Of a DNA stretch of 32,484 nt, positions 1-32,484 are shown one piece after another. The notes under the pieces were generated by a model. That model saw only the letters and a list, made by a program, of their open reading frames with translations. It did no database searches and was not told where the DNA came from. The DNA is from Flavobacteriales bacterium. Lineage in GTDB: Bacteria > Bacteroidota > Bacteroidia > Flavobacteriales_D > Sanyastnellaceae. The stretch is from positions 1 to 32,484 of the forward strand of contig JADFAK010000182.1 in the NCBI GenBank assembly GCA_015665315.1. Direction: 5' to 3'. Position 1 is the stretch's first letter. Each line of letters opens with the position of its first letter. The position numbers and the translations under genes are program-made.

Positions 1-1
1 T

Positions 2-1966
2 AATTCTGCGGCAACCGATATCCTGGAAACAGGGATTGACTTGCTGAGTGCCGTGGATGAAAATCACTCTGGACTCATTCCACTTTACCAACAGATGGCT
101 GAAGTGCTTCTCGAAACGGGTTCGTTTCAGGAGGCCTATGATGCGATAAGTCATGCGGTATATCTGTTCACACGAAGTAATTCGGCACAACACCCTAAAT
201 TGGGTGAATTGTACGCTCTACATGCTCAAATTTGTCTGCAACTCAAGCTTTTTGAAGAAGCCGAAGACCTTGCGGAAAAAGCCATGCAGGTCTTCAGTAC
301 ACAAGTGAATCCGACGCAGGAAAGCCCTCTCAATCTCCAGTCCTACCGCGTTTCAAAAGGCCTGGTCAAAGCCGCCGAAGCCATGGGAGATGTGTACTTG
401 GCCATGGACGATACGGAAAAAGCTTTGCAAGTTTGGAACTTGGGTCTTGATTGCGTGGACCAGTTACGAACCATGACCGCTTATATCCAATCGCGCATCG
501 AACTGTACAAGCAAGCCGAGTCGCTCAACACGAAATATGTGGTCTTGCTGCTCGAACTCAACGAGGCGGGAGCGCGCAACGAAAAGGACCTCCTCCGCGC
601 CATGGAACACGGAAAAGCTTTTAGCCTCAACCTGAAATCCGAGCCCGACGACAATAGCCAACTTCGCAACGAATTGATGACCCAACGAGCGTACTGGGAA
701 CGGGTGTTGTATGATTTGAGCGATGAAAAAAAGACGCGACAAGCGCAAATGGAGCTAGTCCTCATCGATACCAGATTGGACTCCCTAAAAACGGAGCACT
801 ACGCTCAGTTCAGCTCTCAATTTCTAGATCAAGTGATCCAGATGTCCTATCAAGCAGCTTTTCTTTCATTCTTCAATCGCGACACGCTCACAATTGGAGC
901 AGTGGTGGCCGAAGGGGAGATTCGCATCCACCGACTGAATGGAAGGCACTTAGCGGAAGATATTGCGGCTTTCAAAAGATCCTACACCGATCTCGATTAT
1001 ATTCTAGGCCATCCCCATGAGGCAGATTCATCATTTGCCCTAGGCAGTGAAAATCTTTACAATAAGTTGATCGGTCCCTGCGAACAGTACTTGAAGGTCA
1101 AGAATAACTGGTACATATCGGCCGATAATCTCTTGCTCGATCTTCACTTCGGTCTGCTCGGAAAGGCCGATTCCCACCTGTCCGTCGACTACCAAACCTA
1201 TCCGTATCTGCTTCGAGATCATTCCATTTCCTACCTGCCGTCCCTCAATCTAGCCGGTAAGTCGCGCCACATAGCATCACAAGGGTTCTCGGTTTGGAAT
1301 TTCAATGAAGACAGCAGCGACAACTTTGCCGGTGAGGCCAATACGATCAGTGAATTCTTCGATGTCGACTTGTTCGAGGGGGTGGCCTGCTCCGAGTCGA
1401 AGTTTAAAAGCCTGGCCCACGAATCTTCCCTCATTCACATTGGTTGCCATGGCGAAACCGGCGAAAGTCCATTCGATACCAAGATTCAATTTGCGCGAGA
1501 TAGTCTGAATGATGGCGAACTCACCTACGCCGAGGTAGGATGGATGCAATTGGCCACCGAGCTAGTTACGCTCTCCGCATGTAAAACAGGAAGTGGTAAA
1601 TCAAGGGCCGGTGAGTGGACCCAAAGCGTCGCCTACGGATTTATTAGTGCAGGCTGCCCCACGGTTATCTCTAGCTCATGGAATATTCCCGACGATGCCA
1701 CACAGCAGGTCATGTCTAGGTTTTATGAAAATTTGTCGATAGGAAATTCGTCTCTCAATTCTCTGCGACAAGCGCAAATGTCGGTTCTCGAAAAATCCGA
1801 CAAGTTGCACGCCCATCCTTTCTACTGGGCCGGTATGGTGCATCAAGGGAATGAAGTGAGCATAGAGCCTACTCGCTCTCAATTCAACTGGAAATTCTGG
1901 GGATTGCTAGGGGTGGTATTCCTCGTACTGGTCTGGCTTAGAAGCCGCAGTAAGAATCAATCTTGA
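2..1966 (+). CDS. TPR-CHAT domain protein, membrane anchored (5' partial)
   Basis: The frame is open from base 2 to the TGA at 1964-1966, so the start lies outside the window (654 residues visible). Counting from the TTG at 41, the first ~250 residues are helical and TPR-like. A CHAT (caspase/separase-like clan CD peptidase) domain fills roughly residues 395-610. The expected catalytic dyad is present: His470 in HIGCHG and Cys514 in LSACKTG, followed by the family-typical SSSWNIPD and HPFYWAGMV segments. A hydrophobic helix at about 619-633 ends in a basic tail (RSRSK). The basic tail suggests a cytoplasmic C-terminus, which would put the TPR-CHAT part in the periplasm if a signal peptide exists upstream (not visible). 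CHAT proteins are cysteine proteases or scaffolds; the substrate here is unknown. The gene converges on an ECF sigma/anti-sigma pair, overlapping the anti-sigma gene by 10 bases. Confidence 0.9.
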   Translation, partial: NSAATDILETGIDLLSAVDENHSGLIPLYQQMAEVLLETGSFQEAYDAISHAVYLFTRSNSAQHPKLGELYALHAQICLQLKLFEEAEDLAEKAMQVFSTQVNPTQESPLNLQSYRVSKGLVKAAEAMGDVYLAMDDTEKALQVWNLGLDCVDQLRTMTAYIQSRIELYKQAESLNTKYVVLLLELNEAGARNEKDLLRAMEHGKAFSLNLKSEPDDNSQLRNELMTQRAYWERVLYDLSDEKKTRQAQMELVLIDTRLDSLKTEHYAQFSSQFLDQVIQMSYQAAFLSFFNRDTLTIGAVVAEGEIRIHRLNGRHLAEDIAAFKRSYTDLDYILGHPHEADSSFALGSENLYNKLIGPCEQYLKVKNNWYISADNLLLDLHFGLLGKADSHLSVDYQTYPYLLRDHSISYLPSLNLAGKSRHIASQGFSVWNFNEDSSDNFAGEANTISEFFDVDLFEGVACSESKFKSLAHESSLIHIGCHGETGESPFDTKIQFARDSLNDGELTYAEVGWMQLATELVTLSACKTGSGKSRAGEWTQSVAYGFISAGCPTVISSSWNIPDDATQQVMSRFYENLSIGNSSLNSLRQAQMSVLEKSDKLHAHPFYWAGMVHQGNEVSIEPTRSQFNWKFWGLLGVVFLVLVWLRSRSKNQS

Positions 1967-2676
1967 GGAATAGAAAGCCATTTTTGAGCATCTGCAGCGT
2001 ACTTCCCTTTGGTCTCAACAACAGCCTGCATCGCGCGTTCGGCACGGTCGTTCTGTTCTGTCATAGCGTATGAAAGAGCCGTATACCACAAAGAGTACTC
2101 GGCCAGTCGTGTTTCTTCCAAACCGTCGAGCATAGCCACGGCCATCGGATAATCCGCTGTCTTGAAATAACTTACGCCTATCATAAAGTCCAATTGGATA
2201 CTTTCCTCAAAATCACCTTCCGATAACACAAGCACTTGCTCAAAGTCTTGGCTGTCAAATGCCGACTTCACTTTGGCTAGATCATCATTCGATCGTGTTT
2301 CAAATTCGACTTCCACCGGAAGCGCCGCATAGTCGCAGGCCACGGAATGTCGACTGTCTTGCAGCCCTATAAATGCAATTACCAATATGGCGGCCGCAGC
2401 AACGGCAATCGCAATTTTTGGCCACACGTTAAGCTTGCGGACTTTCGTTTCTTTCGTTGACATAATCTCCTTGTTTTTTCCTTGGTCTAGCCACTTTTCT
2501 AGGGCCTCTCGGTCCTTCCCATGCTCTTCATAGAAAGTGTGAATGCCCTCAACTATTGCTTGCGCTTGCTCGTCTGACTTCACGATGTTTTCAACGCGAG
2601 CAGCCGACTCGGAGCCGAGTAGTCCGTCGACATAATCAATCAGCAGTTCGTAGGTATATCGTTGTTCCTCTTTCAT
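1957..2676 (-). CDS. single-pass anti-sigma-like protein with periplasmic TPR-like region
   Basis: A 239-residue protein. Residues 1-80 are charged and helical and start with LLIDYVDGLL, typical of the cytoplasmic sigma-binding segment of Bacteroidota anti-sigma factors; no HxxxCxxC zinc motif is visible. One membrane helix lies at about 86-105 (Ala/Ile/Val rich). The remaining ~130 residues would be periplasmic and contain TPR-like helix pairs (YFKTADYPMAVAMLDGL and following). The start overlaps the stop of the upstream sigma gene in an ATGA arrangement (2673-2676), implying translational coupling. I infer that it holds the sigma factor at the inner membrane and senses through its periplasmic TPR part. 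The anti-sigma role rests on context and topology, not on a diagnostic motif. The alternative is a generic TPR membrane protein. Confidence 0.72.
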   Translation of the reverse strand: MKEEQRYTYELLIDYVDGLLGSESAARVENIVKSDEQAQAIVEGIHTFYEEHGKDREALEKWLDQGKNKEIMSTKETKVRKLNVWPKIAIAVAAAAILVIAFIGLQDSRHSVACDYAALPVEVEFETRSNDDLAKVKSAFDSQDFEQVLVLSEGDFEESIQLDFMIGVSYFKTADYPMAVAMLDGLEETRLAEYSLWYTALSYAMTEQNDRAERAMQAVVETKGKYAADAQKWLSIPQD

Positions 2677-3194
2677 GCAAGTGCTTTTTTCAATTTATTC
2701 CGTGCAGTTGACTTTTTATTAGCGACCGTTTTCTCGGCCATTCCAGTTTTTTCCGCGATCTCTCGGTTGTCGTATCCATCTTCGTGCATCCCCCATACCG
2801 AAAGTTCGTCCTCAGACAAAGCGCGCTCCTTGATTTTGTCGATCCGCTGTACGTCAAAATACTCGTCGGCCAGCGAAGTTGCTACCGTTTGAAACCGGTC
2901 CTTCACTTGGTGCAGAATTTCTTTCCGGCGGTTATTTGTCATCCACCACGTACTTATGTCTCGTTTACATACTGTGTACAACCATGCTCGCGGATTTTCG
3001 ATCGGCGGTTTTTTAGGTTGCTCAAACAATTTCACGAACGCGTCCGTAGCCAGGTTCTCTGCCATGTTTTGATCTTTGGTGAGTCCCAAACAATAGAGCA
3101 TAAGCTCTCGATACAGTTCGCTGTATAATTTCCCAAATGACTCATTGTCACCTGAGCAGTATTTCTCCCAATGTAATAGAAGGCTATTCTTCAT
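2673..3194 (-). CDS. ECF-type RNA polymerase sigma factor
   Basis: About 173 residues. Region 2 runs from FGKLYSELYRELMLYCLG through NLATDAFVKLFE and PRAWLYTVCKRD. Region 4 is LSVWGMHEDGYDNREIAEKTGMAEKTVANKKSTARNKL in outline, with the helix-turn-helix around DNREIAEKTGM. The frame also opens at a TTG at 3216-3218, but the ATG at 3192-3194 gives the expected N-terminus and is preferred. It is the first gene of a two-gene unit with the membrane anti-sigma-like protein (4-base overlap). Region 2.4 and the linker are ordinary for the Bacteroidota ECF group. The regulon cannot be read from the window. No clear TAnnTTTG promoter was found; the nearest match is TATCATTG at 3235-3242 on the minus strand. 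Confidence 0.88.
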   Translation of the reverse strand: MKNSLLLHWEKYCSGDNESFGKLYSELYRELMLYCLGLTKDQNMAENLATDAFVKLFEQPKKPPIENPRAWLYTVCKRDISTWWMTNNRRKEILHQVKDRFQTVATSLADEYFDVQRIDKIKERALSEDELSVWGMHEDGYDNREIAEKTGMAEKTVANKKSTARNKLKKALA

Positions 3195-3304
3195 TGATAC
3201 CGGTTCCTCGGCCTTCAATTAGTAGACGCATGAACAATGATATTTTCCCGAAAATAAAAAATGATCTGCAACACGCCCCTACGATTGGCCATAATAAGGG
3301 TGAT

Positions 3305-3937
3305 TCATGCTTTCAATAGCGTGATTCCTCTTGGGTGATCTTGTTGTATGATCGAAACAATCTTTTGATAATCTTCCTCATTGGCTACAAAGTCAATATC
3401 GTTGGTGTCAATCACAACCACCCGTAATTTTCGGTGCTGCTTGATGAACTTGAAGTAGCTTTTTTCTACTTCCATCAAGTAACTCGGAGCTATCTTTTGC
3501 TCATATTCCCGTCCTCTTTTTTGAATGTTCTCGATCAATTTATCCGAGTTCAAGTGGAGGAAAACGAGTAGGGAAGGGGCTGGCAGACTAGCCTCGATGA
3601 TATGAAACATCTTCGAAAACAACTCGAATTCATCGCCTTTCAGGTTGGCTTTCGAGAAAATCATCGACTTGCTTATGAAGTAATCGGCAATGATCAGGTT
3701 ATTGAACAAGTCGCGCGATGCGAGAATCTCTTTGAGCTGACTAAAACGTTCGGCCAAAAAAGATAGCTCGAGTGGAAATGCATACCGCTCTCGGTCCTCG
3801 TAAAACTTCGGCAGAAACGGGTTGTCGGCAAATTCTTCCAATACCAATTTACCCGAAAAATCTGCTGCAAGCCGCGTGGCCAAGGAGGTTTTTCCCGCTC
3901 CTATATTTCCTTCTATGGCTATGTAGTCGTATCGCAT
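3305..3937 (-). CDS. deoxynucleoside kinase (dGK/dCK-like)
   Basis: About 210 residues from the ATG at 3935-3937. An upstream GTG/TTG-type extension exists, but the protein starting MRYDYIAIEGNIGAGKTS places the Walker A loop at the usual position close to the N-terminus. Further family features are the EEFADNPFLPKFYED segment, ELSFLAERF, the P-A-P-S-L-L-V-F-L-H-L strand, and an arginine-rich lid KRGREYEQ. It would phosphorylate deoxyribonucleosides to monophosphates in the salvage pathway; base preference cannot be told by eye. The gene overlaps the end of folK by 19 bases in the same direction. This FolK-kinase pairing (sometimes a fusion) is common in Bacteroidota, which supports both calls. 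Confidence 0.85.
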   Translation of the reverse strand: MRYDYIAIEGNIGAGKTSLATRLAADFSGKLVLEEFADNPFLPKFYEDRERYAFPLELSFLAERFSQLKEILASRDLFNNLIIADYFISKSMIFSKANLKGDEFELFSKMFHIIEASLPAPSLLVFLHLNSDKLIENIQKRGREYEQKIAPSYLMEVEKSYFKFIKQHRKLRVVVIDTNDIDFVANEEDYQKIVSIIQQDHPRGITLLKA

Positions 3938-4422
3938 GGGTAAACCATTACATTTCCTTGGTCCTGACAAAGATCGAGAAGTTCGCTCGAAGATCGGCCG
4001 AAAATTGGGTGAACCCAGTCCGGACGAACATGGGCCAGTGGTGCAAGAACAAATCGCCGTTCAAACATCAAGGGATGAGGAATTTTTAACTCGGAAGTGG
4101 CCAATATCAGGTCCCCATACCCAATGATATCGAGGTCAATGGTGCGATTTGCATATCCTTCCCCTTCTCGCGTGCGCCCCATCTTCTTCTCAATGAGCAA
4201 CAGTTGCTGCATGCAATCTTCAGGATTGATATCTGTCTCAAAAACTAGAATTTGATTCAAAAAGCCGTTCCCATCAAAACCCCACGGATCGCTTTCGACA
4301 ATATGAGATTTGCCAGAGGCTAAACCAAAATAAGCCTCCAAATGAACCACAGCTCCCGCCAAATGCGCACATCGATCACCCAGATTACTCCCCGTACTCA
4401 CAATAAGTTCCACCAATCTCAA
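3919..4422 (-). CDS. folK: 2-amino-4-hydroxy-6-hydroxymethyldihydropteridine diphosphokinase
   Basis: HPPK transfers pyrophosphate from ATP to 6-hydroxymethyl-7,8-dihydropterin in folate synthesis. The N-terminal GSNLGDR motif, the KKMGRTREGEGYANRTIDLDII block (HPPK signature with the metal-binding D-x-D) and the HPLMFERRFVLAPL segment are all visible. The length of about 167 residues is normal. No ATG lies between the last upstream in-frame codons and GSNLGD, so translation must begin at TTG (4420-4422), TTG (4414-4416), GTG (4411-4413) or another non-ATG codon. A near-consensus -7 element (TTCATTTG, 4430-4437 minus) would leave only a very short leader before the first TTG. The 3' end overlaps the kinase gene, so the two are co-transcribed. 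Confidence 0.9.
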   Translation of the reverse strand: MRLVELIVSTGSNLGDRCAHLAGAVVHLEAYFGLASGKSHIVESDPWGFDGNGFLNQILVFETDINPEDCMQQLLLIEKKMGRTREGEGYANRTIDLDIIGYGDLILATSELKIPHPLMFERRFVLAPLAHVRPDWVHPIFGRSSSELLDLCQDQGNVMVYPCDTTT

Positions 4423-4625
4423 TTTTGTGCAAATGAAAGAATTTATTCGCCCCCTGAGAAGCGCAAGTACGATGAATAGCGGGTGTATTTAATTTTAGCA
4501 CAAGGCAAATGGGGATATACAGCCCTAGATTTTCCCGAATCCGTATTCTTCAAGCTTTTATAAAAAACTCTGCCCGAGCTTTGTAACTTAGTCGGCTCTT
4601 AATTGTCTAAGAATAAAACAATCAC

Positions 4626-6404
4626 ATGAAAGACTTTTTAAAGAATGTATTCTCTAGCATGGTCGGGTTCTTCGTCGGAATCTTAGTGCTCATTTTCTTG
4701 GTATTCATCATCGTTATTGGTTCGCTTGGATCAGGTGAGGATAGCAAAGAACTTACAAGCAATACCGTACTCCACGTTAAATTGGATAAGCCGATTGTGG
4801 ATCGTACCAATGAAAATGCCCAAGAAATCGAACTACCGATGTTCGGACAAGAGCCATCCATTGGCCTAAAGAATATTTTGGCAGACATTGACAAGGCTTC
4901 ACGTGATAGCCGTATTGAGGGAATTTTCCTCGACATAGAAAGCATCCAAGCTTCTCCGTCTTCGGCATTTGATATTCGCAATGCACTTGAGGATTTTAAA
5001 GCCTCCGGCAAATGGATCGTTGCTTTCAGTGAAGGTTTGTCGCAAGGAGGATATTACATGGCTTCGGTCGCCGACGAGCTTTATCTCTACCCCGAAGGCG
5101 GCCTTGAATTTCAAGGTCTGAGCGCCGAGTTGATGTTTTTCAAGAATATGCTCGACGACCTGGAAATTGAAATCCAGATTCTCCGCGGACCAGACAACAA
5201 GTTTAAGAGTGCGGTTGAGCCTTTCATGTATGACAAAATTAGTGAGCCTAATCGCGAACAGTTGGACGCCTTGTTGGGAGATATTTGGAATGGTATGCTA
5301 GCGCAAATATCTGTCTCTCGTGGCACGACCGTTGGCGATTTGCAGCAAATTGCGGATAGTTTGAGCATTCAACTACCAAGTGACGCTGTGAAATTTGGTC
5401 TTGTGGACGATATCCTATACCGCGATCAAGTCCTTGATATTTTGCGAGAAAAACTCGGTGTGGAAGATGAAGGTGATATCGATTCTATTACGTTAGCCGC
5501 ATACAACAAGGTGAATCTAGATGAAGAAGATGATACCAAGTGGGATTCCGATCGTGTAGCTGTGATCTATGCCATCGGCGAAATCCAAAGCGGAGAGGGA
5601 GATGATCGTACCATTGGATCGAAACGAATTGCAGAGGCTTTGAACGAAGCCCGAACCGATAAAAAAGTGAAGGCGATCGTGTTGCGCGTGAATTCACCAG
5701 GAGGAAGTGCACTTGCTTCGGATGTGATCTGGAGGCAGACTGAGTTGATCAAGCAAGACTCCATTCCTTTTATTGTTTCGATGGGTGATTTGGCTGCATC
5801 AGGGGGATACTATATCTCGTGTGGTGCCGATAAGATCTATGCCAATCCAGGAACCATTACGGGATCTATTGGTGTGTTTGGCATGATGCCCAACCTCCAA
5901 GGTTTCTATGAAAACAAGTTGGGAATTACGCATGACTGGGTGACAACAGGTGCGCACGCCAATCTATGGTCGACGTCCAAAGGAATGGATGAAGTTCAAA
6001 AAGCGGCCGTAGAGAATTCAGTAGTGGCTATTTATGAGCGCTTCACTTCGCTTGTTGCGGCGGGTCGAGGAATGACGGTCAATGAAGTTGACTCGATTGC
6101 GCAAGGCCGTGTTTGGTCTGGTTCCGATGCATTGGAAATTGGTTTGGTCGACGAACTAGGAAATTTGGATGATGCGATTGCTTACGCCGCTCAGGTAGCT
6201 GGTCTGGAGAACTACAGAACCCGTGATTTGCCTAAGATGAAAGACCCGATTCAAGAATTGATCGAGGAAATGACCGGTGAGGCAGCCATCGAAAAGGAAT
6301 TTGGTGCAAGCCTACCACTTTTGCAGAAACTCAAAGAAGCTCAAAAGATTCTTGAAATGGAAGGTGTACAAGCACGTATGCCATTCTTTATTGAGATCAG
6401 GTAA
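4626..6404 (+). CDS. sppA: signal peptide peptidase SppA, 67 kDa type
   Basis: A 592-residue double-domain serine protease that clears cleaved signal peptides at the inner membrane. One N-terminal membrane helix (about residues 12-34) is followed by two ClpP/crotonase-like halves. The Ser/Lys dyad is in place: Lys194 in KFKSAVEP of the N-terminal half and Ser361 in NSPGGSALASD of the C-terminal half. SDLAASGGYY-like and GTITGSIGVFGM segments complete the C-terminal active-site domain. Length matches the long form found in Bacteroidota. It is the first gene of a tight plus-strand unit, with only 2 bases to the next gene. The 203-base upstream region shared with folK shows a partial -7 match (GAGCTTTG, 4576-4583). 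Confidence 0.95.
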   Translation: MKDFLKNVFSSMVGFFVGILVLIFLVFIIVIGSLGSGEDSKELTSNTVLHVKLDKPIVDRTNENAQEIELPMFGQEPSIGLKNILADIDKASRDSRIEGIFLDIESIQASPSSAFDIRNALEDFKASGKWIVAFSEGLSQGGYYMASVADELYLYPEGGLEFQGLSAELMFFKNMLDDLEIEIQILRGPDNKFKSAVEPFMYDKISEPNREQLDALLGDIWNGMLAQISVSRGTTVGDLQQIADSLSIQLPSDAVKFGLVDDILYRDQVLDILREKLGVEDEGDIDSITLAAYNKVNLDEEDDTKWDSDRVAVIYAIGEIQSGEGDDRTIGSKRIAEALNEARTDKKVKAIVLRVNSPGGSALASDVIWRQTELIKQDSIPFIVSMGDLAASGGYYISCGADKIYANPGTITGSIGVFGMMPNLQGFYENKLGITHDWVTTGAHANLWSTSKGMDEVQKAAVENSVVAIYERFTSLVAAGRGMTVNEVDSIAQGRVWSGSDALEIGLVDELGNLDDAIAYAAQVAGLENYRTRDLPKMKDPIQELIEEMTGEAAIEKEFGASLPLLQKLKEAQKILEMEGVQARMPFFIEIR

Positions 6405-6406
6405 CC

Positions 6407-7189
6407 ATGGATATTCTCATCCACACTCTCTCAGGCGCACTTGTTGGGAGTTTGGTGGGCAATTTAGCCAGGCGTAAGTCTGTCGGTCAGCGCTTACTGT
6501 TAACCCTCGTTGGGGCGATCGCAGGAGCTATGCCCGACTTGGATGCTGTGAGCATGTGGTCGGGATTCGATCGGACATTTGGGGCTTGGTTTTCACTTTC
6601 GGAATCGGGCCGACAAATATTTTCGGGAAAGCATTGGTACTCGCATCATGGATTTAGTCATTCCTTGTTTGCGGCTTTGATGCTCACTTCGATTTTAGCG
6701 GCTTTCCGCAAGTTGTTCTTTCGCCAGCAATCGCTGAGACAAGGTTTGGTTTACTTCCTGGCTTTTTTCGGGGGCTATGTTTCACACTTGATGGGGGACC
6801 TCCCAACTCCTCCTGGATCGTGGGGTGGAATTCGCTTGTTTTATCCCTTGGATCACTACGTGGGAGGCTGGGCTTGGACGTGGTGGTGGAACAATTACGA
6901 TATTTTCTTGCTGCTCCTTTCCGGAGTGGTGTTCAATTTACTTCTTCTTTTAGTGCGCAAGGTCAAGTTTCTAAAATCCAGTCTTGTAAGTGCGGTGGCC
7001 ACGAGTATGGTTGTCCTTCTATGCCTCGTGCAGTTCCACCTTCGCGGACCGCATTTCGACTATGTGAGAAGGAACAATGAATTCGGTTCGATGGAAAATC
7101 GAAGTCTGGACATCCAGCGGCGTGTGCTGGGAGAGAGCTTGTACCAAACCATGAGAAATTTCGATCTTAGTATATCTCTGAATTTTTAG
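6407..7189 (+). CDS. DUF457/YdjM-type membrane metal-dependent hydrolase
   Basis: A 260-residue polytopic protein. Features typical of the LexA-binding inner-membrane hydrolase (YdjM, DUF457) family are visible: an early His in MDILIHTLSGALVG, Asp residues in AGAMPDLDAVSM, HHGFSHSLFAAL, and SHLMGDLPTPPG, followed by hydrophobic helices. The His/Asp clusters probably bind metal; the substrate is unknown for the family. It starts 2 bases after sppA and ends 2 bases before the SpoU methyltransferase gene, so the three are almost certainly one operon. The C-terminal ~60 residues are soluble and not recognisable. Confidence 0.8.
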   Translation: MDILIHTLSGALVGSLVGNLARRKSVGQRLLLTLVGAIAGAMPDLDAVSMWSGFDRTFGAWFSLSESGRQIFSGKHWYSHHGFSHSLFAALMLTSILAAFRKLFFRQQSLRQGLVYFLAFFGGYVSHLMGDLPTPPGSWGGIRLFYPLDHYVGGWAWTWWWNNYDIFLLLLSGVVFNLLLLLVRKVKFLKSSLVSAVATSMVVLLCLVQFHLRGPHFDYVRRNNEFGSMENRSLDIQRRVLGESLYQTMRNFDLSISLNF

Positions 7190-7191
7190 GA

Positions 7192-7728
7192 ATGAATAAA
7201 AAATTGAAACTCGACGAGTTGGGCCGGATTGATACAGAGGAATATCGCGACGCCGAGAAACAGGAGATCGAGATCGTGCTTGATCAAGTGAGAAGCGGTC
7301 ACAATGTGGGAAGTGTTTTTCGAACCTGCGATGCCTTTCGAATCAGGAAAATTCATTTATGTGGTTTCACGCCAACTCCGCCAAATCGAGAAATCCAGAA
7401 AACAGCTTTGGGCGCTACGGATTCAGTTGAGTGGGAACAGTGGGATTCGACGATGGATTGTGTCAGACATTTGCGCTCGCGCCAAATGAAAATATGGGCT
7501 ATTGAACAAACAGCCGAAAGCACTCCCATCCACAAACTCGCCGAATCGAGTAAAAATGTGGCGATCATTCTCGGAAATGAAGTCAAAGGAGTAGATCAGG
7601 AGGTCGTTGATTTCTCAGATAAGTGTATTGAGATCCCCCAATTTGGCACAAAACACTCCCTAAATGTGTCAGTTTGCACCGGAATTGTGCTCTGGGACCT
7701 TTGTTTGCGCAATGGATTGATGGAATGA
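7192..7728 (+). CDS. SpoU/TrmH-family RNA 2'-O-methyltransferase
   Basis: A 178-residue SPOUT-fold enzyme. Motif 1 is VRSGHNVGSVFRTCDAF, motif 2 is VAIILGNEVKGVDQEV and motif 3 is IEIPQFGTKHSLNVSVCTGIVLWDL; together they form the SAM-binding knot. It lacks the N-terminal L30e-like substrate domain of RlmB, so it resembles the short tRNA-type TrmH enzymes. The target nucleotide cannot be assigned from sequence alone. It is the third gene of the sppA unit. No obvious terminator follows; a new promoter begins at its end (TTG at 7730-7732). Confidence 0.9.
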   Translation: MNKKLKLDELGRIDTEEYRDAEKQEIEIVLDQVRSGHNVGSVFRTCDAFRIRKIHLCGFTPTPPNREIQKTALGATDSVEWEQWDSTMDCVRHLRSRQMKIWAIEQTAESTPIHKLAESSKNVAIILGNEVKGVDQEVVDFSDKCIEIPQFGTKHSLNVSVCTGIVLWDLCLRNGLME

Positions 7729-7729
7729 C

Positions 7730-7759
7730 TTGGTTATTCGGGAGTTATGGTTATTTTTG
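7730..7759 (+). promoter_or_regulatory. Bacteroidota-type promoter for the PorG-like gene
   Basis: TTG at 7730-7732, 19 bases, then TATTTTTG at 7752-7759, an exact match to the TTG-N19-TAnnTTTG consensus. Transcription would start near 7766, after the first in-frame ATG (7747) and 11 bases before the ATG at 7777. This supports 7777 as the true start. Confidence 0.55.
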
Positions 7760-7776
7760 AGATTACTAGAATAACT

Positions 7777-8763
7777 ATGTCCGCCAGGATTCTCACATAT
7801 TGTCTTCTGATGCTGCCTTTTTGGGCTTCGTCTCAGTTCTTCAACAAAGTTGATTGGAAGGAGAATCGCCACCAGCTGGAGCTAGGTTTGGGTACGTCGA
7901 ATTTTTTGGGAGATTTGGGTGGAAAGGATGCTATTGGGACCAATGACTTCCAAGATCTTGAGGTCTCTCAGTTTAAATTTGGGTTCTTTATCGGACATAA
8001 GTATACCCTCTACAAGAAGCTGTATTTGAGAAGTAACTTCACATTCTCACGTGTTGGTGGAAACGATAATCTCACCGAAGAGGCTTTTCGCCGCAATAGA
8101 AACCTGCATTTTCGCTCCAATATTTTCGAGCTGAATGCTATGATTGAGTATGAGATTCCAATCAATTTTCGAAAGGGACATATTTACGATATCAAAGGAG
8201 TAAAGGGGTGGAATGCCAAAGGAGCTAGTTTCTATGTATTCCTAGGTATTGGCGGATTTTACTTCAACCCCAAAGCGCAGATTGATGGACAATGGATTGA
8301 ACTGCGACCATTGCGCACTGAAGGCCAGGGGTTGCCAGGCGGACCAAAAGAGTACCGAAGAGTGAGTATCAGTATTCCAGTTGGACTGTCGCTCTCGAAG
8401 CGAATTACGGATGTCCTCAGTATGGGTCTCGAATTGTCGTATCGCTACACCTTTACCGATTACATTGATGATGTGAGTACGGTTTATTACAGTCCGTATG
8501 ACATCGCCTTGTACGACGAAACTGGTCAAGGCGACGCGGCTGCCTATCTGTCCAATCCTTCACTGGGCCCTCAGCAAGGCGGAGTAGGAAGCTATGCCAC
8601 AGCTCCTGGTCAGCAAAGAGGTGATGACACGGATGACGATGGGTTTATGCTCTTGACTATCAAAGCTCAGTATCTTCTGAAAGACAACGGTCCGCGTAGA
8701 AAAGGCGCCCGACGTAAGAAATTCAAGCGATCAGGATCACGCTCTAAGCGAGTGATCTTCTAG
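7777..8763 (+). CDS. DUF6089 / PorG-like outer-membrane beta-barrel protein
   Basis: About 328 residues from the ATG at 7777. The N-terminus has a signal peptide ending ...LPFWASSQ. The mature part opens with HQLELGLGTSNFLGDLGG, typical of the DUF6089 barrels that include the type IX secretion protein PorG. Alternating amphipathic strands follow, then an acidic DDTDDDG loop near residue 290 and an unusually basic C-terminal tail with about ten Arg/Lys in the last 25 residues, ending VIF. It probably sits in the outer membrane and may belong to type IX secretion. A T9SS substrate is encoded in this window (15875-18307). It converges on another outer-membrane gene 18 bases away. Confidence 0.65.
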   Translation: MSARILTYCLLMLPFWASSQFFNKVDWKENRHQLELGLGTSNFLGDLGGKDAIGTNDFQDLEVSQFKFGFFIGHKYTLYKKLYLRSNFTFSRVGGNDNLTEEAFRRNRNLHFRSNIFELNAMIEYEIPINFRKGHIYDIKGVKGWNAKGASFYVFLGIGGFYFNPKAQIDGQWIELRPLRTEGQGLPGGPKEYRRVSISIPVGLSLSKRITDVLSMGLELSYRYTFTDYIDDVSTVYYSPYDIALYDETGQGDAAAYLSNPSLGPQQGGVGSYATAPGQQRGDDTDDDGFMLLTIKAQYLLKDNGPRRKGARRKKFKRSGSRSKRVIF

Positions 8764-8781
8764 ATTGTAACCCACTTTCCT

Positions 8782-9654
8782 TTACAATTCAAAGAATATT
8801 CCTGCTGTGTAAGCGGGTGCGGCCATAATGATCCTTCCCGACAAAGCTCCCGCTGCTCCTACTGAAATACCCATTCGCTTGGACACTTTGTAATTGAGCT
8901 CCAATCCTATTCCGGTATACTCTGTATTGTTGGCAAATGTACTTGTCGAAATCACCTCACCCGAAGGCACTCCATTTCGCAGTGACTTCACAACATCCAT
9001 GCGCACTATCGCGATGAACTTTTTTTCGTTCAGGGAAATTCCACCTTCACATCCGAATCTTACCTCGTCTGAATAGTCATTCGTTCTATTGTTGAAGCCA
9101 GCATATACATTGAGGTAAAAAGGAGATTTACCCGAAGAGTTAAAACCAGTCCCAGCATCCACGCGGATTATCTGGTTGAACTCACCATCACCAGTTTGCA
9201 AATTACCGTTGATCCCTCCTGAAGAAATGCCAAGGGGCAGACCGAAGGTCAGGGAGGGAGCCACAGATATTCTCTTCTTTGGCGTAAGTCCATATTTGAT
9301 GCCTATTTGCGAGTCACCTAATCCATTGATAGCATCTCCAGGAGTAATCACCTCACCGCTTGATTCTGAGATAAGGTTGTTGACTGTGGCCCGACTAAAG
9401 AACGCGAAATGCATGACTCCGGTAATGCGATCGGTGAATCCGTATTCGGCGTATAGATTTGTGTTGTAGAGACCCGTGGTTACATTGGGGTCAATTTTAC
9501 CTGTATTCGTAAAATGCTGGTTGGCAACAATCCAGGACTCATATAGTTTGAAGTAACCGTGACCTTTTGGCTGCGGCCAACCACCGCCAGCAATGGCAGA
9601 TTGAACCGAAACGAATAGTAAGAAAGTGACTATGAAGTGACTAAAAGTTCTCAT
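8782..9654 (-). CDS. outer-membrane beta-barrel protein, Phenol_MetA_deg-like
   Basis: A 290-residue protein with a signal peptide (cleavage after ...VQSAIA). The body is Gly/aromatic-rich with alternating strands. LGDSQIGIKYGL, PSLTFGLPLG, LQTGDGEFNQ and the closing AYTAGIFFEL (terminal aromatic-aliphatic, as in barrels) resemble the transporter-like family first named from the phenol meta-cleavage pathway. No substrate can be inferred. It starts 8 bases after the DM13 lipoprotein gene and is almost certainly co-transcribed with it, so the two proteins may work together at the outer membrane. Confidence 0.68.
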   Translation of the reverse strand: MRTFSHFIVTFLLFVSVQSAIAGGGWPQPKGHGYFKLYESWIVANQHFTNTGKIDPNVTTGLYNTNLYAEYGFTDRITGVMHFAFFSRATVNNLISESSGEVITPGDAINGLGDSQIGIKYGLTPKKRISVAPSLTFGLPLGISSGGINGNLQTGDGEFNQIIRVDAGTGFNSSGKSPFYLNVYAGFNNRTNDYSDEVRFGCEGGISLNEKKFIAIVRMDVVKSLRNGVPSGEVISTSTFANNTEYTGIGLELNYKVSKRMGISVGAAGALSGRIIMAAPAYTAGIFFEL

Positions 9655-9662
9655 GGGGCGAA

Positions 9663-10340
9663 TTAGTTAGAAAGTTGGCCGTCGCCGACTTTAACATTGA
9701 ATGGAGCGCAGAAGAAAAGCACATGACTGTAATCGTACAATCCAATTGAATTTGGCAAGTCGTAAGAATGTGCACCGTTAAATGTAGTGACAGGTCCGAT
9801 TTGGTAGGCTCCAGATGTTGTTTCTGGATTGTTCGTCAAGTACAGAAACAAGCCAGGTAATTCGTCAGAGGTATGAAAGTTGGATTCAAACTCAAGGACC
9901 AGTTGTGTTCCTTCGTAATGAAGTGAACAATCGCCTTCCAAAGCATAACTGCTTGTAGAGGCTACCGTTGCAAATCGCTCTTGTGGTGGCAGCACAGTAT
10001 TCAGGCCTGTGGCCACTAATTTTGAGTTGCTGATAGTTGGATCGTCGGAAACGGTCACAGTAATCAAAGACTCTCCATCGGTAAGCGCTTCGGCGAGTCC
10101 GTCATCAGTAATTGCAATGACAAGTTCGTCGGAGGAAGTCCATACCAATACCTTTTCTTGCGGCATACCCACCCCATCGAAGTAGGTAGCCTCAAACTGA
10201 TAACTCGAGCCAAGGGCCAGTGTGTCGGCTGGATTGGTAATTCGTACGCCAGGGTTTACAAAATCATCGATATAGTCATCACCAATGCAACCCACAAGTA
10301 CGAAGGAAGTCATCAATGAAATGAAAAAGAGTATTCTCAT
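9663..10340 (-). CDS. DM13-domain lipoprotein with Ig-like region
   Basis: About 225 residues from the ATG at 10338-10340; an in-frame ATG four codons upstream lies inside an inverted repeat. The lipobox is SFVLVGC, and the acidic residues after it (IGDDYIDD) resemble the surface-export signal described for Bacteroidota lipoproteins. Residues ~30-110 look like a Big_2-type Ig fold (VRITNPADTLALG, VWTSSDELVIAITDDGLAEAL). Residues ~125-225 fit the DM13 domain: LFLYLTNNP, GAYQIGPVTTFNGAHSYDLP, and a terminal Y-S-H-V-L-F-F-C-A-P-F-N-V-K-V-G-D containing the conserved Cys. DM13 has been proposed to bind a redox group, but its biochemistry is not established. It is the first gene of a two-gene unit with a barrel protein. 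Confidence 0.78.
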   Translation of the reverse strand: MRILFFISLMTSFVLVGCIGDDYIDDFVNPGVRITNPADTLALGSSYQFEATYFDGVGMPQEKVLVWTSSDELVIAITDDGLAEALTDGESLITVTVSDDPTISNSKLVATGLNTVLPPQERFATVASTSSYALEGDCSLHYEGTQLVLEFESNFHTSDELPGLFLYLTNNPETTSGAYQIGPVTTFNGAHSYDLPNSIGLYDYSHVLFFCAPFNVKVGDGQLSN

Positions 10341-10341
10341 G

Positions 10342-10360
10342 TTGTAAAACATTTTTACAA
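10342..10360. repeat. 19-bp perfect palindrome at the DM13 lipoprotein promoter
   Basis: Minus strand TTGTAAAAATGTTTTACAA: 8-base arms, 3-base centre, no mismatch. It lies between the ATG at 10340 and the predicted -7 element (10358-10365), covering the expected transcription start. It is a candidate operator or a 5' hairpin. Confidence 0.5.
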
Positions 10361-10365
10361 AGGTA
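10358..10365 (-). promoter_or_regulatory. -7 element of the DM13 lipoprotein/OMP unit
   Basis: TACCTTTG on the minus strand matches TAnnTTTG. The nearest upstream TTG (10391-10393) is 25 bases away, longer than usual. The start of transcription is expected around 10352. Confidence 0.4.
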
Positions 10366-10444
10366 AAGGGTAGGGAAGAGTATGTCGTCTCAATTCACTC
10401 ACATATTGTTGCGGAAATATCACGGCCCCAAAATTCAAAGCATG

Positions 10445-10472
10445 AAAAAGGGCCGCCTATTGGGCAGCCCTT
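10445..10472 (-). terminator. rho-independent terminator of the OmpA/TPR lipoprotein gene
   Basis: On the minus strand, a 10-base stem (AAGGGCTGCC with GGCGGCCCTT, one G-U pair) and a CAATA loop precede a run of T. It lies 20 bases past the stop codon at 10492. Confidence 0.7.
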
Positions 10473-10491
10473 CCTCCTAAAATCGTATGGT

Positions 10492-12195
10492 CTAGAAGTT
10501 GAATTGCGCTTTGAAATCGCGGAATTCAAGATCTTTCATTGCTTTTGCTTTGAGCGAAGCATCTTTCGCGATGGCATCGTTCAAGTTTTTGAGTACATCA
10601 GCACCAGAACCTTGGCGAGCAGCGATAATTGCTTTCAAGTACAAGGCCATTGCCGACGTGTCACCACTGTTGTCAATAGCAGCCTTAGCACCAGAATTGT
10701 CTCCGTTAAGGACCTTCGCAAGAGCCACATTGAATGTGTTGTTGCTTCCCATGTTAGAAACTGCAGCGCTATAATCTCCTTGTTGAATCTTTACAAGAGC
10801 TTTGTTGTATGCCACGGCGTCACCAGCTCCCGAAGCAGCAGCGAAATAATCCAATGCCGCTCCACGATCTCCGTCAAGACGAGCGCAGATACCCATGTTG
10901 TTTGCAACTTCAGGCTTCTTAGCAACGGCGTAAGCTTTTTCAAACTGCGACTTTGCTTCTTCTTTCTTATTCTGCATGAACAAGATGTAACCAACGTTGT
11001 TGATTCCACGGTAGTCAGTTGGGAACAAACGCTCAGCGTGCTCATAAATCTCCAACTTGTCATTCATACCATCGAACAAAGTGGCCGAGAACAAAATCTC
11101 TTCAACAGTCAAGATTTCTGGATTCGACTTGCAAAGAACCATGAGTTCCTCGTCGGTATAACCTTCAACTTTGTAGTTCAAAGTAATTTGCGATCGACGT
11201 AGAGAAGGAAGAATTACTTTTTCGATCTGCTTATAAGTCATCGCAATGTTCTTGATCTCTTGCTCACGCTTATTCTTGTCTGTGTACATCTCAAGAACAC
11301 GTAGAATCAAATTCTTGTCTTCGATAGACGAAGCTTCCATTTGCTCTTTGAAACCATCCCAGTCTTCACCTTTAGGAGAGTCGACATAGAAACCAGTTTC
11401 AGCTACTTCAATTTTAGCCTTCTTAATAAGGTTGGCTATAATTTTGTTGGCAGCTTGTGAACGCTCCAAAGCAAGATCTTCGTTCAACGAAATCTCACCT
11501 TCTGGAGAAGCATAGGCCTCAACGTTTGTTCCTACAAGAACCAACGAATCCGAAACAGCACATTCTTCGATGAAGGTTTTCAACGCCTTGATGTCGTCAT
11601 CCTTCAATTCTGAAGAAGTTACATTGGACGAGTTGTAAGCGAAGTTGACGGTAGCCTCTTTTGACTTAGACAAAGTTCTTTTGAAATTGTCTTTAGACAT
11701 AGTTGGCTTGTCATCGTTTTGCATTAGGTAAGGAGTAGTAATTACACCAGCTACCAATGGAATAGGATCGAATGATTGCTCCTTGCTTCCTTTTGAACCC
11801 TTGATACGAAGCTCAAGATTTGATTCAGACATAGCTGGAGTGTAAGCAATCTTATCAGTGTAAGCGAAGCTCTTTCCAGTAGCATAAGGGATAACCTCAT
11901 AATTACCAGCAGCATCCTCTCCCTGATATCCTTGCATTTCAAATGGAGTCTCTCCACCTTCATATGTCAATACAGGAGTTGCCTCAACAATAACTTTCTT
12001 GTGGAAATACTTCTCAGGATATTTACCCGACAAATTGATCTCGATGCTATCACCTCTTACGATTAGCGGGTCTGGCTCGACCTTAGCATTAAGCTCTTCT
12101 TTTAATTTGTCCATTTTACCTAAGCCACCACATCCTTGAATAAGCACGAAGGCCAATGCTGTGAACGCGTAGATTACTAGGTTGTTTGTCTTCAT
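10492..12195 (-). CDS. OmpA-like/TPR lipoprotein
   Basis: About 567 residues from the ATG at 12193-12195. The in-frame codons upstream, to 12243, overlap the predicted promoter and are discarded. The signal peptide ends in a lipobox (VLIQGC, Cys22). A strand-rich region (~25-180) is followed by an OmpA-like segment with SSNVTSSEL and ayaSPEG-type residues (AYASPEGEISLNEDLALERSQAANKII). That segment resembles the peptidoglycan-binding fold, with a long charged insertion. Residues ~390-567 are TPR-like repeats (NNVGYILFMQNKKEEAKSQFEKAY, NNMGICARLDGDRGAALDYFAAA). It is probably a periplasm-facing outer-membrane lipoprotein tying the membrane to the cell wall; the exact function is unknown. It is a single-gene unit with its own -7 element and terminator. 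Its Lys/Glu-rich composition suggests an abundant structural protein. Confidence 0.75.
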   Translation of the reverse strand: MKTNNLVIYAFTALAFVLIQGCGGLGKMDKLKEELNAKVEPDPLIVRGDSIEINLSGKYPEKYFHKKVIVEATPVLTYEGGETPFEMQGYQGEDAAGNYEVIPYATGKSFAYTDKIAYTPAMSESNLELRIKGSKGSKEQSFDPIPLVAGVITTPYLMQNDDKPTMSKDNFKRTLSKSKEATVNFAYNSSNVTSSELKDDDIKALKTFIEECAVSDSLVLVGTNVEAYASPEGEISLNEDLALERSQAANKIIANLIKKAKIEVAETGFYVDSPKGEDWDGFKEQMEASSIEDKNLILRVLEMYTDKNKREQEIKNIAMTYKQIEKVILPSLRRSQITLNYKVEGYTDEELMVLCKSNPEILTVEEILFSATLFDGMNDKLEIYEHAERLFPTDYRGINNVGYILFMQNKKEEAKSQFEKAYAVAKKPEVANNMGICARLDGDRGAALDYFAAASGAGDAVAYNKALVKIQQGDYSAAVSNMGSNNTFNVALAKVLNGDNSGAKAAIDNSGDTSAMALYLKAIIAARQGSGADVLKNLNDAIAKDASLKAKAMKDLEFRDFKAQFNF

Positions 12196-12521
12196 TCTAA
12201 TAGATTTATAGTCCGTTTTTACGGTAAGATATATTCGATGCAAATCTAAAATTAGTTTTCGAAATTCAGAAAAATCGAGGCATAATCATGTTATAGACGA
12301 ATTAGTTTTCAAAAGTCACGTCTGATTAACACATGAATTTACTCCTTTCGATAGCGCTTCTTTAAAAACTTGCCTTCGGTAAGCCTTGTTAACATTGATA
12401 ATTTTCAGTCGCCAGACAAAAGATCAAGGATGAGCTCTAGCCCAAAATACTGCTGGTCGGCTCGCGAAAAATTTAATAAAACGGGAGTAAATTGACCAAA
12501 TATTCAGGTGGAAATGACAAC
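12196..12521. other. intergenic region between accA and the OmpA/TPR lipoprotein gene
   Basis: 326 bases with no gene. It holds the lipoprotein 5' leader with a small CCGT-TTTT-ACGG hairpin (12213-12224) and the -7 element at 12241-12248. AT-rich sequence follows up to the accA stop. I see no tRNA, convincing terminator or small ORF. Confidence 0.5.
12241..12248 (-). promoter_or_regulatory. -7 element of the OmpA/TPR lipoprotein gene
   Basis: TAGATTTG on the minus strand matches TAnnTTTG. Transcription would start near 12235, giving a leader of about 40 bases. No clear -33 TTG is seen. Confidence 0.4.
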
Positions 12522-13472
12522 TTATTGGAATTCTCCCATCGCACTGAACTTCTTAATGCGATTTTTAATACGTTTTTCGGGATCGATCTTCTCCAAAGTG
12601 TCAATTCGTTCGGTGAGTTCTTTTTTCAAGATCTCAAACATGCCCTCGGGATCAGCATGAGCGCCTCCTAGTGGTTCTGAAATGACCCCGTCAATAAGTT
12701 TATTATTAAGCATATCCATCGAAGTGAGCTTCAATGCGTCAGCAGCTTCAATCTTGTGGTCCCAGTTTCTCCAGAGAATCGTCGAGCAGTTCTCAGGTGA
12801 GATTACGCTGTACCATGAATTCTCTAGCATCACCACTTGGTCTCCGATTCCTATTCCCAAAGCACCACCTGATGCTCCTTCACCAATAATGACACAGATT
12901 ACAGGAACTCGAAGCTTGACCATTTCCATGAGGTTCTTAGCAATGGCTTCTCCTTGTCCTCTTTCCTCTGCCTCCAGACCTGGAAAGGCTCCCGGTGTGT
13001 CGATCAATGTAACCACTGGAATGTCGAATTTCTCCGCCATCTTCATCAAACGCAGTGCTTTTCTGTAGCCCTCAGGGTTGGCCATGCCGAAATTTCGGTA
13101 CTGACGCATTTTGGTGTTGATGCCTTTTTGCTGACCGATAAACATAACACTTCGTCCGTTGAGCATGCCCAATCCACCAACCATGGCGTGGTCGTCTCCA
13201 AAGTTTCTGTCGCCATGAAGTTCGATGAACTCTTCTGTCATCGCGTTTATATATCCCAGCGTATAAGGGCGTTGCGGATGACGAGAAAGCTGAACTCGCT
13301 GCCAAGGTGTTAATGACGCAAAGATATCTTTCGTGGTTTGCTCAATCTTTTGAACGAGATCACTTGTCAATGTTTTCACATCAACTTTACTCTTCTCCTG
13401 AATTTCCTTGGTCTTTTCAAGTTGCTCGTGGAGTTCTTTGATCGGTTCTTCAAAATCCAAATACGTACGCAT
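12522..13472 (-). CDS. accA: acetyl-CoA carboxylase carboxyltransferase subunit alpha
   Basis: A 316-residue protein that, with AccD, transfers the carboxyl group from biotin to acetyl-CoA to make malonyl-CoA for fatty acid synthesis. It starts with the family-typical [15 protein letters not shown] helix. The crotonase-like core shows [68 protein letters not shown] and the [15 protein letters not shown] oxyanion-hole loop. Length is normal for the family. It stands alone on the minus strand between two envelope genes. No other acc gene is in the window, so AccD and the biotin subunits are encoded elsewhere. Confidence 0.97.
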
Positions 13473-13568
13473 AGAGGCCTTAAATTTGAGTGGCGCAAGT
13501 TAGCAAAAACTCGCTTGAAGGAATCCCAATTGAAAAGACTAATTCAAGAGCCTTTGAATTCTTGGACC

Positions 13569-15251
13569 TCAAAACTTAAATCCTACTCCTAGGCGCAGAC
13601 CGTAAGTGCTGTATTTTTGACTGAAATCGGAACGACTAACGACCGAGTTAATATTGGTCTTAAAGACAGGCTCTAAATACAATCGCGTCTTGTCGTTCAA
13701 TGCATAACCCAAGGCTAGGCGTGCTTGGTAGTTCCAGATTATGCGCCGACTGATATCCTGCTTGACGATTGCTGATTGTCGGTCGGTATCCAAGTACTGT
13801 CCCGTGGAGGCAATCAAGATTCCGGCTGAGAAGCCCGTCCGAATTCCCAAAGACCAGGGCCCTTTTTGGAATGTGTAACCAATAGATACAGGGATTTCTA
13901 CATACTGAAAGGTTGTGCGCTCGTTGAGAGGATCAACTGGCTTTTCGATCGAGATTGTTGTTGTGTCGTAGGCAAACAGAATGAGTGAATCCTCATCCAA
14001 AGTTTCAGAAATCACATACTCCCAATAGCCAAATGTTCCCGTGCTATCTTTTTCCTGCACCCATAAGCTGTCGGCATTGAAATGAGTAGTTTCTATCGAG
14101 GTGTAGATCGGTGTTTCTGTTGTTGTACTCTCATAGTATTCAAGTGGAGAATAGTTGTTCGTTTCCGAAATCGAGTACCAGTTCAATCCGATTGAATAGT
14201 TCAAACGACTAGGTTCATAAATTGCTTCAAATCCAATCTCCGGAGACCAGCCAACGCTTTCCTCTTTGTTGCGAAGAGCAGCGTAGCCTTCGGTTCCTTC
14301 CTGTGTTGATCTCAACGATCGCACATTGTACCCATATCCTGCATGGAGCTTGATTTCCCAAAAGCTTGCTCTATAGCGATCTACAGGAAGTAACTGAGCA
14401 TTAAACCCGAAAGGCTGCAAATCGTAAATGGCCAAAGCCGGAGGTAAAGTTAGCAATGCCATTATTCGGCCTGATTCAACTATCGGTGCACCTCTCTTCT
14501 CCATCGACTTATGATCCTTTGCTGTAGCAGTTTCTTCTTCCTCGCTATGCATACTTGCAGCTGCAAGAGTTGATTCTGTGACTTTGGCCGACTTCGCCGA
14601 CTTGTCAGTTCCTTCAAGCGGAATGTTATTTACATTATTTGGAGAAGTGTGACTTACGTTGCCTACTGAACTCGCTGGCGTTGTCTCAGGCGAAGTCAAG
14701 TTGGCCTGTGCTTCGGCTGGATACTCATCCTTGACTTTTGGAGGGTTGGCTGCTGTAGTTTCGACAACCTTCTTTGCATTATGTCGTGCTTGATTGTTTG
14801 CGGCAGTTTGCGTTTGAATGGCCGGTGGTGAGTTGACTAAAGACGATGTTTGAACACCTAGATCATGTGTTTTTTGGTTGTATTTAGGATTGTCGGTTCC
14901 TTGGAGTTTCGCTGTTTCCTCATTTGCCGAAGGCTTGAGCATTGCCATAGTTGAAGTGGAAATAGGGGATGTCATACTCGCCTCAGAATTCAATTGAGAA
15001 CGTGTTGCGTGAAGGACTTCATTTTGGGTGAGTATTGAGGCCGAATCATGCGTGCTGCCCATGAAGTAGAAAGCTCCGCACATCGCTCCACCGAGAAGCA
15101 ATAGGCCAAGAACTCCTAAAAACCAGAAACCTCCTCGAGAGGACTTGCCCTCGATCAAAGCTTCGGCCGCAACCCAAGAGGCAGGGCTATATGCAGCCGC
15201 ATGACCTTCGAGTTTCTCGCGAAACATTTTATCTAATTTGTGCTCACTCAT
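13569..15251 (-). CDS. dual-membrane anti-sigma factor with C-terminal outer-membrane barrel
   Basis: 560 residues from the ATG at 15249-15251, which overlaps the sigma stop as ATGA (15248-15251). Residues 1-41 are a cytoplasmic anti-sigma-type segment (LDKMFREKLEGH...PASWVAAEAL). A membrane helix spans ~42-64. Residues ~65-270 are a low-complexity Thr/Ser/Asn/Ala linker long enough to cross the periplasm. From ~285 to 560 there is a PorT-like barrel with repeated amphipathic strands and a terminal YGLRLGVGFKF. This fits the dual membrane-spanning anti-sigma factors (Dma) described in Bacteroides thetaiotaomicron, in which one polypeptide links an outer-membrane barrel to a cytoplasmic sigma factor. 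It is coupled to the sigma gene. What the barrel senses is unknown. Confidence 0.82.
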   Translation of the reverse strand: MSEHKLDKMFREKLEGHAAAYSPASWVAAEALIEGKSSRGGFWFLGVLGLLLLGGAMCGAFYFMGSTHDSASILTQNEVLHATRSQLNSEASMTSPISTSTMAMLKPSANEETAKLQGTDNPKYNQKTHDLGVQTSSLVNSPPAIQTQTAANNQARHNAKKVVETTAANPPKVKDEYPAEAQANLTSPETTPASSVGNVSHTSPNNVNNIPLEGTDKSAKSAKVTESTLAAASMHSEEEETATAKDHKSMEKRGAPIVESGRIMALLTLPPALAIYDLQPFGFNAQLLPVDRYRASFWEIKLHAGYGYNVRSLRSTQEGTEGYAALRNKEESVGWSPEIGFEAIYEPSRLNYSIGLNWYSISETNNYSPLEYYESTTTETPIYTSIETTHFNADSLWVQEKDSTGTFGYWEYVISETLDEDSLILFAYDTTTISIEKPVDPLNERTTFQYVEIPVSIGYTFQKGPWSLGIRTGFSAGILIASTGQYLDTDRQSAIVKQDISRRIIWNYQARLALGYALNDKTRLYLEPVFKTNINSVVSRSDFSQKYSTYGLRLGVGFKF

Positions 15252-15826
15252 TTCAGTGGTGCAGTTTTTCGAATGCCTAGTACTTTTTGAACTTGTTCTT
15301 GTAGTATCGAGCGTGCTACCGATAGGTGCCATTTCGAATTGCCCTCGGAAATCTTCAGCATGGCAGCAATCTCCTTGTGGGAATAGCCGTCAATGGCGTA
15401 CAGATTGAAAACACTTCGTCGTAGGTCGGAAAGCATATCGAGCATCAATAACAAGTCTTCAGCACTAAAACGTTCATCCGCTTCATTCCAATCAACACCT
15501 TCATGGTTGACGGCATCAGCAAAATCCACAGGAGTGCTCAGTTCCTTGTGTTTCTTGTTCTTTCTGTGGTCGTCTATGACTGTATTGATCATTATTCTTT
15601 TACTCCAGAACGGATACTTATCAGCGGGATTATTACTTAAAAATTGATCTAATCCGTTCAGTATTTTTAAAAAAGCCTGGTTGACCAAAGCCACCCCGTC
15701 TTCCTCATTGTTATGGTAACGCATGGCCACACTCATCAAGGTCCCATAAGAAACCTTGTACAGCTCATGTTGAGATCGACGATCCCCTTTTGAGCACGTT
15801 GCAAGCAGTGTGTCCGTTATTTTCAT
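15248..15826 (-). CDS. ECF-type sigma factor paired with the dual-membrane anti-sigma protein
   Basis: 192 residues from the ATG at 15824-15826. Region 2 covers GDRRSQHELYKVSYGTLMSVAMRY, an acidic DGVALVNQAFLKIL segment, and FWSKRIMINTVIDDHRK. Region 4 has LSDLRRSVFNLYAIDGYSHKEIAAMLKISEGNSKWHLSVARSIL with a clear helix-turn-helix. Codons upstream of 15826 in the same frame run through a terminator hairpin and are discarded. The start codon directly follows the T-run of that terminator, so the leader is either the terminator itself or arises from a promoter I cannot see. It is the first gene of a two-gene unit with its anti-sigma factor (ATGA overlap). Confidence 0.88.
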   Translation of the reverse strand: MKITDTLLATCSKGDRRSQHELYKVSYGTLMSVAMRYHNNEEDGVALVNQAFLKILNGLDQFLSNNPADKYPFWSKRIMINTVIDDHRKNKKHKELSTPVDFADAVNHEGVDWNEADERFSAEDLLLMLDMLSDLRRSVFNLYAIDGYSHKEIAAMLKISEGNSKWHLSVARSILQEQVQKVLGIRKTAPLK

Positions 15827-15863
15827 AAAAAAAAAAGCGCGGCAACTCAATGGTCGCCGCGCT
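15827..15863 (-). terminator. strong rho-independent terminator abutting a sigma start codon
   Basis: On the minus strand, an 8-bp GC-rich stem (AGCGCGGC with GCCGCGCT) and a 12-base loop precede ten T. It serves the secreted-protein gene ending at 15875. The last T is next to the ATG (15826) of the sigma factor gene. Confidence 0.8.
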
Positions 15864-15874
15864 CGTAATGGTAG

Positions 15875-18307
15875 TTACAGTTTAATAACTCGCTCCTGAA
15901 GTTGTGTGTGCTCTCCAGTGATCGATATCATGTAAATTCCAGCTTCAAGCCCCATTAGATCTAGATTCTTTGTAGAAAGTCCAGATGAAATTGACCATTG
16001 CTGAGAACTTAATTGTTGTCCGTTTATCGAGTACAGTTTTACCTGCAAGGTCTCTGCCTGAGTGGCGCTCAACGAGATCGATACATTGTTGTTTGCCGGA
16101 TTTGGATAAACCTGAACGTCTTGTACGTTGGCGATTTCTTCCACTGAATCAGCTATGTCTTCAACAATGTTGATGGTGAAACCTTCCGTAGGAGCCATGC
16201 CCACACCGTCCCCAACAAAACCTGGGAATAAGAATGTTCCAACTGAGTCGCAATATGTGTCTTCGCAGATAATCATACCTGCCGATGCCGATGTTACAGT
16301 CAAGCATATAGCATACGGTCCGTCCTCTTCATACGTGTGAGTAGGGTAGGCCTCTGTGCTTGTCGTACCATCACCAAAATCCCACAGGTATTCCAAGTTC
16401 ATACCAGTCGATACATTCACTGCCCAAATCGTATTGCTCAGCGAGTCGGGGAATAGGAAGAAGTTCGACATACACAATGAATCATTGCCATTGCCGTAGA
16501 AACAAGATCCGTCATCAATCGTTGCTAAGTAGTCAAAGTTCACCGCCAATGGATCAGTACAACCGTAAACGTCTACCGGAAGACAGTCGTCTGTATTGAT
16601 ACCAAATGTGAAGACACCACCTGAACCGGATGCCAAAGTCGTTGTGTAAACTTCACCATTCACTTCAATAGTCAACTCAGCACCGTTCCATCCATCGCCG
16701 AATGAATCCATCATATAGATGTCATAACATCCGTCTTCTAAACACAGAGCATCGGTAGTAATACTGTTGTCCTGGTAGTTACCAAAGTACAATGAATCTG
16801 ATCCGATAGTCCATCCGATTTCATCGCCCCAAATACTTGTAGCCATTGTAAATACGACTAAGTTGTCATCGCAATCCTCAGCATATATACAAGATCCATC
16901 GTCTGCAGTTGCGTTGGCGTTGAAGTTTATGGCCAAAGGATCGGTACATCCAAATACATCAGCTGGGTCACAAGGACCATCGTAAGCATATGACGCACCA
17001 TCGCATTGAGCCCAACAAATGTTGGTATATGTTGTTAACACCGAATCACCGGTGAATATATCAAATGAATAGGCGCATACTGGCTCGTAGTCTTGCGTGC
17101 ATTCGCAACCGTTGTCGAATATGCACGATCCATCATTGTAAGTTGCCTCTGAGTTGTAATTGATCGCAGTTGGGACCGTACATCCACCAATAGGCTCTTC
17201 ACAGTCATCTGTATTGATACCAAAAACGTCCATAGCATAATTTCCAGTAGGCAATTCGCCCGTTGAAATCACGACGCCATCAACGATCACGTTGATATTG
17301 CCACCACTCCATCCGTCTCCAAAGCCGTCGAACATGTGCAGTTGGTAGCAGCCGTCGGTCAGACAAGCATACGAGTAATAGATCGTACCATCTGGACCGT
17401 CATACAATTCGCTGTACAATACATTCATTGAATCTGAACTTGTAACATACCAGCTCATCTCTTCGGACCAGACGCCAACTTCTATTTCAAAAACCACCAA
17501 TGTGTCGTCGCAATCCTCCGCTAGTATACAAGAACCATCGTCGATCTCAGCCTCCGAATCGTAGTTCAAAGCATTGGAATCAGTACATCCTTCGATAGGA
17601 CAAGCGCCATTCAGACTGAAATTAGTCGATTCGCTGCTCAAGCCATCATCTAGAAAATCGGTAGCAATTTGAGCACCGCCGATGTTAATCCAGTAGTAAC
17701 CGCCATACCATCCAGTGCCGTTTGAATTACTCATGTTTACTTCATAGCATACATCTTCTTCAAGGCAGATTGGAATGTATTCTATCACCAGATCGTCAAA
17801 GCCATCCTGCTCAAAAATCACTTCTCCATCACCAAGAATCTGAATGCCTACGTTACCACCGTTTTGGAAGGTGCATACATAAAGTGTTGCATCAACGTTG
17901 TCGCAGTAATCGCACGAACCGTCATCGTACGTTGCATTTTCGTCGTAGTTGTTAGCCGTGGAGTCCATACATCCGCCAATTACCTCGTTTCCGCAGTAGT
18001 TGAGGTCTAGGTCAATTGTGCCAAAGAGTTCTACTTGGCCAGTATTGCTCACAATATTTCCCTCACAGTTCGTAATAGATGAAGTTGCAAAAACCCCATT
18101 ATCCGATAATTCGAATTGGACAGAGTAGTATCCTCCTCCCCAAGTCACGGCCGAGGCCGACTGACCGTCGCTGAGTAGAACATCTACAGTCACTGTGTTT
18201 TCTCCTAAGTTGAATACATTGCCATGCACAAATACGTAAGATGAATCTTGGGCAAGCAGCGAGCCTGCGAAGATCATGAACAGCATGAGTAGTCTAAATT
18301 TTTTCAT
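15875..18307 (-). CDS. large secreted multi-domain protein with T9SS sorting domain
   Basis: 810 residues. The signal peptide ends ...GSLLAQ (residue 20). Five Cys-bracketed modules of the GC-x-D...DDGSC type lie at ~112-132, 240-260, 375-395, 453-473 and 582-602; their DxD/DDG clusters suggest calcium binding. Between them are related ~100-residue domains with a DxFGDGW motif and paired Cys. A Kazal-like module sits at 401-446 (six Cys). A PKD domain follows at ~635-675 (LWDFGDGTTSTEAYPTHTY). The C-terminus (from ~728, VQVYPNPANN to ERVIKL) is a type A T9SS sorting domain, so the protein is exported through type IX secretion and anchored or released outside. Its role is unknown; adhesion or protease inhibition are possible. 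The strong terminator downstream marks the end of its unit. Confidence 0.85.
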   Translation of the reverse strand: MKKFRLLMLFMIFAGSLLAQDSSYVFVHGNVFNLGENTVTVDVLLSDGQSASAVTWGGGYYSVQFELSDNGVFATSSITNCEGNIVSNTGQVELFGTIDLDLNYCGNEVIGGCMDSTANNYDENATYDDGSCDYCDNVDATLYVCTFQNGGNVGIQILGDGEVIFEQDGFDDLVIEYIPICLEEDVCYEVNMSNSNGTGWYGGYYWINIGGAQIATDFLDDGLSSESTNFSLNGACPIEGCTDSNALNYDSEAEIDDGSCILAEDCDDTLVVFEIEVGVWSEEMSWYVTSSDSMNVLYSELYDGPDGTIYYSYACLTDGCYQLHMFDGFGDGWSGGNINVIVDGVVISTGELPTGNYAMDVFGINTDDCEEPIGGCTVPTAINYNSEATYNDGSCIFDNGCECTQDYEPVCAYSFDIFTGDSVLTTYTNICWAQCDGASYAYDGPCDPADVFGCTDPLAINFNANATADDGSCIYAEDCDDNLVVFTMATSIWGDEIGWTIGSDSLYFGNYQDNSITTDALCLEDGCYDIYMMDSFGDGWNGAELTIEVNGEVYTTTLASGSGGVFTFGINTDDCLPVDVYGCTDPLAVNFDYLATIDDGSCFYGNGNDSLCMSNFFLFPDSLSNTIWAVNVSTGMNLEYLWDFGDGTTSTEAYPTHTYEEDGPYAICLTVTSASAGMIICEDTYCDSVGTFLFPGFVGDGVGMAPTEGFTINIVEDIADSVEEIANVQDVQVYPNPANNNVSISLSATQAETLQVKLYSINGQQLSSQQWSISSGLSTKNLDLMGLEAGIYMISITGEHTQLQERVIKL

Positions 18308-18467
18308 AATTCTATTGTTTCTTGCTTGGTTTAATAGTTTCGTTCAGTAGCGCTATCGATTATAAAGACGCGAGTTGAATCCAATAAGTTGGACTTCCGG
18401 AAAATTAATTCAATATTTCTCGCTAGACCCACCATTACTAGCCGGAATCAGCGCACGTATTGAAACG

Positions 18468-19049
18468 CTATTTCTGATCTTTCAGCCAATCGACCATCTT
18501 CCGCACCGCTTTTCCGCGATGACTGATCTCATTTTTCTCCCCCTTGTCCATTTCAGCAAAAGTTCGGTCGTAGCCATCAGGTTGAAATATAGGATCGTAA
18601 CCAAAGCCTTCTGCGCCCGACTTTTTCTTTCGAATGGTCCCTTTCGCAATGCCCTCAAAGACATATGATTCATTATTTAGCACAAGGCAAATGGCTGTTC
18701 GGAACTGAGCATGGCGGTTTTCCGTGTTCTTGAGATTGGCTAGGACTTTGGCCATATTGTCTTCCGAATCTCGCTGCGGTCCGGCGTAGCGCGCCGAGTA
18801 GACTCCAGGCTCATTGTTCAGTGCCTCGATTTCTAGCCCCGTGTCATCCGCAAAGCAATCGACTTTGTAGTGGGTCGCAACGTATTCTGCTTTTTGCCGA
18901 GCATTGCCTTCCAAGGTGCTCGATGTTTCCTCCAATTCCTCATGGCAACCAATCTCCGCAAGCGATAGGATTTCGTACTTTTTTTCCAAAAGCTGGGCGA
19001 TTTCCTTCACTTTGTTCTCGTTGTTCGTCGCAAATACAATTCTTCTCAT
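18468..19049 (-). CDS. rdgB: XTP/dITP pyrophosphatase (HAM1/RdgB family)
   Basis: 193 residues. It hydrolyses non-canonical purine triphosphates (ITP, XTP, dITP) to monophosphates. Family motifs are complete: FATNNENKVKEI at the N-terminus, DDTGLEIEALNNEPGVYSARY, GFGYDPIF and the C-terminal ISHRGKAV. The start overlaps the menE stop as ATGA (19046-19049), so it is the last gene of the DUF418-menC-menE-rdgB unit. The link to menaquinone synthesis is probably only genomic. No clear terminator is seen in the 160 bases that follow. Confidence 0.95.
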   Translation of the reverse strand: MRRIVFATNNENKVKEIAQLLEKKYEILSLAEIGCHEELEETSSTLEGNARQKAEYVATHYKVDCFADDTGLEIEALNNEPGVYSARYAGPQRDSEDNMAKVLANLKNTENRHAQFRTAICLVLNNESYVFEGIAKGTIRKKKSGAEGFGYDPIFQPDGYDRTFAEMDKGEKNEISHRGKAVRKMVDWLKDQK

Positions 19050-20092
19050 CCTTGCCTTCTTATTAGTTTACCCGTTTCCGTTTCTTCAAACCGCTCGATA
19101 TAGTCAATCTGCACCGGCATCTCTATCGATGTGAGCACCGTGCCAAACGCCTCCAGCATGCCCGATTCAATCTGCTCATCCAACCGCTCGCCTTCCAAGA
19201 CAAGCACCGGACGCTCGCCAAATTGCTCATCTGTGGTCTTCCCTATATAGTACCGACGAAATACAAATCTTGAGATCTTCTTCTCTATGTCTTCAGGTAA
19301 GAGTTTGAGTCCGCCACTATTGATGACATGGTCACGCCGACCTAAAATTTTAAATGCTCCAGCTGAGTTGAATGCCGCCATGTCGTTGGTGACTATAAGC
19401 TCTGCACCCAAATGTTCGGCCTCGATTATCAGGCAATTTTCGGCGTCTTGCGAGAGCTTGATCCCACGTAAAGCAGAGAAGTGGTCACTTGCATTTTTCC
19501 CATTCACCGCGCGTATGGCAATGTGAGTGATAGTTTCTGTCATACCATAGGTCGCAAAACACTGCGGTTTGTGGTCCTTTAGTTCATTTTCTAATATGTC
19601 AGGTATAGCGGCCCCGCCAATAATCAACTGTTTGATTTTACTGAAGGTGGTTGGAAAACGTACCAGCGATTGCTCCACTTGGTAGGGTGTCATGGCCGCA
19701 AAATCAATATCACCTCCCACATTCTTCAATGCATCGGCATTGGGTTGGGCTAGTACGAGATTCCATTCGTTGACTAGCGCTCGGATCACCATCATTTTGC
19801 CAGCGATGAATTGGGCGGGCAGGCAAAACAAAGCGGTGATTCCGGGGGTGAGGCTGAATGCTTCGTGGGTTAGCCTAGCACTTGCCTCCACATGCGGCCG
19901 CTGCAGCTGGATTTCCTTTGGGGTCCCTGTCGAACCTGATGTACGCGCAATCAAAGGGTTCATTTTACTTTGCCACTGGTTGATGGTGCGCGCAACTTCT
20001 TGTTGCCAAGGACCTTCCCCACGAAGAATCTCGACCAATTCCCGCCACTCCTCGTGGTCAAATTTCCTCGCCTTATAGCTTATCCAGGCCAT
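19046..20092 (-). CDS. menE: o-succinylbenzoate-CoA ligase (compact form)
   Basis: 348 residues. It activates o-succinylbenzoate to its CoA thioester in menaquinone synthesis. ANL-superfamily motifs are visible: the P-loop ARTSGSTGTPKEI, TYGMTET, LGRRDHVINSGGLKLLPEDIE and a C-terminal ETGKLIRR with the catalytic Lys. The protein is about 100 residues shorter than the E. coli or Bacillus enzyme, mainly because the N-terminal region before the P-loop is only ~48 residues. The core motifs are intact, so I read it as a compact functional ligase, not a broken gene. It overlaps menC by 20 bases and rdgB by 4. Confidence 0.92.
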   Translation of the reverse strand: MAWISYKARKFDHEEWRELVEILRGEGPWQQEVARTINQWQSKMNPLIARTSGSTGTPKEIQLQRPHVEASARLTHEAFSLTPGITALFCLPAQFIAGKMMVIRALVNEWNLVLAQPNADALKNVGGDIDFAAMTPYQVEQSLVRFPTTFSKIKQLIIGGAAIPDILENELKDHKPQCFATYGMTETITHIAIRAVNGKNASDHFSALRGIKLSQDAENCLIIEAEHLGAELIVTNDMAAFNSAGAFKILGRRDHVINSGGLKLLPEDIEKKISRFVFRRYYIGKTTDEQFGERPVLVLEGERLDEQIESGMLEAFGTVLTSIEMPVQIDYIERFEETETGKLIRRQG

Positions 20093-21131
20093 TCCAAAAT
20101 GAATTAAAGTCTACTTGTTTGCTCGGACGGTGAAACAATTGCTCCCCTGATAATTCAAGTCTGCTAGGCGCATTGTTCTCAAAAAGCTGACCAGTCCCCA
20201 AGCCCTGTGGCAATGGATTGTCCTTTGTCGCTGTCCACTGAGCGATGGCGTTCAATCCGAGATTCGATTCCAAGGCCGATGTAGCCCACCATGCGCAACC
20301 TTGATTGCCAGCCAATTCAATCCACTCATTACATGAGGAAAAGCCTCCTAAAAGGCTAGGTTTCAGAATGATATATTGTGGCTGAATGGTATTCAGTAGG
20401 TCTTGTCTTGTAGCGCGGTCATGCACGCCAATTAGTTCTTCATCCAAGGCGATGGCTAGGGGAGTGGTCGCACATAATTTGGCCATTTCTTCCCAATTTC
20501 CAGCTTGAATAGGTTGTTCGATGCTGTGTAAATCGAGCTCAGCGAGTTGGGCCAATTTGGTCCAAGCGTCCCGCGCAAAGGCACCATTGGCATCTACGCG
20601 AATTGTAATATCATTTGCGCTGTGTCGCTCCCTAATTAACCTCAAAATATCGAGCTCAGTTTTAAAATCAAGGGTGCCAATTTTAAGCTTCAATGTTGTG
20701 AAACCCAGTTCGAGCTTGGAGGAAATTTGATCAATCATGTAGGTCGAATCTCCCATCCATATCAGTCCGTTTATGAGTTGCCCACTCAAGCCTTCGGCAA
20801 ATGACGAATCGAAGTAATGTTGATCTCGGGTCGTATGTAAGTCGGCAAAAGCCGTCTCCAAAGCCATTCTTACTGAAGGCGTATCGATGTAGGATGCTGG
20901 ATTGAGGTTACCTGCCATTAAATCGCTGATTGCTCTTTCCACTTGCGCTTCCGTTTCAATGCTCAAGCCGAATATTGGTGCGATTTCGCCGAGGCCGTAA
21001 TCGATAGAAGAAAGGGAGTTGCTCAGGCGTATATACCACACGTCTTTGGTAGTCAGTGTGTTGCGGCTAGTTGTTGCCGGACGAATAAATTTTAGTGCAT
21101 GTTTACGAATCTCTGCCTTAAGACTTGTCAT
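20073..21131 (-). CDS. menC: o-succinylbenzoate synthase
   Basis: 352 residues, enolase superfamily. It dehydrates SHCHC to o-succinylbenzoate. The expected active-site elements appear in order: TTLKLKIG (the KxK pair), IRVDANGAF (metal Asp), LHSIEQPI (metal Glu), AIALDEEL (metal Asp) and IILKPSLLGG (catalytic Lys). The N-terminal capping domain (residues 1-110) is normal. It overlaps the preceding membrane-protein gene by 14 bases and menE by 20, so translation is probably coupled. Confidence 0.93.
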   Translation of the reverse strand: MTSLKAEIRKHALKFIRPATTSRNTLTTKDVWYIRLSNSLSSIDYGLGEIAPIFGLSIETEAQVERAISDLMAGNLNPASYIDTPSVRMALETAFADLHTTRDQHYFDSSFAEGLSGQLINGLIWMGDSTYMIDQISSKLELGFTTLKLKIGTLDFKTELDILRLIRERHSANDITIRVDANGAFARDAWTKLAQLAELDLHSIEQPIQAGNWEEMAKLCATTPLAIALDEELIGVHDRATRQDLLNTIQPQYIILKPSLLGGFSSCNEWIELAGNQGCAWWATSALESNLGLNAIAQWTATKDNPLPQGLGTGQLFENNAPSRLELSGEQLFHRPSKQVDFNSFWNGLDKL

Positions 21132-22188
21132 TCTCTCCTGATAATCTATGAATTACCCACTCAACGGGTCCAAAGTTATGCTGTTTTTTCCAGAGAACTG
21201 CCAGCACAAAAAGTAAGATAGTAACGCCTAAAGTGACGATTAGGGCAACCTCGTAGGAGTCGTAGGTATTGGAGTTAAATCCGAAAATGAGCAGACAGCC
21301 AATGCACAGGTGGGCGATATAGAGGCTTTGTTTCATGGAGCCAATGGTCGCGACTAATTTGAGGCTTCGTGCGTTTTTGTATTTCGTTCCGATTGCTACT
21401 AGGAAATTGACAAGAAGAATAGAAAGCGCGGTGCCAAGTACGATGAAGGCCGGTGTTTGGACTATCCACAGTAGTTTGAAAGGAAGGTGTGAGCCAGCGG
21501 CCGACATATTGGCTTGAGGATTGAGGAAAATCCAAATGAAGTGAATGACGAAGCCTAAAATCAGACCGGCGATTCCGACGATATTGTTCAATTTCACGAT
21601 ACGTCTTTGCATGATGTCATTTCGTGCGAAGATCATGCCGGCCATGAAGAAGCCACCCCAGGGAATAAGTGCGTAGTAGCCACTAACTGCCACATTGGTC
21701 ATGTAGTTGAGGATCGTCAAAGGGTTGATAACGTCCAAGGAAAGTCTGGAAGGTCGAAGGTTTATATCGCCAAATTGGTTCACAAACACGGCGGCCAAGA
21801 AAATCAGCACCATCATGGATTTCAGAATATTCGAATTGAGCTGAGCCAAGAAAGGAGCAGCAATGAACATAATTCCAAGTAAGACCAAGATGTTAACCGG
21901 CCAAATAAGTGAGAATCCCAAACCGAGCATCAGGAAGACGGCTCCTTTGCGCAAAAAGTATCTTTTCTTGCTTCGACTTTTTCGACGCGCTCCGTGCATG
22001 GTGATGGTGACCAACATGCCAGAAACAAATACGAATAAGCAGCCCCAGATGTCTCTGATCATATCGTGCTCTAGTGCCGAAGTTTTGGTGAAAACATGGT
22101 TGAGCACCAGAACAAAACTCGTAAGGAAGAGGCCCGGAAGTGCTAGCGCATTGGCTAAGTCAAGTCCGGCTATCCGAGTTGATTTCAT
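21118..22188 (-). CDS. DUF418/DUF1624-like membrane protein within the men operon
   Basis: 356 residues with about nine or ten hydrophobic helices. The N-terminus RIAGLDLANALALPGLFL fits the R-x-x-x-L-D...G pattern of the DUF418/DUF1624 (YeiB / heparan acetyltransferase-like) group, and the C-terminal HNFGPVEWVIHRLSG matches the GP-x-EW end of DUF418. Related proteins are proposed membrane acyltransferases, but the function of DUF418 proteins is not established. It has its own -7 element (22214-22221) and overlaps menC by 14 bases, so it is co-expressed with menC, menE and rdgB. It is not a known menaquinone enzyme. Confidence 0.7.
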   Translation of the reverse strand: MKSTRIAGLDLANALALPGLFLTSFVLVLNHVFTKTSALEHDMIRDIWGCLFVFVSGMLVTITMHGARRKSRSKKRYFLRKGAVFLMLGLGFSLIWPVNILVLLGIMFIAAPFLAQLNSNILKSMMVLIFLAAVFVNQFGDINLRPSRLSLDVINPLTILNYMTNVAVSGYYALIPWGGFFMAGMIFARNDIMQRRIVKLNNIVGIAGLILGFVIHFIWIFLNPQANMSAAGSHLPFKLLWIVQTPAFIVLGTALSILLVNFLVAIGTKYKNARSLKLVATIGSMKQSLYIAHLCIGCLLIFGFNSNTYDSYEVALIVTLGVTILLFVLAVLWKKQHNFGPVEWVIHRLSGENDKS

Positions 22189-22213
22189 GGGTTATTGATT
22201 TAGTCAGGTCTCG

Positions 22214-22221
22214 CAAATGTA
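22214..22221 (-). promoter_or_regulatory. -7 element upstream of the DUF418-menC-menE-rdgB unit
   Basis: TACATTTG on the minus strand matches TAnnTTTG. Transcription would start near 22208, about 20 bases before the ATG at 22188. No canonical -33 TTG is visible. Confidence 0.45.
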
Positions 22222-22272
22222 GTGAATGCGATTTGAACGATTATCACTGCGTTTTAGCAGGGCGACAAGCTT

Positions 22273-23181
22273 CTAAAAAACGACCTGTGCAAAGAAGAAG
22301 ACCAGGGAAAAGGCAAACGTACCCAAGGCGATCTTCTTTAATTCCGGATCGAGTTCACCTTCGTCCTTGACGCCATACACCACCTTGAGATTCTTGACAA
22401 ATAGGATGGCTGGTGCGAAGAGTATCAGTTGGCCCGGGTGGTGGAAAGTAGTCATGAAATAGGCCGTGACACACGCCCATCCAGTCAATAGCAATCCGGC
22501 GTGATAGGTCTTAGCGTTTTCGATGCCCATTTTAACTACCAGTGTCGTTTTTCCCGAAGCGGCATCGTTTTTATAGTCACGCATATTGTTTAAATTCAAT
22601 ACGGCTGTAGCAAACAATCCGATGGCAGCAGCTGGCAACAAGTGCAAAGGAAAAAGGAATTGAGTGAACAAAAACACCGTTCCCAGTACGCCTACTAGTC
22701 CGAAGAAAACAAAGACAAAAAGATCTCCGAATCCAGAATAGCCATAAGCACGATCACCCATCGTATAGGCCAGTGCCGCCCAGATCGCCAGAAGTCCAAG
22801 GCCAAGCATTCCCCAAAACCAGAAGTTGGTCAAGATGCTTTCAAACGATGCATTAAGGAGGGCTATTCCACTCAATAGAGCTAGGATCGCAACCAAAATT
22901 AGCGCCTTTTTCATCTGTGGTTCGGTGATGTCCTGCTTTTGCATAGCCCTTTTCGGACCAATGCGCTCTTCGTTGTCGGTCCCTTTCTTGAAATCACCAT
23001 AATCGTTGGCAAGATTCGACAATATTTGCAGCAATATGGTCGTCAAAAGCACCAAGGAAAAGATGAGGGAGAAGTTGGAGCTATACTCCCAAGCTAGTGC
23101 TACTCCAGTTATTGAGGAAGACATGGCCAGGGGAAGTGTGCGCAGTCTCATGGCGCCAATCCAAACAGATACTTTTTTCAT
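22273..23181 (-). CDS. menA: 1,4-dihydroxy-2-naphthoate polyprenyltransferase
   Basis: 302 residues from the ATG at 23179-23181; the longer frame would start at a TTG inside the promoter element. It is a UbiA-family membrane prenyltransferase that attaches the isoprenoid tail to DHNA to form demethylmenaquinone. The first Asp-rich motif is LANDYGDFKKGTDNEERIGPKRAM. The second is the NLNNMRDYKNDAASGKTTL block. About eight hydrophobic helices are seen. It is transcribed from its own predicted promoter and faces away from the small plus-strand gene at 23253. Confidence 0.95.
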   Translation of the reverse strand: MKKVSVWIGAMRLRTLPLAMSSSITGVALAWEYSSNFSLIFSLVLLTTILLQILSNLANDYGDFKKGTDNEERIGPKRAMQKQDITEPQMKKALILVAILALLSGIALLNASFESILTNFWFWGMLGLGLLAIWAALAYTMGDRAYGYSGFGDLFVFVFFGLVGVLGTVFLFTQFLFPLHLLPAAAIGLFATAVLNLNNMRDYKNDAASGKTTLVVKMGIENAKTYHAGLLLTGWACVTAYFMTTFHHPGQLILFAPAILFVKNLKVVYGVKDEGELDPELKKIALGTFAFSLVFFFAQVVF

Positions 23182-23190
23182 AATTGGGAT

Positions 23191-23198
23191 CAAAAGTA
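23191..23198 (-). promoter_or_regulatory. -7 element of menA
   Basis: TACTTTTG on the minus strand matches TAnnTTTG. The expected transcription start (~23186) is only about five bases from the menA ATG (23181), implying a leaderless or nearly leaderless mRNA. Confidence 0.42.
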
Positions 23199-23252
23199 TG
23201 GAAAGCTAAATAATCGTAACTTCGTTTTGCGCTCAGAAAGTTTTTGATACAG

Positions 23253-23651
23253 ATGAAACCAACAGTTTTCAAAACGAACAAGGCCATAACCACCCTGGAA
23301 GAATCTAACATTGTGTTGATTGAATTGACGCAAGGCGAAGATTTATCCCTCGATGAGACATTGGAGATTTTTAATTGGGTACGGGACAAAGTAGGCAATC
23401 AAAAGCATTACCTCATTGTTGAAGCTGGCTTTGGATCGACCGCAGATCCATCGGTCCGTGATTGGCTCAGTAGTGAAGAACGCCTGGATGCCATTGGAGC
23501 CGATGCATTCGTTGTCAATTCTATTGCGCACAAAATCGTCGTTAACTTCTACTTGAAGTACAACAAGCCACAGCATCCAACAAAGGCTTTTACCACTGTC
23601 GATGACGCCAGAGTATGGATCAAAGAGCAAATCGCAGCCCAGAATAGTTGA
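23253..23651 (+). CDS. STAS/SEC14-like (DUF7793-type) small protein
   Basis: 132 residues from the ATG at 23253; a TTG at 23244 is the alternative start. It is soluble and acidic, with no Cys and no membrane segment. The pattern IVLIELTQGEDLSLDETLEIFNWV, HYLIVEAG, a GADAFVVNSIAHKIVVNFYLKYNKPQHP segment and a closing FTTVDDARVWI recalls the small STAS/SEC14-like proteins common in Bacteroidota. Their role is unknown. It lies on the plus strand inside the otherwise minus-strand men cluster, divergent from menA and convergent with menB with no gap: the six bases TGATCA at 23649-23654 supply both stop codons. Confidence 0.72.
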   Translation: MKPTVFKTNKAITTLEESNIVLIELTQGEDLSLDETLEIFNWVRDKVGNQKHYLIVEAGFGSTADPSVRDWLSSEERLDAIGADAFVVNSIAHKIVVNFYLKYNKPQHPTKAFTTVDDARVWIKEQIAAQNS

Positions 23652-24467
23652 TCAAGGAAACTTAGGGAACTTTTGAAAATCAGGATCCCGCTTTTCTAAA
23701 AAAGCATTCTTTCCTTCTTGAGCTTCTTCCATCAAGTAGTACATCAAAGTAGCATCTCCTGCAAATTCCATCAGTCCACGCTGACCGTCCAACTCGGCGT
23801 TCAATCCGCGTTTGATCATGCGCAAAGCCAACGGACTTCTCTTCATAATGGTCTCGCACCAACGAACAGTTTCGTTTTCCAATTCACTCAAAGGCACGAC
23901 CTTATTTACCATACCCATCTTTTCTGCTTCTTCGGCCGTATATTGCTCGCACAGGAACCAGATCTCTCGTGCCTTCTTCTGACCTACGTGTCGAGCCAAA
24001 TAAGAACTACCGAAACCAGCATCGAAGCTTCCTACTTTCGGACCAGTCTGACCGAAACGTGCATTGTCAGAAGCCAAAGTAAGGTCGCATACAACATGCA
24101 GTACATGTCCGCCCCCAATCGCATAGCCGTTGACCATCGCAATTACGGGCTTGGGAATAGAGCGAATGGCTTTGTGCAGGTCTAGAACGTTTAGTCGTGG
24201 TACACCATCCTCACCAATATAACCACCAACACCTTTTACATTTTGGTCTCCGCCAGAACAAAAAGCCTTGTCTCCTTCACCGGTAAACACTACCACTCCG
24301 ATATCACCGCGTTCACGGCAAATTTCCATGGCGTCGAGCATTTCGATATTGGTTTCCGGACGAAAAGCATTGTATACTTCTGGTCGGTTGATGGTAATCT
24401 TGGCTATACCATTGTAAAACTCAAATCGGATATCTTCGTATTCTTTGATGCTTGTCCACTGTCTCAT
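23652..24467 (-). CDS. menB: 1,4-dihydroxy-2-naphthoyl-CoA synthase
   Basis: 271 residues, crotonase fold. It closes the second ring from o-succinylbenzoyl-CoA. Visible family features are [29 protein letters not shown], the [22 protein letters not shown] oxyanion segment, [20 protein letters not shown] (MenB-specific, with the active-site Asp) and the C-terminal [16 protein letters not shown]. The start overlaps the menD stop by four bases (24464-24467, ATGA), so the genes are coupled. Confidence 0.97.
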
Positions 24468-26167
24468 TGCTCGTTCTTTTTAGCGTCTATCAAGGTTTTA
24501 AAATAGTCTTTTAGGACTTTGTCGTTTTCTATTCTTGGGGTTATGACTTCAAGTATTCCACATTTGTCGGATCGATATAGGTTTTCCAATCCTTGATCCA
24601 ATTCAGCGAGGTTTTCGGCGTGAAAATAATTCAAACCGTGCATGGCGGCCAAATTCTTCGCCCGCAAATGGTGCTTTGTTTCAAAATATTTCTCCAGCAC
24701 AGGCGTAGAGGCGGGTCCGTCAATGATTCTGAAAATGCCACCGCCACCATTGTTGATGACGATAATCTTAAGCCATCGCGGTAAATTCTCGTTCCAAAGC
24801 GCGTTGGAATCATAGAAAAATGCAATATCCCCTGAAATCAAGGTGGTAGGTGTTTGACTCGCCGTGGCGGCACCCGAAGCTGTGCTCGTGCAACCATCGA
24901 TTCCACTTGTTCCTCGATTACCGCTGTATTGAATGTTGTCTTTGGCGTCAAAAAGCTGAATGTAGCGCACTACCGAGCTATTCCCCATCTGTAAGTTGCT
25001 CCCAGGCGGAACTTTTCTCAGAACCCGTCCAACAACTTGAAAATCCGAAAAGCCTACTTGATCAACATATTCGTCGTGGGTCTTTTGATGTTTGAGATCA
25101 CGCTGAATCCAATGCTGGTGATAGCAGCTGGGTAAACCTTCGTACACGGCGTTTAATTGTTTGAAGAAGGCACCTGGAGCACATCTTATACCTACGGACA
25201 GACATTGATATGTATCGATCAATTGGGGGTCGGGATCGACGTGCCAATGCTCCTGAATATCGTAGGACCGCAGCAGGGCCTTTATTTTTTTGGAGATGAT
25301 GTGCGAACCAAGGGTGATCAATAAGTCCGGACGGAAGTTATCGTGATCCTCATCGTCAAAGCTCATGATCAGTCGGTCAATACAACCTATGAAGTTCTTG
25401 CTATGCAGATTCGACGTGGTCTCGGTCAGAACGGTGACGGCTGGATAAGAAGCAAATTTTTCGAGCTGCGATTGAAAATCGGGGTTGCGCTCTCCCATGC
25501 CTACCAGAACGAGAATCTTGGTGCACTCGTTCAATTTAGAAACGAGGTGCTGCAATTCACTCTTTTCCAATCGCGCACTGGTCCGACCTCTACGGATCAA
25601 CCTAGCGTCGCTATCGCCTTGCGCTCCCTGGTATTCTTCATACAAGCTTTCCGCGAGGGGAACATTTATATGTATGGGACCAGATACAGGGTACCTTCCG
25701 CTGTCCAAAGCCTCCGAAATCAGGCGCTGATTATGCCATCCCGTATTCCCTTGTCCGTCGTCTTCCTTAAGTTGAATGCTCGACTTCACATGTTTGCCAA
25801 ACAGGTTGGTCTGCATGATCGTCTGACCATCTCCTTGATTGATCCATTCTTCTGGCCGGTCGGCTGTGATCACCACTAGCGGAATACGCTGGTAGAAAGC
25901 TTCGGCAACGGCTGGACCGTAGTTGTAGGCAGCAGTCCCGCTCGTGCATACGACTGCTACTGGCGATTTTAACTGTTGCGCGATGCCGAGAGCAAAGTAA
26001 CCTGCCGCTCGTTCGTCAACGATAGAATGACATTTGAATCGCCTGTCACTGGCAAAGGAATAGGTGAGCGGGGCATTTCGAGATCCTGGAGAAATGACGA
26101 CATGTTTAACTCCAGCTTGGGCTAGGAGTTCAATTAGATCGCGGACAGATTTTTTGTTGGATAGCAT
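24464..26167 (-). CDS. menD: SEPHCHC synthase
   Basis: 567 residues, thiamine-diphosphate enzyme joining isochorismate and 2-oxoglutarate. The N-terminal domain has [16 protein letters not shown], the catalytic Glu in [12 protein letters not shown], and [31 protein letters not shown]. The C-terminal ThDP domain has [16 protein letters not shown] and [15 protein letters not shown]. The Cys-rich [15 protein letters not shown] segment is typical of MenD. Length is normal. It starts 24 bases after menF and overlaps menB by four. Confidence 0.97.
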
Positions 26168-26191
26168 CGGCTTGTATGGGGAAGCAAATCT

Positions 26192-27208
26192 CTACAAATT
26201 TTGCATAACCTTCAACAGGGTTTGGGCTTTCATTTCAGTTTCTTTCCATTCCAGTTCGGCTTGGCTGTCTGCAATTATTCCACCTCCTATATATAAGGAG
26301 GCTTTCGATCCTTCGAGTTTCAAGCATCGCAGATTGATGAATAGGTGCGTATGCTGCTCTGCGGTGGGGCCTATATAACCTGCATACAATTCACGATCAT
26401 GCTTTTCCAGCTCGAGAATCTTATTGTATGCCAGATCTCTTGGCGTACCACAGATGGCCGGGGTCGGATGAAGGGCGTTGACCATGCTTGTGAGTGACCC
26501 TGTACTCTTGAATGTGTATTCGGTCAATAAATGTTCTACAGGACCTGCAGTCACGGTTTTTCGCTGACCTCGATGAATGGCAGAGGCAGACATTTGCGCT
26601 AGCTGAGTATCAATGTGATCACATACGAATTCATGTTCATCGACGTCTTTCCGAGACCAAGACTCCGAACTTCCTTGAGGTCGTGTTCCAGCCAAAGCCA
26701 TCGTGGTGAATTGATCCTTCTCGCCCTGAATCAAGGTCTCGGGAGTAGCGCCAATCCACGTCCCACATGCCGGGTGAAATAGCAGGTAGGTTAAAGTTTT
26801 AGGGTATTGAGCGTGCAAGGCATAGGCCAACTTAAGCGGATCGAATTGATTGGGAAGTTCTTGGGTTTTCTTTCGAGAGAGAACGATTTTCTGGCAATCC
26901 GTATGCTGAAAAAGTTGGGACGCACTATCCAGCATTTGGGCGTAGCCTGGATCCATGTTCAAATCAAACGAATAAGGCAAGTCCTTTAACTGAATATCTG
27001 GTGGATTTATTTGCTGACGATGCTCTCCAATAATCTGATGAACCGGAGCTGATAAGTCGAATCCCTTGAAAATAAATGAAGCTTGCGTTGCATCGATATG
27101 CTCCTTTTCATCCCACAAACACGTGAAATGATTAGCGTGCGGAAGGGCAAAAAGTACAAATGGCAATTTCTTGGCCACTTGCTCGGCATATACACGCGTG
27201 GGATCCAT
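26192..27208 (-). CDS. menF: isochorismate synthase
   Basis: 338 residues from the ATG at 27206-27208, which forms a TGATG junction with the menI stop. A longer in-frame start at 27250 would overlap menI by 43 bases and is less likely. It is a chorismate-utilising enzyme with the TMALAGTRPQG, DEHEFVCDHIDTQL, VEHLLTEYTFKSTG and LHPTPAICGTPRDLA motifs and the closing YIGGGIIADSQAELEWKETEMKA. It makes isochorismate from chorismate. The paralogue risk (anthranilate or salicylate synthases) is resolved by the neighbouring menD and menB. Confidence 0.95.
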   Translation of the reverse strand: MDPTRVYAEQVAKKLPFVLFALPHANHFTCLWDEKEHIDATQASFIFKGFDLSAPVHQIIGEHRQQINPPDIQLKDLPYSFDLNMDPGYAQMLDSASQLFQHTDCQKIVLSRKKTQELPNQFDPLKLAYALHAQYPKTLTYLLFHPACGTWIGATPETLIQGEKDQFTTMALAGTRPQGSSESWSRKDVDEHEFVCDHIDTQLAQMSASAIHRGQRKTVTAGPVEHLLTEYTFKSTGSLTSMVNALHPTPAICGTPRDLAYNKILELEKHDRELYAGYIGPTAEQHTHLFINLRCLKLEGSKASLYIGGGIIADSQAELEWKETEMKAQTLLKVMQNL

Positions 27209-27618
27209 CAAGGTTTTGGAATGATCATGACTGTGAGTCGGCTCGTACAAATCAACTTATCCTCTTCATCGACGATATCAATGTTCCATACATGAAGTTT
27301 CCCTCCTTTGTGAACTCGACGAGCTTTTCCCGTGACGACACCATCTTTCTTGCCGCGCACATGGTTGCCGTTGATTTCGATTCCTACCGATGCGTACTTG
27401 GTCGAGTCAATCGAAACGTGTGAACCTACGCTACCCAAAGTTTCGGCCAAGGCAGCCGAAGCACCTCCGTGTAACAGTCCGTATGGTTGATGCGTGCGGT
27501 GATCTACGGGCATTGTTCCTTCCACATAATCCCCATCAATCTTGGTGATTTCTATTCCTAGCGTCTCGCCGAGGGTATTTTTCCCCATGGCGGCTGCACT
27601 TTTAATTCGATCTTCCAT
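27208..27618 (-). CDS. menI: hotdog-fold DHNA-CoA thioesterase
   Basis: 136 residues, PaaI/4HBT-type hotdog fold. The signature is QPYGLLHGGASAALAETLGSVGS, with the catalytic Glu on the long helix, followed by VGIEINGNHVRG and RLTVMI strands. It would release 1,4-dihydroxy-2-naphthoate from its CoA ester between MenB and MenA. The specific assignment rests on its place as first gene of the men operon, coupled to menF through TGATG. By sequence alone it could be a general acyl-CoA thioesterase. Confidence 0.82.
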   Translation of the reverse strand: MEDRIKSAAAMGKNTLGETLGIEITKIDGDYVEGTMPVDHRTHQPYGLLHGGASAALAETLGSVGSHVSIDSTKYASVGIEINGNHVRGKKDGVVTGKARRVHKGGKLHVWNIDIVDEEDKLICTSRLTVMIIPKP

Positions 27619-27628
27619 CTACTTTCAG

Positions 27629-27643
27629 CCTTTGGGCCAAAGG
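27629..27643. repeat. 15-bp perfect palindrome at the menI promoter
   Basis: CCTTTGGGCCAAAGG: 7-base arms around one central G. It overlaps the -7 element of the men operon and lies 33 bases upstream of the divergent response-regulator gene. It could be an operator; none is known for this operon. Confidence 0.4.
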
Positions 27644-27645
27644 TA
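27638..27645 (-). promoter_or_regulatory. -7 element of the menI-menF-menD-menB operon
   Basis: TACCTTTG on the minus strand matches TAnnTTTG. Transcription would start near 27632, about 14 bases before the menI ATG. No clear -33 TTG is seen. Confidence 0.45.
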
Positions 27646-27675
27646 TTTAATATTTTTACGCACTTAAGAATAGCT

Positions 27676-28380
27676 ATGCAGGAGAAAGTAAGAATAATGG
27701 TTGTCGAAGATGAAGAATCTTTGATGGATCTAATCACCCTCAATCTAGAACTTGAAGGCTACGATGTAGTCAAGGTTACCGATGGGGGAACAGCCATTGA
27801 AAAGTTCAAAAGCAATCGCTTTGACCTGGCTATTCTCGACGTGATGCTTCCTCGGGTGGATGGGTTTACGGTTTGCAAGACGGTCAGACTAGAAGGCAAT
27901 AAAACCCCAATCCTTTTCCTCACAGCCAAGAACACAAGCAAAGATCGCGTCGAGGGATTGCGCATTGGGGGAGATGATTACTTGTGCAAGCCCTTTGATC
28001 TAGAAGAATTGCTCTTGCGCGTTGAGAAGTTGATTTCCCGCAATCCTGAGTCGAAAAAATCATTGGGAGAATTGGAGTCATTTGCCTTTGGACCGAATAA
28101 CTATGTAGACTTTACCGCATTTTTCATTCGCGATCGCGATGGCGTCGAGCACAAAGTGACCCAACGTGAGGTGAAATTGCTCAAATTATTGATTCACAAA
28201 AGTGGAGAAGTGGTAAGTCGAGAAGAAATTTTAGAAACTGTTTGGGGCTACGATGTGTTCCCTTCTACGCGGACCATAGATAACTACATCCTTTCATTCC
28301 GTAAGCACTTCGAGGCTTTTCCACGGCAGCCAAAACACTTTCATTCGGTCCGTGGAGTAGGCTATAAATTCACGCCCTGA
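27676..28380 (+). CDS. orphan OmpR/PhoB-type response regulator
   Basis: 234 residues. The receiver domain (1-~120) has VVEDEE, the phosphorylation site in LAILDVMLPRVDG, FLTAKN and CKPFD with the conserved Lys. The winged-helix DNA-binding domain (~140-234) has VTQREVKLLKLLIHKSGEVVSREEIL, TIDNYILSFRKHF and VRGVGYKF. No histidine kinase gene is adjacent, so its partner is elsewhere. It is divergent from the men operon, with a perfect palindrome in the 57-base gap between them. It is followed by a bidirectional terminator. Confidence 0.93.
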   Translation: MQEKVRIMVVEDEESLMDLITLNLELEGYDVVKVTDGGTAIEKFKSNRFDLAILDVMLPRVDGFTVCKTVRLEGNKTPILFLTAKNTSKDRVEGLRIGGDDYLCKPFDLEELLLRVEKLISRNPESKKSLGELESFAFGPNNYVDFTAFFIRDRDGVEHKVTQREVKLLKLLIHKSGEVVSREEILETVWGYDVFPSTRTIDNYILSFRKHFEAFPRQPKHFHSVRGVGYKFTP

Positions 28381-28488
28381 AAATATTTTTAAAAAAAATA
28401 GGCAACCCTTGAATTAAACCACGTCTTATTAATAGTTACGCAGTTTTCCAGGACTGCGTTGGTTTCAAAATTTTCCTTGCAGGTTTAC

Positions 28489-28522
28489 AAAAAAGGGTCC
28501 ATCGGATCCTTTTTTGTTTTTT
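28489..28522. terminator. bidirectional terminator between the response regulator and rsmG
   Basis: A 12-bp stem (AAAAAAGGGTCC with GGATCCTTTTTT, one G-T pair) with an ATC loop. A/T runs on both sides let it act for both convergent genes. The rest of the 167-base gap shows only a 7-bp hairpin (28438-28459). Confidence 0.75.
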
Positions 28523-28547
28523 ATACCCCTCGGTTAATCCCTCTCTG

Positions 28548-29177
28548 TTAATTCATTTGGATATAAACCACCTTCTTCGTTTCAAAGAACTCCTCTTTGA
28601 AAATCGGTTGCAGGTCGAATACTTCGTGCGATCGATTGGCCAACTTCAACTCTTCCTGTAGGTCGCCCCCTTTCAGACAGAGAATACCATTGGGCATACC
28701 GTTGATCATTTCTTTTTTGAACTTGCCCTTGGTCCACGGAATGAATTTTTCCAATGAAGCTACGGCTCGACTTACGATGAAGTCAAACTTTCCAGGGATG
28801 TCTTCAGCGCGCGCATGGAGGGCCTCGTAATTCGTTAAACCTATCGCTTCGCTTACTTCCTTGACTACTTTGATTTTCTTGCCGACTGAGTCGACCATTA
28901 CAAAATGGCTCTCAGGAAAAAGGATGGCCAGCGGAATTCCGGGGAATCCACCACCAGTGCCAATATCGAGAATGCGTGAACCGGGTTGAAAGCGAATCAC
29001 TTTAGCAATGCCCAGTGAATGCAAAACATGGTGAATGTACAATTGATCAATGTCCTTCCTTGAGATGACGTTGATTTTTTGATTCCATTCGGCGTACAGT
29101 GGGCCGAGTGCCTCAAACTGCTCTTTTTGTCGAGCGGTGAGGTTGGGGAAATAGGAGGTAATAAGTTCTAGACCCAT
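28548..29177 (-). CDS. rsmG: 16S rRNA (guanine527-N7)-methyltransferase
   Basis: 209 residues. It methylates G527 of 16S rRNA. Family features are QFEALGPLYAEWNQKINVISRKD, the HHVLHSL segment, the SAM motif ILDIGTGGGFPGIPLAILFP and DFIVSRAVASLEKFIPW. Length is normal for RsmG/GidB. It starts five bases after the ECF sigma gene, as the last gene of the glycosyltransferase-sigma-rsmG unit. Confidence 0.96.
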   Translation of the reverse strand: MGLELITSYFPNLTARQKEQFEALGPLYAEWNQKINVISRKDIDQLYIHHVLHSLGIAKVIRFQPGSRILDIGTGGGFPGIPLAILFPESHFVMVDSVGKKIKVVKEVSEAIGLTNYEALHARAEDIPGKFDFIVSRAVASLEKFIPWTKGKFKKEMINGMPNGILCLKGGDLQEELKLANRSHEVFDLQPIFKEEFFETKKVVYIQMN

Positions 29178-29182
29178 AGGTT

Positions 29183-29791
29183 CTAAAAAGACTCGCGCGT
29201 GTGTTTCATTAATTGGTAGAGGAACTCACGAGCTCTGAACAACTGCGCCTTGACCGTACCAAGCGGTAAGTCGAGTTCGGTGGCAATTTCTTCGTAGCTG
29301 TATTCCTTGAAGTACCTCAATTCAACCAACGTGCGGTAGCGAGGTTTTAGCTGTGTGACCACATCGCGCATCTTGCGAATACGTTCTGACTTTTCCATAG
29401 ACTCCTCTGGGTCCAACTTGTCATCGCGGACAGCAATTCGCATGGAGTCACCATCTTCATTGGTAAAGCCAGCGTCCAAAGACAAGGCTTTGATTCTTTT
29501 CTTTCGGATGAAATCGATACAGTTGTTGGTGGCTATCTTGAATAACCACGTACTGAAAGCAAATTGCGGAGTATATTGATGAAGACGCTTGAAAGCCTTT
29601 CCGAATGCCTCAATAGTTAAGTCATCCGCATCGTCGCGGTTGTTCACCATTTTGAGTAGCATGAAATAGATGGATTCACGGTAGCGCTCCATCAACTCGC
29701 CATACGCTCGCTGATCCTTGTCCTCGATCGCACGAAGCACGAGTTTGTAATCGTATTTTCCTTTCTCGGAAAGATTTTCTCCTACATCCAT
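29183..29791 (-). CDS. ECF-type sigma factor (RpoE-like)
   Basis: 202 residues from the ATG at 29789-29791, which overlaps the glycosyltransferase stop by 10 bases. Upstream codons in this frame lie inside that gene. Region 2 is QRAYGELMERYRESIYFMLLKMVNNRDDADDLTIEAFGKAF with FSTWLFKIATNNCIDFIRKKR. Region 4 is LKPRYRTLVELRYFKEYSYEEIATELDLPLGTVKAQLFRARE. No anti-sigma gene is adjacent, unlike the other two sigma factors here, so it may be regulated at transcription or be constitutive. Confidence 0.93.
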   Translation of the reverse strand: MDVGENLSEKGKYDYKLVLRAIEDKDQRAYGELMERYRESIYFMLLKMVNNRDDADDLTIEAFGKAFKRLHQYTPQFAFSTWLFKIATNNCIDFIRKKRIKALSLDAGFTNEDGDSMRIAVRDDKLDPEESMEKSERIRKMRDVVTQLKPRYRTLVELRYFKEYSYEEIATELDLPLGTVKAQLFRAREFLYQLMKHTRESF

Positions 29792-30912
29792 TTTTTCGGC
29801 TTGATGAACACGTTTGCCACTCCTACAATTCCACTCGATAGAATTAACAAAATCTCTGAAACTGGAGAAGTCCAACCGACTCCTTTCAGTCCAATTTTTC
29901 TGCTTGAATGGCTAAAAATAACAATTTGACCAAGCCATCTCACACCCAGTGCTAGGAGAACCACCAACGTAGCAATGTTGAAACTGATCAAATAGGCTGC
30001 CAGTCCTAGCATTCCCACCCATGTCAATGGCCAAATCGAAAGTAATAATTTATGTTTTATTTTATAATGAGGCGCCGTCGTCACATGTCTGCGCTTCTGT
30101 TTGATCCATTCTCCCCAAGAACGCTTGGCCTCCGAAATCGTATGTGACTCGGGCGAAATAGCCACATTGGTGTTCTTTTTCGTTGCCGCATCTCGAATAA
30201 ACAAGTCGTCGTCGCCCGATTGAAGAGAATAATGAGATTTGAAGCCACTCACGGCAAAAAAGGTCTCTTTTCGATACGCAATGTTTCGGCCCACACCCAT
30301 GTACGGAATTCCCATTCGAGCAGCACCGATATACATCATCGCTATGTGGAAGGCATCCGATCGAATGAGCCAATTGAGCATGCCTTTTTCTGCTTTGTAC
30401 GGACTTATTCCCAAGACAATCGATTTATCCTCTGAAAATCCTTCAACCATGTGTCGAATCCATTGATTGCTGCTGGGACGGCAATCGGCATCGGTCATTA
30501 AAAGATGTTCATTCTTGGCTCCTTTGATCCCCAAGGTAAGGGCAAATTTCTTGCCGGCCATGATTTGTTTGTTCTCGTCGATATCGACGACGTGCAGACG
30601 GGGATAGGCGACTTGGAAGGCTTTGAGGGTCTCCGCACTATCGTCCCAACTGGCATCATTTACGACGACCAATTCGAAATCGGGATAGTCCTGCTCCATG
30701 AGGATAGGAACGAGTGTTCGCAGATTTTTCTCTTCGTTTCGCGCGCAAACAACCACCGAGACGGGAGGTGAGTTATCGTGTGGAGTAGGGGCTTTGTACA
30801 CACTTATTCTCAGAAATACAAAAACCAAGTATGCGAGTTGAATCACACCAAACGCGAGAAACACGCCTAGTAAAATTTGCTCATGTACTTGGAATTCGAA
30901 AAAGTGTAGCAT
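29782..30912 (-). CDS. membrane-bound family 2 glycosyltransferase
   Basis: 376 residues. An N-terminal membrane helix (~13-35) precedes a GT-A fold: VSVVVCARNEEKNL, VVNDASWDDS, LLMTDADCRPSS (the DxD metal site), FKSHYSLQSGDDDLFIRDA and a KQKRRH segment in place of the usual QxxRW. Two or three C-terminal membrane helices follow. It would transfer a sugar to a lipid-linked or surface acceptor; donor and acceptor are unknown. It is the first gene of a unit with the sigma factor and rsmG. A small ACCTA-GAAT-TAGGT hairpin immediately precedes the ATG. Confidence 0.88.
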   Translation of the reverse strand: MLHFFEFQVHEQILLGVFLAFGVIQLAYLVFVFLRISVYKAPTPHDNSPPVSVVVCARNEEKNLRTLVPILMEQDYPDFELVVVNDASWDDSAETLKAFQVAYPRLHVVDIDENKQIMAGKKFALTLGIKGAKNEHLLMTDADCRPSSNQWIRHMVEGFSEDKSIVLGISPYKAEKGMLNWLIRSDAFHIAMMYIGAARMGIPYMGVGRNIAYRKETFFAVSGFKSHYSLQSGDDDLFIRDAATKKNTNVAISPESHTISEAKRSWGEWIKQKRRHVTTAPHYKIKHKLLLSIWPLTWVGMLGLAAYLISFNIATLVVLLALGVRWLGQIVIFSHSSRKIGLKGVGWTSPVSEILLILSSGIVGVANVFIKPKKWM

Positions 30913-31017
30913 ACCTAGAATTAGGTGGCTAAAATATCCTTTGACCCTTTAAAGAAGAGCGAATCTACCGATTGATTTAATCGATTTATTCACACTAGCT
31001 ATTTAAAAGACGAGATG

Positions 31018-31479
31018 TTATTCGTAGTTGTACTCGATGCGGTTTTCGCGATCACCATTGAGAATGAGTATCACAGTGCCATGCCCTTCATACTGAGCCG
31101 GAGAGACGTCGTACACCAATGTCTGCTCAATCAACGCCCTGCAATTATCGTCATGTGCATCATGCTCCAAAGTCAGGTTCATTTGCGCTGGCAAGCTCTT
31201 CATGTATGATCCGTTGCTCATCAAACGAAAATCATGCGTTTCACATCCGCCACTGTATTGGACAGATATCATGAGCTTATTTCCTTCCATAGAAGTTCCC
31301 GTAATAGTTATGGGATCTACTACTTTGGCTGCATACCCTTTGTCTACCTCAAGCTTGTTTACTTCCTCTGTCATGGTTTCTTGAGTCGATTTTACCTCCG
31401 TGGCAACAGCATCCTTCGATTTACATGAAGTTAGAATAGCCATAAAGGCAAATGCTAGTATAGTCGTGTGAATTTTCAT
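31018..31479 (-). CDS. small lipoprotein of unknown function
   Basis: About 153 residues from the ATG at 31477-31479, chosen because AAGGA stands 3 bases upstream. Two earlier in-frame ATGs give a longer N-terminus. The lipobox is AILTSC (Cys19). The mature part has a Ser/Thr/Lys/Glu-rich stretch, then a compact beta-rich domain with two Cys (SGGCETHDFRLM and DDNCRALIEQ), which may form a disulfide. I recognise no named family. The gene lies just after uvrB in the same direction and may be read through from it. Confidence 0.7.
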   Translation of the reverse strand: MKIHTTILAFAFMAILTSCKSKDAVATEVKSTQETMTEEVNKLEVDKGYAAKVVDPITITGTSMEGNKLMISVQYSGGCETHDFRLMSNGSYMKSLPAQMNLTLEHDAHDDNCRALIEQTLVYDVSPAQYEGHGTVILILNGDRENRIEYNYE

Positions 31480-31518
31480 TGTCCTTGTTTTCATTGTATT
31501 TGCATAAATCATGCCGAC

Positions 31519-32484
31519 TTACTTTGTCGCGTTTTCCTTTTGTTTCTCTTTTAGGGCAAACCATTCGTCCCTCAGACGAGCGGCTTCCATAAAGTCCAAT
31601 TCTCGCGCTGCCTTCTCCATTTGCTTCTGAGTCTGGGCGATTAAACTCGTCAATTGCTTTTCACTCAAGTAGGCGACTACAGGGTCGGCCGCTGCGCCTG
31701 CTGGCAGGTCTTCGGGACCAGTATAAGCTCGTTGACGCGAACTTACAGAATCAGATTGGTCGAGTATAGTTGAGTGTGTCTTTTTTATTTGAATTGGCGA
31801 CAATCCGTGGAGTGTATTGTATTCCATTTGTTTCTCCCTACGCCTCAATGTTTCGTCCATAGTGGTTTGCATGCTCTCCGTAATCTTGTCGGCATAGAAA
31901 ATCACCCGACCATTCACGTTACGCGCCGCCCTTCCTGCTGTCTGCGTGAGTGAACGGTTATTCCGCAAAAAGCCCTCCTTGTCTGCGTCCATAATCGCAA
32001 CAAGCGACACCTCAGGAAGGTCCAATCCTTCTCGAAGCAAGTTCACCCCAATCAATACATCAAAGACGCCTTTGCGAAGATCAGCCAAGATCTCAACGCG
32101 GTCGAGTGTATGCACTTCGGAATGGATATACCGACACTTGATGTTGAGCTTGTCCATGAATTTGGCCAGCTCTTCAGCCATACGCTTGGTAAGCGTCGTT
32201 ACCAATACGCGTTCCTGTTGGGCAATTGTTTTGTCGATTTCATCCAGGAGGTCGTCAACTTGATTCATGGACGGACGAACCTCAATAGGTGGGTCTAGCA
32301 GACCGGTCGGCCTGATCACTTGCTCCACAACCACTCCCTCCGATCTCTCCAATTCGTAATCAGCAGGTGTTGCACTCACAAAAAGAATCTGACCAGCAAT
32401 TTCATTCCACTCGTCGTATTGGAGCGGACGATTGTCCAGCGCCGAGGGTAACCTGAATCCGAAATCGACCAGGTTAATTTTTCG
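31519..32484 (-). CDS. uvrB: UvrABC system protein B (C-terminal part)
   Basis: The frame is open to the window edge, so only the last ~321 residues are present. The segment FGFRLPSALDNRPL at the edge, LFVSATPADYE, VIRPTGLLDPPI, the helicase C-terminal motifs (VLVTTLTKRMAEEL, DVLIGVNLLREGLDLPEVSLVAIMDADKEGFLR, SLTQTAGRAARN) and the terminal UVR domain (QMEKAARELDFMEAARLRDEW) identify UvrB. It opens damaged DNA in nucleotide excision repair with UvrA and UvrC. Confidence 0.98.
   Translation of the reverse strand, partial: RKINLVDFGFRLPSALDNRPLQYDEWNEIAGQILFVSATPADYELERSEGVVVEQVIRPTGLLDPPIEVRPSMNQVDDLLDEIDKTIAQQERVLVTTLTKRMAEELAKFMDKLNIKCRYIHSEVHTLDRVEILADLRKGVFDVLIGVNLLREGLDLPEVSLVAIMDADKEGFLRNNRSLTQTAGRAARNVNGRVIFYADKITESMQTTMDETLRRREKQMEYNTLHGLSPIQIKKTHSTILDQSDSVSSRQRAYTGPEDLPAGAAADPVVAYLSEKQLTSLIAQTQKQMEKAARELDFMEAARLRDEWFALKEKQKENATK

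Follow-up and report, generated by a model that had tools for sequence, protein, structure and literature searches.

A probably periplasmic CHAT protease as a likely cleaver of a membrane anti-sigma factor in Bacteroidota

We propose that three adjacent genes encoding a TPR-CHAT protease, a membrane anti-sigma factor and an ECF sigma factor form one envelope-signalling module in which the CHAT protease cuts the anti-sigma factor at R128|S129. We consider this reading likely (probability about 0.7); the cleavage and its trigger are inferred, and no complex was modelled. The cut after Arg128 is inferred because the gene neighbourhood is conserved and because the residue at the predicted cut site co-varies with residues of the predicted CHAT pocket.

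Results

A truncated CHAT gene meets a sigma/anti-sigma operon tail to tail

The window, that is, the whole stretch of 32,484 nucleotides that was analysed, is an entire contig (C47) with a contig boundary at base 1, which leaves the start of the CHAT gene unread (Table 1). The missing 5′ end was sought in the genome using the first 130 window bases as a query, and no overlapping contig end was found. The earlier note, made from the sequence alone, had described a truncated CHAT gene with an intact dyad and a C-terminal anchor that lies tail to tail with a sigma/anti-sigma operon, and this description held in the ORFs, the Pfam matches and the hydropathy profile. The CHAT and anti-sigma 3′ ends overlap by 10 bp, and the anti-sigma and sigma genes by 4 bp.

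Table 1. Positions of the features of the module in the window
Feature	Positions	Strand	Remarks
TPR-CHAT protease gene	2..1966	+	654 codons read; start lies beyond contig end
Codon E445, CHAT residue co-varying with anti-sigma linker	1334..1336	+	inferred S1-pocket acid
Codon H483, catalytic His (His470 of the earlier note)	1448..1450	+	motif and codon read-out
Codon S525, two before catalytic Cys	1574..1576	+	likewise co-varying
Codon C527, catalytic Cys (Cys514 of the earlier note)	1580..1582	+	motif and codon read-out
Codon D564, four after invariant W560	1691..1693	+	likewise co-varying
CHAT C-terminal hydrophobic anchor (residues 628-646), then short basic tail	1883..1939	+	hydropathy; helix 628-653 in structure model
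Single-TM anti-sigma factor, 239 aa	1957..2676	-	role inferred: homologues lie next to ECF genes
Anti-sigma periplasmic TPR domain	1960..2286	-	by fold: Foldseek best match YbgF TPR, E 2.7e-3
Periplasmic linker of anti-sigma, TM to TPR, residues 107-130	2287..2358	-	model confidence below that of TPR part
Predicted scissile bond R128-S129 in linker	2290..2295	-	R128 codon 2295-2293
Anti-sigma transmembrane segment, residues 88-106	2359..2415	-	
ECF sigma factor	2673..3194	-	ATG start; alternative TTG start at 3218

The CHAT protein matches the Pfam CHAT family (PF12770) at 2.7e-42 (145.6 bits, curated cut-off 24) with His and Cys both present, and TPR_12 at 2.5e-11; the catalytic Cys is kept in all 83 CHAT ORFs examined. 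CHAT residue numbers here (H483/C527, E445 and so on) start at the first base read, and the His470/Cys514 numbering starts at a TTG at base 41. Hydropathy detects a single C-terminal segment in the protein. Relatives of the CHAT protein were not found in a scan of viral contigs or in a single-protein scan of genome contigs, and at E 0.001 neither the CHAT nor the anti-sigma protein matched anything in a genome of the same genus (G001).

The sigma protein exceeds the cut-offs of Sigma70_r2 (1.5e-6, 28.3 bits, cut-off 24) and TIGR02937 (47.9, cut-off 42.9), lies slightly under that of Sigma70 region 4_2 (22.9, cut-off 25.7) and matches TIGR02985 at 1.7e-19, thus meeting ECF membership (Sigma70 regions 2 and 4). 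Its partner meets the definition of a membrane anti-sigma factor (one TM segment, encoded with an ECF gene); that it binds and inhibits its sigma factor is inferred from family knowledge, with no binding data. A possible defence role was checked with PADLOC, which matched neither the CHAT nor the anti-sigma protein of the window. The same tool returned only a weak CARF-model match for the sigma protein, and weak matches for a neighbour gene and one TPR part.

The neighbourhood is conserved in relatives

An ECF gene lies within 1.3 kb of the CHAT ORF for 29 of the 83 CHATs examined (Bacteroidota) and is absent from that range for the other 54. In the phylum-wide part of the sample, this applied to 15 of 27 CHATs with a C-terminal segment versus 5 of 37 without one. 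Because the ECF genes cluster in the first kb beside the CHAT genes, the arrangement exceeds chance. In a reciprocal search of 198 genomes, 28 of the 42 best anti-sigma matches had a listed CHAT no more than 8 kb away, and locus reading added 4 more, so that at least 32 of 42 lie near a CHAT; 9 of these 42 had been in the search profile. For 10 matches no CHAT turned up in that 8-kb range; the locus of one of these (G215:C13:8147) was unread. Two anti-sigma proteins (L151 and L160) retain the Arg-Gly motif without a CHAT in that range, and their genomes carry CHATs elsewhere; in G381, a Met-Ser linker was present and no CHAT was found. Because the anti-sigma gene abuts the CHAT gene with no adjacent sigma found at L092 and L095, and because the CHAT gene sits between sigma and anti-sigma at L065, L077, L080 and L099, the anti-sigma/CHAT pair is the tightest link. 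The earlier note had held that the lack of a conserved neighbourhood in relatives would refute it; the neighbourhood is present.

The CHAT and TPR domains probably share the periplasm

By a simple hydropathy rule, 62 of the 71 CHATs of the module have a signal-like N-terminal segment and 59 have a C-terminal one. Since both a signal-like N-terminus and an anchor at the C-terminus are thus present in most relatives, the CHAT domain and the anti-sigma TPR domain are probably both periplasmic, as the earlier note had suggested. This placement is inferred from the hydropathy of relatives, the N-terminus of the window's own CHAT protein being unread. The absence of a signal peptide, which would have refuted the shared compartment, was not observed as far as this could be tested.

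The anti-sigma linker co-varies with the predicted CHAT pocket

The linker between the membrane and the TPR domain carries a conserved Arg-Gly/Ser (R128-S129 in the window), with Met-Ser in some lineages. Writing each pair as linker residue/presence of Glu at the CHAT E445 position, an automatic rule classified 72 pairs as R/E 53, R/not-E 1, M/not-E 13, M/E 1, K/E 2 and K/not-E 2 (Fisher 1.1e-11). With two labels corrected by eye after the rule (L109, L173), Arg linkers paired with Glu in 54/54 cases, Met linkers with another residue in 14/15 (two of them alignment gaps) and Lys linkers with Glu in 1/3; omitting the doubtful L195, which was counted as Arg via a later KRG, left R/E at 53/53. 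The rule was written after the first 48 linkers had been seen, and it demands one of six residues (G/S/A/N/T/D) after the Arg; at the first rule match (n = 53), these were G 28, S 14, A 5, N 4, T 1 and D 1. L157 and L162 were counted as Met via Met-Asp, and near-copy rows are present (L097/L105, L034/L036). A Met at the linker site of L088, seen in the raw alignment, was rejected, as the linker reads LRS.

Before the 72-pair count, 10 of 58 listed pairs were left out, either because they represent different anti-sigma types or different operons close to a CHAT (L036_2, L034_11, L030_4, L074_1, L075_3, L083_2) or as divergent anti-sigma proteins (L083_7, L084_11, L087_2, L078_6). Examined apart, the divergent proteins have an Arg-Ser approximately 40-60 residues past the TM segment, farther than in the others, and their CHATs carry Glu in 4/4 cases.

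Across the CHAT alignment, the E445 column ranked 1st of 394 (3.7e-14; next 2.4e-8). It also came 1st of 225 columns when the tree was taken into account (LR 32, against 18.8 for the runner-up), and D564, G481 (His-2) and S525 (Cys-2) made up three of the next four ranks there; this tree-aware test took the ten best plain-test columns first and the others in random order, covering 225 of 382. Glu is what CHATs usually carry at this position (45 of 48 outside the module), and the signal therefore rests on few losses, with 5 Glu changes on the 72-row tree. An independent-pairs sign test had too little power: of 4 pairs on supported branches, 1-2 agreed and 0 disagreed (p 0.5-1).

For the 24 of the 72 pairs that were fetched after the pattern had been seen, the rule gave R/E 14, R/not-E 1, M/not-E 5, M/E 1, K/not-E 2 and K/E 1; they comprise every locus of an extended listing with an anti-sigma match and a CHAT, some from genomes already used. 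Four genomes with the genes on separate contigs agree with the pattern, G428 and G276 as R/E and G362 and G054 as M/not-E; a second CHAT in G362 carries Asp at the E445 position. L176 is an exception, pairing a Met linker with a Glu CHAT that lies 3.6 kb off, and Lys linkers are mixed (L179 with Glu, L189 with Val, L190 with Met).

This covariation goes beyond the earlier note. The linker and the CHAT residues near the dyad co-vary as those of a protease and its substrate would; cleavage is inferred and was not observed. That E445 and the other co-varying columns line the S1 pocket is likewise an inference, based on caspase positions and not on measured coordinates.

The fold resembles Csx29 and separase

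The CHAT fold matches Csx29 best (Foldseek; VIA Z 32), followed by separase (Z ~27), DdvA (Z 23; sequence match 4e-10) and Arg-specific gingipain (Z 19). A PDB sequence search with the whole CHAT alignment returned mostly TPR proteins, and the CHAT-only alignment returned Csx29, DdvA and SAVED-CHAT. The module resembles Craspase (Csx29, Csx30, CASP-sigma/RpoE) in its TPR-CHAT fold, its His-Cys dyad and its neighbouring ECF sigma factor and inhibitor, and in Craspase the sigma inhibitor is the protease substrate (PMC10028731). In contrast to Craspase, the window's CHAT protein is predicted to be periplasmic, membrane-anchored and not RNA-guided, and its predicted cut follows Arg, unlike the reported Csx30 cuts (between residues 427 and 429, in a loop with M427, or after L407). 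The NCBIfam Csx29 model was not reached (34.8 bits, cut-off 300), no RAMP-family (Cas7-type) match was found in the genome, and no CRISPR-like direct repeat was found in the window, the only stretch searched for one. The analogy thus holds for fold and logic, not for type III-E membership. The idea of a Craspase-like proteolytic switch without CRISPR, already raised in the earlier note, is supported by fold, neighbourhood and covariation, with cleavage and trigger only inferred.

DdvA/DdvS of Myxococcus xanthus (PDB 8rot, 8rw5) likewise combines a TM anti-sigma factor, a TPR-CHAT-like part and an ECF partner (PMC12288465). There, however, the CHAT part lies within the anti-sigma chain itself and its active site is reported to be incomplete, whereas the window has two genes on opposite strands and an intact dyad. 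The DegS/RseA/RseP pathway shares a one-TM anti-sigma factor, a periplasmic first cut (here predicted) and an M50 protease, of which the window's genome has one match; DegS is a PDZ serine protease, whereas the first protease here would be a CHAT cysteine protease. Eukaryotic separase, similar in the fold of its protease domain, cuts after Arg in EXXR, and Csx29 is reported to have K670 where separase has its P1-binding D2151 (PMC9729208), but separase acts on cohesin. CalpL/CalpT/CalpS also joins a protease, an anti-sigma factor that is cleaved and an ECF sigma factor (PMC11417357), but its protease is Lon-type and activated by cyclic tetra-adenylate, and the system belongs to type III CRISPR. 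For ECF54 sigma factors, CHAT genes lie near ECF genes and proteolysis has been proposed (PMC8999054).

Discussion

In the mechanism that we propose, the anti-sigma factor would use its cytoplasmic N-terminus to keep the ECF sigma factor at the inner membrane (inferred from family knowledge). The CHAT protein would be exported, anchored by its C-terminus and turned towards the periplasm, an inference from the hydropathy of its relatives. An undefined signal, perhaps sensed via the TPR arm, would trigger the separase-like CHAT domain to act as a site-1 protease that cuts the linker after Arg128, between the membrane and the TPR domain. With the TPR domain lost, an RseP-like M50 protease may, by analogy, free the sigma factor.

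The same covariation would also fit tight binding without cutting, and the linker could thus be a pseudo-substrate that sits uncut in the pocket and restrains a protease with other envelope targets. Securin acts as a pseudo-substrate of separase, which is close in fold and is inhibited by the stable securin complex (PMC9729208). We nevertheless consider this unlikely: the residue after the Arg is small in almost every linker (although the rule itself demands this), substrates of CHAT proteases are often encoded close by (PMC9729208) and other protease/sigma systems use inhibitor cleavage. The covariation might instead reflect ancestry, the Met-linker lineages being a handful of CHAT subfamilies in which Glu is missing by coincidence, and the five Met rows that form one clade and the small number of independent changes speak for this. 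Against it, three changes are needed in 48 rows and five in 72, and E445 outranks all other tested columns after tree correction, so that we doubt this explanation too.

Two further readings seem to us very improbable. The CHAT gene could be a target of the sigma factor that merely adjoins it, without direct contact between CHAT and anti-sigma factor; ECF operons often adjoin genes they control, and the CHAT gene is sometimes several kb off with a secreted protein gene between. This reading does not predict the pocket/linker covariation, the anti-sigma/CHAT pairs without an adjacent sigma (L092, L095) or the agreement of pairs on separate contigs. Alternatively, the CHAT protein could be cytoplasmic, with the sigma factor or the N-terminus of its anti-sigma partner as the target, in the manner of type III-E CRISPR; Csx29 and Csx30 act in the cytoplasm, and the unread N-terminus leaves room for this. 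The hydropathy of the module CHATs argues against it, as does a co-varying site that lies beyond the anti-sigma TM segment.

Returning to the cleavage reading, a bolder version, which we hold as likely to be wrong as right, is that periplasmic, membrane-anchored, separase-like proteases switch Bacteroidota ECF sigma factors phylum-wide by cutting the anti-sigma linker. On several occasions the pocket and the cut residue would have changed in step, Glu going with Arg and a small or a hydrophobic residue going with Met. The cutting preference of many uncharacterised CHAT proteins would then be predictable from a single pocket residue, and Craspase and the fused DdvA would be relatives of a non-CRISPR switch.

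A search of an open-access library found no account of this Bacteroidota arrangement; DdvA and ECF classification papers were outside the search, and an earlier description is possible. For many CHAT proteins of unknown function, the analysis points to a likely substrate, cut site and specificity-determining residue, and Craspase logic gains a non-CRISPR context. If the proposal is true, the first protease of envelope signalling in Bacteroidota would come in a caspase/separase type as well as in the DegS type.

Module genes and topology

The window is a complete contig that opens inside the CHAT gene, and a search with its first 130 bases turned up no other contig whose end overlaps it and could supply the CHAT start. 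The encoded protein combines a TPR part with a CHAT domain in which H483 and C527 are present (residues numbered from the first base read), and near its C-terminus there is a single hydrophobic segment with a basic tail behind it. The structure model of the anti-sigma factor (pLDDT 84) has a helical N-terminal part, a helix at 86-107 that covers the hydrophobic segment, a lower-confidence stretch and, from residue 131, helices that resemble TPR domains (best fold match YbgF, E 2.7e-3).

Genes of the sigma/anti-sigma/CHAT module in the window
Gene	Position	Strand	Remark
TPR-CHAT protease	2-1966	+	start beyond contig end
Anti-sigma factor, one TM	1957-2676	-	
ECF sigma factor	2673-3194 or 2673-3218	-	

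Signal and anchor calls followed a simple hydropathy rule, and the module set of 71 CHATs excludes the window. A signal-like N-terminus was called in 62 of 71 module CHATs and 40 of 48 non-module CHATs, and a C-terminal segment in 59 and 13 of these, respectively. Because module CHATs mostly have both features, the protease is likely held in the periplasm by its C-terminal anchor, where it would face the anti-sigma factor's periplasmic half; this is inferred from hydropathy in relatives, the N-terminus in the window being unread.

Conservation of the neighbourhood

The earlier note had proposed a check for co-occurrence of CHAT, sigma and anti-sigma genes in related genomes, and this held both in relatives and across a phylum sample. 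The window CHAT was matched in 14/60 genomes with its own counted (13/59 relatives) and the anti-sigma protein in 4/60 (3/59 relatives), and CHAT adjoins the anti-sigma gene in all three relatives that have both (G012, G031 and G039). The tail-to-tail layout of the window recurs in G012 and G031; in G039, G050, G053 and G057 the genes lie on one strand in the order sigma, anti-sigma, CHAT.

In the wider CHAT sample, 18 regions came from relatives. A Pfam search across the phylum, which found CHAT in at least 98 of 198 genomes, supplied another 60; these represent mostly one genome per genus and were drawn from better-scoring matches. An ECF gene lay within 1.3 kb of 29 of the 83 CHAT ORFs (10 convergent and 7 divergent; of those sharing a strand, 11 have sigma upstream and 1 has it downstream), and ECF density fell from 0.14 per kb in the first flanking kb to 0.03 or less past 3 kb. 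Such proximity was seen for 20 of 64 CHAT ORFs in the phylum-wide part, namely 15/27 with a C-terminal segment versus 5/37 without. By computation, the linkage of CHAT with sigma/anti-sigma genes is conserved.

For the reciprocal search, a profile (A1) built from 17 anti-sigma proteins was run against 198 genomes and the 42 best matches were kept (E below 1e-22; nine are profile members). A CHAT match lay within 8 kb of 28, and reading the regions revealed four more (G168, G247, G219:C1 and G183:C1), which brings the count to at least 32/42. The ten for which no nearby CHAT was found include G215:C13:8147, whose region was left unread, and G123:C116, where the adjacent proteases are two caspases of the Peptidase_C14 family and one trypsin-like enzyme; a third, G121:C61:173352, showed neither sigma gene nor CHAT in its region. 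Two loci (L092, L095) have the anti-sigma/CHAT pair with no adjacent sigma found, and four (L065, L077, L080, L099) have CHAT between sigma and anti-sigma; the anti-sigma gene can sit nearer to CHAT than the sigma gene does.

Several variant loci were observed. At L152 (G123:C116, 2-7855), a same-family sigma/anti-sigma pair is divergent to the gene row that encodes the trypsin-like protein and the two Peptidase_C14 caspases, both secreted; it looks as though a different protease of caspase fold had taken the place of CHAT. L165 (G173:C31) has, directly after the anti-sigma gene, a 250-aa CHAT ORF (7580-8332) with a hydrophobic N-terminus, a CHAT match and a C-terminal segment, too short for a TPR arm. 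In family f33 (L064, L079, L081, L088, L098, L100, L109) the sigma/anti-sigma pair is 2.5-3.3 kb from a CHAT of Glu type (see below) without a C-terminal segment, and the anti-sigma linkers carry Arg. Five loci (L102, L146-L149) place a gene for a protein of ~670-700 aa between a divergent sigma operon and CHAT; it has a signal-like start and could be a regulon member or a ligand. Four of these proteins were scanned and showed PKD, beta-helix, LRR or T9SS-type domains.

Covariation of linker and inferred CHAT pocket

Most anti-sigma proteins carry, past the membrane helix, a short motif ending in Arg plus a small residue (VEFETR-SND in the window), which LPVxM-S replaces in some lineages. The residue after Arg (first rule match, n=53) was G in 28, S in 14, A in 5, N in 4, T in 1 and D in 1; the linker rule itself demands one of these six. 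A scan of CHAT columns against linker type pointed to one column, that of window E445, in which Glu accompanies Arg linkers whereas Met linkers are paired with other residues. In the CHAT model E445 lies close to the beginning of the helix following strand 428-434. Ranked on mutual information alone, this column was only seventh in the first scan, behind columns with many states.

The 72 pairs include 24 from loci fetched after the pattern was noticed. Under the automatic rule, the 72 pairs (linker/CHAT residue) were R/E 53, R/not-E 1, M/not-E 13, M/E 1, K/E 2 and K/not-E 2 (Fisher 1.1e-11), and the 24 later ones R/E 14, R/not-E 1, M/not-E 5, M/E 1, K/not-E 2 and K/E 1. Two labels were corrected: in L173, the sole R/not-E pair, the linker is VTMSEERS and a later Arg had been caught, and in L109, scored K, the aligned linker is DGVRSKDM. 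Glu then accompanies Arg in 54/54 pairs (53/53 without L195, scored Arg via a later KRG) and Lys in 1/3; 14/15 Met pairs are not-E, counting two alignment gaps (L178, L182), and L176 is the exception. Among 394 CHAT columns E445 ranked first (3.7e-14), S525, two before the catalytic Cys, second (2.4e-8) and D564 third.

Glu also occupies the E445 column in 45/48 non-module CHATs (L026-L115), given which an Arg preference may be general among CHAT proteins. Divergent anti-sigma proteins at L078, L083 and L084 share an apparently non-TPR C-terminal ending, YYWKLE...VGKF; they have Arg-Ser beyond the TM and adjoin Glu-type CHATs.

Shared ancestry is a rival explanation of the covariation. The Met group requires three changes in a tree of 48 CHATs; in a 72-row tree made without the studied columns, five are required for Glu and nine for the uncorrected linker label. 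An independent-pairs test had only four supported pairs (1-2 agree, 0 disagree), too few for significance. A correlated-evolution likelihood test with corrected labels gave LR 33.6 (p 9e-7). Run separately for 225 of the 382 columns that were eligible (beginning with the top ten of the 394-column ranking, the rest picked at random), it placed E445 first (LR 32.0; median 3.2), followed by D564 (18.8), G481 (18.5), L602 (16.4) and S525 (15.2). Because G481, two before the catalytic His, and S525 flank the dyad positions, two of the top five columns are next to the dyad in sequence. The caspase S1 pocket is formed by a residue that follows the first strand, another two positions ahead of the Cys and a third that comes after a Trp; E445, S525 and D564 would lie at about those places.

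Four draft genomes have anti-sigma and CHAT on separate contigs, where they might act in trans. G428 and G276 combine an Arg linker with Glu in the CHAT on the other contig; G362 has a Met linker, one of its CHATs carrying Leu and another Asp, and G054 a Met linker with Phe. In five genomes with an anti-sigma match and no CHAT found (G259, G381, G223, G133, G129) the linkers lack Arg-Gly/Ser, that of G381 still being Met-Ser. As a counter-case, L151 and L160 retain Arg-Gly without CHAT nearby; their genomes (G145, G121) carry CHATs elsewhere.

Comparison with known systems and proposed mechanism

The CHAT model (pLDDT 81) best matches Csx29 (Foldseek 2e-15, Z 32), with further matches to separase (Z about 27), DdvA (23) and Arg-specific gingipain R (19). 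In Craspase, Csx29 cuts Csx30 and thereby relieves the sigma factor (PMC10028731), the site being reported between residues 427 and 429 (PMC10028731) or after L407 (PMC9729208); separase cleaves after EXXR (PMC9729208). As for the earlier note's hypothesis of Craspase-like logic without CRISPR, the fold is indeed nearest to Csx29; the window CHAT does not reach the Csx29 model cut-off, and no RAMP-family match exists in the source genome.

The transmembrane anti-sigma factor DdvA has a TPR-CHAT-like part in its structure, and a review (PMC12288465) assigns control of a defence island to the sigma factor DdvS. Its structure study reportedly describes an incomplete active site and proposes self-cutting in trans. 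The present system, with its intact dyad, would thus be a two-protein relative of this scheme. We found no report of a Bacteroidota CHAT/anti-sigma arrangement in the open-access literature searched.

Computation shows the genes and their conserved linkage, together with the fold, the dyad and the linker/CHAT covariation. The main rival to cleavage is pseudo-substrate inhibition, in which the linker would engage CHAT without being cut; the covariation fits such a non-cutting reading as well, and we nevertheless regard it as unlikely. On the preferred reading, that of cleavage, a CHAT protease placed by inference in the periplasm would cut the anti-sigma factor between R128 and S129, and the sigma factor would then be freed through an RseP-like protease, for which the one M50 match in the source genome is a candidate.
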